DNA of 64,000 nt from Streptomyces sp. SUK 48 (GTDB lineage Bacteria > Actinomycetota > Actinomycetes > Streptomycetales > Streptomycetaceae): the NCBI RefSeq assembly GCF_009650765.1, contig NZ_CP045740.1:5866001-5930000 (forward strand), written 5' to 3'. Each line of letters starts with the position of its first letter. The first letter of the stretch is position 1. Under the pieces are notes generated by a model. The model saw only the letters and a program-made list of their open reading frames with translations. It did no database searches and was not told where the DNA came from. Below, piece after piece: positions 1 through 64,000 of the stretch. Position numbers and translations under genes: made by a program.

Positions 1-132
1 CTGCATCTTGGTGTACTCGGGGCCCATTTTCGCCCGGGTCTTGATCCACTCGGGCTTGCGCTCGATGGGGGTCTGGCTGTTGCGGACCTCCAGGCGCAGC
101 AATTTGCGTCCGTCGGGTGCGACTGCGGACAC
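1..132 (-). CDS. lipA: Lipoyl synthase, N-terminal fragment (runs off the window)
   Basis: Only the first 44 codons are present. The gene continues beyond base 1. The fragment begins [20 protein letters not shown] and contains [19 protein letters not shown], the N-terminal stretch typical of actinobacterial LipA, a radical-SAM enzyme that inserts two sulfurs into protein-bound octanoyl groups. The Fe-S cysteines lie outside the window. The GTG at 132 is preceded at 7 nt by AGGGAG on the minus strand. It sits 116 nt downstream of lipB on the same strand, so a lipB-lipA transcription unit is likely. The identification rests on the N-terminus and on the neighbour. Confidence 0.88.
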
Positions 133-248
133 GACCGGCTCCCTCAGCTTTGATTCTTCGGCGTCCCCCAGGGTACGCCCGTGTTCTGCACGCCCTGGCG
201 ACGAGACCAACCTCATGACCGCAGGGCGCATTCCCGTCCGGGGGATTC

Positions 249-1046
249 TCAGGCCGACGCCTTCTCGATCGCCCGGGGCCTCAGGTCGGCGTTCTCCAGG
301 ACCTCCCCGAGATGCTTCTCGGCCACCGGTACGACCTCCTCCACCGTGATGTCCCGGCCCAGCTCGCTCGCCAGGGAGGCCACGCCCGCGTCGCGGATGC
401 CGCAGGGGATGATGCGGTCGAACCACTTCATGTCGGGGCAGACGTTGAACGAGAAGCCGTGCATGGTGACGCCCTTGGCGACCCGGATGCCGATCTGGGC
501 GATCTTGCGGTCCTCGCGGCGCTGGCCGGCGTTGGAGGGGGCGTACTCGGGACCGTCGAGCCGGGGATCGAACTCGTCGTCGGTCAGCCGGGGGTCGAAG
601 TCGAGGGAGAGGCCGCCGATCGCGGGCCGCTGCTCGACGGGGTCGCCCAGCACCCAGACGCCGCTGCGCCCCTCGACGCGGGTGGTCTCCAGGCCGAACT
701 CCGCGCAGGTGCGGATCAGGGCCTCTTCGAGGCGTCGTACATGCGCCACCACGTCCACCGGGCGCGGGAGCTTCTGGATCGGGTAGCCCACCAGCTGGCC
801 CGGGCCGTGCCAGGTGATCTTGCCGCCGCGGTCCACGTCGATCACCGGGGTGCCGTCCAGCGGGCGCTCGCTGTCCTCCGTGCGCCGGCCCGCCGTGTAG
901 ACCGGGGGGTGCTCCAGGAGCAGCAGCGTGTCCGGGATCTCGTCGGCGAACCGGGCGGCGTGCACCCGGCGCTGCTCGTCCCATGCCTCCTGGTAGTCGA
1001 CGGCCTCCGCGCCGAACCCCATTCGGACGAACCGCAATTCACTCAC
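249..1046 (-). CDS. lipB: Lipoyl(octanoyl) transferase LipB
   Basis: Transfers octanoyl from acyl carrier protein to lipoyl domains, the first step of lipoate assembly. The product is 265 aa. It shows the family motifs [47 protein letters not shown] and FDRIIPCGI; the Cys in the last and the Lys that opens KIAQIG are the expected catalytic dyad. An insert rich in Asp, Pro and Arg before KIAQIG makes it longer than short LipB proteins of about 230 aa. I chose the GTG at 1046 because AGGGAGG lies just upstream; a longer reading to 1094 lacks such a site. It precedes lipA and serves the E2 gene at 12.9-14.7 kb. Confidence 0.95.
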
Positions 1047-1278
1047 GGCAAGCGCCTCCCTAGCGATGTCAGGCACGTAACGCGCCCACGCCACTGTACG
1101 TCCGTCCGTGGGACGTCAGCCCTGAGGGCGTTCCTCACACGATCGGATGAATGAAAGCTGAAGTATCCGAGCGGGTGCTCACTCTCCGCTACATTCGCGC
1201 CGTTCATGAGGCCAAAAGGGCTGCTCACAGGCAATCCCGGCACGTCACGACGCCCGGAGGCAGGAGACCGCACCACAG

Positions 1279-2733
1279 ATGACGGACCGACCCGCGCAGC
1301 GCACCCCCAACCGCCAGCTCGCCGCGCTCATCGCAGAGGCGGGGTTCTCCAACGCGGGTCTGGCCCGGCGCGTCGACCAGCTCGGCCTGGAACACGGGCT
1401 GGACCTCAGATACGACAAGACATCCGTCACCCGCTGGCTGCGCGGCCAGCAGCCGAGAGGCACCACACCCGCGCTGATCGCCGAGGTGTTCACCCGCCGG
1501 CTCGGGCGCCGGCTCTCCGCCCAGGATCTCGGCCTGGACGCGTGTGCGCCGGTGTACGCCGGGCTGGAGTTCGCGGCCACCCCGGAGGAGGCCGTGGACA
1601 TCGTCAGCGGGCTGTGGCGCAAGGACTCCGGCAGCCATGCCGAGCTGCGCAAGATCGCGTTCACCCCGGCGGGGCTCGTCGTGCCCAGCCGGGACTGGCT
1701 GATCGGCAAGCCCGACGACCGGGTGGCCCGGGAGCCGGCGCCCCGGGTGCCCGCGCAGGGGCGGCCCGGCGTGCTGCGGACACCGGTCGGGCGGCCCCGG
1801 GCGAGCGGGCCCCTGGAGCGCATCCCCGGGCACCGGGTCGTCGGGGGCGACATCGCCGCGCTGCGCTCGGTGGGGGAGCTGTTCCGCACCCTGGACGACC
1901 GGTTCGGCGGCGGCCACGCCCGCCAGGCGCTGGTGCGCTACCTGGAGCACGAGTGCGAGCCGATGCTGCGCGGGAGCTACGACGAGCCCACCGGGCGCCG
2001 GCTGTTCTCGGCCGCCGCGGACCTGACCCGGCTCGCGGGCTGGACGTCGTACGACATCGCCGCGCACGGGCTGGCCCAGCGGTACTTCGTGCAGGCGCTG
2101 CGGCTCGCGCAGGCGGCGGGGGACCGGCCGTACGGCTCCTTCGTGCTGGTCACGATGAGCAGGCAGGCGGTGTACCTCGGGCACGGCAGGGAGGCGGTGC
2201 AGCTCGCGCGGGTCGCCCAGCAGGGGATCGGCACCGGGGGACCACCGGCCGTGCAGTCGCTGCTGCACGCGGCGGAGGCGCGGGCGCACGGAGTGCTGGG
2301 GGAGGTGCGGGCGTGCACGGCGGCGCTGGTGCGGGCCGAGCGGGCGCTGGAGGCGGCCCGGCCGGGGGACGAAGTGCCGTACTGGGCGCGGTTCTTCGAC
2401 GAGGCCCAGCTCGCGGACGAGCTGGGGCACTGCTACCGGGACCTCCAGCAGTTCCGGGCGGCCGCGCAACACGCGGAGCGCTCGCTCCAGTTGCGCGCCC
2501 CCGCGTACGCCCGCAGCCGGCTCTTCTGCCGGGTCGTCCTCGCCACGGCCCGCCTCGGCCTCGGCGAACTCGACCAGGCGTGCGCGCTGGCCACGGAGGC
2601 CGCGGCCCAGGCCGCGGACATGCGCAGCGCCCGCGCCGTCGAATACATCCGCGACTTCGAACGCCGCCTGGAGCCCTACAAGGACGCGGCCCCGGCGCGG
2701 ACGTACCACGAGAAGGTGGCGGCCCTGAACTGA
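1279..2733 (+). CDS. Helix-turn-helix regulator with TPR-like C-terminal part
   Basis: The product is 484 aa. The first 80 or so residues form a helix-turn-helix-like segment (NRQLAALIAEAGFSNAGLARR, then TSVTRWLRGQQPRG), a layout common in Streptomyces regulators of morphological or antibiotic control. The rest is predicted almost wholly helical, with repeated Ala/Leu-rich helix pairs from about residue 190 to the end that look like TPR repeats, as if for binding a peptide or protein partner. AGGAG lies about 8 nt before the ATG. It is divergent from lipB and convergent with the oxidoreductase, with a strong hairpin just after its stop. The target genes cannot be told from sequence. Confidence 0.75.
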   Translation: MTDRPAQRTPNRQLAALIAEAGFSNAGLARRVDQLGLEHGLDLRYDKTSVTRWLRGQQPRGTTPALIAEVFTRRLGRRLSAQDLGLDACAPVYAGLEFAATPEEAVDIVSGLWRKDSGSHAELRKIAFTPAGLVVPSRDWLIGKPDDRVAREPAPRVPAQGRPGVLRTPVGRPRASGPLERIPGHRVVGGDIAALRSVGELFRTLDDRFGGGHARQALVRYLEHECEPMLRGSYDEPTGRRLFSAAADLTRLAGWTSYDIAAHGLAQRYFVQALRLAQAAGDRPYGSFVLVTMSRQAVYLGHGREAVQLARVAQQGIGTGGPPAVQSLLHAAEARAHGVLGEVRACTAALVRAERALEAARPGDEVPYWARFFDEAQLADELGHCYRDLQQFRAAAQHAERSLQLRAPAYARSRLFCRVVLATARLGLGELDQACALATEAAAQAADMRSARAVEYIRDFERRLEPYKDAAPARTYHEKVAALN

Positions 2734-2772
2734 GGCCGCCACCGGCCGACGTGGCGGGGAACGGGACCGGCA

Positions 2773-2805
2773 CCGCCGGGCCACGCTGTCGTGGTGGCCC
2801 GGCGG
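2773..2805. terminator. Bidirectional hairpin terminator
   Basis: A perfect 12-bp stem (CCGCCGGGCCAC paired with GTGGCCCGGCGG, 9-nt loop) lies in the 83-nt gap between two convergent genes. It has no clear T-run on either side, as is usual in high-GC actinobacteria. Confidence 0.75.
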
Positions 2806-2816
2806 GCAGGCCGGCG

Positions 2817-4184
2817 TCAGGCGGCCTTCGGCATGGTCGGGGCCGGGTCGGCCGCGTGCAGGGAGCCCGTGGTGCCCAGGTCCGCGAGGAGGGAGCGGAC
2901 GGCGCGGTGGGCGGAGTGGAGGGCGCCCTGGAGGGTGCTGGTGCCGCGGTGGTCGCCGCAGACGTAGAGGCCGGCGAGCAGGCGCACCGGGCGGCGGAGG
3001 TCGTGCGGGGCGCGCATGACCGGGACGGCCTGCGGGGAGTGGTGCACGGCCAACGTCTCCCAGCGGCGCGTGGACATGCCGTAGAGGCGGGAGAGGTGGA
3101 TGCGGACCGCGGTGTCCACGCCCTCGGGCGGGGTGCCGAGCACCGTCGAGGAGATCAGCACCCGGCCGCCCGGCGCCCGGCTCGGGTCCACGTTGCTGAG
3201 CACCGACGTGTGCGCCACCGGGCCGCCCCGGTCCGCGTCCAGCAGCAGCGAGGCGCCCGTGGAGAACGCCGCCGCCGGTTCGTCCGTCGTGTGGTGGACC
3301 ACCGTCACCGGGTGGAACTCCGGCACCCTGAGTCCCGGCAGCAGCTCCGCCGCCGCGCGCGCGTCGGTGGCCAGCAGCACCGCACGGCAGCGGATCTCCC
3401 CGTGCTCGGCCGTGGTCACGGACGTCGTGGACACCGACGTCACCCGCACCCCGGTGTGCACGGTCCCCGGCGGCAGCGCCCGCGCCATCACCTCGGGCAT
3501 CATGTCCGCGCCGCCCTCCGGCACACACAGCCGCCCGCTCGCGAACGCCCGCAGCGCCAGGTCCGCGCACCGGCTGGACGTCGTCAGGTCCGGGTCGCAC
3601 AGCAGCGCGGCGAGCAGCGGGCGCAGGAAGCCCTCGACCGTGCGGGCCGGTATCCCCCGGGCCGCGAGGGCCTGCGCGGCGGGCAGCTCCGGGCGGGCGA
3701 GCAGCCGTTCGACCGGCATCGCGGCGATCCGGTTCAGCGCGGCGCCCAGCCGCGCCTGGTCCATCGCGCCGCCCACCGGCGCGCCACCGCCCCGTCCGGG
3801 CGGCGCCGTCACCCCTCTGGGGGCGCTTGCCAGGGCGCGCACCGCATGGAGTGCGCCCCTCGCGCTTCCTCCGTTCGCCGGCGCGCCCGCCCGGTGGGTG
3901 CGCCCGTCGCGGTGCAGCAGCACGCCCGGCGCGAAGGAGCGCAGGGCCAGGGAGTCCAGCCCCGGCGTCAGCCGGAGCTCGGGATACGCCGTGGACAGCA
4001 GCTGTCCGATCCGGTCGAGCCGGAAACCGTCGACCTTCTCCGTCGCCATGCGGCCGCCGACGCACGAGGCGGCTTCCAGGACTGCGGTCGTCACTCCTGC
4101 GCTGGTGAGCCGGTGGGCCGCCGAGAGTCCGGCGATGCCGGCTCCCACGATGACGACGTCCACCTGGTTCGCGGGCTCAAGCAC
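2817..4184 (-). CDS. FAD-dependent oxidoreductase, amine oxidase/phytoene desaturase type
   Basis: The product is 455 aa. The N-terminus carries a Rossmann FAD-binding fold (VVIVGAGIAGLSAAHRL at about residues 10-26, then VGGRMATE), and the C-terminus has YVCGDHRGTSTLQGALHSA, the second FAD contact seen in protoporphyrinogen oxidase, amine oxidase and carotenoid desaturase relatives. The middle part, which sets the substrate, is not diagnostic. The GTG at 4184 follows AGGAGGGG at good spacing. It has no neighbour in the same direction that would suggest a pathway. A carotenoid-type desaturase is possible, but no carotenoid genes are near. Confidence 0.8.
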   Translation of the reverse strand: MLEPANQVDVVIVGAGIAGLSAAHRLTSAGVTTAVLEAASCVGGRMATEKVDGFRLDRIGQLLSTAYPELRLTPGLDSLALRSFAPGVLLHRDGRTHRAGAPANGGSARGALHAVRALASAPRGVTAPPGRGGGAPVGGAMDQARLGAALNRIAAMPVERLLARPELPAAQALAARGIPARTVEGFLRPLLAALLCDPDLTTSSRCADLALRAFASGRLCVPEGGADMMPEVMARALPPGTVHTGVRVTSVSTTSVTTAEHGEIRCRAVLLATDARAAAELLPGLRVPEFHPVTVVHHTTDEPAAAFSTGASLLLDADRGGPVAHTSVLSNVDPSRAPGGRVLISSTVLGTPPEGVDTAVRIHLSRLYGMSTRRWETLAVHHSPQAVPVMRAPHDLRRPVRLLAGLYVCGDHRGTSTLQGALHSAHRAVRSLLADLGTTGSLHAADPAPTMPKAA

Positions 4185-4525
4185 GAGGCCCCTCCTGTGG
4201 TTGCGCTGAGCGGTCGGTGGAGACGTTGTGCCCCAACCGGCTTCAGGAATACCCGAGTTCGGGTCGAGTATCAGCGCCGGGATCGGTCATAAGGAGTCGC
4301 GCATGGGCAGGGCACGGTCGCATGGAGGTCGCATATGGTCACATCCGTTCCGCGCGCCGCACGATGCCCTTGCGCGCCACCACGAAGCGCCCGCGCGCGC
4401 CCGGAGCGCGGACAGGGAGCCCCCGAGGCCGCCCGGGGCGCGGACCCGGAACCCCGGGGGCGTCCGGGGCACGGGCCGGGAAACCCCGTAGGCCGCCCGG
4501 GGGACGCCCACTTAGGGTGACCCCC
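4185..4525. other. 340-nt intergenic region with small inverted repeat and a -10 box
   Basis: Divergent region between the oxidoreductase and the acetyltransferase genes. It holds ACCCGA-GT-TCGGGT at 4251-4264, flanked by ATAC and GTAT, near the oxidoreductase start, and a TAGGGT box at 4513-4518. A short reading frame starting MGRARSHGGR at about 4302 has AAGGAG before it, but I do not trust it because its composition is simply GC-rich repeats. I see nothing else. Confidence 0.5.
4513..4518 (+). promoter_or_regulatory. Putative -10 box TAGGGT (leaderless start)
   Basis: TAGGGT ends 7 nt before the ATG of the acetyltransferase gene, so transcription would begin at or next to the start codon. 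No good ribosome binding site is present. Confidence 0.45.
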
Positions 4526-5014
4526 ATGCCCGAGCCGCACATACGCCTTGCCACGCCCGCGGACGAGGAGCCCCTCGCCCGCCTCGACCGGACCACCTGG
4601 TCCACCCTGCACGCGGTGACGCCCCGCCCCGAGCCGCCGTACCCGCCGCTCTTCGACGAGCGCCACCACCCCGGCGACTTCCTCGTCGCCGAGCTGGACG
4701 GGCATCTCGTCGGCTACGTGCGCCTGGCCCAGATGATCCCGCTGCCCGCCCACGCGCACATCCTCACCATCCAGGGCTTCGTGGTCGCCGAGGAGGTCCG
4801 CGGCCGGGGCCTGGGGCGGGCGCTGATCCGGGCCGCCGTGGCCGAGGCCCGCGCGCGCGGCGCCCGCCGGCTGAACCTGCGCGTGCTCGGCCACAACACC
4901 CCGGCCAGGAAGCTCTACGAGGCCGAGGGCTTCACCGTGGAGGGCGTCAGCCCGGACGAGTTCCTGCTCGACGGCACCTACGTCGACGACATCTCCATGG
5001 GCCGCGCCCTGTAG
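4526..5014 (+). CDS. GNAT family N-acetyltransferase
   Basis: The product is 162 aa, the usual size for a single GNAT domain. Motif A is clear: FVVAEEVRGRGLGRALIRAA, with the R-G-R-G-L-G acetyl-CoA pyrophosphate loop at about residues 92-97, followed by motif B around NTPARKLYEAEGF. The substrate is unknown; the family acetylates amines on proteins, antibiotics or small molecules. I chose the ATG at 4526 over the upstream in-frame GTG because homology-like sequence begins at PEPHIRLATPADEEPLARLD and a TAGGGT box sits 7 nt ahead. It is convergent with the protease gene. Confidence 0.85.
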   Translation: MPEPHIRLATPADEEPLARLDRTTWSTLHAVTPRPEPPYPPLFDERHHPGDFLVAELDGHLVGYVRLAQMIPLPAHAHILTIQGFVVAEEVRGRGLGRALIRAAVAEARARGARRLNLRVLGHNTPARKLYEAEGFTVEGVSPDEFLLDGTYVDDISMGRAL

Positions 5015-5059
5015 GCGGACCAGGCGGACGGGCGGACCAGCCGGACCGGGCGGCCACGC

Positions 5060-6241
5060 TCAGCCCACCAGCGCGCCCGTGTCCACCGCCGCCGTCGCCG
5101 TGGCCCCCCGCTGGGCGTCCGCCGCCACCTCGGACGCCGTCAGCACGTACCCCGTCTCGGCGTCCGAGGTGGAGCGGGCGAACACCACCCCGAACACCCG
5201 GCCGTCCGCCGTCAGCAGCGGCCCGCCGGAGTTGCCCGGCCGGACCGTGGAGCGGATCGAGTAGATCTCCCGGGTGACCGCGCCGTCGCTGTAGATGTTC
5301 TGCCCGGTCGCCCGCACCAGGTTCCCCACGGTCGCCGCCTGGAGGTTCAGGCTGCCGTCCTGCGGATAGCCCGCCACCACCGCCGAGTCCCCGCGCGAGG
5401 CGGCGGTGTCGAAGCGCAGCACCGGCGCGCTCAGCCCCGGCACGTACAGCACCGCCACATCCCGGTCGGGGTCGAAGAGCACCACCCGCGCCGGGTACAC
5501 CGGGCCGACCCCGCCCACCCGCACGCTCGGCCGGGCGATGCCCGCCACCACATGCGCGTTGGTCATCACCCGCCCCGGCGCGAACACGAACCCGCTGCCC
5601 TCCCGGCCCTCGCTGCCCGAGACCCCCTCGATCTTGACCGTGCTCGTCTTGGCGGCGGTCGCCGCGGCCGCCGTGACGCTGTCCCCGGTGGGGCGGGGCA
5701 CCTGGGCCGTCGACTCGTTCTCGAACGGGTTGAAGACCTGCGGGAACCCCGCGTCGGTGAGCGCCGAGGTGGCCCGGGAGAACCACGCGGGCGTCGTCTC
5801 CGGCATCGTCCGCTGGACGGCGCCGAGCAGCGAGGAGTCCCGGATCGCCGTGGTCAGCGCGGGGGAGGGGGCCGCGCTGAGCACGCTCGCCGCCACCCAG
5901 GACACGATCAGCACCGCGACCGCGTTGGCCGCCGCGCCCCCGACGCCGTCCACCACCCGCAGCGGGCCCTTGTCCAGGCCGCCGCGCAGCCGCAGCGCGA
6001 GCCGGCCCGCCAGCTCATGACCCACCGCGGCGGGCACCAGCACGGTCAGCACCGCGAGCACCGTCGCCGTCGCCGTACCCCGCGCCACCTGGCCGGTCAC
6101 CCACGGCAGCGCCCATACGCCGACGACCGCGCCGCCGACGAACCCGGCCAGCGAGACACACCCGGCCACCAGGCCGCGCCGGTAACCGGACGCGGCGTAC
6201 AGGAGGATCACCAGCACCAGGAGCAGGTCGAGCAGGTCCAC
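5060..6241 (-). CDS. MarP-like membrane serine protease (CvpA domain plus trypsin-like domain)
   Basis: The product is 393 aa. Residues 1-125 form about four membrane helices of the CvpA/colicin V type (start MDLLDLLLVLVILLYAASGY). Residues 195-393 form an extracytoplasmic chymotrypsin-fold protease with His230 in MTNAHVV, Asp261 in DRDVAVLYV and Ser338 in RPGNSGGPL. Length, layout and triad spacing match mycobacterial MarP, an acid-resistance protease acting on cell-wall hydrolases. MarP's regulatory disulfide cysteines are absent here; the only Cys is in the membrane part. The GTG at 6241 follows AAAGGCGG. It is divergent from a peptidoglycan amidase gene, which suggests a wall-related role by inference. 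Confidence 0.9.
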   Translation of the reverse strand: MDLLDLLLVLVILLYAASGYRRGLVAGCVSLAGFVGGAVVGVWALPWVTGQVARGTATATVLAVLTVLVPAAVGHELAGRLALRLRGGLDKGPLRVVDGVGGAAANAVAVLIVSWVAASVLSAAPSPALTTAIRDSSLLGAVQRTMPETTPAWFSRATSALTDAGFPQVFNPFENESTAQVPRPTGDSVTAAAATAAKTSTVKIEGVSGSEGREGSGFVFAPGRVMTNAHVVAGIARPSVRVGGVGPVYPARVVLFDPDRDVAVLYVPGLSAPVLRFDTAASRGDSAVVAGYPQDGSLNLQAATVGNLVRATGQNIYSDGAVTREIYSIRSTVRPGNSGGPLLTADGRVFGVVFARSTSDAETGYVLTASEVAADAQRGATATAAVDTGALVG

Positions 6242-6355
6242 GGAGCCGCCTTTCTCTTCGGACCCCTCACTCGGGCGGGTCGGGCCCGCTGAAGGGTCAC
6301 AGGTACATGATCGGGTGCCGACGGCGAACCGGCCACGTGTGCCCGTAACCGCAGA

Positions 6356-6376
6356 AACGTCCCGGACCGGGACGTT
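6356..6376. promoter_or_regulatory. Perfect 21-bp palindrome, candidate operator
   Basis: AACGTCCCGG, a central A, then the exact inverse complement. It lies in the 196-nt divergent region between the MarP-like protease and the amidase genes, 62 nt before the amidase ATG. This position suits a dimeric regulator acting on one or both genes. The cognate protein is unknown. Confidence 0.55.
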
Positions 6377-6437
6377 GGTTCCGCCAGGTGGCACAGCGCA
6401 CATCGCGGGCAGGGGCGACCGGTCCGAGAGTGGGGCC

Positions 6438-7394
6438 ATGTCCGTCGTCCGAAGAGCCAGGGGAATCCGCGGCCCGCGCCGGGGCCGGCTCCCCGGCCCG
6501 CTGCTGGTGCTGCTGGGCTCCCTGCCCGGTCTGATGGCCGTCCTCGCGCTCGCCCTGTACGCGCGCGGCACGGAGCGGCCCGCCGCGCTCGGCCTGCGCT
6601 CCGCCGCGCCCGGGACCAGGAGCACCCACCTCGCCGGCCGGCCCCTGATCGTGCCGCGCTCCGCCTGGCTGGCCGGCACCCCCGCCGGGCACAGCCAGCC
6701 GCCGCCGCGCTACGACGACAAGGTGATCGCCGTCTTCGTGCACCACACCGACTCGTCCAACGCCTACCGGTGCGCGGACACCCCCGAGGTCATCCGCCGG
6801 CTCTACGCCGGGCAGACCGGCGTCCGGCGGTGGGACGACATCGGCTACAACTTCCTCGTCGACCGCTGCGGCACGATCTACGAGGGCCGGGCGGGCGGCG
6901 CCGACCGGGCCGTCACCGGCGCCCACGCGCAGGGCTTCAACCACCGCACCGCCGGGATCGCCGCGATCGGCACCTTCACCGCGGGCGTACCGGTGCCGCG
7001 CGCCATGACGGACGCCATCGCGGCCGTCGCCGCCTGGAAGCTGGGGCCGGCCGACATCGATCCGCGCGCCCGGGTGCGGCTGGTCTCCAGCAACGGGCAC
7101 AGCCGCTTCCGCGCGGGCACCACTGTCACGCTGCCCGCCGTCGCCGGTCACAACGACGGCTTCATGACCAACTGCCCGGGCGCCGCCCTCACCGCCCGGC
7201 TGCCGGAGATCAGGGAGACGGCGGCGCGCCTCCAGGGCCGGGCGCCCGGCGCGCCGACACCGCGCGCCCCGCGCGCACCCTCGCGTACGCCCGCCACACC
7301 CTCGCGTACGCCCGCGACACCCACGTCCCCCGGGTCCCACACCCCCACCACATCCGCCCCTCAGCCCCTGAAGCGCGCCCAGAGCCTCGGGTAG
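6438..7394 (+). CDS. Secreted or membrane-anchored PGRP-type N-acetylmuramoyl-L-alanine amidase
   Basis: The product is 318 aa. One hydrophobic segment (residues 20-42) serves as signal or anchor. Residues about 70-265 are an amidase_2/peptidoglycan recognition fold with all expected zinc and catalytic residues: His102/103 in VHHTDSS, Tyr137 in GYNFLVD, His238 in AGHND and Cys246 in TNCPG. The last 50 residues are Pro/Thr/Ala/Arg-rich and disordered. I chose the ATG at 6438 because the upstream in-frame extension lacks protein-like composition. The enzyme would cut the amide between muramic acid and the stem peptide outside the cell. Its 3' end overlaps the next convergent gene by 34 nt. Confidence 0.88.
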   Translation: MSVVRRARGIRGPRRGRLPGPLLVLLGSLPGLMAVLALALYARGTERPAALGLRSAAPGTRSTHLAGRPLIVPRSAWLAGTPAGHSQPPPRYDDKVIAVFVHHTDSSNAYRCADTPEVIRRLYAGQTGVRRWDDIGYNFLVDRCGTIYEGRAGGADRAVTGAHAQGFNHRTAGIAAIGTFTAGVPVPRAMTDAIAAVAAWKLGPADIDPRARVRLVSSNGHSRFRAGTTVTLPAVAGHNDGFMTNCPGAALTARLPEIRETAARLQGRAPGAPTPRAPRAPSRTPATPSRTPATPTSPGSHTPTTSAPQPLKRAQSLG

Positions 7395-7879
7395 AGCTCG
7401 GCGAGCAGCGCCTCGTTCTCCAGGTCGACCGGGCCGCCCACCGGTTCCGCGGGCGCGGGCGGGATGCCGAGGTCGGCCGCCACCGTGCCGGTGAGCTGCT
7501 CGTACGCCTCGTCGGCCGCGTACCCCAGCTCCTCGGCGTCGCCGTCGACCTCCTCGTCGAAGTCGCCCAGCAGCCCGGCCAGCGCGTCCGGGTCGTGCAG
7601 GGCGCCCTCGAACACCTCCCGGCCCTGGCCGATCAGCCAGCACCGGAAGAAGTCGAACGCGTCGTCGCTGGCCCCGTCCAGGAGCACCCAGGCGGCGCCC
7701 CACAGGTCCCAGCGGTAGGCGCGGTTGTAGCGGGCCTCGAAATGACGGGCGAAGTCCAGGACCCGCTCGGGGTCCAGTCGGGTGAGCCGTTCCACCAGCA
7801 GCTCGGCCTGGTCCTCGGGATCGCCCCCGGCGGCCTCGCGCGTGCCGTCGACCAGCTCCCAGAACTCCGTCTCGTCCAT
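7361..7879 (-). CDS. DUF4240 domain protein
   Basis: The product is 172 aa, acidic and soluble. The N-terminal half (MDETEFWELVDGTREAAGGD, then RAYRWDLWGAAWVL and DDAFDFFRCWLIGQGREVFE) matches the DUF4240 pattern; the function of this family is unknown. I chose the ATG at 7879 over the GTG at 7882 because GGAG then sits at a better distance. It is convergent with the amidase gene, overlapping it by 34 nt. It lies downstream of a WYL regulator on the same strand with a 58-nt gap, so co-transcription is possible. Confidence 0.82.
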   Translation of the reverse strand: MDETEFWELVDGTREAAGGDPEDQAELLVERLTRLDPERVLDFARHFEARYNRAYRWDLWGAAWVLLDGASDDAFDFFRCWLIGQGREVFEGALHDPDALAGLLGDFDEEVDGDAEELGYAADEAYEQLTGTVAADLGIPPAPAEPVGGPVDLENEALLAELYPRLWARFRG

Positions 7880-7937
7880 CACCGCTCCAGCATCGGGCCT
7901 GCGCCGGTGGGGCGCACGCGGGAGTACGGCGGCCGCG

Positions 7938-8915
7938 TCACGCCGCTTTGTAGAGTGCCGCGAGCCGCGCCGCGTCCCGCGCGAACCGCGCCCGCAGGCT
8001 GCCCGGCGCCAGCACCTCCGCCTCGGGGCCGAGCCCGGTCAGCTGGGCGTGCGCGACCTCCTCCGACTCCACCGGCAGCGTCACCGTCACCCAGCCCGCC
8101 CCGTCCGGCTCCCCGGCACCGGCCAGCCCCTCCCGGGCGGCCGGGACACCGACGGCGTCCGGCAGCCCGCGCACCCCCGCCGGGGAGAGCCGTACGACGG
8201 CCTCGGCGCGCAGCAGCGAGCGCGCGAACCGCTCGGCCTGGGCGGACCAGTGGGCGGGCAGGTCGAAGTCCTCGTCCCGCTCGAAACGGGTCTCCCGGGC
8301 CTCGACGGAGGTGAACCGGTCGACGCGGTAGGTGCGGAAGGCCCCCGGGTCCGGCACCCGGGCGCACAGGTACCAGGCGCCCGCCTTCAGCACGAGTCCG
8401 TACGGCTCCAGCAGCCGCGCCACCTCGCCGTCCCCGCGCCGGTAGCGGGCCGTGACACAGCGGTCGTCCCACACCGCCTCGGCCAGCGCGGGCAGCAGCG
8501 CGGGCGTCCCGGGCGCCTTGAACCAGCCCGGCGCGTCCAGGTGGAAGCGCCGGGCCGCGGCCCGGGGCGCGTCCTGGAGGGAGGGCAGGAGCGCCGCCGC
8601 CACCTTCAGCCGGGCCGCCGACGCCGCGTCCGCGAGGCCCATCTCGCGCAGCGCCCCCGGCACCCCGCTGAGGAACAGCGCCTCCGCCTCGTCGCGCGCC
8701 AGCCCCGTCAGCCGCGTCCGGTACCCGCCGACCAGCCGGTATCCGCCGGCCCGCCCCCGGTCCGCGTACACCGGCACCCCCGCTTCCGACAGCGCCCGCG
8801 CGTCCCGGTTCACCGTCCGCTCCGAGACCTCCAGCTCCCGCGCCAGCTCACCGGCGGTCATCGCCGCCCGCGACTGGAGGAGCAGGACCATCTTGATGAG
8901 CCGGGCCGCACGCAT
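7938..8915 (-). CDS. WYL-domain transcriptional regulator (YafY type)
   Basis: The product is 325 aa. Residues 1-60 are a DeoR-like winged helix (MVLLLQSRAAMTAGELAREL, then VSERTVNRDARALSEAGVPV). Residues about 135-220 form a WYL sensor domain (LLEPYGLVLKAGAWYLCAR, FRTYRVDRFTSV), followed by a WCX-like C-terminal extension. WYL regulators bind nucleotides or nucleic acid and control stress or phage-defence genes in many bacteria; no such genes are next to it here. The ATG at 8915 is the first that gives a complete helix-turn-helix. The ribosome binding site is weak (GGGG). Confidence 0.87.
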   Translation of the reverse strand: MRAARLIKMVLLLQSRAAMTAGELARELEVSERTVNRDARALSEAGVPVYADRGRAGGYRLVGGYRTRLTGLARDEAEALFLSGVPGALREMGLADAASAARLKVAAALLPSLQDAPRAAARRFHLDAPGWFKAPGTPALLPALAEAVWDDRCVTARYRRGDGEVARLLEPYGLVLKAGAWYLCARVPDPGAFRTYRVDRFTSVEARETRFERDEDFDLPAHWSAQAERFARSLLRAEAVVRLSPAGVRGLPDAVGVPAAREGLAGAGEPDGAGWVTVTLPVESEEVAHAQLTGLGPEAEVLAPGSLRARFARDAARLAALYKAA

Positions 8916-8961
8916 GGCCCCATGATGCCGGGCGGCACCGACAGAGAAGCGGCACTGAACA

Positions 8962-8997
8962 GAGAAAGGGGTACGGCTCCTCGCCGTACCCCTTCTC
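8962..8997. terminator. Terminator hairpin downstream of aceE
   Basis: GAGAAAGGGGTACGGC pairs with GCCGTACCCCTTCTC with one bulged A. It starts 30 nt past the aceE stop on the minus strand. Confidence 0.8.
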
Positions 8998-9026
8998 ACG
9001 TCACCTCGCGCGTCACCGCGCGGCGA

Positions 9027-11738
9027 TCACAGCCCGTACTTCTCCCGGGCCTCCTTGACCGCCGTGGCCTTGACCTCGCCGCGCCGGGCGAGCTGGGCGA
9101 GGGCGGCGACCACGATGGACTCGGCGTCCACACCGAAGTGGCGGCGGGCGGCCGGACGGGTGTCCGAGATGCCGAAGCCGTCGGTGCCGAGGGAGGACCA
9201 GTCCTGGTCGACCCACTGCGCGATCTGGTCCGGGACCTGACGCATGTAGTCGGAGACCGCGAGGACCGGGCCCTCGGCGCCCTGGAGCGCCCGGCGGACG
9301 TACGGCACCCGCTCCTCGCCGCGCAGCAGGGCCGCGTCGGCGTCCAGCGCGTCGCGGCGCAGCTCGGTCCAGGACGTCGCCGACCAGACGTCGGCCGCGA
9401 CCCCCCACTCCTCGGCCAGCAGGCGCTGCGCCTGAAGCGTCCAGTGGATCGCCGTACCGGAACCCAGCAGCTGGATGCGCGGGGCGTTGGCCGGGACGGT
9501 CACGCCCGCGGACTCCGCGGTGTTGAAGCGGTACAGGCCCTTGACGATGCCCTCGTCGATCCCGGGGACACCGGGCTTCGCGGGCTGCGGCAGCGGCTCG
9601 TTGTAGACGGTGAGGTAGTAGAAGACGTTCTGGTCCTCGCCCGGCCGGGCCTCGCCGTACATCCGGCGCAGGCCCTCGCGGACGATCACCGCGACCTCGT
9701 AGGCGAACGCGGGGTCGTACGACAGCGCGGCCGGGTTGGTCGCGGCGATCACCGGCGAGTGGCCGTCGGCGTGCTGGAGGCCCTCGCCCGTCAGCGTCGT
9801 ACGGCCGGCCGTCGCGCCGACGAGGAAGCCGCGGCCGAGCTGGTCGCCGAGCTGCCACATCTGGTCGGCGGTGCGCTGCCAGCCGAACATCGAGTAGAAG
9901 ATGTAGAACGGGATCATCGCCTCGCCGTGCGTCGCGTACGCGGTGGACGCGGCGATGAAGTCGGCCATCGAACCGGCCTCGGTGATCCCCTCGTTGAGGA
10001 TCTGGCCGTTCTTGGCCTCCTTGTAGTACATCAGCTGGTCGCGGTCGACCGGCTCGTACGTCTGGCCCTTGGGGGAGTAGATCCCGAGCGACGGGAAGAG
10101 CGACTCCATACCGAAGGTGCGCGCCTCGTCCGGGACGATCGGCACCCAGCGCTTGCCCGTCTCCTTGTCGCGGACCAGGTCCTTGACGAGGCGTACGAAG
10201 GCCATCGTGGTCGCCACGTTCTGCGAGCCGGAGCCCTTGTCGAAGGAGGCGAACGCCTTCTCCGCCGGGGCGGGCAGCGGGGCGAGCGCGTGCGTACGGC
10301 GGGCCGGGGCCGGGCCGCCGAGGGCCGCGCGGCGCTCCTGGAGGTAGCGGACCTCGGGGGAGTCGGCGCCCGGGTGGCCGTAGGGCACCACGCCGTCGGC
10401 GAAGTCGCTGTCCTTGATCGGCAGGCCGAGCAGGTCCCGCATCGTCTTGAACTCGTCCACCGTCAGCTTCTTCATCTGGTGGTTGGCGTTCTTCGACGCG
10501 AAGCCGTCGCCCAGGGTGTGGCCCTTGACCGTCTGGGCCAGGATCACGGTCGGCGCGCCCTTGTGCTCGACGGCAGCCTTGTACGCGGCGTAGACCTTGC
10601 GCGCCTCGTGACCGCCGCGGGAGAGGTGGAAGCACTCGAGGATCTTGTCGTCCGAGAGCAGCTTCGCCATCTCCGCGAGCGCCGGGTCGGCGCCGAAGAA
10701 GTCCTGGCGGATGTAGGCGGCGTCGCGGGTCTGGTACGTCTGCACCTGCGCGTCCGGCACCTGGCGCAGCCGGCGGACCAGCGCGCCCGTGGTGTCGAGC
10801 GCGAACAGCTCGTCCCAGGCGGTGCCCCACAGCGTCTTCACGACGTTCCAGCCGGCGCCCCGGAACTGGGCCTCCAGCTCCTGCACGATCTTGAAGTTGG
10901 CGCGGACCGGGCCGTCCAGGCGCTGGAGGTTGCAGTTGATGACGAAGGTCAGGTTGTCGAGACCCTCGCGGGAGGCGAGCGCGAGGGCCGCCGTCGACTC
11001 GGGCTCGTCCATCTCGCCGTCGCCGAGGAACGCCCATACGTGCGAGGCCGAGACGTCCTTGATGCCGCGGTTGGTCAGGTAGCGGTTGAAGCGCGCCTGG
11101 TAGATCGCCGACAGCGGGCCGAGGCCCATGGAGACGGTCGGGAACTCCCACAGCCAGGGCAGCCGGCGCGGGTGCGGGTACGACGGCAGACCGTCGCCGC
11201 CCGCCTCCTGGCGGAAGTTGTCCAGCTGCGCCTCGCTCAGGCGGCCGTCCAGGAAGGCGCGGGCGTAGATGCCGGGGGAGGCGTGGCCCTGGATGTACAG
11301 CTGGTCGCCGGACCCGGCGGCCTCCCCGGTGTCCTTGCCCTTGAAGAAGTGGTTGAAGCCGGTCTCGTAGAGCCAGGCCGCGGAGGCGAAGGTGGCGATG
11401 TGGCCGCCCACGCCGTGCTTGCTGCCCCGGGTGACCATCGCGGCCGCGTTCCAGCGGTTCCAGGCGGTGATCCGGGCCTCCATCTCCGGGTCGCCGGGCA
11501 GGCCCGGCTCCGCGGAGGTGGGGATGGTGTTGACGTAGTCCGTCTCCAGCAGCTTCGGCAGCGCGATGCCGCCCGCCTCGGCGCGCTCCAGCGTGCGCCG
11601 CATCAGGTACGCGGCGCGATGCGGGCCTGCCTCCCTGGCCACGGCGTCCAGGGAGGCCCGCCACTCGGCGGTCTCCTCAGGGTCGCGGTCCGGGAGCTGG
11701 TCGAGCTCGCTCTGCTGGATGGCGTGGGGGTCGGTCAT
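9027..11738 (-). CDS. aceE: Pyruvate dehydrogenase E1 component, homodimeric type
   Basis: Thiamine diphosphate-dependent decarboxylation of pyruvate and reductive acetylation of the lipoyl group on E2. The product is 903 aa, the usual length for the single-chain E1 (E. coli AceE is 887). The TPP motif is intact: [16 protein letters not shown] followed by NLTFVINCN. Other family blocks are [20 protein letters not shown] and [17 protein letters not shown]. The ATG at 11738 follows GAGGAAGG. Upstream on the same strand are a GntR regulator, then E2 and E3 genes, so all parts of a 2-oxoacid dehydrogenase are clustered though not in one operon. A promoter with a palindrome between -35 and -10 precedes it. 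Confidence 0.96.
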
Positions 11739-11847
11739 GTCGCCGCCTTCCTCAGTCGAAGGGGGTTCCCTCATCGGTAAGGGTTCGGGGGTGCCCTTGG
11801 TCTTTGGCAGGACAGGGCAGAGGACCTCGGGTGGAAGTCCGTCGGTG

Positions 11848-11877
11848 ACTGTAACTCCCTGATCGATGATCGATCAA
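11848..11877 (-). promoter_or_regulatory. Putative aceE promoter TTGATC-N18-TACAGT
   Basis: On the minus strand TTGATC (11877-11872) and TACAGT (11853-11848) are 18 nt apart, about 110 nt before the aceE start. This resembles a housekeeping-sigma promoter. Confidence 0.5.
11860..11876. promoter_or_regulatory. Perfect 17-bp palindrome over the aceE promoter, candidate operator
   Basis: TGATCGAT, a central G, and ATCGATCA. It fills the spacer between the putative -35 and -10 of aceE, which is the classic place for a repressor. The GntR regulator encoded just upstream is the obvious candidate to bind it, by inference. Confidence 0.55.
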
Positions 11878-11909
11878 AGGGTTGAGCGGGAAAACCTCTT
11901 GATTCCAAG

Positions 11910-11956
11910 AAAGTCGGCACCCGGTGCCTTGGAACTGGGCACCCGGTGCCGACTTT
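11910..11956. repeat. Long inverted repeat with internally palindromic arms
   Basis: Two 19-nt arms (AAAGTCGGCACCCGGTGCC and its inverse with a single mismatch) flank 9 nt. Each arm ends in GGCACC-C-GGTGCC, itself a palindrome. It lies between the GntR gene stop (12063) and the aceE promoter. It could terminate the GntR transcript, or serve as two copies of an operator. The rest of the gap to 12062 shows nothing recognisable. Confidence 0.6.
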
Positions 11957-12062
11957 GATCAGGGAATTCGCAGGTGAGCGGGGGTGCGCTCGGGGGTGCG
12001 AGCGTCAGCCGGATGTCAGCCCGTGTCAGTACGGGGCCAGTGCGGCGTCAGGCAGCGGCCGG

Positions 12063-12686
12063 TCAGGCGCGGGGGGCGCAGCCGAGGACGTGCGCCTTCA
12101 CGAGCTCCGCGATCCGCGGGTCCCGGCGCTTGAACGCCTGCACCAGTTCCTCGTGCTCCTCGGCGTACGACTGCTGCACCGTGCCCAGCCAGCGGATCGA
12201 CAGCGCGGTGAAGACCTCGATGCCGAGCCCCTCCCAGGTGTGCAGCAGCACCGAGTTGTCGGCGGCGCGCACGAGCTCGCGGTGGAAGCCCACGGTGTGC
12301 CGCACCTGCGCGGTGCCGTCGGCGGCGCGGTCGGCCTCGTACAGGGCCAGCACATGGGGTTCCAGGGCCGAGCAGTCGGTGGAGAGGCGGTCGGCGGCCA
12401 GCTCGGCGGCGATGGCCTCCAGGCCGGCCCTGACCGGGTAGCTCTCCTCCAGGTCGGCCGCGGTGAGATTGCGGACCCGGACGCCCTTGTTCGGCGCGGA
12501 CTCGATCAGCCGCAGCGTCTCCAGCTCCCGCAGCGCCTCGCGCACCGGGGTCTGACTGACCTCCAGCTCGGTGGCGATACGGCGCTCCACGATGCGCTCA
12601 CCCGGCTGCCAGCGCCCGCTGACGATTCCCTCCACGATGTGCTCGCGGATCTGTTCGCGCAGCGAGTGGACTACGGGCGCGGTCAT
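12063..12686 (-). CDS. GntR family transcriptional regulator, FadR/FCD subfamily
   Basis: The product is 207 aa. The N-terminal winged helix is typical (LREQIREHIVEGIVSGRWQP, GERIVERRIATELEVSQTPV, REALRELETLRLIES). The C-terminal part is the helical FCD domain that senses carboxylic acids (LTAADLEESYPVRAGLEAIA, HTVGFHRELVRAADN). GGGAGGAG lies directly before the ATG at 12686, which I prefer to an in-frame start 33 nt upstream. Set between the E2 gene and aceE, on the same strand, it may control 2-oxoacid dehydrogenase genes in response to a small acid. An imperfect palindrome upstream of its own start may serve autoregulation. Confidence 0.88.
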   Translation of the reverse strand: MTAPVVHSLREQIREHIVEGIVSGRWQPGERIVERRIATELEVSQTPVREALRELETLRLIESAPNKGVRVRNLTAADLEESYPVRAGLEAIAAELAADRLSTDCSALEPHVLALYEADRAADGTAQVRHTVGFHRELVRAADNSVLLHTWEGLGIEVFTALSIRWLGTVQQSYAEEHEELVQAFKRRDPRIAELVKAHVLGCAPRA

Positions 12687-12707
12687 GAGGGCTCCTCCCG
12701 GGGGCTG

Positions 12708-12720
12708 ACATCTAGACAAT
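12708..12720. promoter_or_regulatory. Imperfect palindrome ACATCTAGACAAT, candidate autoregulatory operator
   Basis: Read on the minus strand this is ATTGTCTAGATGT, close to the perfect form ATTGTCTAGACAAT and similar in shape to FadR-subfamily operators. It lies 22-34 nt before the GntR start codon. Confidence 0.4.
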
Positions 12721-12810
12721 ACGGCGGCTTCGCTCGGCGGGAGCGTGCGCGGGGGGCGCTTCGATGCAGGTGAGACGAGGCTTACACGGGAGGCATGACG
12801 ACAAACGCGA

Positions 12811-12842
12811 ACACCCCGCCCGGAACGTTCCGGACGGGGTGT
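12811..12842. terminator. Terminator hairpin downstream of the E2 gene
   Basis: ACACCCCGCCCGGAAC and GTTCCGGACGGGGTGT pair with one mismatch and no loop beyond the central AACGTT. It lies 38 nt past the E2 stop. Confidence 0.75.
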
Positions 12843-12879
12843 CGTACCGCTTGATCAGGGCAAAAGCCTCGATCGGGGG

Positions 12880-14730
12880 TCAGAGGCCGAGCTCGACCTC
12901 GAACTCGCCGGCCTCCAGGATCGCCTTGACCGCCGTCAGGTAACGGGCCGCGTCGGCGCCGTCGACCAGGCGGTGGTCGTAGGAGAGGGTCAGGTAGGTC
13001 ATGTCGCGGACGCCGATGACCGTGCCCTCCTCGGTCTCGATGACGGCCGGACGCTTGACCGTGGCACCGATGCCGAGGATCGCGACCTGGCCCGGCGGCA
13101 CGATGATCGTGTCGAACAGGGCACCGCGCGAACCGGTGTTGGAGATGGTGAAGGTCCCGCCGGACAGCTCGTCCGGGGTGATCTTGTTGGCGCGGACCTT
13201 GCCGGCCAGCTCCGCCGTGGCCTTGGCGATGCCCGCGATGTTGAGGTCGCCGGCGCGCTTGATGACCGGGGTCATCAGGCCCTTCTCGGAGTCCACCGCG
13301 ATACCGACGTTCTCGGTGTCGAAGTAGGTGATCGTGCCCTCGGCCTCGTTGATCTTGGCGTTGATGACCGGGTGGGCCTTCAGCGCCTGCGCGGCGGCCT
13401 TGACGAAGAACGGCATCGGGGAGAGCTTGACGCCCTCACGGGCCGCGAAGGAGTCCTTCGCCTGGCCGCGCAGCCGCATCAGACGCGTCACGTCGACCTC
13501 GACGACCGACGACAGCTGGGCCTGCTCGTGCAGCGCCTTGACCATGTTGTCGCCGATGACCTTGCGGATGCGGGTCATCTTGACGGTCTGGCCGCGCAGC
13601 GGGGAGACCTCCAGCGCCGGGGCCTTCTTGGCCGCCGGGGCGGTCGCGGCGGCCGGAGCCGGAGCGGCGGCGGGCGCCTTCGCGGCCTCGGCGGCGGAGA
13701 TGACGTCCTGCTTGCGGATACGGCCGCCGACGCCGGTGCCCTTGACGGTGGCCAGGTCGACGCTGTTCTCGGCGGCGAGCTTGCGCACCAGCGGGGTCAC
13801 GTACGCGCCCTCGTCCGTCGCCTGGGTGGCGGTCGGGGAGGTCGGCGCGGTGGCCGGGGTGACCGGAGCCTGAGCCTGAGCGGGCGCCGGAGCCTGAGCG
13901 GGCGCCTGAGCCGGAGCCGGGGCGGCGGGCTGCGCCGGGGCGGCCGGAGCCGCAGCCGGAGCGGCCTGAGCCGGGGCCGCGGGGGCGGCCGGAGCCTGAG
14001 CCGGGGCGGCCGGGGCGGGAGCCGGGGTGGGCTCGGCGGCCGGGGCCGGGGCGGCGGCCGGGGCCGGGGCGGCCGGAGCCGGAGCGGCGGCCGGGGCGGC
14101 ACCCGGGGCGCCGATGACGGCGAGCTTGGCGCCGACCTCGGCGGTCTCGTCCTCGCCGACCACGATCTCCAGCAGCACACCGGAGGTGGGCGCGGGGATC
14201 TCGGTGTCGACCTTGTCCGTGGAGACCTCGAGCAGCGGCTCGTCGGCCTCGACGGAGTCGCCGACCGACTTCAGCCAGCGGGTGACGGTGCCCTCGGTGA
14301 CGGACTCACCGAGCGCGGGCAGGACCACGTCGGTGCCCTGGGCGCCACCGGCGGGGGCGGCGTCCTCGGCGGCCGGAGCCGGCGCGGCGGGGGCCTCGGC
14401 GGCCGGCGCCTGGGCGGGCTCGGCGGCCGGGGCCGGAGCCTCGGCGGGGGCCTCGGCGGCGGCCGGGGCCGGGGCCTCGGCGGGGGCGCCGCTGCCGTCG
14501 TCGATCAGGGCCAGCTCGGCACCGACCTCGACGGTCTCGTCCTCGGCGACCTTGATGGACGCCAGCACGCCGGAGACGGGCGAGGGGATCTCGGTGTCGA
14601 CCTTGTCGGTCGAGACCTCGAGCAGCGGCTCGTCGGCCTCGACGCGTTCACCCTCGGCCTTCAGCCAGCGGGTGACGGTGCCCTCGGTGACGCTCTCACC
14701 GAGCGCCGGAAGGGTTACGGAAACCGCCAT
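12880..14730 (-). CDS. sucB: 2-oxoacid dehydrogenase E2 (dihydrolipoyl acyltransferase) with two lipoyl domains
   Basis: The product is 616 aa. Two lipoyl domains (residues 1-77 and about 133-207), each with the lipoylated Lys in [10 protein letters not shown] (first Lys43), are joined by long Ala/Pro-rich linkers. A peripheral E3/E1-binding domain follows ([29 protein letters not shown]), then the catalytic acetyltransferase core ending in [15 protein letters not shown] with the active His and Asp. Streptomyces annotations call it SucB. In actinobacteria one such E2 is known to serve both pyruvate and 2-oxoglutarate complexes (Corynebacterium), and the neighbours aceE and lpd suit that. The gene precedes none of its partners directly; lpd is 60 nt upstream on the same strand. 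Confidence 0.93.
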
Positions 14731-14790
14731 GGTTTCGGTTGCTCCTTACGAATTGCGGAAGTCTGTGTCGTCGCGCCCGTGACCGAGGGC

Positions 14791-16179
14791 TCAGTCGTGG
14801 GAGTGCAGCGGCTTGCCGGCCAGGGCCAGGTGCGCCTCGCCCATCGCCTCGTTCTGCGTCGGGTGGGCGTGGATGAGCTGGGCCACCTCGGCCGGCAGCG
14901 CCTCCCAGTTGTAGATCAGCTGGGCCTCGCCGACCTGCTCGCCCATGCGGTCGCCGACCATGTGGACGCCGACCACGGCACCGTCCTTCACCTGGACGAG
15001 CTTGATCTCGCCCGAGGTGTTCAGGATCTTGCTCTTGCCGTTGCCCGCCAGGTTGTACTTCAGAGCGACGACCTTGTCCGCGCCGTAGATCTCCTTGGCC
15101 TTGGCCTCGGTGATGCCGACGGAGGCGACCTCGGGGTGGCAGTACGTCACCCGCGGGACACCGTCGTAGTCGATCGGGACGGTCTTCAGACCGGCCAGGC
15201 GCTCCGCCACCAGGATGCCCTCGGCGAAGCCGACGTGCGCGAGCTGGAGGGTCGGGACCAGGTCGCCGACGGCGGAGATGGTCGGGACGTTGGTGCGCAT
15301 GTACTCGTCGACCAGGACGTAGCCACGGTCCATGGCGACACCCTGCTCCTCGTAGCCGAGGCCCTGGGAGACCGGGCCGCGGCCGACGGCGACGAGGAGG
15401 ACCTCGGCCTCGAACTCCTTGCCGTCGGCGAGGGTGACCTTGACACCGTCCTGGGTGTACTCGGCCTTCTGGAAGAAGGTGCCGAGGCTGAACTTGATCC
15501 CGCGCTTGCGGAACGCGCGCTCCAGCAGCTTCGAGGAGTTCTCGTCCTCGACCGGCACGAGGTGCTTGAGGCCCTCGATCACGGTCACGTCGGAGCCGAA
15601 GGACTTCCACGCGGAGGCGAACTCGACGCCGATGACACCGCCGCCGAGGATGATCGCGGACTTGGGCACGCGGTCCAGGACGAGGGCGTGGTCGGAGGAG
15701 ATGATCCGGTTGCCGTCGATCTCCAGGCCCGGCAGCGACTTCGGCACGGAGCCGGTCGCCAGCAGGACGTGACGGCCCTGGACACGCTGACCGTTCACAT
15801 CGACGGAGGTGGGGGAGGACAGCCGGCCCTCGCCCTCGATGTACGTCACCTTGCGGGACGCGATCAGACCCTGGAGGCCCTTGTACAGGCCGGCGATCAC
15901 GCCGTCCTTGTACTTGTGCACGGCCGGGACGTCGATGCCCTCGAAGGTGGCCTTGACGCCGAACTGCTCGCTCTCGCGGGCCTGGTCGGCGATCTCGCCC
16001 GCGTGCAGCAGGGCCTTGGTGGGGATGCAACCCCGGTGCAGGCAGGTGCCGCCGACCTTGTCCTTCTCGATCAGGGCGACGTCCAGGCCCAGCTGCGCCC
16101 CGCGCAGGGCCGCGGCGTAACCACCGCTGCCACCGCCGAGGATCACTAGGTCGAAAACGGTGCTGGCGTCGTTCGCCAC
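14791..16179 (-). CDS. lpd: Dihydrolipoyl dehydrogenase (E3)
   Basis: FAD enzyme that re-oxidises dihydrolipoyl groups with NAD. The product is 462 aa. It has the FAD motif VILGGGSGGYAAALRGAQLG, the redox disulfide GGTCLHRGCIPTK (Cys46, Cys51), an NAD-binding GGGVIGVEFASAW and the C-terminal HAHPTQNEAMGEAH with the catalytic His-Glu pair. The GTG at 16179 follows GGAGGAC. The reading frame is open for another 100 codons upstream, but that part lacks protein character. It lies upstream of the E2 gene with a 60-nt gap, so lpd-sucB is probably one operon. Confidence 0.96.
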   Translation of the reverse strand: MANDASTVFDLVILGGGSGGYAAALRGAQLGLDVALIEKDKVGGTCLHRGCIPTKALLHAGEIADQARESEQFGVKATFEGIDVPAVHKYKDGVIAGLYKGLQGLIASRKVTYIEGEGRLSSPTSVDVNGQRVQGRHVLLATGSVPKSLPGLEIDGNRIISSDHALVLDRVPKSAIILGGGVIGVEFASAWKSFGSDVTVIEGLKHLVPVEDENSSKLLERAFRKRGIKFSLGTFFQKAEYTQDGVKVTLADGKEFEAEVLLVAVGRGPVSQGLGYEEQGVAMDRGYVLVDEYMRTNVPTISAVGDLVPTLQLAHVGFAEGILVAERLAGLKTVPIDYDGVPRVTYCHPEVASVGITEAKAKEIYGADKVVALKYNLAGNGKSKILNTSGEIKLVQVKDGAVVGVHMVGDRMGEQVGEAQLIYNWEALPAEVAQLIHAHPTQNEAMGEAHLALAGKPLHSHD

Positions 16180-16462
16180 GTCACGTCCTCCATGCATGTG
16201 CGCCTTGCGCCGATCTCCGATGACCGGCGGGCGGCTGGTGTCCGGCCGCTTGATGCTTCGGCCCTTCGGTGGGGGCCCTGTCCTGCCGGGCTCCATCTTT
16301 GCACTTGTTGGAGGCGGACGAGACGCCGGGCTGGTGTGTGAGACGTCCCACTCCAGCGCCCCGAAGGGGTGCGGGGCCCCGTCCGGTGTGCGGCTCCGCC
16401 GTGTGGGCGCGCGCATTTGTCGGGTCTCACCTGCCACGAAGTCCGGCGGCAGCCGGCCCGAA
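16180..16462. other. Intergenic region upstream of lpd
   Basis: About 280 nt between the lpd start and the pepA terminator, with both genes on the minus strand. It must hold the promoter of the lpd-E2 unit. I see no clear -35/-10 pair, riboswitch fold or conserved small ORF. Confidence 0.4.
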
Positions 16463-16498
16463 GGGGCGTGGGGACCGCGCACGCGGCCCCCACGCCCC
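16463..16498. terminator. Strong terminator hairpin downstream of pepA
   Basis: GGGGCGTGGGG pairs perfectly with CCCCACGCCCC, and an inner CCGCG/CGCGG stem with a CA loop extends it. It lies 45 nt past the pepA stop on the minus strand. Confidence 0.82.
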
Positions 16499-16542
16499 CG
16501 GTGGCCGCCCCGCTAACGGGAGCGGCCGGGCTCTCCCTTGGG

Positions 16543-18084
16543 TCAGCCCAGCTCGCCCGCGGCGGTCAGCTCCACGAGGCGCACCAGCGTGCGCACCGCG
16601 GTGCCGGTGCCGCCCTTCGGCGTGTACCCGAAGGGCCCGCCCTCGTTGAAGGCCGGTCCCGCGATGTCGAGGTGCGCCCAGCTGATGCCCTCGCCCACGA
16701 ACTCGCGCAGGAAGAGGCCGGCCAGCAGCCCGCCGCCCCAGCGCTCGCCCACGTTGGTCATGTCGGCGACCTGGGACTCCAGGCCCTTGGTCAGGTGCTC
16801 CGGCATCGGCATCGGCCACGCCGGCTCGCCGGTCTCCTCCGCCGCCTCGTACACCGCGGTGCGGAACGCGTCGTCGTTGGCGAGGACACCCATCGTCCGG
16901 CTGCCCAGCGCCACCATCATCGCGCCGGTCAGCGTCGCGACGTCCACGATCGCGTCCGGCTCCTCCAGCGACGCGGCCCACAGCGCGTCGCCGAGCACCA
17001 GCCGGCCCTCGGCGTCGGTGTTGAGCACCTCCACCGTCTTGCCGCTGTACATGCGCAGCACGTCACCCGGGCGCACCGCCGAACCGGACGGCATGTTCTC
17101 GGCCAGCGCCAGCCAGCCGGTGACGTTCGCCTGGAGGCCGAGCCGGGCCGCCGCGACGACGGCCGCGAAGACCGCCGCCGCGCCCGCCATGTCGCACTTC
17201 ATCGTCTCGTTGTGACCGGCCGGCTTCAGCGAGATGCCGCCCGAGTCGTAGGTGATGCCCTTGCCGACGAAGGCGAGGCTCCGCTCGGCCTTCGGGTGCG
17301 TGTACGCGATCTTGACCAGGCGCGGGGTCGCGGCCGAGCCGCCGCCGACGCCGAGGATGCCGCCGTAGCCGCCCTTGGTCAGCGCCTTCTCGTCGAGCAC
17401 CTGCACCTTGAGGCCGTGCTCCTTGGCCGCGCCCTGCACGATGCCCGCGAAGCTCTCCGGGGTGAGGTCGTTCGGCGGGAGGTTGACCAGGTCGCGGGCG
17501 CGGTTCAGCTCCTCGCCGACCGCGAGGGCGCGGGCCAGGGCGCCCTTGTGGGCGGCGTCGCGCGGCTTGGCGCCGAGCAGCACGCCCTCGCCCAGCGGGG
17601 CCTTGCCCTTCTTCGCGCGGGCGCCCTTCGCCTTGCGGTTGCTCTCCTTGTAGGAGTCGAAGGTGTACGCGCCGAGGAGCACGCCCTCGCCGATCGCCTC
17701 CAGGGCGCCGGGGCCGTCCACGGGCAGCGCGAACGCGGCCTTCTTGACGCCGGCGAGCGCGCGCGCCGCCGTACCCGCGGCCTTGCGCAGCGCCTCGGCG
17801 TCGAAGCCGGCCTCCGCGTCCTTCGGGTCCGGCTCCGCGCCCAGGCCCACCGCCACCACGAGCGGGGCCTTGAAGCCCGCCGGGGCGGGCAGCTTCGTCA
17901 GCTCGCCCTCCGCGCCCGAGGCGCCGAGGGTCTCCAGGACGCCGGCCAGGCCGTCGTACGCCTTGTCCACGGCCTCGGCGCCCGGCGCGACGACGGGTCC
18001 CTTGGCGCCCTTGGCGACACCGATCACGATCGCGTCGGCCCGCAGGCCGGGCGCCGCGGCGGTGCTGAGAGTCAGAGCAGTCAC
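16543..18084 (-). CDS. pepA: Leucyl aminopeptidase (M17)
   Basis: Cytosolic di-metal aminopeptidase that removes N-terminal residues in peptide turnover. The product is 513 aa, as usual for M17. The signature NTDAEGRLVLGDALWAA is intact, as are the metal and lysine block VGKGITYDSGGISLKPAGHN and KCDMAGAAAVFA. The N-terminal 160 residues form the less conserved macro-like domain. It starts with GTG at 18084, with a poor ribosome binding site (GGAAGCGAG at some distance). It stands alone, with its own terminator. Confidence 0.95.
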   Translation of the reverse strand: MTALTLSTAAAPGLRADAIVIGVAKGAKGPVVAPGAEAVDKAYDGLAGVLETLGASGAEGELTKLPAPAGFKAPLVVAVGLGAEPDPKDAEAGFDAEALRKAAGTAARALAGVKKAAFALPVDGPGALEAIGEGVLLGAYTFDSYKESNRKAKGARAKKGKAPLGEGVLLGAKPRDAAHKGALARALAVGEELNRARDLVNLPPNDLTPESFAGIVQGAAKEHGLKVQVLDEKALTKGGYGGILGVGGGSAATPRLVKIAYTHPKAERSLAFVGKGITYDSGGISLKPAGHNETMKCDMAGAAAVFAAVVAAARLGLQANVTGWLALAENMPSGSAVRPGDVLRMYSGKTVEVLNTDAEGRLVLGDALWAASLEEPDAIVDVATLTGAMMVALGSRTMGVLANDDAFRTAVYEAAEETGEPAWPMPMPEHLTKGLESQVADMTNVGERWGGGLLAGLFLREFVGEGISWAHLDIAGPAFNEGGPFGYTPKGGTGTAVRTLVRLVELTAAGELG

Positions 18085-18332
18085 GGTGGTGAATTCTCGC
18101 TTCCGGTGTGAAGTTGCTTGGGGTGGGTCGACCGGGCCCGACAGCCGACCCTAGGTCCAGGTCTGGGGGCAGGTGGCAACCGGGGTTACCGCCGTTCGGG
18201 CGGACACCCGGGACGAGACTACGCGCGTGCCACCCCGCGCTCATGCCCCCGGTGTTCACCCGTACGCGGCGCGGCGGCCCCCACCACCCGTCGGGGCAGG
18301 CCCTGTGGCCTTGCTTTTCGTATTCAAATACC

Positions 18333-18346
18333 CCCTCGCGCGAGGG
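18333..18346. terminator. Possible terminator of cobS
   Basis: Perfect palindrome CCCTCGCGCGAGGG, 18 nt past the cobS stop on the minus strand, followed in that direction by the AT-rich GTATTTGAATAC. The remaining bases up to pepA show no other structure. Confidence 0.45.
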
Positions 18347-18363
18347 AGTTGCGACACGCTCCG

Positions 18364-19149
18364 TCAGGGTCCGAAGGCCAGCACCACGAGGGACGCCGTC
18401 GCGGCCGTCTCCGCGAGCGCGCCGAACACGTCCCCGGTCACCCCGCCGAAGCGGCGCACACAGCGGCGCAGCAGGAGTTCGGCGACGGCGAGCGCGAACA
18501 GCACGGCGGCCGCAGCGCGCAGGGCGCCGTACGGGCCGGACTCCAGGCCCCAGGCGGCCGCGCCCGCGGCGCACAGCACGGTGAGCGCGAGCGCGCCCGG
18601 CACCGGTACCACCCCGGCGACGGCCGCCCCGAGCCCCTCGGGCCGCGCGGCCGGCACCCCGCCGCGGGCGGCCAGGGTGAGCGCGAGCCGGGCGGTCACC
18701 GCGGAGATCACCGCCGCCGCGGCGCCGCGCGCCCACGAGTCGTCGTACGACTGCGCCAGCACCGCCACCTGGGCCAGCAGCGCCAGGACCAGGGTGAGCA
18801 CCCCGAACGGGCCGATGTCCGACCGCTTCATGACGCTCAGCGCCTCCTCGGCCGGCTTGCCGCTGCCCAGCCCGTCGGCGGTGTCGGCGAGCCCGTCCAG
18901 ATGCAGCCCCCGGGTGAGGACGGCGGGTACGGCGACCGAGCCGACGGCGGCGAGCGGCGGGCCCGCGCCCAGCAGGAGCAGAAGCAGCGCCAGGGCGACC
19001 GAGAGGGCGCCCGCGACCAGGCCCACCAGGACGGCGGCGAGCATGCCCCCGCGCGCGGCCCCCCGGTCCCAGCGGTGCACCCGTACGGGCAGCACGGTGA
19101 GCGTGCCGAAGGCGAACCGGAGACCGTCGAGGGGCGAGGACGTGCGCAT
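18364..19149 (-). CDS. cobS: Adenosylcobinamide-GDP ribazoletransferase
   Basis: Joins adenosylcobinamide-GDP with alpha-ribazole, the last assembly step of cobalamin; an integral membrane enzyme. The product is 261 aa with about six hydrophobic segments. The family motif is present: LTRGLHLDGLADTADGLGSG, then SVMKRSDIGPFGVL, where the Asp residues bind metal. The C-terminus has the usual GDVFGALAETA. The start ATG is divergent from the next membrane protein gene, 64 nt away. It belongs functionally with cobT and the cobU fusion at 23-26 kb but is separated from them by 4 kb. Confidence 0.95.
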   Translation of the reverse strand: MRTSSPLDGLRFAFGTLTVLPVRVHRWDRGAARGGMLAAVLVGLVAGALSVALALLLLLLGAGPPLAAVGSVAVPAVLTRGLHLDGLADTADGLGSGKPAEEALSVMKRSDIGPFGVLTLVLALLAQVAVLAQSYDDSWARGAAAAVISAVTARLALTLAARGGVPAARPEGLGAAVAGVVPVPGALALTVLCAAGAAAWGLESGPYGALRAAAAVLFALAVAELLLRRCVRRFGGVTGDVFGALAETAATASLVVLAFGP

Positions 19150-19201
19150 CGGCGCAGGCTACCCGGCGGCCGCGGGCCCGCCGTCGGCCGGGCTCCGGGG
19201 A

Positions 19202-19207
19202 TAAAGT
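19202..19207 (+). promoter_or_regulatory. Putative -10 box TAAAGT (leaderless start)
   Basis: TAAAGT is followed by exactly 6 nt and then the ATG at 19214, so the transcript probably starts at the ATG. No ribosome binding site is present. Confidence 0.55.
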
Positions 19208-19213
19208 GCGCAC

Positions 19214-19975
19214 ATGGGGCACTGGTGGGTGCGGAACATCGTCGAGCCGGGCAAGCTTCCGCTGCTGCTCGCCCTCACCGCGTTCGTGCTGACGTTCGTC
19301 GTCACCCGGGTGATCACCCGTCTGATCCGGGCCGGCCGGGGCCCGTTCCGCAATGTCAGCGCGGGCGGCCTGCACATCCACCATGTGGTCCCCGGGGTGG
19401 TGCTCACCGTCGTCGGCGGCTTCGGCGCGGTCGCCAGCGACCGGCACGGCACCGGCGGGGCGCTGGCCGCGGTGGTCTTCGGGATCGGCGCGGGCCTGGT
19501 CCTGGACGAGTTCGCGCTGATCCTGCATCTGCAGGACGTCTACTGGACCGAGGAGGGCCGCCAGAGCGTCGAGGCCGTCGTGCTCACCGCCGCCCTGGTG
19601 GGACTGCTGCTCGCGGGGTTCGTGCCGTTCGGCGTCAACGACCTGACCCAGGAGGAAGTCGCCGACCGCGGCACCGTCATCGCCAACATCGCGGCCAACT
19701 TCGCGCTCTCCCTGGTCGCCCTGAGCAAGGGCAAGACCCGCACCGCGGTGTTCGGCGCGATCGTGCCGCTGGTCGCGCTGGTCGGCGCGCTCCGCCTGGC
19801 CCGCCCCGACTCCTTCTGGGCCCGCCGCTTCTACGGCCGCCGCCCCCGCGCCCGCGCCCGGGCCACCCTGCGCGCCTACCGCCACGACCGCCGCTGGACC
19901 CCGCGCAGCCGCGCCGTTCAGGACTGGATCGGCGGCAGGCCCGACCCGGCCCGGCTGCCCGACGGCCGCCGCTGA
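19214..19975 (+). CDS. Integral membrane protein of unknown function
   Basis: The product is 253 aa. Five or six membrane helices fill residues 15-200, with the loop FRNVSAGGLHIHHVVPGVVL and LVLDEFALILHLQDVYWTEE between helices; the His and acidic residues there could bind a metal, by inference only. The tail of about 50 residues is very rich in Arg and ends in a likely cytoplasmic segment. I do not recognise a named family. It is divergent from cobS and overlaps the frameshifted membrane gene by 58 nt at the 3' end. Confidence 0.75.
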   Translation: MGHWWVRNIVEPGKLPLLLALTAFVLTFVVTRVITRLIRAGRGPFRNVSAGGLHIHHVVPGVVLTVVGGFGAVASDRHGTGGALAAVVFGIGAGLVLDEFALILHLQDVYWTEEGRQSVEAVVLTAALVGLLLAGFVPFGVNDLTQEEVADRGTVIANIAANFALSLVALSKGKTRTAVFGAIVPLVALVGALRLARPDSFWARRFYGRRPRARARATLRAYRHDRRWTPRSRAVQDWIGGRPDPARLPDGRR

Positions 19976-20648
19976 AGCAGCGGGTACGGGCGGTGCCGTA
20001 CCGCCACCGCCAGGCACAGCGAGCCCACCGCCATCAGCGCGGCCAGATGCTCCTTGCCCGCCAGGTTCTCCTTCAGCAGCACCTCCGCGACCATCGCCAC
20101 GGTCACCGCGCCCGTGGTGGCGTACGCGCCGTGCCGCCAGGCCACGAACACCGCGAGGCCCACCACGGCGGCCGACGGGCCGGTGTCCACCACCTGCGCG
20201 TCCGTCCAGGGCAGCCCGAAGGGGGCGTGCGCGCCGAGGGTGATGCCGAGGCGCGCGTACAGCGTCCCGGCGAGGGTGGCGAGATACGCGATGAGGAGCG
20301 TGCGCCACCAGCCCAGGCACAGCTCGGCGATCCCGAACACGAGCAGGATCTGCGCCAGCGCCCCCACACCGGCAGGTCGAGCGCGGGCACGAACAGGGAC
20401 AGGGGGGTGCGCAGCAGGCCCAGCCACAGGGGGTCCTCGGCCCGGACCGCGCCGAGGCTCTGCACCAGCCGGAAGCCCCAGGGCCGGTTCTGCGCGAACT
20501 GGAGCAGCGCGGTCAGCAGCACCGCCGCGGCGGTCATCGGCAGCGCGGTCATCGGCATCGCCCACCGGCGCGGTCCCAGCAGGGGTCCGCGCACGGTGCC
20601 GTACAGCGGTCCCCACTCGGCGCGGGCCCAGCGGACGAGCGATCCCAT
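19918..20648 (-). pseudogene. Rhomboid-like multi-pass membrane protein, interrupted by a one-base frameshift
   Basis: The first half reads from ATG 20648 (MGSLVRWARAEWGPLYGTVR) to about 20366. The second half, from ALAQILLVFGIAELCLGWW to the stop at 19918, is in another frame. The switch falls on a run of five C (five G on the coding strand) at 20361-20365; six would restore VWGALAQILLVF. The joined protein is about 243 aa with five or six membrane helices and a GPSAAVVGL segment recalling rhomboid-like proteins, though no catalytic dyad is certain. It could be a true mutation, a sequencing error in the G-run or programmed slippage. The 3' end overlaps the convergent gene by 58 nt. Confidence 0.75.
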
Positions 20649-20672
20649 GCGTAAATCCCTACCCCGGTACGG

Positions 20673-22499
20673 TCATCGGCGCGCCCCGAGCCGTCCCCGG
20701 TGCGCCCACTTGGGCAGTCCCGGCGCCTCCAGGAAGCCCTCCGCGCGGGCCGAGGCGAGGCCGATGCGCGGCAGGTCCGCGCTCTTCTCGAAGAGCAGGA
20801 ACCGCGGCTCCCAGATGGGCCGGTACTTGGCGTTGGCGCGGTACAGCGACTCGATCTGCCACCAGCGGGAGAAGAAGCTGAGCAGCGAGCGCCACAGCCG
20901 CAGCACCGGTCCGGCGCCGAGCCGCGCACCACGTTCGAAGACCGAGCGGAACATCGCGAAGTTGAGCGAGACCTGTGTGACCCCGATCTCCCCGGCGCGC
21001 CGCAGCAGTTCGATGACCATGAACTCCATCAGCCCGTTCTCGCAGGCGCGGTCCCGCCGCATCAGGTCCAGCGACAGCCCGCCCGGGCCCCACGGCACGA
21101 AGGACAGCAGCGCGCGCGGCCGTCCCTCGGCGTCCCTGCACTCCAGCATCACGCACCGGCCGTCCGCCGGGTCCCCGAGCCGCCCCAGCGCCATGCTGAA
21201 CCCGCGCTCGGTCGCCCCGTCCCGCCAGTCGTCCGCGCGCTCGACGAGCACCGCCATCTCGGCCGCCGGGATGTCCTCGTGGCGCCGCACGCGCACCTCG
21301 TACCCGGCCCGCCGCACCCGGTTGTACGCCTGCCGCACGGTGCGCATCGCCCGCCCCTCCAAGGTGAAGTCGGCGACCTCCACGAGCGCCTCGTCGCCGA
21401 GCTCCAGGGCGTCCAGGCCGTGCCGGTGGTAGACGGTGCCGGCTTCCTCGCCCGCCCCCATCACCGCCGGGATCCAGCCGTGCGCCCGCGCCTCGGCCAG
21501 CCACGGCACGATCGCGCCCGGCCATGCCTCGGGGTCGCCGAGCGGGTCCCCGGAGGCGAGGCTCACCCCGCCGACCACGCGATAGGCGACGGCCGCCTTG
21601 CCGGTCGGCGACCACACCACGCTCTTCTCCCGGCGCAGCGCGAAGTAGCCGAGGGAGTCCCGCTCGCCGTGCCGCTCCAGCAGCGCCCGCAGCCGTTCCT
21701 CGTCGTCGGCGGTGAGCGGGTCGACGGCGCGCCGGGAGCGGAAGGCGGCGTAGAACACGGCGAGGACCAGGGCCGTGCTGAGCACGTTGACGACCACGTT
21801 GGCCCAGGTGGGAGGGGCGATGCCGGGGAAGTGGCGCTCGTCGGCGGAGACCGAGACCAGGCGCAGGGTGCCGTAGTGCCAGCGTTCCCAGAACGTCGAA
21901 CGGGCCGCGTCCGGCGCGTGGTTGGTGACCGTCACCAGCAGCCCGGCCAGCAGGCTGGCGGCCAGCCCGCCGCCGACGGCGACGGTGGCGGCGAGCCGGG
22001 GGTTGGCGCGGTCGCCCTTCGCGTAGAACTCCCGCCGCCCCACCAGCAGCGCCGCGACGAACACGGCCGTCAGTACCAGCGACACCCAGTTCTGCGCGTA
22101 CCGGTGGATCTCCGGGAACGCCATGGCGAACGCGAACAGCGCGAGGAAGACGCCGCTGAGCACGAGGTTGAGAATCCAGGCCGCGCGCTTGCGGCGGCGC
22201 ATCGTGACCGCCAGGAACGCGGTGAACACACCGGAGGCGAAGCCGGCGGTCAGCAGGTACGGCGTGAAGAAGTCGTCCTGGTTGTGCCGGCGCACGTCCT
22301 GGTACAGCGAGACCCACACCGCGGTGAGGAAGTTGATGAACGCGACGACCCGCAGGTACCAGACGGCGAAGGCCGCGGCCTTGGGGGCCACCCCGCCCGA
22401 CCGCCGCCCGGCCTCGTCCGACCGCTCCGCTTCGACCGACCGCTCCGCCCCGCGCGCGGCGCGGTGGCAATCCGGGCATCTCCCATGGGAACGGATCAT
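20673..22499 (-). CDS. Membrane protein with C-terminal DUF2156 (phosphatidylglycerol lysyltransferase-like) domain
   Basis: The product is 608 aa. Residues about 35-240 hold six membrane helices; residues about 265-590 form a two-lobed GNAT-like DUF2156 domain as in MprF and the mycobacterial LysX fusion, with [20 protein letters not shown] and [12 protein letters not shown]. Such proteins transfer an aminoacyl group from tRNA to phosphatidylglycerol, lowering surface charge. This one has no lysyl-tRNA synthetase part. The N-terminus carries RCPDCHR. The ATG at 22499 follows AAGGTGG; the frame stays open far upstream only because it crosses the repeat array. Substrate amino acid unknown. Confidence 0.85.
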
Positions 22500-22584
22500 A
22501 TGGGCGCCACCTTGACGGACCGCTCTTATCGAGCCAGGGCCCGCGCGGGTCTCACCGGCACGGTGGCGCAGGAGTGTCATCCCG

Positions 22585-22616
22585 CCGCGACGGCGCTCGG
22601 CCGCGACGGCGCTCGG
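22585..22616. repeat. Tandem 16-bp repeat
   Basis: CCGCGACGGCGCTCGG occurs twice back to back, with a third partial copy. It lies in the leader of the DUF2156 gene. The role is unknown. Confidence 0.6.
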
Positions 22617-22663
22617 CCGGGACGGCGCGGCCCGGCGGTGCCGAACCGGCCGCCACCCGTCTA

Positions 22664-23041
22664 TGCCGACTCCGGCCCCGGCTCCAGCTCCGGCCCCGGC
22701 TCCAGCTCCGGCCCCGGCTCCAGCTCCGGCCCCGGCTCCGGCTCCGGCCCCGGCTCCAGCTCCGGCCCCGGCTCCGGCTCCGGTCCCGATCGCGACTCCG
22801 GCCCCGGCTCCAACCCCGGTCCCGGCTCCGGCCCCGGTCCCGGCTCCGGCCCCGGCTCCGACTCCGGCCCCGGCTCCGACTCCGGTCCCGGTCCCGACTC
22901 CGGCCCCGGCTCCGACTCCGGTCCCGGTCCCGACTCCGGCCCCGGCTCCGACTCCGGTCCCGGTCCCGACTCCGGCCCCGGCTCCGACTCCGGTCCCGGT
23001 CCCGACTCCGGCCCCGGCTCCGGCTTTCGCGCCGGCTCCGG
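22664..23041 (-). repeat. Pro/Glu/Gly/Ser-coding tandem repeat in frame behind the cobT stop
   Basis: This 378-nt array of 6-, 12-, 18- and 36-bp units contains four exact 36-bp copies at 22868-23011. In the cobT frame it encodes, without a stop, 126 codons of Pro-Glu-Ser/Leu/Pro-Gly repeats (12-residue unit [12 protein letters not shown]), from just after the cobT TAG (23042-23044) to a second TAG at 22661-22663. The other minus frame gives Gly/Ala/Val/Thr runs and the plus strand gives Pro/Ala runs, so several long but spurious frames cross it. The cobT C-terminus ([18 protein letters not shown]) has the same composition, so the array looks like a former or readthrough tail of CobT. Confidence 0.8.
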
Positions 23042-24145
23042 CTACGACTCCAGCCCCGGCTCCGGCTCCTTCTCGGTCTCCGGCTCGGGCTCGGGCTCCG
23101 GCTCCCGCTCCGGCATCTCCGCGGCCAGCGCCGCCGCGGCCTGCACCAGGGGGAGCGCCAGCAGCGCGCCCGCGCCCTCGCCGACCTTCACGCCCTGCTG
23201 GAGCAGCGGCTCCAGGGCCATCCGGTCCAGCGCCTTCGCCTGCCCCGGCTCCCCGCTGTCGTGCGCCGCCAGCCACCAGTCCGGCGCCCGGAACGCGACC
23301 CGCTGCGCGACCAGCGCGCACGCCGCGCTCACCACGCCGTCCAGGATCACCGGCAGCTTGCGCACCGCGCACTGGAGCAGGAACCCGGTCATCGCCGCGA
23401 GGTCCGCCCCGCCGACCGCGGCCAGCAGCCGCGTCTGGTCGCCGAGCACCGGCCGCGCCCGGCGCAGCGCGTCCCGGATCGCCGCGCACTTGCGCATCCA
23501 GGCGAGGTCGTCGATCGCGACACCGCCCCGCCCGGTCACCACCGACGCGTCGGTCCCGCACAGCGCCGCGATCAGCACCGCGGCCGCGGTGGTGCCGCCC
23601 ACGCTGATGTCGCCGAGCACCACCAGGTCCGTACCGGAGTCGGCCTCCTCGTCGGCCACGGCGATACCGGCCCGCAGCGCGGCGTCCGCCTCCTCCTCGG
23701 TGAGCGCGTCCTCGATGTCGATACGGCCGCTGCCACGCCGCACCCGGTGCCGTACGACGTCCTCGGGGAGGTCGGCCGGGTCGCAGTCCAGGGCCACGTC
23801 CACGACCCGGACCGGCACCTGGAGCCGGCGCGCCAGCACCGCGGCGGGGCTCACGCCCTCCAGCACGTCCCGCACCAGCTCCCGCGCGCCGCCCGCGGGC
23901 CGCACCGAGACGTCCAGTCCGGCGATGCCGTGGTCGCCGGCGAAGAGGATCAGCCGCGGCCGTTCGACGGTCCGTACCGGTACGGCGCTCTGCGCGGCGG
24001 CCAGCCACTCGCCCAGCTCGTCCAGGCGCCCCAGCGCCCCGGGCGGCACGATCTGGCGCTCTCGCCGGGTCTCGGCGTCACGGCGCATGCCTCCGTCCGG
24101 GCGCTCGATCAGATCGGTGAACTCGTCCAGATCAATCCTGCTCAT
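23042..24145 (-). CDS. cobT: Nicotinate-nucleotide-dimethylbenzimidazole phosphoribosyltransferase
   Basis: Makes alpha-ribazole phosphate from nicotinate mononucleotide and the lower-ligand base for cobalamin. The product is 367 aa. Motifs include [54 protein letters not shown] and [20 protein letters not shown], where the Glu near residue 330 is the catalytic base. After the enzyme fold the last 20 residues are a Pro/Glu tail that ends at a TAG inside a repeat array which keeps coding the same kind of sequence. The ATG at 24145 is preceded by TACTGT 7 nt away, so it is probably leaderless. It is divergent from a methyltransferase gene. Confidence 0.95.
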
Positions 24146-24152
24146 TCGCCGA

Positions 24153-24158
24153 ACAGTA
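24153..24158 (-). promoter_or_regulatory. Putative -10 box TACTGT for cobT (leaderless start)
   Basis: On the minus strand TACTGT is followed by 7 nt and the cobT ATG. No ribosome binding site and no cobalamin riboswitch are visible upstream. Confidence 0.5.
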
Positions 24159-24281
24159 CCGCCAGCGGGCGAACGGCTCCGCGCCACATCGCCACCACGA
24201 CCCGGCGATGTCATTGCGTCCAGGATCGGCATCCCATACGTTCCGTTTTGCAGCGAAATGTCGCACAGGGAGCCGCCGTCC

Positions 24282-24794
24282 ATGCCGACCTCGCCCCGCA
24301 CACCGGAGCCCCTCCTCCAACGCAGCTTCTACGCACACCACTTGGCCCGGATGCGGCACCGCCTCACCGCCCGCGCGCTGTCGTCGCTCCCCGAACCGGA
24401 GAGCTGGCTGGACGTGGGCACCGGATACGGCCACTTCCCCCAGGCGGCGAAGCGCTTCTTCCCGTACACGAGCTTCGACGGCGTCGACCCGACGGACCGG
24501 GTGGAGCGGGCGCTGGCCGAGGAGCGGGTCGAGGAGGCGTACCGGGGCCGGCTGAGCGACGTGGCGCCCCGCCTGCGCGCCCGCTACGACGTGGTGAGCC
24601 TCTTCGGGCCGCCCGCCGACCCGGCCGAACTCCACTGCGCGCTGACGGTCCTGCGCCCCGGCGGCCATCTCGTCCTCGGCGGGACCTGGACACCGGCCGA
24701 CGTGGAGATCCCCTCCTGTGCGATCCTGCCCGGCGTCCTGCGGATTCCGTACCTCCACCACCACCGGCTCGTGGCCCGCAAGGCCGCCGGATAG
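24282..24794 (+). CDS. Small SAM-dependent methyltransferase
   Basis: The product is 170 aa. Motif I is clear (SWLDVGTGYGHFPQAAKRFF at about residues 37-56), followed by the acidic end of strand 2 (FDGVDPTDRV), YDVVSLFGPP and VLRPGGHLVLGGTW. It is short for the class, with little room for a substrate domain. I chose the ATG at 24282, which has AGGGAG 10 nt before it; an ATG at 24258 lacks one. It lies between cobT and the cobU fusion but on the opposite strand, so a cobalamin role is not implied. Substrate unknown. Confidence 0.8.
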   Translation: MPTSPRTPEPLLQRSFYAHHLARMRHRLTARALSSLPEPESWLDVGTGYGHFPQAAKRFFPYTSFDGVDPTDRVERALAEERVEEAYRGRLSDVAPRLRARYDVVSLFGPPADPAELHCALTVLRPGGHLVLGGTWTPADVEIPSCAILPGVLRIPYLHHHRLVARKAAG

Positions 24795-24833
24795 CGGCCG
24801 CTACCGCCCGACGTCCTCACGGGGCCGCCCGGC

Positions 24834-26036
24834 TCACCCCCGCAGCACCATCGCCTGCCCCGCCACGACCAGCAGCACCTGCTCGCACTCCGACGCGAAC
24901 GCTGCGTTCAGCCGCCCCAGTTCGTCCCGGTACCGCCGCCCGGACGCCGTCGCGGGCACGATCCCCGAGCCCACCTCGTTCGACACGGCCACCACCGTCC
25001 GCCGCGCGCACCGCACCGCCTCCGCCAGCTCCCGCACCCGCTCCCGCAGCGCCTTCTCGCCCCCGCCCGCCCACTCCGCGTCGTCCCACGCCCCCACCTC
25101 GTCCATCACGTCCGTCAGCCACAGCGACAGACAGTCGATCAGCACCGGCGGGCCGTCCGCCGCGAGCACCGGCAGCAGATCCGTCGTCTCGGACGTACGC
25201 CACGACCCCGGCCGCCGCTCCCGGTGCGCCGCCACCCGCGCCGCCCACTCGGTGTCCCCGCCCCGCGTCCCGCCGGTCGCGACGTACAGCACGTCGGGGA
25301 AGGACTCCAGCCGCCGCTCCGCCTCGACCGACTTGCCGGAACGCGCCCCGCCGAGCACCAGCGTGCGCCGGGGCACATCGGGCACGTCCTCGTACGCGCC
25401 GACCACCAGCGTCGTACCGTCGGGCACCGCCCGCGCCCCCGCCGCCGCGAGCCGGCGGCGCAGTTCACCGCCCGGCGGCACATCGTGGCCGAGATGGACC
25501 GCGAGCACATCCGTCGTCGGCCCCACCGAGCCGACCGCCCGCAGCCGGGCCAGCGCGTCCGGCCGGCCGACGACATCGGCGAGGACCATGTCGTACGACT
25601 CCGCCGACGCCGTCTCCAGACCCGCAGGCGCCCCGCCCGGCGGCAGGTACAGCAGCCGCTGGCCGTCCGGACCGGTCACCGCGTACCCCGTGCCGCCCGC
25701 GTCCATCGCCACCGCCCGCACCCGATGCCCCGTCAGCAGCGTCAGCTCCCGCCCGTCCGGCACCCGTACCGGATGCGGCACCCCGGCCGGGACCTCCACC
25801 GGGGGCCCGTCGTGCGGGTGGGACAGCAGCACCTGGCGCACCCCGCCCAGCGAGTGCCCGGCCCGCGCCGCCGCGAAGGCCGCGCCGGGGGTGAGGTCGA
25901 GCAGCAGCACGCCGTCCACCAGCAGCGCGGTGGCCGCCCGCGCGTGCGGGCCCAGCGCCGTCGCGCAGGCGGCACAGGGGCAGTCGGGGCGGGGCAGGCC
26001 GGCGGGGGCACCGGTACCGAGCAGAGTCACTTCCAC
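24834..26036 (-). CDS. Bifunctional cobinamide kinase/guanylyltransferase with N-terminal metallo-beta-lactamase-like domain
   Basis: The product is 400 aa. The C-terminal half, from residue 223, is CobU/CobP: P-loop GGARSGKS (229-236), DVLYVATGGT, VLIDCLSLWLTD and VAVSNEVGSGIVP. It phosphorylates adenosylcobinamide, then activates it with GTP for CobS. Residues 1-215 resemble a metallo-beta-lactamase fold (VEVTLLGTGAPAGLPRPDC, LLSHPHDGPP, LAVHLGHDV), but the usual HxHxDH motif is degenerate, so hydrolase activity is doubtful. The Cys cluster CPCAAC near residue 19 is notable. It starts with GTG at 26036 with a weak ribosome binding site. It is divergent from the small ORF at 26117. Confidence 0.9.
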   Translation of the reverse strand: MEVTLLGTGAPAGLPRPDCPCAACATALGPHARAATALLVDGVLLLDLTPGAAFAAARAGHSLGGVRQVLLSHPHDGPPVEVPAGVPHPVRVPDGRELTLLTGHRVRAVAMDAGGTGYAVTGPDGQRLLYLPPGGAPAGLETASAESYDMVLADVVGRPDALARLRAVGSVGPTTDVLAVHLGHDVPPGGELRRRLAAAGARAVPDGTTLVVGAYEDVPDVPRRTLVLGGARSGKSVEAERRLESFPDVLYVATGGTRGGDTEWAARVAAHRERRPGSWRTSETTDLLPVLAADGPPVLIDCLSLWLTDVMDEVGAWDDAEWAGGGEKALRERVRELAEAVRCARRTVVAVSNEVGSGIVPATASGRRYRDELGRLNAAFASECEQVLLVVAGQAMVLRG

Positions 26037-26116
26037 GGGACGATTTTCGCCTGTCCGAGCGGGTAGTGCGCTTCCGTCTACTCTTCCAGCAGGTGTCGGA
26101 TCACTAGGAGGCCCAT

Positions 26117-26329
26117 ATGACGGCATGGACGTGGCGGTTCGAGAAGGCCGACGGGACGGAGGTCCAGCCCGCGGTCCAGCCCGAGGAGTTCACCACCCAG
26201 GGGGACGCCGAGTCCTGGGTCGGGGAGCACTGGCGGGACCTGATGGAGGGCGGCGCGGACCAGGTACGGCTGTTCGAGGAGACCACCGAGATCTACGGCC
26301 CGATGAGCCTGCACGCCGACGCCTCCTGA
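26117..26329 (+). CDS. Small conserved-looking hypothetical protein
   Basis: The product is 70 aa, acidic and soluble, with a Trp-rich start (MTAWTWRFEKADGTEVQ) and the segment GDAESWVGEHWRDLMEGGAD. An excellent ribosome binding site (AGGAGG, 7 nt) and a convergent terminator right after it support that it is real. I do not know its function. Confidence 0.75.
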   Translation: MTAWTWRFEKADGTEVQPAVQPEEFTTQGDAESWVGEHWRDLMEGGADQVRLFEETTEIYGPMSLHADAS

Positions 26330-26336
26330 CACCGCG

Positions 26337-26419
26337 GTGAGGAGGGGGCGCACCCCCGGCGCCCCGGGCGCCCCCGGATGCCCGGACACCGGCACCCGGA
26401 AGGCCGTACCCCTCCTCAC
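26337..26419. terminator. Long-range hairpin between convergent genes
   Basis: GTGAGGAGGGG and CCCCTCCTCAC pair perfectly over 61 nt that contain further G/C-rich self-complementary stretches. It lies between two converging genes. Confidence 0.55.
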
Positions 26420-26436
26420 CCCCCTCGCCCCCGCCC

Positions 26437-27519
26437 TCACTGCTCGCCCAGCGTCACCTGCGCCGTCCGCTCCGCCCCGTCGCGCTGGTACGTGACCGTC
26501 GTCCGCTGGCCCGGCCTGTCCGCCGCCAGGGCCTCCTGGAGCGAGGTGATGGTGGTGATGGACTGGCTGCCGACCTTGGTGACGATGTCGCCGGTGCGCA
26601 GCCCGGCCCGCGCCGCGGGGCCCCCGCTGTGTACGGTCGCGATGGCGACCCCGGCCGGCTGGAGGCGGTCGTCCACCACGGTCCGCCCGGTGATGCCGAG
26701 CGCGGCCCGGCCCGAGTCCACGACCCGGCCCTCGCGCACGATCTGACCGGCGATGGTCCGCGCCATCGACGCGGGGATGGCGAAGCCGATCCCGGCCGCC
26801 GCGTTGCCCAGGTTGGGATCGGCCGCGGCCAGCGTCGGGATGCCGACGACCTGCCCGTCGAGGTTGACCAGCGCGCCGCCGCTGTTGCCCGGGTTGATGG
26901 CCGCCGAGGTCTGCACCATGTTGGCGATGGTGGCGCCGGTGCCCCCGCCGCTGCTGCCCTCGCTGACGGTCCGTCCGGTCGCCGAGACGATCCCCTGGGT
27001 CACGCTGGACGACAGCCCGAGCGGCGAGCCCATGGCCAGCACGATCTGGCCGACCTCCACCTTCTCGGAGTCCCCGAACACCGCGGGCTTCAGCCCGTCC
27101 GGCACCCGGTCCAGCTTGATCACGGCGAGATCCTGCTGGGGGTAGGAGGAGACCAGACTCGCGGTGAGCGGCTCCTCGTTGCCCGCCGTGGTCACCCGGA
27201 AGGTCTTCTCGTCGCCGACGACATGCGCGTTGGTGACGATGTGCCCCCGGTCGTCGAACACGATCCCGGAGCCCAGATCGCGGCTCGCCTCGATCTGCAC
27301 GACCGAGGGCAGCGCCTGCCTGATCACCCGCTGGTAGGCGCTCTGGAGATCGCCCGCCGCCATCGGCACGGTCACCGGGCTCGCCGTCGCCGCACCGGGC
27401 CGCCGCGCGCTCGGGACGCCGGGGCCCTCGCAGCCCGTCGCGAGCGCCGCGCAGCACAGCAGGACGACGGCGAGGAAGATGCGGCACAGGGCCGGGGTAC
27501 GGGAAGCGGAAGCGTCCAT
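26437..27519 (-). CDS. HtrA/DegP-like serine protease lipoprotein with PDZ domain
   Basis: The product is 360 aa. A signal peptide ends in the lipobox ALATGC (Cys30), so it is anchored on the outer face of the membrane. Trypsin-like domain: His99 in TNAHVV, Asp130 in QQDLAVIKL and Ser213 in NPGNSGGAL. A PDZ domain fills about residues 265-350 (GVAIATVHSGGPAARAGL, GDIVTKVGSQSI). It degrades or refolds damaged extracytoplasmic proteins. No ribosome binding site is visible; CAGACT lies 6 nt before the ATG, perhaps a weak leaderless -10. Its neighbours in envelope stress are pspA and the two-component pair. Confidence 0.93.
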   Translation of the reverse strand: MDASASRTPALCRIFLAVVLLCCAALATGCEGPGVPSARRPGAATASPVTVPMAAGDLQSAYQRVIRQALPSVVQIEASRDLGSGIVFDDRGHIVTNAHVVGDEKTFRVTTAGNEEPLTASLVSSYPQQDLAVIKLDRVPDGLKPAVFGDSEKVEVGQIVLAMGSPLGLSSSVTQGIVSATGRTVSEGSSGGGTGATIANMVQTSAAINPGNSGGALVNLDGQVVGIPTLAAADPNLGNAAAGIGFAIPASMARTIAGQIVREGRVVDSGRAALGITGRTVVDDRLQPAGVAIATVHSGGPAARAGLRTGDIVTKVGSQSITTITSLQEALAADRPGQRTTVTYQRDGAERTAQVTLGEQ

Positions 27520-27595
27520 GCACCGAGTCTGGCCGCGCGCCGGTCAGCGGGCCCGCCGTATTGCCCCGATCGGGCTCGGCCCCGTACTCCGCGCA

Positions 27596-27634
27596 GCCGG
27601 TACGACCCCGCGGGACGCGGCCGGTACGACCCCG
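27596..27634. repeat. Direct repeat of 15 bp, 24 bp apart
   Basis: GCCGGTACGACCCCG occurs at 27596-27610 and 27620-27634, in the 122-nt gap between the methyltransferase stop and the protease start. It may be regulatory for the protease gene; there is no further evidence. Confidence 0.5.
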
Positions 27635-27641
27635 GGGGGAT

Positions 27642-28430
27642 TCAGCCCCGTACCCCGCACAGATGCAGCAGCGCCGCGACGCCCCGGTAGGGGTCCGTGC
27701 GGCCCGCCCGCTCCTCGGCGGCGAGCAGCGCCGGAAGGTCGTGCGGCGGCGGCGCGTCGTCCGCCGCCAGGTCGGAGAAGACCCGCACGCCGTACCAGGC
27801 GTGCAGCGGGGCGGCGATGCCCGCGAGGGTCGCGGTCAGCTCGGCCAGCCGGTCGGCCCGCACGTTCAGGCCGAGGCGGTTGGTGTACGAGGTGGTGTCG
27901 AAGGCGGCCAGCGCGCCCGCCGGGTCACCGGCGAGACCGGGCCGCATGGCGAGCGCGTCGCCGTTGCGCACCAGCAGCGAGAGCAGTCCGCCCGGCGCCA
28001 GCATCCGCGCCAGGCCCGCCACCAGCGGATCGGGCTCGGCGACGTACATCAGCACACCGTGGCAGAGCACCAGGTCGAAGCTGCCCGGCAGGAAGTGCAC
28101 CCCGGTGTCCCGGCCGTCGCCCTGCACCAGCCGCACCCGCTCCCGGATGCCCTCCGGCTCCCGGGCCAGCGCCTCGCGCGCCGCCGCGACCATCACCGGG
28201 TCCTGCTCGACCCCGGTCACCTGATGGCCGAGGCGGGCCAGGCGCAGGGCCTGGGTGCCCTGCCCGATCCCCACGTCGAGCACCCGCAGTCGGCGCCCGA
28301 CCGGGAACCGCCCGGCTATCTGCTCGTCCAGCTGCCGCGCCACCAGTTCCTGGCGTACGACATCCCGGAGCCCGCCCACTTTGTCCAGCCAGGAGTGCGC
28401 CGCACCCCCGGTGAAAGCGTCTGCGCTCAG
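27642..28430 (-). CDS. SAM-dependent methyltransferase, probable CTG start
   Basis: The product is 262 aa. Motif I is LRVLDVGIGQGTQALRLARL, followed by VTGVEQDPVMVAAAREAL, QGDGRDTG, FDLVLCHGVLMYV and LAPGGLLSLLVRNGDALA. The C-terminal third is specific to this Streptomyces group. The frame has no ATG or GTG between the neighbour's stop and the conserved start SADAFTGGAAHSWLDKVGG. A CTG at 28430 has GGAGAG 7 nt upstream and overlaps the previous stop (CTGA), so translational coupling from the DUF3043 gene is likely. A farther in-frame ATG would bury the start inside the other gene. Substrate unknown. Confidence 0.82.
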   Translation of the reverse strand: MSADAFTGGAAHSWLDKVGGLRDVVRQELVARQLDEQIAGRFPVGRRLRVLDVGIGQGTQALRLARLGHQVTGVEQDPVMVAAAREALAREPEGIRERVRLVQGDGRDTGVHFLPGSFDLVLCHGVLMYVAEPDPLVAGLARMLAPGGLLSLLVRNGDALAMRPGLAGDPAGALAAFDTTSYTNRLGLNVRADRLAELTATLAGIAAPLHAWYGVRVFSDLAADDAPPPHDLPALLAAEERAGRTDPYRGVAALLHLCGVRG

Positions 28431-29020
28431 GGCCGCTCTCCGCGCTTGACCTGCGGCTTCGGCAGCCGGAGCCGGCGCATCTGGAGCGAACGCATCAGGG
28501 CGTAGGCCACCGCGCCGCGCGTGTTGCCGTCCGGGAAGCGCTCCTTGAGGCGCTTCTTCAGACGGAGACCGCTGACGGCGGCGTCCACCACGATCAGGAC
28601 GATCACCACGGCCCACAGCAGCAGCGCGATGTTCTGGATCGAGGGCACCCGCACCACGCTGAGCACGAGGATCACGATGGCGAGCGGCAGGAAGAACTCC
28701 GCCACGTTGAACCGCGAGTCCACCCAGTCACGGGCGAACCTGCGGACGGGGCCCTTGTCGCGGGCCGGCAGGTACCGCTCGTCGCCGCCGGCCAGCGCCG
28801 CGCGCTGCTTCTGGAGCGCCTCGCGGCGCTCCTCGCGCTGACGCTTGGAGGCGTCCTTGCGCGTCGTCGGCGTGTTGGCGACGCTGCGGCGCTGGGACTG
28901 GGCCTCACTGCGCTTGGGCGTGGGCCTGCCCTTGGGGGCCTGCGGGTCACGGGGCTGCTTGGAGAAGTTCACCGGCTGGTCGGCCTGGGACTTCTCTTCC
29001 TTGGCACGGCTACGGAACAC
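28427..29020 (-). CDS. DUF3043 membrane protein
   Basis: The product is 197 aa. A charged N-terminal half (RDPQAPKGRPTPKRSEAQSQ, KDASKRQREERREALQKQRA) is followed by two membrane helices at about residues 105-150 and a basic C-terminus. This matches DUF3043, an actinobacterial family of unknown function. The start is uncertain: I chose the GTG at 29020, giving the family-like MFRSRAKEEK start, but in-frame ATGs at 29041 and 29050 are possible. It is divergent from pspA and overlaps the methyltransferase gene. Confidence 0.85.
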   Translation of the reverse strand: MFRSRAKEEKSQADQPVNFSKQPRDPQAPKGRPTPKRSEAQSQRRSVANTPTTRKDASKRQREERREALQKQRAALAGGDERYLPARDKGPVRRFARDWVDSRFNVAEFFLPLAIVILVLSVVRVPSIQNIALLLWAVVIVLIVVDAAVSGLRLKKRLKERFPDGNTRGAVAYALMRSLQMRRLRLPKPQVKRGERP

Positions 29021-29253
29021 AAAGACCAAGGGTAAGGGCATCCGGGGCATGGACCCCAGCCCGGCCGGGAACGATCCGGCAACACCGTGCGTCTGTACGA
29101 CGCAGAGGGGGCGTTCCGGCGGGTTCGAGCGGGCTTCGGGTGAGGTCCGGGTCGGGGGACCGTCTCCTCCCTGCGCCGGAGCGGTACTGTCCGCAGTCGT
29201 TCTTGGGGATGAGCGCATCACGCCCCGGACAGTGCGGTAATGGAGGCAAGGCC

Positions 29254-29259
29254 CGTACT
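29254..29259 (+). promoter_or_regulatory. Putative -10 box TACTGT upstream of pspA
   Basis: TACTGT lies 59 nt before the pspA ATG in the divergent region with the DUF3043 gene. A matching -35 is not obvious. Confidence 0.35.
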
Positions 29260-29318
29260 GTGGGTCTTGTCGCAGGATCGGTGAGCTGGAGTCCGTCAGA
29301 AGGGGGCGCGCGAAGCCC

Positions 29319-30116
29319 ATGAGCGGTGTCATGAAGCGTATGGGGATGATCTTCCGCGCGAAAGCGAACAAGGCCCTTGACCGGGCCGAGGACCCGCGCG
29401 AGACCCTCGATTACTCGTACCAGAAGCAGCTGGAGCTGCTCCAGAAGGTGCGTCGCGGGGTCGCCGACGTGGCGACCAGCCGCAAGCGCCTGGAGCTCCA
29501 GCTCAACCAGCTCCAGCAGCAGTCCGGGAAGCTGGAGGACCAGGGCCGCAAGGCGCTCGCGCTCGGCCGCGAGGACCTCGCCCGCGAGGCGCTGTCCCGG
29601 CGCGCCGCGCTCCAGCAGCAGGTGACCGACCTGGAGACCCAGCACGCCACCCTCCAGGGCGAGGAGGAGAAGCTCACCCTGGCGGCCCAGCGCCTCCAGG
29701 CCAAGGTGGACGCCTTCCGCACCAAGAAGGAGACCATCAAGGCCACCTACACCGCCGCCCAGGCCCAGACCCGGATCGGCGAGGCGTTCTCCGGCATCTC
29801 CGAGGAGATGGGCGACGTCGGCCTCGCGATCCAGCGCGCCGAGGACAAGACGCAGCAGCTCCAGGCCCGGGCCGGCGCCATCGACGAGCTGCTCGCCTCC
29901 GGTGCCCTGGACGACCCGTCCGGCATGGCCAAGGACGACATCGCGGCCGAGCTGGACCGGCTCTCCGGTGGTAGTGATGTAGAGCTGGAACTTCAGCGGA
30001 TGAAGGCCGAACTGGCCGGCGGCACCCAGCAGCAGGCCATCGAGGGCGGCGCCGGTCAGGGCCGGCCGCAGGCCCAGCAGCAGCCGCAGGACACCCCGCG
30101 CTTCGACAAGCAGTAG
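29319..30116 (+). CDS. pspA: Phage shock protein A homologue (PspA/IM30)
   Basis: The product is 265 aa. The N-terminal amphipathic helix (MSGVMKRMGMIFRAKANKAL) is followed by AEDPRETLDYSYQKQLELLQ and a long coiled coil to about residue 225, the standard PspA/Vipp1 plan. A Gln-rich tail ends the protein. It binds stressed membranes and forms ESCRT-III-like assemblies. AGAAGGGGG lies ahead of the ATG. It is followed by pspAA, a histidine kinase and a response regulator, all in the same direction. This is the actinobacterial arrangement in which the envelope stress response is linked to a NarL-type system. Confidence 0.95.
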   Translation: MSGVMKRMGMIFRAKANKALDRAEDPRETLDYSYQKQLELLQKVRRGVADVATSRKRLELQLNQLQQQSGKLEDQGRKALALGREDLAREALSRRAALQQQVTDLETQHATLQGEEEKLTLAAQRLQAKVDAFRTKKETIKATYTAAQAQTRIGEAFSGISEEMGDVGLAIQRAEDKTQQLQARAGAIDELLASGALDDPSGMAKDDIAAELDRLSGGSDVELELQRMKAELAGGTQQQAIEGGAGQGRPQAQQQPQDTPRFDKQ

Positions 30117-30163
30117 CGCGCACCAGCCGGTCCGCAGCCGGGAGACGAGCCGAGGAGGCCGAC

Positions 30164-30442
30164 GTGATCGTACGGATCATGGGGGAGGGCCAGGTCAGGC
30201 TGGACGACTCCCACTTCGCCGAGCTGAACAAGCTCGACGACGAGCTGCTGGCCGAGACGGAGAGCGGCGACGAGGAGGGCTTCCGGCGCACCCTCGCCGC
30301 CCTCCTCGACGCGGTCCGCCGGCTCGGCACCTCCCTCGCCGACGACGAACTGGAACCCTCCGACCTGATCCTCCCGGGCCCGGACGCGTCCCTGGCCGAG
30401 GTCCGCACCATGCTCGACGAGGACGGCCTGATCCCGGACTGA
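30164..30442 (+). CDS. pspAA: PspA-associated protein PspAA
   Basis: The product is 92 aa, acidic. The start MIVRIMGEGQVRLDDSHFAE and the end PSDLILPGPDASLAEVRTML match the small PspA-associated domain found beside pspA in actinobacteria. It starts at GTG 30164 with GAGGAGG at good spacing, 47 nt after pspA, so the two are probably co-transcribed. The family is thought to help PspA function; its mechanism is unknown. Confidence 0.9.
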   Translation: MIVRIMGEGQVRLDDSHFAELNKLDDELLAETESGDEEGFRRTLAALLDAVRRLGTSLADDELEPSDLILPGPDASLAEVRTMLDEDGLIPD

Positions 30443-30505
30443 GCGCCCGCGCACCCCCGGCCGGCCTCGTTCCGTGAACGCCGCCGTCCGCCGGTGCCCG
30501 GACCG

Positions 30506-30511
30506 TACTGT
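30506..30511 (+). promoter_or_regulatory. Putative -10 box TACTGT (leaderless histidine kinase)
   Basis: TACTGT is followed by 7 nt and the GTG at 30519, so the kinase-regulator pair may have its own leaderless transcript in addition to readthrough from pspA. Confidence 0.5.
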
Positions 30512-30518
30512 TCCTCGT

Positions 30519-31808
30519 GTGACCACTCTCGAACGCGCCCGCTGCGAGCTCAAGGCCCACCCCCTCGCGCTCGACGCGGGCCTCGCCGCGGCCGTTCTCG
30601 CCTGCATGGTCGCCGGTTCCCTCGCCACTCCCAAGGACGGGCAGGGCGTCACCTGGGGCACCCACATCCCCGCTCCCCTGAGCCTGCTGCTGATGCTGCT
30701 GGCCGCCCTCGCCCTGGTCTTCCGTCGCCGCGTCCCCCGCACCGTCCTCGCCCTCACCGGCACCCTCTCCGTGGTGGAGTGCGTCACCGGCGACCCCCGC
30801 GCGCCCGTCACGATGTCCGCCGTCGTCGCCCTGTACACGGTCGCCGCCACCACCGACCGCACCACCACCTTCCGCGTCGGCCTGCTCACCATGACCGTGC
30901 TGACCGCCGCCGCGATGCTCGCCGGACCCCTGCCCTGGTACGCGCAGGAGAACCTGGGCGTCCTCGCCTGGACCGGCATCGGCGCCACCGCGGGCGACGC
31001 GGTCCGCAGCCGCCGGGCCGTCGTCCAGGCCATCCGGGAACGCGCCGAACGCGCCGAACGCACCCGGGAGGAGGAGGCCCGCCGCCGGGTCGCCGAGGAG
31101 CGCCTGCGCATCGCCCGCGACCTGCACGATGTCGTCGCGCACCACATCGCCCTGGTCAATGTGCAGGCCGGTGTCGCGGCCCACGTCATGGACAAGCGCC
31201 CCGACCAGGCCAAGGAGGCCCTCGCCCATGTCCGCGAGGCCAGCCGCAGCGCGCTCAACGAGCTGCGCGCCACCGTCGGCCTGCTCCGCCAGTCCGGCGA
31301 CCCGGAGGCGCCCACCGAACCCGCCCCCGGCCTCAGCCTCCTGGAGGAGCTGGCCGGCACCTTCCGCAGCGCGGGCCTGCCGGTGGCGGTCGCCCGCACC
31401 GACCAGGACACCCGCCTCCCCGCGGCCGTGGACCTCGCCGCGTACCGGATCGTCCAGGAGGCCCTGACCAACGTCCGCAAGCACGCGGGCGCGGGCGCGC
31501 GGGCCGAGGTGAGCGTCGTACGCGTCGGACGGAACATCGAGGTCACGGTCGTGGACGACGGCACCGGCGCGGCCCCCGCCCCCGGCTCCCACCCCGAGCA
31601 CGACCCCGAGAACATCCCCGACTCCGACCACGGGAAGGGCGGCGGCCACGGCCTCCTCGGCATGCGCGAACGCGTCGGCGCCCTCGGCGGCACCCTCACC
31701 ACCGGCCCCCGCTACGGCGGCGGTTTCCGCGTCCATGCGATCCTGCCGGTCAGCACCACCGACACCCGCATCGAGGGCCGTACGACGGCACCGGGGGAGC
31801 CCGTATGA
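30519..31808 (+). CDS. NarL-family sensor histidine kinase
   Basis: The product is 429 aa. Four or five membrane helices fill residues 15-160 with short loops, so it senses within or at the membrane. A HisKA_3 domain follows: RLRIARDLHDVVAHHIALVN, phospho-acceptor His203. The ATPase domain has NVRKHAGAGARAEV and GHGLLGMRERVGALGG. It overlaps the response regulator by 4 nt (ATGA), so the pair is coupled. Its place after pspA-pspAA suggests a membrane-stress (LiaS-like) signal, by inference. Confidence 0.93.
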   Translation: MTTLERARCELKAHPLALDAGLAAAVLACMVAGSLATPKDGQGVTWGTHIPAPLSLLLMLLAALALVFRRRVPRTVLALTGTLSVVECVTGDPRAPVTMSAVVALYTVAATTDRTTTFRVGLLTMTVLTAAAMLAGPLPWYAQENLGVLAWTGIGATAGDAVRSRRAVVQAIRERAERAERTREEEARRRVAEERLRIARDLHDVVAHHIALVNVQAGVAAHVMDKRPDQAKEALAHVREASRSALNELRATVGLLRQSGDPEAPTEPAPGLSLLEELAGTFRSAGLPVAVARTDQDTRLPAAVDLAAYRIVQEALTNVRKHAGAGARAEVSVVRVGRNIEVTVVDDGTGAAPAPGSHPEHDPENIPDSDHGKGGGHGLLGMRERVGALGGTLTTGPRYGGGFRVHAILPVSTTDTRIEGRTTAPGEPV

Positions 31809-32485
31809 CGATCCGTGTCCTGCTCGCCGACGACCAGGCCCTGCTGCGCAGCGCGTTCCGGGTGCTGGTCGACTCCGAGCCCGACATGGACGTGGTGGGG
31901 GAGGCGTCCGACGGCGCGCAGGCGGTTCTGCTGGCCAAGGAGCGCCGCCCCGACGTCGTCCTCATGGACATCCGCATGCCCGGCACCGACGGCCTCGCCG
32001 CCACCCGCCTGATCAGCGAGGACGCCGAACTCGACCAGGTACACGTGGTCATCCTGACCACCTTCGAGGTGGACGACTACGTCGTGCAGTCGCTGCGCGC
32101 CGGCGCCTCCGGCTTCCTCGGCAAGGGCAGCGAACCCGAGGAACTCCTCAACGCCATCCGGATCGCCGCGGGCGGTGACGCCCTGCTCTCCCCGGCCGCC
32201 ACCAAGGGCCTGATCGCCCGCTTCCTCGCCCAGGGCGACGGCGACGACGGCCGCTCCCCCGTGCACGCCGAACGCCTCGGCGCGCTGACCGGACGCGAGC
32301 GCGAGGTGCTCGTCCAGGTGGCCGGCGGCCACTCCAACGACGAAATCGCCGAACGCCTCGCGGTCAGCCCGCTGACGGTGAAGACGCACGTCAACCGGGC
32401 CATGGCCAAGCTCGGCGCGCGCGACCGCGCCCAGCTCGTGGTGATCGCGTACGAGTCCGGGCTCGTCCGGCCGCGGGTGGACTGA
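31805..32485 (+). CDS. NarL/LuxR-family response regulator
   Basis: The product is 226 aa. Receiver domain with acidic pair Asp9/Asp10 and phospho-acceptor Asp55 in VVLMDIRMPGTDGL. Output domain with LTGREREVLVQVAGGHSNDE and VKTHVNRAMAKLGARDRAQL, a LuxR-type helix-turn-helix. It is translationally coupled to the kinase. A hairpin spans its stop codon. The next gene, an RND permease 240 nt on, might be a target, but this is unproven. Confidence 0.95.
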   Translation: MTIRVLLADDQALLRSAFRVLVDSEPDMDVVGEASDGAQAVLLAKERRPDVVLMDIRMPGTDGLAATRLISEDAELDQVHVVILTTFEVDDYVVQSLRAGASGFLGKGSEPEELLNAIRIAAGGDALLSPAATKGLIARFLAQGDGDDGRSPVHAERLGALTGREREVLVQVAGGHSNDEIAERLAVSPLTVKTHVNRAMAKLGARDRAQLVVIAYESGLVRPRVD

Positions 32486-32497
32486 TCTCCACCCGCG
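32472..32497 (+). terminator. Hairpin over the response regulator stop codon
   Basis: CGCGGGTGGA-CTGATC-TCCACCCGCG is a perfect 10-bp stem whose loop holds the stop codon. The right arm recurs at 32511-32520 as part of a 24-bp-spaced direct repeat (ATCTCCACCCGCGT at 32485 and 32509), so an alternative pairing is possible. The gap to the next gene (32523-32725) shows no other structure. Confidence 0.6.
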
Positions 32498-32725
32498 TAC
32501 CTCCGTACATCTCCACCCGCGTGTACTGCGCGCGGAGTAGGAGGCGGGTAAGGAAACGGGACCTGCGGCCTACGGCCGGGCCTCCCGGATGGCCGAAGGT
32601 GGTGGGGTGTGGACGCTCCTGGGCGTCCGTCGCCGCTTCCCGCGCACCTTTGGGGTCCCTGGTGTCCCCTGTCTCCTCGGTGACCGGGAGCGCTTCTGCC
32701 GCTCACGGAAGAGAGACCCTCACCC

Positions 32726-35700
32726 ATGTCCTGGCTGTCCAGATTCAGCCTGTCCCAACGGGCCCTCATCGGCCTGATCTCGATCGTCGCCCTGGTCTTC
32801 GGCGCGATCGCGATACCCCAGATCAAGCAGCAGCTGCTGCCCACCATCGACCTGCCCATGGTCTCGGTGATCGCGCCGTACCAGGGCGCCGCGCCCGACG
32901 CGGTCGAGAAGCAGGTGGTCGAGCCCATCGAGGACGGCCTTCAGGGCGTCGATGGGGTCACCTCGGTCACCTCCACCGCGGGCGAGGGCAACGCCGTGAT
33001 CATGGCGTCCTTCGACTACGGCAACGACACCAAGCAGATCGTCGCCGATGTGCAGCAGGCCGTGAACCGGGCCCGCAACCAGCTGCCCTCCGAGGTCGAC
33101 CCGCAGGTCATCTCCGGCTCCACCGACGACATGCCGACCGTCGTGCTCGCCGCCACCTCCGGCAAGGACCAGCAGGCGCTCGCCGACCAGTTGGACAAGA
33201 CGGTCGTACCGGCCCTGAAGGACATCGACGGCGTCGGCCGCGTCCAGGTCACCGGCGTCCGCGACCTCCAGGTGAATGTCACGCCCGACAACGCCGAGCT
33301 GGCCCGGGACGGCCTCACCCCCGCCGCTCTCGCCCAGGCGCTCCAGGCCGGCGGCGCGAGCGTCCCGGCCGGCTCCTTCGACGAGAACGGCGCCAACCGC
33401 ACCGTCCAGGTCGGCGGCGGCTTCACCACGCTGGAGCAGATCAAGGACCTCACCGTCAGCGGCGCGGGCGCCCACAAGGCCGTACGGCTCGGTGATGTGG
33501 CCACGGTCAAGGAGCAGCCCGCCCCGGCCGACTCCCTCACCCGCACCGACGGCCGGCCCAGCCTCGCCGTCAACGTGACCATGGACCACGACGGCAGCGC
33601 CGTCACCATCTCCGACGCGGTCAAGGACAAGCTGCCCGGGCTGCGCGAACAGCTCGGCGCAGACGCCAAGCTGACGGTCGTCAGCGACCAGGGCCCGGCC
33701 GTCTCCAAGTCCATCAAGGGCCTGACCACCGAGGGCGCGCTCGGCCTGCTCTTCGCGGTCCTGGTCATCCTGCTCTTCCTCGCGTCGCTGCGCTCGACGC
33801 TGGTCACCGCGGTGTCCATCCCGCTGTCCGTCGTGCTCGCGCTGATCGTGCTGTGGACCGACGGCCTGTCCCTGAACATGCTCACGCTCGGCGCGCTGAC
33901 CATCGCCATCGGCCGGGTCGTGGACGACTCGATCGTGGTCCTGGAGAACATCAAGCGGCACCTCGGCTACGGCGAGGAGCGCCGCTCGGCGATCATCGAG
34001 GCGGTGCGCGAGGTGGCCGGCGCGGTCACCTCCTCCACCCTCACCACGGTCGCGGTGTTCCTGCCGATCGGCCTGGTCGGCGGCATGGTGGGCGCGCTGT
34101 TCGGCTCCTTCAGCATCACCGTCACGGCGGCCCTGCTGGCCTCCCTGCTGGTCTCGCTGACCGTCGTCCCCGTGCTGTCCTTCTGGTTCCTGCGCGCCCC
34201 CAAGGGCACCCCCGAGGACGCGGCGGAGGCCCGCCGCAAGGCCGAGGAGAAGGAGGCGAACAGCCGCCTCCAGCGCGCCTACGTCCCCGTGCTGCGCTTC
34301 GCGACGCGCCGCCGCCTCACCAGCGTGCTGATCGCGATCGTCGTCCTGGTCGTCACGTTCGGCATGTCCGGACTGCTCAAGACCAACTTCTTCGACCAGG
34401 GCGAGCAGGAGGTCATCACGATCAAGCAGGAGCTGAGGCCCGGCACCAGCCTGGCCGCGACCGACGCGCAGGCAAAGAAGGTCGAGAAGCTCCTCGCCGC
34501 CACCGACGGCGTCAAGGACTACCAGGTCACCGTGGGCTCCTCCGGCTTCATGGCGGCCTTCGGCGGCGGCACGGACACCAACCAGGCGTCCTACCAGGTG
34601 ATGCTGAAGGACTCGAAGTCGTACGACAGCGTGCAGCAGCACCTGGAGAGCGGCCTGAAGGACCTCAAGGGCATCGGTACGACCACGGTGTCGGCCGGTG
34701 GCGGCTTCGGCAGCCAGAACCTCAGCGTCGTGGTGAAGTCCGCCGACCCGCAGGCCCTGCGTACGGCGGCCGAGCAGGTCCGCTCCACCGTGGCCGGGCT
34801 GGACGGCGTCACCGACGTCACCAGCGACCTGTCCACCAGCGTGCCGCGGATCTCGGTGACGGCCAACGCCAAGGCGGCCGCGGCCGGTTTCGACAACCAG
34901 AAGCTCGGCGCGGCGGTGGCGCAGGCGGTGCGCGGTACGACGACGGCGAAGGCGACCCTCGACGACACCGAGCGCGATGTCGTCATCAAGTCGGCCGAGC
35001 CCGCGACGACCGTCGCCCAGCTGAAGAAGCTGCGCCTCGGCCCGGTCGAGCTCGGCGACATCGCCACGGTGAAGCTGGTGGACGGGCCGGTCTCGCTGAC
35101 CCGGATCGACGGCCAGCGCGCCGCGACGATCACGGCCAAGCCGACCGGTGACAACACGGGCGCGGTCAGCACCCAGCTCCAGTCGAAGATCAAGGCCCTG
35201 AAGCTGCCCGCGGGCGCCGAGGCCCAGATCGGCGGTGTCACCTCCGACCAGAACGACGCCTTCAAGAACCTCGGCCTCGCCATGCTGGCCGCGATCGCGA
35301 TCGTCTTCATGCTGCTGGTCGCGACGTTCCGCTCGCTGGCCCAGCCGCTGATCCTGCTGGTCTCCATCCCGTTCGCGGCGACCGGCGCCCTCGGCCTGCT
35401 GATCATCACGGGCACCCCGATGGGCGTCCCCGCCATGATCGGCATGCTGATGCTGATCGGCATCGTGGTGACCAACGCGATCGTGTTGATCGACCTGATC
35501 AACCAGTACCGGGCCCAGGGTTACGGCGTGGTCGAAGCCGTGATCGAGGGGGGCCGCCACCGTCTGCGCCCCATCCTCATGACCGCCCTGGCCACGATCT
35601 TCGCCCTGCTGCCGATGGCCCTGGGCATAACGGGCGAGGGCGGCTTCATCGCCCAGCCGCTCGCGGTCGTGGTGATCGGCGGCCTGATCACCTCCACCCT

Positions 35701-35827
35701 GCTGACCCTCCTGCTGGTCCCGACCCTCTACGCCATGCTGGAGCTCCGCAAGGAACGCCGCGCGAAGAAGAAGTCGGCCAAACGGCAGCCGCCCGCCCCG
35801 GCGAAGCCGGACCTGGCCCAGGTCTGA
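32726..35827 (+). CDS. RND-family efflux permease (AcrB/MMPL-like)
   Basis: The product is 1033 aa with the duplicated RND plan: helix 1 (residues 13-31), a large outer loop, helices 2-6 at about 335-495, then the same again. TM4 holds the proton-relay pair in IGRVVDDSIVVLENIKRHLG as in AcrB; the second half has GMLMLIGIVVTNAIVLIDLI. It closely resembles hydrophobe/amphiphile exporters of Gram-negative bacteria, although no membrane-fusion or outer-membrane partner is encoded nearby; in actinobacteria such permeases act alone or with unknown partners. The ATG at 32726 follows GAAGAGAG. A 23-bp perfect terminator follows it. Substrate unknown. Confidence 0.93.
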   Translation: MSWLSRFSLSQRALIGLISIVALVFGAIAIPQIKQQLLPTIDLPMVSVIAPYQGAAPDAVEKQVVEPIEDGLQGVDGVTSVTSTAGEGNAVIMASFDYGNDTKQIVADVQQAVNRARNQLPSEVDPQVISGSTDDMPTVVLAATSGKDQQALADQLDKTVVPALKDIDGVGRVQVTGVRDLQVNVTPDNAELARDGLTPAALAQALQAGGASVPAGSFDENGANRTVQVGGGFTTLEQIKDLTVSGAGAHKAVRLGDVATVKEQPAPADSLTRTDGRPSLAVNVTMDHDGSAVTISDAVKDKLPGLREQLGADAKLTVVSDQGPAVSKSIKGLTTEGALGLLFAVLVILLFLASLRSTLVTAVSIPLSVVLALIVLWTDGLSLNMLTLGALTIAIGRVVDDSIVVLENIKRHLGYGEERRSAIIEAVREVAGAVTSSTLTTVAVFLPIGLVGGMVGALFGSFSITVTAALLASLLVSLTVVPVLSFWFLRAPKGTPEDAAEARRKAEEKEANSRLQRAYVPVLRFATRRRLTSVLIAIVVLVVTFGMSGLLKTNFFDQGEQEVITIKQELRPGTSLAATDAQAKKVEKLLAATDGVKDYQVTVGSSGFMAAFGGGTDTNQASYQVMLKDSKSYDSVQQHLESGLKDLKGIGTTTVSAGGGFGSQNLSVVVKSADPQALRTAAEQVRSTVAGLDGVTDVTSDLSTSVPRISVTANAKAAAAGFDNQKLGAAVAQAVRGTTTAKATLDDTERDVVIKSAEPATTVAQLKKLRLGPVELGDIATVKLVDGPVSLTRIDGQRAATITAKPTGDNTGAVSTQLQSKIKALKLPAGAEAQIGGVTSDQNDAFKNLGLAMLAAIAIVFMLLVATFRSLAQPLILLVSIPFAATGALGLLIITGTPMGVPAMIGMLMLIGIVVTNAIVLIDLINQYRAQGYGVVEAVIEGGRHRLRPILMTALATIFALLPMALGITGEGGFIAQPLAVVVIGGLITSTLLTLLLVPTLYAMLELRKERRAKKKSAKRQPPAPAKPDLAQV

Positions 35828-35837
35828 CACCGGTCCC

Positions 35838-35885
35838 ACACGAAGAGGGGCACCCCCGGAGATCCGGGGGTGCCCCTCTTCGTGT
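35838..35885. terminator. Exceptionally strong bidirectional terminator
   Basis: Two 23-nt arms, from ACACGAAGAGGGG to its exact inverse complement, pair without mismatch around a 2-nt loop. It serves the converging RND permease and nadA genes. Confidence 0.92.
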
Positions 35886-35918
35886 GTACCGCGGGTGGTG
35901 ACGGCAGCGCGCCGGAGG

Positions 35919-37103
35919 CTACGGCAGGGCCAGCATCCGCTCCAGGGCCAGTTTCGCGAACTTCTCCGTCTCCTCGTCGACCTGGATGTGGTTGACCAGG
36001 TTGCCCTCGGCGAGGGATTCCAGGGTCCAGACCAGGTGGGGGAGGTCGATGCGGTTCATGGTGGAGCAGAAGCAGACCGTGCGGTCGAGGAAGACGATCT
36101 CCTTGCCCTCGGGGGCGAAGCGGTTGGCGAGGCGGCGGACCAGGTTCAGTTCCGTGCCGATCGCCCACTTCGAGCCGGCGGGGGCCGCCTCCAGGGCCTT
36201 GATGATGTACTCGGTCGAGCCGACGTAGTCCGCCGCGGCCACGACCTCGTGCTTGCACTCCGGGTGGACCAGGACGTTCACCCCGGGGATACGGGCGCGC
36301 ACGTCCTCGACCGACTCCAGGCTGAAGCGGCCGTGGACCGAGCAGTGGCCGCGCCACAGGATCATCTTCGCGGCGCGCAGCTCGTCCGCGGTCAGGCCGC
36401 CGTTCGGCTTGTGCGGGTTGTAGACGACGCAGTCCTCCAGGGACATCCCCATGTCCCGCACGGCGGTGTTGCGGCCGAGGTGCTGGTCGGGCAGGAAGAG
36501 CACCTTCTCGCCCTGCTCGAACGCCCAGTCCAGCGCCCGCTCGGCGTTGGAGGACGTGCAGATGGTGCCGCCGTGCTTGCCGGTGAACGCCTTGATGTCG
36601 GCCGAGGAGTTCATGTACGACACCGGCACGACCTGCTCGGATATCCCGGCCTCGGTCAGCACGTCCCAGCACTCCGCGACCTGCTCGGCCGTCGCCATGT
36701 CGGCCATGGAGCAGCCGGCCGCGAGGTCCGGCAGGACGACCTTCTGGTCGGCGGAGGTGAGGATGTCCGCCGACTCGGCCATGAAGTGCACACCGCAGAA
36801 GACGATGTACTCGGCCTCCGGACGCGCGGCCGCGTCCCGGGCCAGCTTGAAGGAGTCGCCCGTGACGTCGGCGAACTGGATCACCTCGTCACGCTGGTAG
36901 TGGTGACCGAGCACAAACACCTTGTCGCCGAGCTTCTCCTTGGCGGCGCGGGCGCGCTCGACCAGGTCCGGATCGGACGGCGAGGGCAGATCGCCGGGGC
37001 ACTCGACACCGCGCTCGCTCTTCGGGTCGGCCTCGCGGCCGAGCAGCAACAGGGCGAGCGGAGTCGGCTGGACGTCGAGCTCCGGGGTCTGGGCGGTGGT
37101 CAC
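35919..37103 (-). CDS. nadA: Quinolinate synthase
   Basis: Condenses iminoaspartate with dihydroxyacetone phosphate to quinolinate for NAD, using a [4Fe-4S] cluster. The product is 394 aa. The cluster cysteines are in VFCGVHFMAESADIL, VHPECKHEV and RTVCFCSTMNRIDLPH; substrate motifs include LGHHYQRDEVIQFADVTGDS and GTICTSSNAERALDWAF. I chose the GTG at 37103 because GAAAGG then lies 9 nt away; a GTG at 37112 would abut it. No nadB or nadC is beside it. The AT-rich upstream region looks regulatory. The adjacent erpA-type gene may help supply the cluster. Confidence 0.95.
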   Translation of the reverse strand: MTTAQTPELDVQPTPLALLLLGREADPKSERGVECPGDLPSPSDPDLVERARAAKEKLGDKVFVLGHHYQRDEVIQFADVTGDSFKLARDAAARPEAEYIVFCGVHFMAESADILTSADQKVVLPDLAAGCSMADMATAEQVAECWDVLTEAGISEQVVPVSYMNSSADIKAFTGKHGGTICTSSNAERALDWAFEQGEKVLFLPDQHLGRNTAVRDMGMSLEDCVVYNPHKPNGGLTADELRAAKMILWRGHCSVHGRFSLESVEDVRARIPGVNVLVHPECKHEVVAAADYVGSTEYIIKALEAAPAGSKWAIGTELNLVRRLANRFAPEGKEIVFLDRTVCFCSTMNRIDLPHLVWTLESLAEGNLVNHIQVDEETEKFAKLALERMLALP

Positions 37104-37112
37104 GACACGCAC

Positions 37113-37175
37113 CCTTTCTATTTTTCGTCTATCTGACGCTATCTATCATAAACGCTTCACGTCAGTTTGACGATG
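37113..37175. promoter_or_regulatory. AT-rich nadA leader with inverted and direct repeats
   Basis: Unusually AT-rich for this genome (TTTCTATTTTTCGTCTATCT). It contains CGTCA-GTT-TGACG at 37160-37172 and near-repeats CTATCTGACG/CTATCTATCA at about 37129-37148. The position immediately upstream of nadA suggests promoter and operator sites. The remaining bases up to 37379 show nothing clear. Confidence 0.5.
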
Positions 37176-37379
37176 GCCCTCGTGTTCATGTGACGTGAAT
37201 CCCGGGCCGTCCACCCCCGATCCCCCCGCGGGCCGCTGTGCGCCTTCGCCCGCGTATGCGAGCATGAAGGGGCAGAAGGCAAAATCGCGACCACGTGACG
37301 CCCGGCCCGGAATGAATCCGCGGAAGCGCCGGTTGCACTCGTCGGCAAGCAGTCTCCGTACAACCCGGGAGAGATGTAG

Positions 37380-37736
37380 ATGTCCGTATCGGACGAGACC
37401 ACAACCGTCAGCGACGGCATCATCCTGACCGACGCCGCCGCGGCCAAGGTCAAGGCCCTGCTCGACCAGGAAGGCCGTGACGACCTCGCGCTGCGCGTCG
37501 CCGTTCAGCCCGGCGGCTGCTCGGGCCTGCGGTACCAGCTGTTCTTCGACGAGCGTGCCCTCGACGGCGACGTGGAGAAGGACTTCGGCGGGGTCAAGGT
37601 CGTCACCGACCGCATGAGCGCCCCCTACCTGGGCGGCGCCACCGTCGACTTCGTGGACACGATCGAGAAGCAGGGCTTCACGATCGACAACCCGAACGCG
37701 ACCGGCTCCTGCGCCTGCGGTGACTCCTTCAGCTGA
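37380..37736 (+). CDS. erpA: Fe-S cluster insertion protein (HesB/IscA/ErpA type)
   Basis: A-type carrier that passes Fe-S clusters to apo-enzymes. The product is 118 aa. It has the three ligand cysteines: one in QPGGCSGLRYQLFF and two in TGSCACGDSFS. The segment GVKVVTDRMSAPYLGGATVD is typical. The ATG at 37380 has GGGAGAG before it. It is divergent from nadA, whose product needs a 4Fe-4S cluster. The first 14 residues are an extra N-terminal segment. ErpA rather than IscA is an inference from the lack of isc genes nearby. Confidence 0.9.
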   Translation: MSVSDETTTVSDGIILTDAAAAKVKALLDQEGRDDLALRVAVQPGGCSGLRYQLFFDERALDGDVEKDFGGVKVVTDRMSAPYLGGATVDFVDTIEKQGFTIDNPNATGSCACGDSFS

Positions 37737-37779
37737 ATCATCCGGCTGAGCGATCGCCATCGGGTGTGAAGATCGGCTG

Positions 37780-37827
37780 ACGACAGAGGCGGCGGCCCCC
37801 GTGAAGGGGGCTCGCCGCCTCCGTCGT
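37780..37827. terminator. Bidirectional terminator
   Basis: ACGACAGAGGCGGCGGCCCCC and GGGGGCTCGCCGCCTCCGTCGT pair with small mismatches around GTGAA, between two converging genes. Confidence 0.85.
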
Positions 37828-37844
37828 ACCCGCTCGGGACTCCC

Positions 37845-38858
37845 TCAGGAAGCCGGGTGCGGGTCGCCGAGGTAGGGGAACCGGTCCAGGGTGTCGGTGT
37901 GCGGCGACAGACCGGTGGGCGGCGCCTCGTTCTTGGTGAGGAACGCGACGCGGATGTCGATGACGTCCTCCGTGAACGTCCGGCCGTTCGGGTACACCGC
38001 GGGCCTGGACGGGTCGAAGTGCAGTACGTCCGGCAGGATGCCGTGCTCGTCGAGCGCGGCGATCGCCTCCTCGCGCGAGTAGCCGCCGGTGTGGCCCAGC
38101 AGATGGACGAACTGGTCCGTCCATCTGGCCCGGTCGTTCGCCGGCTCGCTCGCGTTGTACTCCTCCTTCGTGTCGTCGGTGTTGAAGAAGCTGCTGATCG
38201 ACGGGTGTCCTGCCCGGTCCGCGTGGACGAGTTCGCCCTCGCGCAGGACGCTGCACCGGCCCCAGATGTGCAGGTCGGACTGGGCGGCGAGTTCCGCCGT
38301 CGGCAGTTCGACGGCCATGGAGAAGACATTGGCCGAGGCGTTGGAATCGACCCCCGTCCAGGGGGACTCGCCGCCCAGGTGCGGCGCGGTGAAATTCCGT
38401 TTGCCGCTGGTGTCGAACAGGTTCTTGATCCCGTCGAAGTCGAAGAAGAAGGCATCGCTGCGGCTGCCCGCGGCCACCTGGTACTCGCCGAAGGTGACCA
38501 CATTGGCCCCCGGGCCGAAGGAGACCGCGGCATCCGCGACGAGCTTCGTGCCGACCGCCTCGGACCGCCGGGCCTCCGCGCCGGTCGCCATGAAGACGCT
38601 GTAGGTCTGCGAGCCGTCCGCCGCCGGCGGGCCGAACACCCAGCTGAAGGCGACGTCGGTCAGATAGTCGCCGTCGTTGTCGATGTTCAGGCGGTACACG
38701 GCGTCGGGATGCAGGGCGTCCGCGTTCGGGTTGGCGTTCAGGATGAGCACGGTCCTGCTCGGATCGGCGGGTGCCGCGAAGGCGTACAGGTCGCACAGAT
38801 CCAGGCGCTGGTCGCCGAGTGGTGGTCCAAGACTGAGGCCGGTGAAGTGGTTGGACAT
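37845..38858 (-). CDS. DUF4331 family protein
   Basis: The product is 337 aa, with no signal peptide or membrane helix. It begins MSNHFTGLSLGPPLGDQRLD and has DLYAFAAPADPSRTVLILNA and YRLNIDNDGDYLTDVAFSWV, which match DUF4331. The family is widespread, often near oxidative or salt stress genes, but has no known activity. The acidic DNDGD stretch could bind calcium, by inference. GGAAGGG lies before the ATG at 38858; an extension to 38960 is less likely. It stands alone between two terminator-bounded neighbours. Confidence 0.85.
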   Translation of the reverse strand: MSNHFTGLSLGPPLGDQRLDLCDLYAFAAPADPSRTVLILNANPNADALHPDAVYRLNIDNDGDYLTDVAFSWVFGPPAADGSQTYSVFMATGAEARRSEAVGTKLVADAAVSFGPGANVVTFGEYQVAAGSRSDAFFFDFDGIKNLFDTSGKRNFTAPHLGGESPWTGVDSNASANVFSMAVELPTAELAAQSDLHIWGRCSVLREGELVHADRAGHPSISSFFNTDDTKEEYNASEPANDRARWTDQFVHLLGHTGGYSREEAIAALDEHGILPDVLHFDPSRPAVYPNGRTFTEDVIDIRVAFLTKNEAPPTGLSPHTDTLDRFPYLGDPHPAS

Positions 38859-39026
38859 GCCGGGCCCTTCCGTTGCTCGCCCGTCGGAAAACCGCTGAAA
38901 TGTCACGTTAACCGGCACATCGATGCGGTCGCAGAGGGCGAAGGAAGGGCTGTTGGACAACCGCTCGAACGGATCACCGGCAGGCGAGCGCCTGCCGTAC
39001 GGGAGCGAGCCTTTGCCGGGCGGGGG

Positions 39027-40442
39027 CTACGGCCGCGCCGCGCCCGGTTTCGCCTGCGGGAGCCGCGCGCCGTCCGCGCCGACCACCGTCCGGCCGTCCA
39101 CCGGCGCCTTCAGCCGCACGGTCCGCGTGAACTCCTTGGCGATCATCGGGCAGACCTTGCCCTCCTGCCGGTGTTCGGTGACCGTGACCGTCACCCGGGT
39201 GGCGCTCTCCCGGGCCGCCGCCGTGTAGTCGGCGCACAGCCCGCCGAAGAAGCTCACGGTGAGCTTCCGGTCGTCGGCCGTGTAGCCGGTGATCTTGACC
39301 GCGTTCCCGGGGCTCGTGGGCGACGCCGAGGGCGACGAGGGCGAAGAAGGGGACGAGGAAGTCAGATAGCGGGGGTCGATCGCCGGGTACGACACCGTCC
39401 CCGAGTCCCGCGTCGTGAACAGCCAGGACGGCACCAGGGCCGGCCGGCCGCCGACCGTGTGCGCGGTCAGGCCGAACACCGCCTTGTCCACGGCGACCGT
39501 CCCGGAGGACGTCGGGGACGCCTGCCCGCACGGCCCCTCCAGACGCGTCGCGAACCGCGCCGGGCTCGCACAGCCGCCGGGCCCCATCCGGTGGTCGCCC
39601 TTCGGTGCCGCGTTCATCAGCGCGAGGGTCTTCTCCGCGTCCAGGACGGGGTACGTCGCCCCCTTCACCGGCGTCGACAGCAGCCCGTGCCCGCCGACCA
39701 CCTCACCCTGGCCGCCGACCGTCAGCCCGGTCGACCAGCCGGTGGTGGGCAGCCCGCCCACCACCGGGTCGGCGGTCACCACCCGCTGCTTGCCCATGAG
39801 CTGTCCCGCATCGGTCCGCGCGCCGTCCAGACCGGCCGCCCGCAGCACGGGCGCCGCCGCCTTCTCGGCCGCCGCCGCACTCACCGGCGCCCCGGTCGGA
39901 CCCACCGGACCGGGCGCGCACAGGGGGCCCTTCCCGCAGTCGTCGGTCCCCGGCGCGTACCGGCTGAAGGTCCAGTTGCCCGGCGCGTCCCGGTTCACCT
40001 GGAGGGTCGGTCCCGAACCGTCCTTGCCGCCGATCCGCCAGCCGTGCGCCTCGGCCACCGGCGTCCCGCTCACCCCGAGCGCCTTCGCCAGCCGGACCAC
40101 CTGGTCCTCGCGGACCTCCGCCCCCGCCCCGTACACCGCCGCCGCGCCGGGCCCCTTCGGCAGCGCGCCCTGCGCCACGTAACGGGCGCCGTAGGGGTCC
40201 GGTCCCGCGTCCAGGGCGAGCGGCGGGGGAGTGGTGGAGTCCGCCGCGGCGGGGGTCGTACGACCGCCCGGGCCGTCGCTCGCCGCGACGTACGCGCCAC
40301 CGCCGCCGACCAGCAGGACGGCGGCCAGGGCGGAGAGGACGACGGCACGCGAGCGCCGTCGGGAACGCCCCGCGGGGATCTCCCGCTCGTCCGGTGCCTC
40401 GGGGACTTCCCCCGACGGGTTCTCAGGTCGCTCCGTGTTCAC
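39027..40442 (-). CDS. Membrane-anchored protein of unknown function
   Basis: The product is 471 aa. Residues 1-30 are cytoplasmic and charged, with RSRRRSRAVV before one membrane helix (about 33-54); the rest is extracytoplasmic, with a Ser/Pro-rich linker near residue 385 (SSSPSSPSSPSASPTSPG). Cys pairs near residues 167/174 and 293/303 could form disulfides. The layout resembles Streptomyces "large membrane proteins" found beside ECF sigma or anti-sigma genes, but none is here. The GTG at 40442 follows GAGGAG. No family is assigned. Confidence 0.75.
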   Translation of the reverse strand: MNTERPENPSGEVPEAPDEREIPAGRSRRRSRAVVLSALAAVLLVGGGGAYVAASDGPGGRTTPAAADSTTPPPLALDAGPDPYGARYVAQGALPKGPGAAAVYGAGAEVREDQVVRLAKALGVSGTPVAEAHGWRIGGKDGSGPTLQVNRDAPGNWTFSRYAPGTDDCGKGPLCAPGPVGPTGAPVSAAAAEKAAAPVLRAAGLDGARTDAGQLMGKQRVVTADPVVGGLPTTGWSTGLTVGGQGEVVGGHGLLSTPVKGATYPVLDAEKTLALMNAAPKGDHRMGPGGCASPARFATRLEGPCGQASPTSSGTVAVDKAVFGLTAHTVGGRPALVPSWLFTTRDSGTVSYPAIDPRYLTSSSPSSPSSPSASPTSPGNAVKITGYTADDRKLTVSFFGGLCADYTAAARESATRVTVTVTEHRQEGKVCPMIAKEFTRTVRLKAPVDGRTVVGADGARLPQAKPGAARP

Positions 40443-40554
40443 CGCATCGCTCCTCGCCGGTCCGTGTCACGCGTGCCCCGCGTGGGGGGACGACCATGGG
40501 ACGAGGGAGGTGGGCGGGAGGTTCCCGGGCCTACGCCGTACGGGTGAGCGGGGG

Positions 40555-40791
40555 TCAGTCGCCGTACTCGGACATGCCCTCCAGCAGCCGCACCGAGCGC
40601 TTCGACACCGAGACCCTGCGGATGCGGGACGGCGGTACCGGGCGGGACGCGGTGCGCGCGGGCGCCGGCCAGCGCTGGGCCATCCGCGCGCAGTCGCCGC
40701 GCAGGGTGTCGAGGCCGCCCTCCAGATCACCGGGGGCGGGGGAGACGGGGGTGCCGGACGCGGCGGACGAGGAGCCCTTGAGGTTCGTCAT
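40555..40791 (-). CDS. Small basic protein of unknown function
   Basis: The product is 78 aa. It starts MTNLKGSSSAASGTPVSPAP and ends RRVSVSKRSVRLLEGMSEYG. It is supported by a TACGGT box exactly 6 nt before the ATG, suggesting a leaderless transcript, and by a coherent amphipathic middle. There is no ribosome binding site. It is divergent from the PfkB kinase gene across a palindromic site. I recognise no domain. Confidence 0.6.
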   Translation of the reverse strand: MTNLKGSSSAASGTPVSPAPGDLEGGLDTLRGDCARMAQRWPAPARTASRPVPPSRIRRVSVSKRSVRLLEGMSEYGD

Positions 40792-40797
40792 GAGGGA

Positions 40798-40803
40798 ACC
40801 GTA
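40798..40803 (-). promoter_or_regulatory. Putative -10 box TACGGT (leaderless small ORF)
   Basis: On the minus strand TACGGT is followed by 6 nt and the ATG at 40791. Confidence 0.45.
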
Positions 40804-40830
40804 GGCACGGTCGAGGCCGCGAAGAAAGAT

Positions 40831-40857
40831 CTACTATCGGGTAGTTTCGTCAACTAC
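40831..40857. promoter_or_regulatory. Overlapping palindromes, candidate MarR-type operator
   Basis: GTAGTT-TCGTC-AACTAC (40841-40857) is a perfect 6-bp inverted repeat of the TAGTT...AACTA kind seen in many MarR-family operators. It shares GTAG with CTAC-TATCGG-GTAG (40831-40844). It lies in the divergent region between the small ORF and the kinase gene, an AT-rich island. No MarR gene is next to it. Confidence 0.5.
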
Positions 40858-40974
40858 AGCGCCCGCCCCTGACCGGGTAGCGTGAACTGTCAACGCAGCC
40901 TCCCGTCTCCCACCGCCGCCCTTCCCACGAGCGCTATCGCGCGCACCTTCTTATTCCGCAGGAGAATCCCCGTC

Positions 40975-41949
40975 GTGCGCATCGCAGTCACCGGCTCCAT
41001 CGCCACCGACCACCTCATGACCTTCCCCGGCCGGTTCGCCGACCAGCTCGTCGCGGACCAGCTGCACACGGTTTCGCTCTCCTTCCTCGTCGACAACCTC
41101 GACGTGCGCCGCGGCGGTGTCGCCGCGAACATCGCGTTCGGCATGGGCCAGCTCGGCACCCGGCCGATCCTGGCCGGCGCGGCAGGCTTCGACTTCGACG
41201 AGTACCGGGCGTGGCTCGACCGGCACGGCGTCGACACCGAGTCGGTCCGCATCTCCGACACCCTGCACACCGCGCGCTTCGTATGCACCACCGACGCCGA
41301 CCACAACCAGATCGGCTCCTTCTACACGGGCGCGATGAGCGAGGCCCGGCTGATCGAGCTCAAGACGGTCGCCGACCGGGTGGGCGGCCTCGACCTGGTG
41401 CTGATCGGCGCCGACGACCCCGAGGCGATGCTCCGCCACACGGAGGAGTGCCGGTCCCGCTCGATCCCGTTCGCCGCCGACTTCTCGCAGCAGATCGCCC
41501 GCATGGAGGGCGAGGAGATCCGGATCCTGCTGGAGGGCGCCACCTACCTCTTCTCGAACGAGTACGAGAAGGGCCTCATCCAGACCAAGACCGGCCTCAC
41601 CGACGAGGAGATCCTCGCCAAGGTCGGCCACCGGGTGACCACGCTCGGCTCGCGCGGTGTGCGCATCGAGCGGGCCGGCGCGGACCCGATCGAGGTCGGC
41701 TGCGCGGAGGAGGAGCGCAAGGCCGACCCCACGGGTGTCGGCGACGCCTTCCGCGCGGGCTTCCTGTCCGGCCTGGCCTGGGGCGTCTCGCTGGAGCGGG
41801 CGGCGCAGGTGGGCTGCATGCTCGCGACGCTGGTCATCGAGACCGTGGGCACGCAGGAGTACCAGCTGCGCCGCGGCCACTTCATGGAGCGGTTCGTGAA
41901 GGCGTACGGCGACGAGGCGGGCGAGGAGGTCCGTCAGTACCTGCGCTGA
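40975..41949 (+). CDS. PfkB-family carbohydrate or nucleoside kinase
   Basis: The product is 324 aa. It has the N-terminal RRGGVAANIAFGMGQLG (signature 1) and DPTGVGDAFRAGFLSGLAWG (signature 2), with the catalytic Asp near residue 255. The family phosphorylates sugars or adenosine with ATP. The substrate is uncertain; the HTVSLSFLVDNLDVRRGGVA lid region resembles annotated adenosine-kinase-like proteins in actinobacteria. The GTG at 40975 follows AGGAGA. A palindromic operator candidate lies 120 nt upstream. It is convergent with the desulfurase fusion gene. Confidence 0.88.
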   Translation: MRIAVTGSIATDHLMTFPGRFADQLVADQLHTVSLSFLVDNLDVRRGGVAANIAFGMGQLGTRPILAGAAGFDFDEYRAWLDRHGVDTESVRISDTLHTARFVCTTDADHNQIGSFYTGAMSEARLIELKTVADRVGGLDLVLIGADDPEAMLRHTEECRSRSIPFAADFSQQIARMEGEEIRILLEGATYLFSNEYEKGLIQTKTGLTDEEILAKVGHRVTTLGSRGVRIERAGADPIEVGCAEEERKADPTGVGDAFRAGFLSGLAWGVSLERAAQVGCMLATLVIETVGTQEYQLRRGHFMERFVKAYGDEAGEEVRQYLR

Positions 41950-42031
41950 CGGCAGCATCCGTGCCGAGGGCCGCGCTTTGCGCCGGGGGCGGCACCTGCG
42001 CCGACGGCAGTGCCTGCGCCGAGGGCGCCGG

Positions 42032-43414
42032 TCAGCCGAGCCGGCGGACCAGGTACGCCGTTCCGCCGTCCGCCGGTTCCTCGCCCACGTACTCCTGTCC
42101 CCGCATCTCGCACCACGCCGGGATGTCCAGGCGGGCCGCCTCGTCGTCCGACAGGACGCGGACGGTGCCGCCCACGGGGACGCCGGGGAACACCTTGGCC
42201 AGCTCGATGACCGGGACGGGGCAGCGCTTGCCGAGGGCGTCCACGACGAGGACGGCCGGCCCGGTCGCCGGGCCGGCGGCCGCCGCGGGGGCGCCCAGCT
42301 TGTCCCGTACCCCGGCGACGACCCCCGGCAGCACGGCCAGGAAGCGCTCCACGTCCTCCCGGGCCGTGCCCGGCGGCAGCGACACCCGGACGTTGCCCTC
42401 GCTGAGCACGCCCATGGCCTTCAGGACATGGCTCGGGGTCAGGGTGCCGCTGGTGCAGGAGGACCCGGAGGAGACGGCGAAGCCCTCGCGGTCCAGCTCG
42501 TGCAGCAGTGTCTCCCCGTCGACATAGAGACACGAGAAGGTGACGATCCCCGGCAGCCGCCGCTCCGGGTCGCCCACCACCTCCACCTCGGGCACCAGCA
42601 GGGGCACCCGGGCCCGGATGCGCTCCGTCAGCTCCCGCAGCCGTACCGCCTCCTGGGCCGCCTCGGCCCGTACCGCGCGCAGCGACGCGACCGCCGCCAC
42701 GACGGCCGGGATGTTCTCGAACCCCGGCGCGCGCCCCGACTCCCGTTCGTCCGCCGGACCCTGGGCGGCGAACCGCACGCCCTTGCGCACCACGAGCAGC
42801 CCGACCCCCGAAGGGCCGCCCCACTTGTGCGCGCTGGCCGCGAGCAGCGACCAGCCGCCCTCGACGGGCCCCCAGCCCAGCGACTGCGCGGCGTCCACCA
42901 GCAGCGGCACCCCGGCCGCCTGGCAGACCTCGGCGACCTCGGCCACCGGCTGGGCGGTGCCCACCTCGTGGTTGGCCGACTGGAGCACGGCGAGGGCGGT
43001 GTCGCCGCGCAGCGCGGCCGCGTAGCCCGAGGGGGACACGGCGCCCGTCCGGTGCACCGGCACCCGGGTCACCGAGCCGCCCTCCGCCTCGCACACCTCC
43101 GCCGAATGGAGGACAGAAGAGTGTTCGACCGCTGACACGATCAGGTGGCGTCCCACCCGCCGCCTTCCGGCCAACGCCCCCGCGACACCCGTATGTACGG
43201 CCCGCGTCCCCGACGGGGTGAAGACCAGCTCGTCCGCCCGGCACCCCACCGCCTCGGCCGCCGCCTCCCGCGCCGCGTCCAGCAGCATCCGTGCCTTGCG
43301 CCCCTCCCGGTACAGCCGCGCGGGATCGGCCCAGCCGTCGTCCAGGGAAGCCAACAGCGCCTGACGGGCGACGGGATGGAGAGGGGCGGCGGAAGCCGCG
43401 TCGAAGTAGGCCAC
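42032..43414 (-). CDS. Cysteine desulfurase fused to a TusA-type sulfur carrier domain
   Basis: The product is 460 aa. Residues 1-375 are a class V PLP fold with the PLP Lys197 in AASAHKWGGPSGVG and the persulfide Cys320 in SSGSSCTSGTLTPSHVL. Residues 385-460 are a TusA/SirA domain with Cys398 in DALGKRCPVPVIELAK. Donor and carrier on one chain would pass sulfur from cysteine directly to the TusA Cys, then to tRNA thiolation, Fe-S or molybdenum cofactor assembly; the target is unknown. It starts with GTG at 43414, with GTGGAG before it. It is divergent from ctaC. Confidence 0.92.
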   Translation of the reverse strand: MAYFDAASAAPLHPVARQALLASLDDGWADPARLYREGRKARMLLDAAREAAAEAVGCRADELVFTPSGTRAVHTGVAGALAGRRRVGRHLIVSAVEHSSVLHSAEVCEAEGGSVTRVPVHRTGAVSPSGYAAALRGDTALAVLQSANHEVGTAQPVAEVAEVCQAAGVPLLVDAAQSLGWGPVEGGWSLLAASAHKWGGPSGVGLLVVRKGVRFAAQGPADERESGRAPGFENIPAVVAAVASLRAVRAEAAQEAVRLRELTERIRARVPLLVPEVEVVGDPERRLPGIVTFSCLYVDGETLLHELDREGFAVSSGSSCTSGTLTPSHVLKAMGVLSEGNVRVSLPPGTAREDVERFLAVLPGVVAGVRDKLGAPAAAAGPATGPAVLVVDALGKRCPVPVIELAKVFPGVPVGGTVRVLSDDEAARLDIPAWCEMRGQEYVGEEPADGGTAYLVRRLG

Positions 43415-43737
43415 GACTCCACGGTAGAACGCCGGTGACCTGTGCGGACCTGTGGGGCGCGGGCTGTGCAGCCGGCGGTTCCGCCGCGTGGCGCGGGACC
43501 CGGCCACGCATCCGCACCCGCCCCCCAAACCCCCACAACCCGAGCTATTGGGCACCCATCCACACCCCAACTGAGTGAGGCGCGACGCGTATGCCCCCCT
43601 CCCCGCGAACCCCCGGAGGGCGTCGGCTAGGGTTTGGTCCGCATAAACATCCAAACCCCTGCCCGACGCAGGGCGGCGACCGACCAGCGAGAAGGCCGCA
43701 GCCGACCGCGCGGGCGAGACTCTCGGGAAGGCGCTAC
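43415..43737. other. Divergent intergenic region between the desulfurase fusion and ctaC
   Basis: It carries a TAGGGT -10 candidate for ctaC at 43628-43633, implying a leader of about 100 nt. Apart from a C-rich stretch near 43515-43540 no other structure is visible. Confidence 0.4.
43628..43633 (+). promoter_or_regulatory. Putative -10 box TAGGGT for ctaC-ctaD-ctaF
   Basis: TAGGGT followed by the AT-rich ATAAACATCC. It lies 104 nt before the ctaC start. The -35 is not clear. Confidence 0.35.
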
Positions 43738-44697
43738 GTGAGTCCCAACGGCTCCGACCGCTCGCCGCGGCGCCCGATGCGGCGGAAGCTGCTGCAGGCA
43801 TTGACCGCGGGCCTGGTCCTGGCGACCGCAACCGGTTGCACATACAAGGACTTCCCCCGCCTTGGCATGCCCACCCCGACCACGGAAGAGGCTCCGCGGA
43901 TCCTCTCCCTGTGGCAGGGCTCCTGGGCTGCCGCGCTCGCCGTCGGCGTGCTGGTGTGGGGCCTGATCCTGTGGAGCGCCATGTTCCACCGGCGCAGCCG
44001 CACCAAGGTCGAGGTACCTCCGCAGACCCGGTACAACATGCCGATCGAGGCCCTGTACACGGTGGTCCCGATCATCATCATCTCGGTGCTGTTCTACTTC
44101 ACGGCCCGGGACGAGACGAAGCTCATGAGCCTCGACAAGAAGCCCGACCTCACGGTCAACGTGGTCGGCTTCCAGTGGAGCTGGGGCTTCAACTACATCG
44201 AGAACGTCCCCGGTGTCTCGGGTGACGCGAAGACGGACACCAACCTGTCCGCGATCCCCGACCGGTTCAAGACCGCCTTCCCGGCGAACGCCGGCGGCGT
44301 CTACGACGTCGGCACCCCGGGCACGCGCAACCCGCAGACCGGCAACCCTGGTCCGACGCTCTGGCTCCCCAAGGGCAAGACGGTCCGCTTCGTCCTGACC
44401 TCGCGTGACGTCATCCACTCCTTCTGGGTGGTGCCGTTCCTCATGAAGCAGGACGTCATCCCGGGCCACACCAACGCCTTCCAGGTGACCCCCAACAAGG
44501 AGGGCACCTTCCTCGGCAAGTGCGCCGAGCTCTGCGGCGTCGACCACTCCCGGATGCTGTTCAACGTGAAGGTCGTCTCCCCGGCGGCGTACGAGCAGCA
44601 CCTCAAGGACCTCGCCAAGAAGGGGCAGACCGGTTACATTCCCGCCGGCATCGCGCAGACGAGCCACGAGAAGAACCGGGAGACGAACAACCTGTGA
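43738..44697 (+). CDS. ctaC: Cytochrome c oxidase subunit II
   Basis: Accepts electrons from the bcc complex through the CuA centre. The product is 319 aa. The signal sequence has a possible lipobox (ATATGC); two membrane helices lie at about residues 55-80 and 98-118. The periplasmic cupredoxin domain has [17 protein letters not shown] and the CuA motif [20 protein letters not shown], both Cys, His and Met present. The loop between Gly-rich strands is longer than usual, as in other actinobacteria. The GTG at 43738 follows GGGAAGG. It overlaps ctaD by 4 nt (GTGA). Confidence 0.96.
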
Positions 44698-46427
44698 GCA
44701 TCCTCAACGAACCCCAGGGTGCCGCGGCCGCTGAAGGCTCGTACGTGGACGAGCTGCCGGTTCGGCGCAAGCAGCCCGGCAATTCCGTGGTGAAGTGGCT
44801 GACGACCACCGACCACAAGACGATCGGGACGATGTACCTCGTCACGTCGTTCGCGTTCTTCCTGATCGGCGGCGTCATGGCGCTGCTCATGCGTGCCGAG
44901 CTGGCCCGTCCGGGCCTGCAGATCATGACGAACGAGCAGTTCAACCAGGCGTTCACGATGCACGGCACGATCATGCTGCTGATGTTCGCGACGCCGCTCT
45001 TCGCGGGCTTCGCGAACTGGATCATGCCGCTGCAGATCGGCGCGCCCGACGTGGCGTTCCCGCGGCTGAACATGTTCGCCTACTGGCTGTACCTGTTCGG
45101 CTCGATGATCGCGGTGGGTGGCTTCCTCACCCCCGAGGGCGCGGCCGACTTCGGCTGGTTCGCCTACTCCCCGCTGTCGGACGCGGTCCGCTCGCCGGGC
45201 GCCGGCGCCGACATGTGGATCATGGGTCTGGCCATGTCCGGCTTCGGCACCATCCTCGGCTCGGTCAACTTCATCACCACGATCATCTGCATGCGCGCTC
45301 CGGGCATGACGATGTTCCGCATGCCGATCTTCGTGTGGAACGTGCTGCTGACCGGTGTGCTGGTCCTGCTGGCCTTCCCGGTGCTGGCCGCCGCGCTGTT
45401 CGCCCTGGAGGCGGACCGTAAATTCGGTGCGCATGTCTTCGACGCGGCAAATGGCGGCGCGTTGCTGTGGCAACACCTCTTCTGGTTCTTCGGCCATCCA
45501 GAGGTGTACATCATCGCCCTGCCGTTCTTCGGCATCATCTCCGAGGTCATCCCGGTCTTCTCCCGTAAGCCGATGTTCGGCTACATGGGCCTGATCGCCG
45601 CGACGATCTCCATCGCGGGTCTGTCCGTGACGGTGTGGGCGCACCACATGTACGTCACCGGCGGTGTGCTGCTGCCGTTCTTCTCCTTCATGACCTTCCT
45701 GATCGCGGTACCGACCGGTGTGAAGTTCTTCAACTGGATCGGCACCATGTGGAAGGGCTCGCTGTCCTTCGAGACGCCGATGCTCTGGGCGACCGGCTTC
45801 CTGATCACCTTCACGTTCGGTGGTCTGACCGGTGTCATCCTGGCGGCGCCCCCGATGGACTTCCACGTCTCGGACTCGTACTTCGTGGTGGCCCACTTCC
45901 ACTACGTGGTCTTCGGTACGGTCGTGTTCGCGATGTTCTCCGGCTTCCACTTCTGGTGGCCGAAGTTCACCGGCAAGATGCTGGACGAGCGCCTCGGCAA
46001 GATCACCTTCTGGACGCTGTTCATCGGCTTCCACACCACCTTCCTCGTCCAGCACTGGCTGGGCGCCGAGGGGATGCCGCGCCGGTACGCCGACTACCTG
46101 GCCGCCGACGGCTTCACCGCGCTGAACACGGTGTCCACCATCGGTTCGTTCGTGCTCGGCCTGTCGATCCTGCCGTTCCTCTACAACATCTGGAAGACGG
46201 CCAAGTACGGCAAGCCGGTCGGCGTGGACGACCCGTGGGGCTACGGCCGTTCGCTGGAGTGGGCGACCTCCTGCCCGCCGCCGCGGCACAACTTCACCAC
46301 CCTGCCGCGGATCCGCAGTGAATCCCCGGCGTTCGACCTGCACCACCCCGAGATCGCCGCGCTCGAGCAGCTCGAGTACGCCGGTCACGCGCCTGCCGTC
46401 GCGGACAGCAAGGAGGCCGGCAAGTGA
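44694..46427 (+). CDS. ctaD: Cytochrome c oxidase subunit I
   Basis: Catalytic subunit of the aa3 oxidase; reduces oxygen and pumps protons. The product is 577 aa with 12 membrane helices. Haem and copper ligands are present: [40 protein letters not shown] (CuB His and cross-linked Tyr), [13 protein letters not shown] (CuB His pair) and [17 protein letters not shown] (haem a and a3 His). It begins with GTG inside the ctaC stop and ends overlapping the ctaF start, so the three genes are translated in a coupled way. Confidence 0.97.
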
Positions 46428-46822
46428 AGATCCAGGGCCGGATGTTCATCTGGCTGAGCTTCTTCATCCTGATCATGGCCGTCGTGTACGGCGTGTGGTC
46501 GAAGGAGCCGGCCGGTACCACGGCGCTCTTCCTGGCCTTCGGCCTGTCGATCATGATCGGCTTCTACCTGGGCTTCACCGCCCGCCGGGTGGACGCCGGT
46601 GCGCAGGACGACAAGGAGGCCGATGTCGCGGACGACGCGGGCGAGCTGGGCTTCTTCAGCCCGCACAGCTGGCAGCCGCTCATGCTGGGCTTCGGCGGTG
46701 CGATCGCCTTCCTCAGCATCGCGGTCGGCTGGTGGCTGATCTACTTCTCGGCGCCGTTCATCGTGATCGGTCTGTTCGGCTGGGTGTTCGAGTACTACCA
46801 CGGTGAGAACCGCACCCAGTAA
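46424..46822 (+). CDS. ctaF: Cytochrome c oxidase subunit IV (actinobacterial type)
   Basis: The product is 132 aa with four membrane helices (residues 6-26, 31-51, 84-104, 106-122) and an acidic loop between the pairs. The start [20 protein letters not shown] and the end [18 protein letters not shown] match the actinobacterial subunit IV found after ctaD. AGGAGG precedes the GTG, which overlaps the ctaD stop. A strong terminator with a T-run follows. Confidence 0.94.
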
Positions 46823-46841
46823 GCACGACCCGAGCACCACC

Positions 46842-46883
46842 CCGGGAGCCCGGACCCTCCGTCAGGAGGGTCCGGGCTCCCGG
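46842..46883 (+). terminator. Intrinsic terminator of the cta operon
   Basis: CCGGGAGCCCGGACCCTCC and its exact inverse pair over 19 bp around a GTCA loop, followed by CCTTTT. Confidence 0.93.
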
Positions 46884-46974
46884 CCTTTTCCGGTCCCGAC
46901 CGGGCGTCGCTCGGATGCCGGAGTGTCATTCCCTCGTATGGGTTACGTGCCGCGCCAGTAGGGTCTCCATCTCA

Positions 46975-46980
46975 TAGCGT
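46975..46980 (+). promoter_or_regulatory. Putative -10 box TAGCGT (leaderless L,D-transpeptidase)
   Basis: TAGCGT is followed by exactly 6 nt and the ATG at 46987. There is no ribosome binding site. A second TAGGGT lies 16 nt farther upstream (46959-46964). Confidence 0.5.
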
Positions 46981-46986
46981 GATCGT

Positions 46987-48246
46987 ATGAACCACATTCC
47001 GCGGACCCGTACCGTCGTCAGCTGTGTCGTGCTGGTGACCGCCCTGGGCGCGGGCATCACCGCCTGCGGTTCGGACGGCGATCCCCTGGCCGCTACGCCG
47101 TATGACGCAGCGGGCCTGATCTCCTTCAACGCCCCCACCGAGGTGGGCAAGCGGGCCGACCCGGACAAGCCCCTGGAGGTCAGCGTCAAGGACGAGGGCC
47201 GCATCACCGACGTGACCGCCCAGGACTCCACAGGACGCTTTGTGGCGGGCGAACTCACCGCCGACGGCAGTCGCTGGCACAGCACCTCCCCGCTGGCCGC
47301 GAGCGCCCACTACACGGTCACGGTGAGCACCGAGGACGGGGACGGGGCACCCGGCCGCAAGGTCCTCAGCTTCGACACCACCCAGCCGACCGCCAAGAAG
47401 CAGCTGGGCGTCGCCTTCGGGCCGAAGGCGGGCGAGTACGGCGTCGGGCAGATCATCACCGCCCAGCTCAGCGAGGAGGTCAAGGACCCCGCGCAGCGGG
47501 CCGTGGTGGAGCGCGGTCTGCGGGTGGACTCCGTGCCCGCCGTGCCCGGCTCCTGGTACTGGGTGAGCGGCAAGGAGCTGCACTACCGGCCCAAGGACTA
47601 CTGGCCCGCCCACGCCCAGATCCTGGTGCACAGCAACCTGGACGGCGTGAAGATCGGCGACCGGCTGTGGGGCGGCAGGACGGCCCCGGTGAAGCTCACC
47701 ACGGGCGACCGCGTCGAGGCCCTCACGGACGCCTCCACGCACGAGATGACGGTGTTCAGGAACGGTGCCGTGATCAATTCCATCCCGGTCACCACCGGCA
47801 AGCCCGGCTTCGAGACCCGCAACGGCGTCAAGGTGGTCCTGGAGAAGCAGTACTTCGTACGCATGCGCGGTACCACCGTCGGCATCGCCGAGGGCAGCCG
47901 GGACAACTACGACCTGCCGGTGTACTACGCCACCCGCGTCACCTGGTCCGGTGAATATGTGCACGCGGCGCCCTGGTCGGTCGGCTCACAGGGCTACGCC
48001 AACGTCAGCCACGGCTGCACCGGCATGAGCACCGCCAACGCGAAGTGGTTCTTCGACACCGTCCACGAGGGTGACGTCGTCCGCGTCGTCAACTCCAAGG
48101 GACAGCCGATGGAGCCGTTCGGCAACGGCTTCGGCGACTGGAACATCGCCTGGAAGAAGTGGCGTACGGGCTCCGCGCTGACGGGCACCCAGACCAACGG
48201 CCAGTCCTCCGCGGACACCGTCCGCCTCCAGCCAGCGGCCGTGTGA
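46987..48246 (+). CDS. L,D-transpeptidase lipoprotein (YkuD domain)
   Basis: Forms 3-3 cross-links in peptidoglycan or attaches proteins to it. The product is 419 aa. The signal peptide ends in the lipobox GITAC (Cys27). Two Ig-like domains (about residues 45-130 and 135-235) precede the YkuD catalytic domain. Active site: His326 in GEYVHAAPW, and His342-Gly-Cys344 in NVSHGCTGMS. The domain order is that of mycobacterial LdtMt2. It stands alone, probably leaderless, between the cta and ctaE-qcr operons. Confidence 0.94.
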   Translation: MNHIPRTRTVVSCVVLVTALGAGITACGSDGDPLAATPYDAAGLISFNAPTEVGKRADPDKPLEVSVKDEGRITDVTAQDSTGRFVAGELTADGSRWHSTSPLAASAHYTVTVSTEDGDGAPGRKVLSFDTTQPTAKKQLGVAFGPKAGEYGVGQIITAQLSEEVKDPAQRAVVERGLRVDSVPAVPGSWYWVSGKELHYRPKDYWPAHAQILVHSNLDGVKIGDRLWGGRTAPVKLTTGDRVEALTDASTHEMTVFRNGAVINSIPVTTGKPGFETRNGVKVVLEKQYFVRMRGTTVGIAEGSRDNYDLPVYYATRVTWSGEYVHAAPWSVGSQGYANVSHGCTGMSTANAKWFFDTVHEGDVVRVVNSKGQPMEPFGNGFGDWNIAWKKWRTGSALTGTQTNGQSSADTVRLQPAAV

Positions 48247-48259
48247 GCAGCGTCTCGAC

Positions 48260-48296
48260 GGGGCGCGAGCCGTGCGCCGGCACGGTCCCGCGCCCC
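48260..48296. terminator. Terminator hairpin between converging genes
   Basis: GGGGCGCG...CCGTGC pairs with GCACGG...CGCGCCCC, with a small internal loop. Confidence 0.7.
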
Positions 48297-48302
48297 CTCA
48301 CG

Positions 48303-48704
48303 CTAGGCGCTCACGAGCCGCCGCTGACGCAGCAGGGCGGCCAGCGAGGCGGCGAACTCCACCGGGTCCACCGGCAGGGTCACCGCGGCGTCCGCACGGC
48401 TCCAGGTGGCCAGCCAGGCGTCCTGGGGCCGGCCGATGAGCAGCAGCACGGGCGGGCAGCGGAACACCTCGTCCTTGATCTGCCGGCACACCCCCATGCC
48501 GCCCATCGGGACGGCCTCGCCGTCGAGCACGCACACATCGATGCCCCCCCGGTCCAGTTCGCGCAGCACGGCCGCGGGGGTGGCGCACTCCAGGAACTCC
48601 ACGTACGGCACATCCGGGGCGGGACGCCGCCCGGTGGCCAGCCGTACTTGCTCGCGGGTGTTGGAGTCGTCGCTGTAGACCAGCACGGTGGCGGTCGGCT
48701 GCAT
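48303..48704 (-). CDS. Stand-alone receiver-like protein, degenerate
   Basis: The product is 133 aa and consists only of a CheY-like fold. Acidic pair Asp12/Asp13 (VLVYSDDSNT) and phospho-acceptor Asp61 (DVCVLDGEAVP) are present, but the conserved Lys before Pro near the C-terminus is replaced (AVTLPVDPVEF). Phosphorylation may therefore not be read in the usual way. It has no output domain. GGAGGAA precedes the ATG at 48704. It is divergent from ctaE-qcrCAB, 157 nt away. Function unknown. Confidence 0.82.
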   Translation of the reverse strand: MQPTATVLVYSDDSNTREQVRLATGRRPAPDVPYVEFLECATPAAVLRELDRGGIDVCVLDGEAVPMGGMGVCRQIKDEVFRCPPVLLLIGRPQDAWLATWSRADAAVTLPVDPVEFAASLAALLRQRRLVSA

Positions 48705-48850
48705 TGTTCCTCCGGGTCGACGTCGGCGTCGTACGGACAGGACGGACGGGGCCGTTTGGGCGGATGTTACTCCCATGAACACCACGTCAACACCGGTTCG
48801 GAGGGCAGCAACACTCCGAACGGCACCCCCCGGAGTGAGGGCGAGATAAG

Positions 48851-48871
48851 CGACCGACATAATGTCGGTCG
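48851..48871. promoter_or_regulatory. Perfect 21-bp palindrome across the ctaE start codon
   Basis: CGACCGACAT, a central A, then the exact inverse ATGTCGGTCG, which begins with the ctaE ATG. It could be a protein-binding site or an RNA hairpin hiding the start codon. Confidence 0.55.
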
Positions 48872-49482
48872 TGGCGACAGCAACGACAGTAGAAACCGGG
48901 CACGCGCACCCGTCGGTCAACCGGCCGAACCTCACCAGCGTCGGAACCATCATCTGGCTGAGTTCCGAGCTGATGTTCTTCGCGGCCCTCTTCGCGATGT
49001 ACTTCACCCTCCGGTCGGTGACCGGACCGGCTCACTGGAAGCACATGGCTTCAAGCCTCAATGTGCCTTTCTCCGCGACGAACACCACGATCCTGGTGCT
49101 CTCGTCGCTCACCTGTCAGCTCGGCGTGTTCGCGGCCGAGCGGGGCGATGTGAAGAAGCTCCGTGGCTGGTTCATCCTCACCTTCATCATGGGTGCGATC
49201 TTCATCGGCGGTCAGATCTACGAGTACACGAGCCTGGTGAAGGAGGACGGCCTCTCGCTCTCCTCCGATCCGTACGGCTCGGTGTTCTACCTGACCACCG
49301 GCTTCCACGGCCTGCATGTGACGGGCGGTCTCATCGCCTTCCTGCTGGTCCTCGGCCGCACCTACATGGCCAAGAGGTTCACCCACGAGCAGGCGACGGC
49401 CGCCATCGTCGTGTCCTACTACTGGCACTTCGTGGATGTCGTCTGGATCGGCCTCTTCGCCACGATCTATTTGATCAAGTAG
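48862..49482 (+). CDS. ctaE: Cytochrome c oxidase subunit III
   Basis: The product is 206 aa with five membrane helices. The start [20 protein letters not shown] is followed by [38 protein letters not shown] and [20 protein letters not shown] are standard subunit III blocks. It has the five-helix short form. I chose the ATG at 48862; a GTG at 48871 is a possible alternative. It leads the ctaE-qcrC-qcrA-qcrB cluster, while subunits I, II and IV lie 2 kb upstream, the usual actinobacterial split. Confidence 0.95.
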
Positions 49483-49545
49483 CCGGGACCGCTCCCGCTA
49501 AGTCCAGAAGCACCGACGCAGAAGATCCTGACACCGGGGTAATCC

Positions 49546-50358
49546 GTGAAAAAGCTCTCCGCACGACGACGCCATCCGCTGGCGGCGGTCGTCGTCCTAC
49601 TCCTCGCGCTGGCGGCCACGGGGGGGCTGTACACCGCGTTCGCGCCCGCGGGCAAGGCGCAGGCCGACGCAGGCTCCCAGTCCTTGACCATCAAGGAGGG
49701 TAAGAAGCTCTTCGAGGTCGGCTGCGCCAGCTGCCACGGCACCGGTGGGCAGGGCTCCTCCGACGGTCCGAGCCTGGTCGGCGTGGGCGCCGCGGCCGTC
49801 GACTTCCAGGTCGGCACCGGCCGTATGCCGGCCGCGACCTCGCAGGGCGCCCAGGTCCCGCGCAAGAAGACCGTGTACACCCAGCCCCAGATCGACCAGC
49901 TCGCCGCGTACATCGCGTCGCTGGGCGCCGGTCCGGTGGTGCCGACCAAGCAGCAGTACGGTCCGGACGGCGCGGACATCGCCAAGGGTGGCGAACTGTT
50001 CCGCACCAACTGCGCGCAGTGCCACAACTTCACCGGCAAGGGCGGTGCCCTCACCAAGGGCAAGTTCGCCCCCACGTTGGAGGGCGTCGACCCGAAGCAC
50101 ATCTACGAGGCCATGCAGACCGGCCCGCAGAACATGCCGTCCTTCCCGGACACCACGCTGTCCTCGCAGAACAAGAAGGACATCATCGCGTACCTGCACG
50201 CGGTCGACAGCAGCGAGACGACGAACCCGGGCGGTCTGGAGCTGGGCGGCCTCGGGCCGGTCAGTGAGGGCCTGTTCGCCTGGATCTTCGGTCTCGGCGT
50301 GCTGATCGCCGTCGCCGTCTGGGTCGCCGCTCGGACCGCAAAGGCCAAGAAGTCATGA
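49546..50358 (+). CDS. qcrC: Di-haem cytochrome c subunit of the bcc complex
   Basis: Carries electrons from the Rieske protein to the aa3 oxidase without a soluble cytochrome c. The product is 270 aa. An N-terminal anchor (residues 11-30), two CXXCH haem c sites (Cys60-His64 in GCASCH, Cys156-His160 in NCAQCH) and a C-terminal membrane helix (about 244-264). This di-haem form is the hallmark of the actinobacterial bcc-aa3 supercomplex. It starts at GTG 49546 and overlaps qcrA by 4 nt (ATGA). Confidence 0.96.
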   Translation: MKKLSARRRHPLAAVVVLLLALAATGGLYTAFAPAGKAQADAGSQSLTIKEGKKLFEVGCASCHGTGGQGSSDGPSLVGVGAAAVDFQVGTGRMPAATSQGAQVPRKKTVYTQPQIDQLAAYIASLGAGPVVPTKQQYGPDGADIAKGGELFRTNCAQCHNFTGKGGALTKGKFAPTLEGVDPKHIYEAMQTGPQNMPSFPDTTLSSQNKKDIIAYLHAVDSSETTNPGGLELGGLGPVSEGLFAWIFGLGVLIAVAVWVAARTAKAKKS

Positions 50359-51413
50359 GTAGCCAAGACATTCCAGAAGAGAACCTGCCCGCTGAGCAGG
50401 ACCACGCGCATGGCGCGGTAGCGGTCGCGGACGAGGAGAACCCGTTCACCGACCCGGGGCTGCCGCCCCACGAGCACCGCATCCAGGACATCGACGAGCG
50501 GGCCGCCAGGCGGTCCGAGCGTATGGTCGCCCTGCTGTTCACGATCTCGATGCTGGCCACCGTCGGCTTCATCGTCTCGTACGTGACGATCCCGCACGAC
50601 AAGAGCATCTTCGTGTTCCCGATCGGGCACATCAGCGCGCTTAACTTCGCGCTGGGCCTGACCCTGGGCCTGGCGCTGTTCTGCATCGGCGCGGGCGCGG
50701 TCCACTGGGCCCGCACCCTGATGTCCGACGTCGAGGTCGCCGACGAGCGGCACGCGATCGCGGCCACTCCCGAGGTCCGGGCGAAGGTCCACGCGGACTT
50801 CCGCCAGGGCGCCAAGGAGTCGGCGCTCGGCCGCCGCAAGCTGATCCGCAACACGATGTTCGGCGCGCTGGCCCTGGTGCCGCTCTCCGGCGTCATGCTG
50901 CTGCGCGACCTCGGCCCGCTGCCCGGCACCTCGCTGCGGCACACCCTGTGGGCCAAGGGCAAGCGTCTGGTCAACATGAACACCAACCAGCCGCTGCGTC
51001 CCGAGGACATCGCGGTGGGCTCCCTCACCTTCGCCAAGCCGGACGGCCTGGAGGAGACGGACGAGGAGTTCCAGAACGAGATGGCCAAGGCCGCGCTGAT
51101 GATCGTCCGGCTCCAGCCGGACAACATCAAGGACAAGCGCGAGCTCGACTGGTCGCACGAGGGCGTCGTCGCGTTCTCCAAGATCTGCACCCACGTCGGG
51201 TGCCCGATCTCGCTGTACGAGCAGCAGACGCACCACGTGCTGTGCCCGTGCCACCAGTCCACCTTCGACCTCTCCGACGGCGCCCGAGTGATCTTCGGCC
51301 CCGCCGGCCACGCCCTGCCGCAGCTGCGCATCGGTGTGGACAGTGAGGGTTACCTCCAGGCGCTCGGCGACTTCGAGGAGCCCGTCGGTCCTGCATTCTG
51401 GGAGCGCGGATGA
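50355..51413 (+). CDS. qcrA: Rieske iron-sulfur subunit of the bcc complex
   Basis: The product is 352 aa. Three membrane helices (about residues 57-77, 92-115 and 166-183) replace the single one of mitochondrial Rieske proteins. The 2Fe-2S ligands are in CTHVGCPISLYEQ and CPCHQSTFDLSDGARVI. The N-terminal 45 residues are acidic and cytoplasmic. It is coupled to qcrC and qcrB by ATGA overlaps. Confidence 0.96.
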   Translation: MSSQDIPEENLPAEQDHAHGAVAVADEENPFTDPGLPPHEHRIQDIDERAARRSERMVALLFTISMLATVGFIVSYVTIPHDKSIFVFPIGHISALNFALGLTLGLALFCIGAGAVHWARTLMSDVEVADERHAIAATPEVRAKVHADFRQGAKESALGRRKLIRNTMFGALALVPLSGVMLLRDLGPLPGTSLRHTLWAKGKRLVNMNTNQPLRPEDIAVGSLTFAKPDGLEETDEEFQNEMAKAALMIVRLQPDNIKDKRELDWSHEGVVAFSKICTHVGCPISLYEQQTHHVLCPCHQSTFDLSDGARVIFGPAGHALPQLRIGVDSEGYLQALGDFEEPVGPAFWERG

Positions 51414-53047
51414 GTACTGCAGCGAACGACACCTCCCGCGCACGCGGGAAGGCACCGGCCGGCGAGCGCATCGCCGACTGGGCCGACGGCCGGCTCGGGA
51501 TCTACTCCCTGGCCAAGGCCAACATGCGCAAGATCTTCCCCGACCACTGGTCGTTCATGCTGGGCGAAGTGTGCATGTACAGCTTCCTCATCATCATCCT
51601 GACGGGTGTCTATCTGACACTGTTCTTCCACCCGTCGATGAACGAGGTCGTGTACCACGGCAGCTATGTCCCGCTCCAGGGGCAGATGATGTCGGAGGCG
51701 TTCAACTCGACCCTGCACATCTCCTTCGACGTGCGCGGTGGTCTGCTCGTCCGGCAGATCCACCACTGGGCCGCGCTGATCTTCCTCGCCGGCATGTTCG
51801 TGCACATGATGCGCGTGTTCTTCACCGGCGCGTTCCGCAAGCCGCGTGAGATCAACTGGCTGTTCGGCTTCCTGCTGTTCGTCCTCGGCATGTTCACCGG
51901 TTTCACCGGTTACTCGCTCCCGGACGACCTGCTCTCCGGCACCGGTGTGCGCTTCACCGAGGGTGCGATCCTGTCCATGCCGATCGTCGGCACGTACATC
52001 TCGTACTTCCTCTTCGGCGGTCAGTTCCCCGGCCACGACTTCGTCGCCCGGTTCTACTCGATCCACATCCTGCTGCTGCCGGGCATCATGCTCGGCCTGA
52101 TGGTGGCGCACCTGATCCTGGTCTTCTACCACAAGCACACGCAGTTCGCGGGTCCGGGCAAGACCAACAACAACGTCGTCGGCATGCCGCTGCTGCCGGT
52201 CTACATGGCCAAGGCCGGAGGCTTCTTCTTCCTGGTCTTCGGTGTCATCGCGGCCATCGCCGCGGTCGCGCAGATCAACCCGATCTGGGCCATCGGCCCC
52301 TACCGGGTCGACCAGGTCTCCACCGGCGCCCAGCCCGACTGGTACATGGGCTTCGCCGAGGGTCTGATCCGCTTCATGCCGGGCTGGGAGATCAACTTCT
52401 GGGGCCACACCCTGGTCCTGGGCGTGTTCATCCCGCTGGTCCTCTTCGGTGTGGTGCTGGGCGCGATGGCGGCCTACCCGTTCATCGAGTCCTGGATCAC
52501 CGGCGACAAGAGCGAGCACCACATCCTGGACCGCCCGCGCAACGCCCCGACCCGTACGGGTCTCGGTGTCGCCTGGGTGACGATGTACATGATCACGCTG
52601 GTCGGTGGTGGCAACGACCTGTGGGCCACCCACTTCCACCTGTCGATCAACGCCGTGACCTGGTTCGTGCGGATCTTCTTCTTCGTCGGTCCGGTCATCG
52701 CGTTCATCGCCACCAAGCGGATCTGCCTCGGCCTCCAGCGCCGCGACCGCGACAAGGTGCTGCACGGTCGCGAGACCGGCATCATCAAGCGGCTGCCGCA
52801 CGGTGAGTTCATCGAGGTGCACGAGCCGCTCAGCCAGGAGCAGCTGCACACGCTCACCACGCACACGCAGTACGCGCCGGCCGAGATCGGCCCCGCGGTC
52901 GACGAGAACGGTGTCGAGCGCAAGGTGACGGCGTCCGAGAAGCTCCGGGCGAAGCTGTCCAACGCCTACTACGGCGAGGACAACCAGATCCCGAAGCCGA
53001 CCTCCGAGGAGTACAAGGAGATCACGAGCGGCCACGGCCACCACTGA
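51410..53047 (+). CDS. qcrB: Cytochrome b subunit of the bcc complex
   Basis: The product is 545 aa with eight membrane helices and a C-terminal cytoplasmic extension of about 120 residues. Haem b ligands are the His residues of QIHHWAALIFLAGMFVHMM and YSIHILLLPGIMLGLMVAHL. The quinol-oxidation site has PDWYMGF in place of the mitochondrial PEWY, as is typical of actinobacteria. It ends the ctaE-qcrCAB cluster and is followed by a strong terminator. Confidence 0.97.
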   Translation: MSTAANDTSRARGKAPAGERIADWADGRLGIYSLAKANMRKIFPDHWSFMLGEVCMYSFLIIILTGVYLTLFFHPSMNEVVYHGSYVPLQGQMMSEAFNSTLHISFDVRGGLLVRQIHHWAALIFLAGMFVHMMRVFFTGAFRKPREINWLFGFLLFVLGMFTGFTGYSLPDDLLSGTGVRFTEGAILSMPIVGTYISYFLFGGQFPGHDFVARFYSIHILLLPGIMLGLMVAHLILVFYHKHTQFAGPGKTNNNVVGMPLLPVYMAKAGGFFFLVFGVIAAIAAVAQINPIWAIGPYRVDQVSTGAQPDWYMGFAEGLIRFMPGWEINFWGHTLVLGVFIPLVLFGVVLGAMAAYPFIESWITGDKSEHHILDRPRNAPTRTGLGVAWVTMYMITLVGGGNDLWATHFHLSINAVTWFVRIFFFVGPVIAFIATKRICLGLQRRDRDKVLHGRETGIIKRLPHGEFIEVHEPLSQEQLHTLTTHTQYAPAEIGPAVDENGVERKVTASEKLRAKLSNAYYGEDNQIPKPTSEEYKEITSGHGHH

Positions 53048-53069
53048 TCCCCGCGTCGCCACGCCACAG

Positions 53070-53102
53070 AAGGGCCCCGTCCGCGAGCCGGACGGGGCCC
53101 TT
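53070..53102. terminator. Terminator of the qcr operon
   Basis: AAGGGCCCCGTCCG and its exact inverse pair over 14 bp around CGAGC, ending in TT. Confidence 0.9.
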
Positions 53103-53121
53103 CCCCGTGCCGGGGGGTCGA

Positions 53122-53127
53122 TAAGGT
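53122..53127 (+). promoter_or_regulatory. Putative -10 box TAAGGT for trpD
   Basis: TAAGGT lies 84 nt before the trpD ATG, just after the qcr terminator. The leader between contains short direct repeats (GAACCACC and ACCGAGCACG), which I cannot interpret. Confidence 0.35.
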
Positions 53128-53210
53128 GGGTACGGGTTCTCCCACCGAACCACCGAACCACCGAGCACGCCTGAGCACCACCGAGCACGACTTTTCCCTA
53201 GGAGCGGCTG

Positions 53211-54275
53211 ATGAGCGCTGTGACCCCCGCTGGAGGCGACACCGCGGCGGCCCGCTCCTGGCCCGCCCTGTTGAACGGCCTGCTGACCGGCCAGAACCTG
53301 TCCGCGGACGACACCGCCTGGGCGATGGACCTGATCATGCGGGGCGAGGCGACCGACGCCCAGATCGCCGGGTTCATGGTGGCGCTGCGCGCCAAGGGCG
53401 AGACCGTCGAGGAGATCTCCGGTCTCGTGCGCACCATGTACGAGCACGCGAACGTGATCGAGGTGCCGGGCCCGGCCGTGGACATCGTCGGCACCGGCGG
53501 CGACGGCGCCAAGACGGTGAACATCTCCACCATGTCCTCGATCGTGGTCGCGGGCACCGGCGCCAAGGTCGTCAAGCACGGCAACCGCGCCGCCTCCTCA
53601 GCCTCCGGCTCCTCCGACGTCCTGGAGAAGCTGGGCATCAACCTCCAGCTGACCCCGAAGCGGGTCGCCGAGGTCGCCGAGGAGGCCGGCATCACCATCT
53701 GCTTCGCGGTGAAGTTCCACCCCTCGCTGCGCCATGTCGCCGCCGCTCGCGGCCAGTTGGGCATCCGTACGACCTTCAATGTGCTCGGCCCGCTGACCAA
53801 CCCGGCGAAGGTGCGCGCCCAGGCGGTGGGCGTCGCCGATCCGCGGATGGCGCCCGTGGTGGCCGGGGTCTTCGCCGAGCGCGGCAACTCCGCGCTGGTC
53901 TTCCGCGGCGACGACGGCCTGGACGAGCTGACCGTCACCGCCACCTCCCGGGTGTGGGTGGTGCGCGACGGCAAGGTGTCCGAGGAGCTCTTCGACCCGC
54001 GGGACGTCGGCATCGAGCTGGTCCCCGTGGAGGCCCTGCGCGGCGCGGACGCGGCCTACAACGCGGAGGTGGCCCGCCGGGTGCTGGACGGCGAGCGGGG
54101 GGCCGTACGGGACGCGGTGCTGCTGAACTCGGCGGCGGCCCTCGTGGCCCTGGAGCCGGCCGACGCCCCGCTCACGGAGCAGCTGCGCGCGGGGATGGCG
54201 AGGGCGGCCGAGTCCATCGACTCGGGCGCGGCGAAGCGGACCCTGGAGCGCTGGGTGGCCGCCAGCAACGCCTGA
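53211..54275 (+). CDS. trpD: Anthranilate phosphoribosyltransferase
   Basis: Second step of tryptophan synthesis from chorismate: transfers phosphoribose to anthranilate. The product is 354 aa. The PRPP motif [14 protein letters not shown] is followed by [40 protein letters not shown] and [10 protein letters not shown], all family blocks. CTAGGAG lies before the ATG. It is a lone trp gene with no other trp gene nearby and no attenuator-like Trp peptide in the leader, so regulation differs from the classic operon. Confidence 0.96.
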
Positions 54276-54354
54276 GCGCTCTCGCCCGATAGTTGATCGT
54301 CCCGCGATCCGGACACGGGTTGCGGGGCATCGATCTTTTCGCGTACGTTCCCTG

Positions 54355-54475
54355 TCAGGTCATGAGTGACAGTCATGAGGCCCCGGCCGACTGTCCGGCA
54401 ACCCTCCGTCCGTGGCGGGGTGCCCCGGGTGAGGACCAGGTCGTAGGCAGCGAGGTCTACGGCAAGCGCGGACCC
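54355..54475 (+). ncRNA. SAM-IV-type S-adenosylmethionine riboswitch
   Basis: The leader of the aminotransferase gene contains GGTCATGAGTGACAG, then CCGGCAACCCTCC and GGCGGGGTGCCCCGGG, the binding core shared by SAM-I and SAM-IV. A closing P1 pairs GGTC (54358) with GACC (54434). A further hairpin, GTAGGCAGCGAGGTCTAC, lies 3' of P1, where SAM-IV but not SAM-I has extra elements. Beyond it GGACCCCT (54470-54477) can pair with AGGGGTCC (54503-54510), a possible expression platform. SAM-IV is known mainly in Actinomycetales. The exact boundaries are approximate. Confidence 0.85.
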
Positions 54476-54533
54476 CTCGGGCGCTGTTGACGGCGCCGGG
54501 CCAGGGGTCCTGGTCACCGCGAGGGAGCCTCCC

Positions 54534-54554
54534 GTGAGCAAGCGAATGCGTTAG
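54534..54554 (+). CDS. Six-codon leader ORF (MSKRMR) between riboswitch and gene
   Basis: GTG AGC AAG CGA ATG CGT TAG, preceded by GAGGGAG at 6 nt. It lies 59 nt after the riboswitch core and 83 nt before the aminotransferase ATG. It may couple translation to the expression platform, or be fortuitous. The ribosome binding site can fold with CCTCCC next to it. Confidence 0.4.
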   Translation: MSKRMR

Positions 54555-54637
54555 GGCCGCCGAGCCCCGCCTCCGCGCACCCCTTTCACCTTTCTTCCGT
54601 ACGCCTCCTTCGGCGTGCGTTCTCACGGGAGTCCCCC

Positions 54638-55978
54638 ATGTCCGTCTCCACCGTTGCCGTCGACCCGTCGATTTCCACCCCGCTGCCCGTTCTGGGACGT
54701 GATGTCACCGTTCCGCTCGTCACCGGCGGCACCATCGCCTACGCGGCCCTCGACTACGCGGCCAGCGCCCCCGCCCTCCAGCGCGTCTGGGACGACGTCG
54801 CCGCCTACGCGCCGTACTACGGCAGCGTCCACCGGGGCGCCGGGTACCTCTCCCAGTTCTCCACCGACCTGTTCGAGAAGGCGCGCCGCACGGTCGCGGA
54901 GTTCCTCGGCTGCCGCGCCGACGACCAGGTGGTCTTCACCCGCTCGACCACGGACTCGCTGAACCTGCTGGCCCGGGCGGTCCCGGCCGGTTGCCAGGTC
55001 TTCGTCTTCGAGACCGAGCACCACGCCTCGCTGCTGCCCTGGCGGGACGACCAGGTCACCTACCTGGACGCGCCGCGCAGCCCGCGGGGGGCCGTCGAGA
55101 CGCTGGAGCGGGCCCTCGCCGACCGGGACCCGTACGGCCCGGCCCTCGTCTGTGTCACCGGTGCCTCCAATGTCACCGGGGAGCTGTGGCCGGTGCGCGA
55201 GCTGGCCGCCGCCGCGCACGCCCACGGTGCCCGGATCGTCCTGGACGCCGCCCAGCTGGCCCCGCACCACCCGGTCTCCCTCGCCGGCCTGGACGTCGAC
55301 TGGGTCGCCTTCTCCGGGCACAAGCTGTACGCCCCGTTCGGCGCGGGCGTGCTGGCCGGGCGCGCGGACTGGCTGCGGGACGCCGAGCCCTACCTCGCGG
55401 GCGGCGGCGCCAGCCGCACGGTCGCCCGGCGCGCGGACGGGGGAGTGGAGGTGGAGTGGCACGAGAGCGCCGCCCGGCACGAGGCGGGCTCCCCGAACGT
55501 CATCGGCGCCTACGCCGTCGCCTCCGCCTGCCAGGCCCTCACCGAGGCCGGCTGGGACGCGCTGGTCGCCCGCGAGCAGTACCTGATCGACCGGGTGCGC
55601 GCGGGCCTCGCCGAGATCCCGCAGGTCAGGGTGTTGTCCCTGTTCGGGGACGACGCCCCGCGGGTCGGCGTGCTCTCCTTCGTGGTGGACGGCTGGAACA
55701 GCTCCCACTTCGCGGCCGCGCTCTCCGCCGAGTACGGCATCGGCGTCCGCGACGGCCTCTTCTGCGCCCACCCGCTGCTGCGCACCCTGCTGGGCACCGC
55801 CCCCGAGACCCCCGCGGAGTGCGGCGCCCCGTCCCTGAACGCCATCCGCGCGAGCTTCGGCGCGGGCACCCCGGACGAGCATGTGGACCGCTTCGTCACG
55901 GCCGTGCGGCAGCTGGTGACCGAGGGTGCGAAGTGGACGTACCGTACGGAGGAGGGGCGCTGCGTGCCGGTGGCGTGA
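54638..55978 (+). CDS. Class V PLP-dependent aminotransferase/cysteine desulfurase-like enzyme
   Basis: The product is 446 aa. The PLP Lys229 is in WVAFSGHKLYAPFGAGVL, with Asp203 (VLDAAQLAPH) below the ring; ETEHHASLLPW is a third family block. A Cys at 376 (GVRDGLFCAHPL) lies near where desulfurases carry the persulfide Cys, but the usual SSGSAC loop is missing, so the activity is open: desulfurase, cysteine/homocysteine lyase or transaminase. GGGAG precedes the ATG. A SAM-IV riboswitch upstream implies repression when SAM is ample, which places it in methionine/SAM or sulfur metabolism. It is monocistronic and convergent with the next gene. Confidence 0.88.
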   Translation: MSVSTVAVDPSISTPLPVLGRDVTVPLVTGGTIAYAALDYAASAPALQRVWDDVAAYAPYYGSVHRGAGYLSQFSTDLFEKARRTVAEFLGCRADDQVVFTRSTTDSLNLLARAVPAGCQVFVFETEHHASLLPWRDDQVTYLDAPRSPRGAVETLERALADRDPYGPALVCVTGASNVTGELWPVRELAAAAHAHGARIVLDAAQLAPHHPVSLAGLDVDWVAFSGHKLYAPFGAGVLAGRADWLRDAEPYLAGGGASRTVARRADGGVEVEWHESAARHEAGSPNVIGAYAVASACQALTEAGWDALVAREQYLIDRVRAGLAEIPQVRVLSLFGDDAPRVGVLSFVVDGWNSSHFAAALSAEYGIGVRDGLFCAHPLLRTLLGTAPETPAECGAPSLNAIRASFGAGTPDEHVDRFVTAVRQLVTEGAKWTYRTEEGRCVPVA

Positions 55979-56017
55979 CGGGGGCGGACGGCCGGCGGGG
56001 CGGCCTTCGGCGGACGG

Positions 56018-56299
56018 TCAGGAGTCCAGACCGATCGCGAACGCCGCCTCCAGGTCGTGCTGCGAGTACGTCCGGAACGCCACATGCGTGTCCGTCGCCT
56101 CGACACCGGGGATCTTGCTGATCCGGCCGGGGATCACATCGGCCAGGTCCTCGTGCTCCCGCACCCGCACCATGGCGATCAGGTCGTACGTACCGGTGAC
56201 GGAGAAGACCTCGCTCACCGACTCCAGCGAGGCGATCTGCCCGGCGATCTCGGGAATCCGGTCCACGCTGGTCTTGATGAGGACGATCGCGGTGATCAC
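56018..56299 (-). CDS. Stand-alone Lrp/AsnC ligand-binding (RAM) domain protein
   Basis: The product is 93 aa. It comprises only the C-terminal effector-binding domain of Lrp/AsnC regulators (MITAIVLIKTSVDRIPEIAG, VSEVFSVTGTYDLIAMVRVR, IPGVEATDTHVAFRTYSQHD), without a DNA-binding helix-turn-helix. Such proteins bind amino acids and may form mixed oligomers with full regulators. The GTG at 56299 overlaps the rhomboid stop by 4 nt, so it is coupled to that gene. Confidence 0.93.
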   Translation of the reverse strand: MITAIVLIKTSVDRIPEIAGQIASLESVSEVFSVTGTYDLIAMVRVREHEDLADVIPGRISKIPGVEATDTHVAFRTYSQHDLEAAFAIGLDS

Positions 56300-57033
56300 G
56301 GCTGGTTCTCTCCCTCGGGGGCCGGTTCAGGTGCGCATTTCACTCTATCCCCACGTCCGAAGCGCACCCACGCGTAGACGAACCCCGCCCCGAACCCCAC
56401 CAGGTGCGCCAGATACGCCACCCCGGGCCCCTGCACCGAGCGCCCCGCCGCCAGCCACTGGAGCGTCACCCAGAACGGCAGCACGACCCACGCGGGAAAG
56501 CGCAGCGGCAGGAAGAAGAGGAACGGCAGGAGACTGGTGACCCGGGCTCGCGGGAACAGGAAGAGAAACGCCCCGAGCACCGCCGAGATCGCCCCCGAGG
56601 CGCCCACCAGCGACTGCTCGGAGGTGTCGTTGGCGACGGCGTACCCCAGCAGGGCCAGATAGCCGCAGCCGACGTAGAAGAGGGTGAACTCCACCCGGCC
56701 CATCCGCTCCTCGGTCAGCACGCCGAAGACGAGGAGGAAGAGCATGTTGCCGAGCAGATGCACCCAGTTGCCGTGCACGAACAGCGCCGTGACCGGGGTC
56801 AGCGCGTGCGTCAGGGGTCCGGCGAACAGCTCGGCCGGGACCACCCCCCAGGTCCGGAAGTACACCCGCTGCGCGTCCTGGAGCACATACCCGGTGCCGT
56901 ACCCGGGGACGATCCCGGAGGCCGGTCCCAGTGCGAAGATCAGACAGCACAGGGCGATCAGGCCGTACGTCATCGACGCGCCCCGCAGTGCCCTGAAGGT
57001 CCTGCCGGCCGCCGCGCTCCACTCGCTGATCAT
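56296..57033 (-). CDS. Rhomboid family intramembrane serine protease
   Basis: The product is 245 aa with six membrane helices. The catalytic dyad is Ser146 in SLVGASGAISAVLG and His210 in YLAHLVGFGAGF. HGNWVHLLGNMLFLLVFG supplies the oxyanion-side His and Asn. It cuts membrane proteins within helices; its substrate here is unknown. The ATG at 57033 and a GTG at 57039 are both possible starts and neither has a clear ribosome binding site. It is coupled to the RAM-domain gene. Confidence 0.93.
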   Translation of the reverse strand: MISEWSAAAGRTFRALRGASMTYGLIALCCLIFALGPASGIVPGYGTGYVLQDAQRVYFRTWGVVPAELFAGPLTHALTPVTALFVHGNWVHLLGNMLFLLVFGVLTEERMGRVEFTLFYVGCGYLALLGYAVANDTSEQSLVGASGAISAVLGAFLFLFPRARVTSLLPFLFFLPLRFPAWVVLPFWVTLQWLAAGRSVQGPGVAYLAHLVGFGAGFVYAWVRFGRGDRVKCAPEPAPEGENQP

Positions 57034-57181
57034 GAACACAGAGCATGACGTAACCGGACGCAAGCTGACAGAGCGCCTCGCCGCCTCGGATGGACGGGCG
57101 GCGAGAGGCCGCCAGGCCGTAGGGTTACGAGCCATACGCGTCGGCCCGCCGGCGCGGTCCGACCGACCTGAGAAGGGCACG

Positions 57182-57421
57182 ATGACGGTTCCCCAGCCGA
57201 CCGCCACGACGCGATGGCGCTGCACCCTGTGCGGCAACCTCACCCGCTTCGACGTCACGCGCTCCTCGAAGGTCGTGGAGTACGTCCACCTCGATCTCGC
57301 GGGCGAGCCGACGGTGGAGGAGCGCGAGGTGGTCGATGAGACGATCGAATCGGTGCGCTGCCGCTGGTGCAACGCGGTGGACCAGGTGGAACTCGTGGAC
57401 AGGCCGGGCACCGACTCCTGA
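57182..57421 (+). CDS. Small zinc-ribbon-like protein
   Basis: The product is 79 aa. CTLC near residue 14 and CRWC near residue 60 form a CXXC...CXXC pair that probably binds zinc. The middle is acidic (GEPTVEEREVVDETIES). GAAGGG precedes the ATG. It lies 53 nt before the NYN gene in the same direction, so joint transcription is likely. I know no function for it. Confidence 0.8.
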   Translation: MTVPQPTATTRWRCTLCGNLTRFDVTRSSKVVEYVHLDLAGEPTVEEREVVDETIESVRCRWCNAVDQVELVDRPGTDS

Positions 57422-57474
57422 CGGGGCCGGGGCCCGAAGAGGCATTTCTTCGGCAAGGTAGTGGGGTGTGACGG

Positions 57475-58818
57475 ATGGTTCAGAGCGAAGGCGGGGGGCC
57501 GGGCGACGGCACCGCCGAGGTGCTTGACCGTCCGCTGCCCGACGGGGTGCGGCGCCGGGTCGTCGCGATCGTCTCGGAGTGTTTCGGCAGGCTGACCGTG
57601 GCCGAACTGCCCGCACAGCTGCGGCAGTACGCCCGGTTCGCCCCGAATCGTCGCGCGAAGTTCGCCGGGAACGCGATGGCCGCGGCGCTGGAGACCGACA
57701 CGCTGTTCCGGCAGCGGATCGGCGAGAAGTTCCGGGACGCGCAGCCGGAGTTGGCCGGCGCCCTGGAGGCCGGCTCGGCGCCCGCGGCCGTCGACCCGCT
57801 CGATGTGGCGGCGGCGGCCTATGTGCTGCGTCCCGCGGGCTGGGTGAAGCTGGTCACCGCGGCCGGCGAGGAGGCCCAGCGCGCCGACGCCGAGCGGGCC
57901 GACGAGGAGAGCCGCGCCGAACTGGAGCGGCTGCGCGCCGAACTGGACCGCGCCCGCGAGCAGACCAGGACCGAGACCGAACGGCTGCGCACGGAGCTGG
58001 AGTCGACGAAGCGGGACCTGGAGTCGCTGCACCGCAAGCTGCGCTCGGCGCAGAGCGATGTGCGCCGGGGCGAGGCCGCGCTGCGCAAGGCGCAGGGCGA
58101 GATGGACGCCGTACGCGCCGAGGCGGGCACCCGGGCGTCGGCCGCGGAGAGCGAGTCCCGGCGGCTCAAGGCGCGGCTCGGCGAGGCGGAGGCGGCCCTG
58201 GAGGCCACCCGCAAGGCCGCCCGCGAGGGGCGCAGCGTGGAGGACATGCGGGTACGGCTGCTGCTCGACACCCTGCTGGACGCCACCCAGGGCCTGCGCC
58301 GCGAGCTGGCGCTGCCGCCGGTGTCCGTGCGCCCGGCCGAGACCGTCGACGCGGTGGAGCCGGGCCGGATGACGCCCAAGGACATCGCGGCGCGCGCCCT
58401 GTCCGAGCACGACCCGGCGATCCTCGACCAGTTGCTCGCGCTGCCGCAGGCGCATCTGGTCGTCGACGGCTACAACGTGACCAAGACCGGCTATCCGCAG
58501 ATGCCGCTGGAGAAGCAGCGGCTGCGGCTGCTGGGCCAGTTGTCCGCGCTCGCCGCGCAGACCGGCGCCGAGGTGACCTGCGTCTTCGACGGCGCCGAGC
58601 TGGCCGCTCCGGTGCTGCTCGCGCCGCCGCGCGGGGTGCGGGTGCTGTTCTCCAAGCCGGGTGTCACGGCGGATGAGCTGATCCGCCAGCTGGTGCGCGC
58701 GGAGCCGCCGGGCCGGCCGGTCATCGTCGCCTCCACCGACCGGGAGGTGGCCGACGGCGTGGCGCGCGCGGGTGCCCGTCCCGTGGCCTCTGCGGTACTT
58801 CTGAAGCGACTGTCCTGA
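57475..58818 (+). CDS. NYN-domain (YacP-like) RNase-fold protein with coiled coil
   Basis: The product is 447 aa. Residues 1-115 are helical and conserved-looking; 120-250 form a long charged coiled coil rich in Glu, Arg and Ala; 290-447 are a NYN/YacP domain (LVVDGYNVTKTGYPQMPLEK, VTCVFDGAELAAPVLL, VIVASTDREVADGVARAGA) with the acidic residues of a PIN-like nuclease. Related proteins process or degrade RNA, for example at ribosomes. The start ATG has a poor ribosome binding site. Coupling with the zinc-ribbon gene suggests a common nucleic acid role, by inference. Confidence 0.88.
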   Translation: MVQSEGGGPGDGTAEVLDRPLPDGVRRRVVAIVSECFGRLTVAELPAQLRQYARFAPNRRAKFAGNAMAAALETDTLFRQRIGEKFRDAQPELAGALEAGSAPAAVDPLDVAAAAYVLRPAGWVKLVTAAGEEAQRADAERADEESRAELERLRAELDRAREQTRTETERLRTELESTKRDLESLHRKLRSAQSDVRRGEAALRKAQGEMDAVRAEAGTRASAAESESRRLKARLGEAEAALEATRKAAREGRSVEDMRVRLLLDTLLDATQGLRRELALPPVSVRPAETVDAVEPGRMTPKDIAARALSEHDPAILDQLLALPQAHLVVDGYNVTKTGYPQMPLEKQRLRLLGQLSALAAQTGAEVTCVFDGAELAAPVLLAPPRGVRVLFSKPGVTADELIRQLVRAEPPGRPVIVASTDREVADGVARAGARPVASAVLLKRLS

Positions 58819-59029
58819 AGGCCCAACCGGCGTAGGTAATGCCCGAATTGGCCGCCCCGTCACGCGACGTACGGTCAATCCGCCATCACTGCTCGTGGAT
58901 TGTGTGCAAAGAATGCATTGCGGCGCGGGAATTTTTGCCGTGAGGATTTGAATGATTACAACATGGTCACTAGGGTCGGGGCTCGAACCTCCGAACGGGT
59001 GAACACTCACAAGAAGGAGTTCGTCCTCC

Positions 59030-60064
59030 GTGGCGTCCCACCGTCGACCCAAGCAGCAGAGCCGTGCACGCGTGACCGTGCTGACCACCGCAGCAGCCGC
59101 CGCCGTCGTGCTCAGCGCGAACGCCGCGAACGCCGCGCCGAGCGAGAAGCTCAGCAAGGACCAGGTCAAGTCCAAGGTCGACACGCTGTACGAGCAGGCC
59201 GAGCAGGCCACCGAGAAGTACAACGGCGCCAAGGAGAAGCAGCAGAAGCTCCAGAAGGAGATCTCCACGATCCAGGACAACGTCGCGCGGGGTCAGGAAG
59301 ACCTCAACAAGCTGCGCGACGGCCTGGGTTCGCTGGCCACGGCCCAGTACCGCTCCGGCGGTATCGACCCCTCGGTCCAGCTCTTCCTCTCCTCCAACCC
59401 GGACGACTTCCTCGACAAGGCGTCCACCCTCGACCAGCTGAGCAGCCAGCAGGTCGACGCGCTGCGCAAGATCCAGAGCAAGCAGCGCGAGCTCGCCCAG
59501 GAGCGCTCCGAGGCCACCGAGAAGCTCAAGGACCTCGCGGACACCCGCACCGAACTGGGCAACAAGAAGAAGGAAGTCCAGGGCAAGCTCGCCGCGGCCC
59601 AGAAGATCCTCAACAGCCTCACCGCCAAGGAGAAGGCCGACCTCGCCGCCCAGCAGCAGCGTGCCGACCGCTCCTCCAGCCAGCGGGTGAACCTCGGCGA
59701 CACCCCGCCCGCCTCCGGCAGGGCCGGTGCCGCCTTCGCCGCCGCCCAGGGCGAGATCGGCAAGCCGTACGTCTACGGTGCCACCGGCCCCTCCTCCTTC
59801 GACTGCTCGGGTCTGACCTCCTACGCCTACGCGCAGGCCGGCGTCTCCATCCCGCGCACCTCCGAGGAGCAGGCCAACATCGGCACCCGGATCTACAGCC
59901 AGAGCGACCTCCAGGTCGGCGACCTGGTGTTCTTCTACGGCGACATCCACCACGTCGGCCTGTACGCGGGCAACGGCCAGGTGCTGCACGCCCCGCACAC
60001 CGGTGCCGTCGTGCGCTACGAGGCGATGGCCGACATGCCCTTCCAGTTCGGCGTCCGCGTCTAA
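59030..60064 (+). CDS. Secreted NlpC/P60 peptidoglycan endopeptidase (RipA-like), first copy
   Basis: The product is 344 aa. The signal peptide ends at about AANAA (36). A coiled coil fills residues 40-210 with the segment TAQYRSGGIDPSVQLFLSSN, typical of RipA/PcsB-like hydrolases where it blocks the active site until activated. The NlpC/P60 domain has Cys259 (SFDCSGL), His308 (HHVGLY) and His320 (VLHAPH). It cuts the peptide stem in dividing or germinating cells. It starts with GTG at 59030, with AAGGAG 11 nt ahead. The 211-nt AT-richer upstream gap has no recognisable c-di-AMP riboswitch. A paralogue follows. Confidence 0.94.
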   Translation: MASHRRPKQQSRARVTVLTTAAAAAVVLSANAANAAPSEKLSKDQVKSKVDTLYEQAEQATEKYNGAKEKQQKLQKEISTIQDNVARGQEDLNKLRDGLGSLATAQYRSGGIDPSVQLFLSSNPDDFLDKASTLDQLSSQQVDALRKIQSKQRELAQERSEATEKLKDLADTRTELGNKKKEVQGKLAAAQKILNSLTAKEKADLAAQQQRADRSSSQRVNLGDTPPASGRAGAAFAAAQGEIGKPYVYGATGPSSFDCSGLTSYAYAQAGVSIPRTSEEQANIGTRIYSQSDLQVGDLVFFYGDIHHVGLYAGNGQVLHAPHTGAVVRYEAMADMPFQFGVRV

Positions 60065-60126
60065 ACCTCCGACGCACCCGGGGAGGGCGCCCGATCGGGC
60101 GAATCCGCGGGACGCAAACTGACTCC

Positions 60127-60162
60127 ACGCCCCGCCGTTGACCTGCGTCAGCGGCGGGGCGT
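60127..60162 (+). terminator. Terminator between the NlpC/P60 paralogues
   Basis: ACGCCCCGCCGTTGAC and GTCAGCGGCGGGGCGT pair with one G-T wobble around CTGC, then CACTCTTTGTTG. It separates the two copies into different transcripts. Confidence 0.85.
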
Positions 60163-60306
60163 CACTCTTTGTTGCCGTCGCGGTCTTTGGCCGCGCCCCT
60201 TCCACACGGCTACTGTCTGCCGCGTTTCCCCGGCGCCGGGGCCTCCCCGTCCCCAGGCGCCGGGGAACGCCGTCCGTGTCAGCCAGTGGAAGGGGTTCGG
60301 CAACCC

Positions 60307-61350
60307 GTGGGGTCCCATCGCCGCCTTGCACCGTCCGGTCAGCGTCGCGCACCGGCCGGATTCGACCGGGGTGCAGCAGCCCTGTGCGCCCTGTCGGCCG
60401 CCGCCGCGGCCCTCGGCGCGGTACCGGCGCACGCCGCGCCGCATCGTGACGCCCGCGCCGAGGTGGACCGGCTCTACACCCAGGCCGAGCAGGCGACCCA
60501 GGCGTACGACCAGGCCCAGGAGCGCACCGACGCGCTGCGCCGCGAGGTCCGCCACACGCAGGACCGGGTCGCCCGCCGCCAGCAGGACGTCAACGCGCTG
60601 CGCGAGGAGCTGGGTTCGCTGGCCGGGGCGCAGTACCGCTCGGGCGGCATCGACCCGGCCGTCGCGCTGCTGTTCTCCGACGACCCGGACGACTACCTCG
60701 ACAAGGCCGCCACCCTGGACCGGATCAGCGCCCAGGAAGCGGGCCGGCTGCGGGAGTTGCGCTCCGCCCTGCGCGAGCTGGAGCAGGAGCGGGCGGAGGC
60801 GGCCGGCGAGCTCGACGCGCTGGACCGCAGCCGCCGGGCGGTCGCCGCGCACAAGCGGACGGTGGAGGCCAAGCTCGCCCGGGCCCGGCAGCTGCTGAAC
60901 TCGCTGTCCGCGGCCGACCGCGCCGCCTACGACCGGTCCTCCCGCTCGGCCGGCCCCGACCGGCTCGGCCTGCCCGACCTGACCGGCCTGGCCGGCGCCC
61001 CCGGCGCGCGTGCCGCCGCGGCCCTGGCCGCCGCCCGCTCCGCGCTCGGCCGCCCTTATGTGTGGGGCGCCAACGGGCCCTCCGGCTTCGACTGTTCGGG
61101 CCTGATGCAGTGGTCGTACGCGCACGCCGGCATCCAGCTGCCCCGCACCTCCCAGGAGCAGCGGTTCGCCGGGCGGCGCGTCCCGCTCTCCGAGGCCCGC
61201 CCCGGCGACCTGATCGTCTACCGCTCCGACGCCAGCCATGTGGCCATGTACGTCGGCCACGGCCAGGTCATCCACGCGCCCCATCCGGGGGCCGCGGTGC
61301 GCTACGACCCGGTGGGGATGATGCCGATCTCCTCGGTGACCCGGCCCTGA
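60307..61350 (+). CDS. Secreted NlpC/P60 peptidoglycan endopeptidase, second copy
   Basis: The product is 347 aa and parallels the preceding gene along its whole length: signal peptide, coiled coil with AQYRSGGIDPAVALLFSDDP, and an NlpC/P60 domain with Cys263, His311 and His323. The coiled coil is much richer in Arg and Ala than in the first copy, and the linker is shortened. GGAAGGGG precedes the GTG at 60307. Different promoters and a terminator between them suggest the copies are used at different times. Confidence 0.94.
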   Translation: MGSHRRLAPSGQRRAPAGFDRGAAALCALSAAAAALGAVPAHAAPHRDARAEVDRLYTQAEQATQAYDQAQERTDALRREVRHTQDRVARRQQDVNALREELGSLAGAQYRSGGIDPAVALLFSDDPDDYLDKAATLDRISAQEAGRLRELRSALRELEQERAEAAGELDALDRSRRAVAAHKRTVEAKLARARQLLNSLSAADRAAYDRSSRSAGPDRLGLPDLTGLAGAPGARAAAALAAARSALGRPYVWGANGPSGFDCSGLMQWSYAHAGIQLPRTSQEQRFAGRRVPLSEARPGDLIVYRSDASHVAMYVGHGQVIHAPHPGAAVRYDPVGMMPISSVTRP

Positions 61351-61368
61351 CGCCCCCGCGGCGCGCCG

Positions 61369-61374
61369 TACGAT
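61369..61374 (+). promoter_or_regulatory. Putative -10 box TACGAT (leaderless lipoprotein gene)
   Basis: TACGAT is followed by 6 nt and the ATG at 61381. It lies directly after the stop of the second NlpC/P60 gene. Confidence 0.45.
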
Positions 61375-61380
61375 CGTGTG

Positions 61381-62568
61381 ATGGCCGGTGGCAGGCGGGT
61401 GAGAAGCGTCGGGGCGGCGGCCCTGTGTCTGCTGCTGTCCCTGACCGGGTGCGCCGGGCGGACGGCGGCCGACTCCGCGAAGAGCGAGGTACAGCACCTC
61501 CTCGACCTGCGCTCGGCGGCGCTGCTGCGGCATGACGCGGGCGCGTACGGCGCGACGGGCGCGGGCACCGAGTACACCAGGCTGCGCGCCCTGCCGCTGG
61601 CCTCCTGGGCGTACCGGATCACCACCCTGCGCCGCACCGCGGCGGGGGCCACCGCGGACGCCGAGCTCAGCTACAGGGTCGCCGGGTACGACCGGGCCCC
61701 CGTCGACACCCGGCGCACCCTCACCCTGGCCCGCACCGCCTCCGGCACCTGGTACGTCAGCGCCGACCGGCCCGCCGGCACGTCCGGGCAGCAGCTGTGG
61801 GACCAGGGCACGGTGACCGCCGTACCCGGGGCGCACAGTCTCGTGCTCGGCACCGGGCAGTCGGCGGACGATCTGCGCATGTACGCCCGGATGGCCGACG
61901 AGGCGGTCCCGGCGGTGTCCAGGGAGTGGGGCACGGACTGGACCCGCCGGGTGGTCGTCCTGGTGCCCAAGTCCCTTCAGGGGATGGCGGGTCTGCTCGG
62001 CTCGCCCGCCGCGAACTACCGGGGGATCGCCGCCGTGACCACCGGGGAGGCGGGCGGCGCGGGGCAGACGCCGGCCGACCGGGTGGTGATCAACCCGGAC
62101 GCGTACGCCGTCCTCGGCGCGATGGGCAAACAGGTCGTCCTCACCCACGAGACCACCCATGTGGCGACCCGCGCCCACACCACCGCGGCCACCCCCCTCT
62201 GGCTCTCCGAGGGCTACGCCGACTGGATCGGCTACCTGGGCACCGACCGCACCCCGGCCGAGGCGGCCCCGGAACTGGCCCGCGCCGTCGGTGACGGCCA
62301 GGTGCCGGCCGCGCTCCCCACCGACAAGGACTTCGGCTTCACCAGCGACCCCACCGAGCTGGCCCGGGCCTACGAGAGCGGCTGGCTGGCCTGCCGCATG
62401 ATCGCCGCCCAGTGGAGCCCGGCCCGCCTGGCCGCCTTCTACCGCGCGGTGGGCACCCGCACCACCCGCCCCGGCGCCGTCGCATCCGCCCTGCACGACG
62501 TCCTCGGCCTGACTCCGGCCGCCTTCACCACCCGCTGGCAGAGCTACGTCAGGACGGAACTGCGCTGA
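61381..62568 (+). CDS. Lipoprotein with gluzincin metalloprotease-like domain
   Basis: The product is 395 aa. The signal peptide ends in the lipobox LTGC (Cys24). Residues 30-145 are a beta-rich domain. Residues 160-395 include HETTH (256-260) and LSEGYADW (Glu278), the zinc ligands and catalytic Glu of gluzincin peptidases (M1-like). The target is unknown; it would act on the outer face of the membrane. I chose the ATG at 61381 over the adjacent GTG at 61378 because of the 6-nt spacing to TACGAT. It is convergent with the GT87 gene, 12 nt apart. Confidence 0.88.
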   Translation: MAGGRRVRSVGAAALCLLLSLTGCAGRTAADSAKSEVQHLLDLRSAALLRHDAGAYGATGAGTEYTRLRALPLASWAYRITTLRRTAAGATADAELSYRVAGYDRAPVDTRRTLTLARTASGTWYVSADRPAGTSGQQLWDQGTVTAVPGAHSLVLGTGQSADDLRMYARMADEAVPAVSREWGTDWTRRVVVLVPKSLQGMAGLLGSPAANYRGIAAVTTGEAGGAGQTPADRVVINPDAYAVLGAMGKQVVLTHETTHVATRAHTTAATPLWLSEGYADWIGYLGTDRTPAEAAPELARAVGDGQVPAALPTDKDFGFTSDPTELARAYESGWLACRMIAAQWSPARLAAFYRAVGTRTTRPGAVASALHDVLGLTPAAFTTRWQSYVRTELR

Positions 62569-62580
62569 GGACGCGCGGGC

Positions 62581-63810
62581 TCAGGGGGAGACCGGGGTCT
62601 CCTGACGGGCGGGGAAGGGGTGGAGGGGGGTGGTCGGCGGAGAGGTGGTCGTGCGCCACAGGCGGTGGGCGGCGAGCAGGGTGGCGGTGGCCAGCAGGGC
62701 GTTGCGCAGGAGCAGGAGGGTGATGCCGTACCAGTCGCTGGTGACCACGTGCACGAAGCCGACGGGGAACTCCAGGACGGTCAGGAGGGAAGCCGCCAGG
62801 ACGAGGAGGGCGGGCACGGTCATCCGGGAGGCGCGGTGGGTGAGGCAGACGGCGGCCAGGCCGATCAGCCAGACCAGGTACTGGGGGCTGATCACCCGGC
62901 TCGTGGTGGTGAACAGGAGGACGGCGGTCAGCGCCGCGTCCGTCAGGGTGTGCGGCGGGAAGCGGCGGGCCCTCAGACGCCACAGCAGCAGCCAGCCGAA
63001 CGCGCCCGCCGACAGGGCCAGCGCCGCCGCGCTCACCTCGGGCACGTACGGGCCCAGGAACTCGATCGAGCCGTAGTTCAGCAGCACCTGCCCGCTCCAG
63101 CCGAAGTGCCGGGCCACATGGAAGACCAGGGCGCCCAGCGACTCCACCTCCGTACCCCGCTCCCGCTGGAAGGTCAGGAAGGTGAACGCGCCCGGCATCC
63201 ACAGGGCGAACCCCGCCGCGAGCGCCGCCCCGGTCACCGCCGCCGACCCCCACGCGCGGCGCCGCACCGCACCCGCCAGCAGCAGCGCCGGCCACACCTT
63301 CAGCAGCGCCCCGAACGCCGTCAGCGCGCCCATCACCCGGGGATGCCGGGCCCCCGCGAGCAGCGCGGCCACGGCCACCGCGGTCACCATCACGTCGTAG
63401 CGCGCGTACACCGTCGGCCCGAGCAGCGGTACGCCCACCACCCACACCCAGGCCCCGCGCCGGGAGCGGCCGGGCCGCCGGGCCGAGCGCAGCAGCAGCG
63501 CCAGGACCACCAGGTCGGCGAGGAACGCCAGCACGAAGAAGGCGTGCGGGTAGGACAGGAACGGCAGCAGGCCGGGTGCCAGGATCGCCAGCGCGGCGGC
63601 CGGCGGGTACTGCCAGGTGACGTCGTCCAGCGGGAACGTGCCCTGGCGCAGCACCTCGTACCAGTTGCGGTAGATCACCGACACATCGGTGGTGACGTCC
63701 GGGCCGGGGAAGACGTACACCCCGAGGACGAAGAGCAGCAGCACCGCACGGGTGACGCACCAGGTCGCGAGCAGGTACGCCGGCGAGCGCCGGGCGTCCT
63801 TGGTCTCCAC
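62581..63810 (-). CDS. GT87/DUF2029 family membrane glycosyltransferase
   Basis: The product is 409 aa with about ten membrane helices. The first outer loop has YRNWYEVLRQGTFPLDDVTW and QYPPAAALAILAP, the acidic and QYPP motifs of GT-C enzymes using polyprenyl-phosphate mannose. The mycobacterial relatives build phosphatidylinositol mannosides and lipomannan. The GTG at 63810 follows AGGGGAA. The next gene, divergent, is a GT4 glycosyltransferase resembling PimB, which supports a role in mannolipid or cell-surface glycan synthesis. Confidence 0.87.
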   Translation of the reverse strand: METKDARRSPAYLLATWCVTRAVLLLFVLGVYVFPGPDVTTDVSVIYRNWYEVLRQGTFPLDDVTWQYPPAAALAILAPGLLPFLSYPHAFFVLAFLADLVVLALLLRSARRPGRSRRGAWVWVVGVPLLGPTVYARYDVMVTAVAVAALLAGARHPRVMGALTAFGALLKVWPALLLAGAVRRRAWGSAAVTGAALAAGFALWMPGAFTFLTFQRERGTEVESLGALVFHVARHFGWSGQVLLNYGSIEFLGPYVPEVSAAALALSAGAFGWLLLWRLRARRFPPHTLTDAALTAVLLFTTTSRVISPQYLVWLIGLAAVCLTHRASRMTVPALLVLAASLLTVLEFPVGFVHVVTSDWYGITLLLLRNALLATATLLAAHRLWRTTTSPPTTPLHPFPARQETPVSP

Positions 63811-63941
63811 GTGTTCCCCTGCCGTTCGATTCCGTTTCGAGTCCCGTGCCGGGGGACCATGATGTCCCGAGCGCCCCGGACCGTGCCAACGCGGCGGTCG
63901 TCGCCCGGCGCCGGACGGCCGATTCGGTAGGGTCGGCGGCG

Positions 63942-64000
63942 ATGCACAAGACCCTGATCGTGACCAACGACTTCCCGCCCCGCCCGGGTGGCATCCAGGC
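63942..64000 (+). CDS. GT4 glycosyltransferase, N-terminal fragment (runs off the window)
   Basis: Only the first 19 codons plus two bases are present: MHKTLIVTNDFPPRPGGIQ. The PPRPGGIQ loop is the nucleotide-sugar-side start of GT4 enzymes such as PimB, the mannosyltransferase of phosphatidylinositol mannoside synthesis. A TAGGGT box lies 8 nt before the ATG. Assignment beyond family level needs the rest of the gene. Confidence 0.7.
   Translation, partial: MHKTLIVTNDFPPRPGGIQ

Follow-up and report, generated by a model that had tools for sequence, protein, structure and literature searches.

The cobT gene of Streptomyces sp. SUK 48 ends at a TAG codon, and beyond this codon the same reading frame stays open until a second TAG is reached. 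The locus raises the question of which of the two stops is the old one, whether the stretch in between is ever translated, and how it came to be there. We have addressed this question for a window of 64,000 nucleotides (G000:C1:5866001-5930000) from a genome that forms one contig of 8.34 Mb. The features discussed below are collected in Table 1.

cobT, its two stops and the repeat array

The protein encoded by cobT is matched by the Pfam profile PF02277 (DBI_PRT) with 335.7 bits, against a cut-off of 22.6, over profile positions 1-323 of 329. With a nearly full-length domain and a score above the curated cut-off, CobT is a member of this family, and its activity as a phosphoribosyltransferase acting on NaMN and the lower-ligand base is predicted from the domain. 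A search of solved structures with CobT matched 10 distinct sequences, eight of which are named CobT or carry the name of its enzyme, while two are ArsA/ArsB. Matches to the solved CobT structures reach at most residue 345 of the 366 residues of the query, and the tail lies beyond. CobT of the window shares with the PF02277 family the near full-length domain and, in the adjoining ORFs, neighbors that we take to resemble cobS and cobU. In contrast to the solved relatives it has an extra low-complexity C-terminal tail, as is found elsewhere in Streptomyces.

Table 1. Positions of the features at the cobT locus, in coordinates of the window.
Feature	Position	Strand	Remarks
cobT, stand-alone NaMN:DMB phosphoribosyltransferase	24142-23042	minus	366 aa as now terminated; PF02277
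First TAG	23044-23042	minus	current end of cobT; probably a derived nonsense codon
Open run of 126 codons (Pro/Glu/Gly/Ser)	22664..23041	minus	GAGCCG hexamers in 18- and 36-bp units
Four exact head-to-tail 36-bp copies	22866..23009		starts at 22866, 22902, 22938 and 22974 on the plus strand
Second TAG	22663-22661	minus	putative ancestral cobT stop
61-nt GC-rich block, CGGGTGGCGGCCGGTTCGGCACCGCC-like	22600..22660	minus	directly 3' of the second TAG; 381 nt past the first
Phosphatidylglycerol lysyltransferase-like gene	20673..22499	minus	PF09924, 337.2 bits; PF16995, 60 bits; start codon predicted

The final residues of CobT before the first TAG are Glu-Pro repeats. They belong to an array that TRF delimits at 22666-23114 and that spans both sides of the first TAG (period 18, 25.3 copies, score 464). 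Its head-to-tail copies exceed the score threshold of TRF, and the array is thus a tandem repeat, a minisatellite. The first TAG stands in the context GAG TCG TAG CCG GAG CCG, where the repeat unit reads GAG TCG GAG CCG GGG CCG, and a single base separates it from the GAG expected in the repeat register. The positions of both stops, the 126 codons and the four 36-bp units had been given exactly in the initial annotation. Its description of the codons past the stop as having the same composition holds in so far as Pro and Glu carry on, but the composition shifts slightly since Gly and Ser join them.

The open frame and the CobT tails of Streptomyces

Readthrough cannot be deduced from a long open frame that follows a stop in GC-rich repeats, and the locus calls for this caution. 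The 378-bp stretch beyond the first TAG is free of stops in all six frames, because the array is built of hexamers whose unit contains no stop in any phase. We therefore rejected the open frame as evidence for coding. Stop-to-stop gaps of at least 126 codons account for 238 of the 1526 gaps in the window, and when the stretch was simulated with a first-order Markov model, 126 codons stayed open in 3434 of 5000 runs. What chance does not account for is the repeat, together with the fact that it continues across the first stop. Most of the variation within the array affects codon positions at which the amino acid of the Pro-Glu frame is altered. We discarded this pattern as a selection test on the Pro-Glu frame since the copies are not independent, which leaves it as absence of evidence only.

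For the comparison with other Streptomyces, cobT loci were drawn from the best 80 of 508 matches, 90 (the window's own among them) were added from 291 of 295 matching genomes, and the window's own locus was included a second time; they are thus the closest loci by score and no random sample of the genus. The count of in-frame continuations used 161 of these 171 loci (nine without the anchor motif and one without a stop were left out), of which 150 are distinct and 147, including the window, have a second stop in reach. The count of block offsets given below relied on a relaxed motif and used 170 loci (L038 was left out), 158 of them distinct, with the window counted once. Past the conserved LALP motif the tail has a median length of 37 aa in the other 157 loci, with quartiles of 30-47 and a maximum of 151. 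The present tail of the window, with 35 residues past LALP, is of normal length for the genus. Run to the second TAG it would have 162 residues, counting one at the first TAG and the 126 codons, and would exceed all others. The initial annotation had called an acidic tail on this enzyme unusual, which is wrong for the genus: among the 158 loci, 131 of the 134 tails of at least 25 aa contain at least 20% Glu+Asp. At least three tandem amino-acid units occur in 15 of the 158 tails. Judged from these loci, an acidic and repeat-prone CobT tail is a normal and fast-changing trait in Streptomyces.

It had also been proposed that the first TAG is read through to give a long acidic tail, which would then belong to a minor CobT product running to the second TAG. 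The frame is indeed open and in phase, and in the minimum-energy fold a short hairpin starts directly after the first TAG, although the array is self-complementary throughout. TAG is moreover the commonest cobT stop of the sample (89 of 158 loci), an observation that is equally in line with termination. Against readthrough stands first the lack of a comparable continuation in the other loci: an in-frame run after the stop that spans 20 codons or more and consists of Glu+Pro to at least 40% occurs in one of the 147 distinct Streptomyces loci, and this one is the window itself, so that an in-frame extension conserved in these relatives was not found. The 162 residues of such a tail would also surpass the maximum of the others. 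A suppressor tRNA as the agent was rejected, since a CTA anticodon is absent from the 68 tRNA-family places of the genome. For 67 of these ARAGORN assigned an anticodon, which is never CTA, and the remaining place (L271 206-277), at which ARAGORN made no call, reads UCC in the Rfam alignment. The RNA fold of the array has a z of -5.8, a value that we ascribe to the self-complementary CCGG repeat without reading function into it. Bacterial genes with stop-codon readthrough have a long in-frame extension past a stop. The window shares such an extension with them, but here the extension is not conserved, no suppressor tRNA was found and all frames are open. For genes of this kind see the review PMC5009743. 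A literature search, which covered titles and the beginnings of abstracts and at that depth is no proof of absence, showed among the papers listed none on a CobT tail or its readthrough. The proposal of a translated long tail is therefore without support, and we regard readthrough as very improbable. Even less credit would we give to the idea of the array as a length switch, in which slippage together with gain and loss of stops toggles between short and long acidic CobT tails among cells or strains, with some readthrough as the source of the long form.

Age of the two stops and growth of the array

The relative age of the two stops can be approached from the DNA that follows them. From the second TAG onward the window aligns with the DNA that starts at the cobT stop of locus L087, TAG on TAG, with 70.7% identity over 208 nt (E 6e-23). 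Locus L005 gives the same alignment with 70.2%, again TAG on TAG, and in both the alignment extends as far as the region where the downstream gene starts; the two loci are close to each other, so that they are not two independent witnesses. In a third locus, L095, the alignment has a length of 30 nt (E 0.002), and the two TAGs again coincide. These alignments would make the distal stop of the window homologous to the cobT stop of its relatives.

The 61-nt block that directly follows the second TAG points in the same direction. Of the 158 distinct loci, 30 have a match to it that exceeds the 99% level of 158 shuffles. The putative start of the block lies between -6 and +12 nt from the cobT stop in 20 of them and 24-288 nt away in the remaining 10. 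No block above the null was found in the other 128 loci in a scan from -60 to +360 nt, a range that the window's own copy exceeds. Also L010 and L084, the loci with the nearest DNA (protein 92% identical), have no scoring block after the stop. Block-like stretches are present at other sites in several Streptomyces genomes, and the block may be a dispersed intergenic repeat; taken by itself, it could have been inserted independently. When up to 3 mismatches are allowed, the 27-base core of the block occurs once in the window's genome. Stem-loops are predicted for the 89 nt that start with the second TAG, but they are no better than those of shuffles (z -0.46). From the flank alignments and the block offset in 20 of the 30 scoring loci, the second TAG is most simply read as the ancestral stop and the first TAG as the new one.

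The time at which the array grew is indicated by the nearest relatives. A tree calculated from 166 CobTs puts the protein of the window beside six others, which come from S. murinus, S. griseofuscus, S. incarnatus and further strains (support 0.80); L010 and another two proteins join this group in the enclosing clade (support 0.98). From the best 120 of 1816 passing matches 18 proteins were read, and eight of these are in the tree. The six nearest CobTs have 374-381 aa and short acidic tails, some of which end in PESAPE, PESASE or PEPESE; the 26 best matches are all 370-381 aa long. Since the nearest relatives have short tails, the expansion would be specific to the branch of the window. The nearest species, whose DNA was found neither among the 80 named loci nor in the other genomes searched, were compared by protein, and their low-complexity tails do not permit an alignment at the level of codons; taken by themselves, the tails of the sister proteins would agree with either stop to about the same degree. 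The initial annotation had offered repeat expansion beyond a fixed stop as one possibility. Its expansion part is in keeping with the short tails of the six nearest CobTs, but a fixed old stop is not, since of the two stops the distal one seems to be the older. The proposal of a tail cut short by one point mutation fared best, as the second TAG adjoins the flank that follows the stop in relatives and the first TAG is one base from GAG.

We thus favor, with a probability of about three quarters, an ordinary cobT whose tail array has grown by slippage in this lineage and has acquired a new nonsense codon, in either order. The low-complexity acidic region at the C-terminus would have been lengthened through slippage of GAGCCG-type units, and a probable point mutation from GAG to TAG within the array would have created the new stop, while the second TAG was kept as the old stop downstream. 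The enzyme would now stop after its 35-residue tail, and the 126 codons beyond would be an untranslated 3' stretch. Genes are known in which a lineage-specific minisatellite expansion is combined with a nonsense mutation in the array. With these the window shares the in-phase array, the new stop inside it and the old stop kept downstream, and differs from them only in particulars. The locus would then be a clean case of a housekeeping enzyme whose tail grows by repeat slippage and is then trimmed by a stop codon. What is known about CobT is unchanged by the finding, which reflects the ordinary evolution of a variable tail.

As to the order of the two events, we lean towards expansion followed by the nonsense mutation. 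The reverse order, in which the nonsense mutation arose in a short tail and the array expanded afterwards in already untranslated DNA between the new and the old stop, is possible although rather less likely. A protein that has never grown would fit the short tails of the sisters and the normal 35-aa tail of the window, and the prevalence of changes that would alter an amino acid in the Pro-Glu frame reveals no constraint on a peptide; the phase of the hexamers would hold any frame open, whether coding or not. However, with 23114 as its beginning the array reaches into cobT ahead of the first TAG, so slippage has affected coding DNA as well.

Two further readings concern the origin of the first TAG itself. 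It might be an error of sequencing or polishing in the GC-rich repeat, in which case CobT would really end at the second TAG. Its distance of one base from the GAG of the repeat register and the single assembly behind the sequence would be compatible with this, but the genome is a single contig, and no tail among the 158 would be longer than the resulting one. In GC-rich repeats of this type substitution errors are less usual than indels, and the array contains no frame-breaking indel. We consider such an error improbable. A little more doubtful still seems an origin of the first TAG by tandem duplication, in which the old stop would have been copied along with the tail. The codon pair GAG TCG does stand just before both stops, but as it recurs throughout the array this likeness is cheap; the second stop has, unlike the first, an additional GCA codon, and a point change needs a single step.

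The downstream gene and other sites in the genome

The array is also connected by frame to the lysyltransferase-like gene downstream. The frame of this gene is the Gly-Ala frame of the array, and an ORF at 24008-20673 (minus) is open from within cobT through the array into the gene. A ribosomal frameshift in the array could in principle fuse CobT to the lysyltransferase-like protein, and the frame of the latter, which remains open back into cobT as Gly-Ala repeats, is what speaks for it. But all six frames are open in the array, and the gene has a start region of its own. Upstream of it, at 22480-22510 (minus), CATATGATC is followed by CATGGGAGATGCCCG, and both are strongly conserved in many relatives. 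They are possibly the promoter and the start region, and the conservation of the start region in so many relatives argues for an independent start of the gene. A fusion by frameshifting has next to no probability in our view. A scan of 22400-23120 for terminators and promoters found none.

A search of a plasmid collection gave no match. Within the window the array has a match at 13841-14097, which we rejected as the ordinary Ala-Pro linker of the gene at 12880-14730 (minus), presumably a dihydrolipoamide acyltransferase-like gene.

Elsewhere in the genome there is a second CobT of 802 aa (L001 118-2526; G000:C1 near 6565228-6566241), which is fused to a domain of the nitroreductase family and has a long Ala/Pro-rich N-terminus. 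The nitroreductase-family domain is presumably BluB-like, and the layout is similar to that of the BluB/CobT2 fusion of Propionibacterium (PMC4657239). At a distance of 9 kb from this second CobT, and about 2 kb from a tRNA cluster, lies a site (L280, G000:C1:6574800-6576900) at which overlapping matches of about 70% identity to the cobT array extend over some 1.1 kb.
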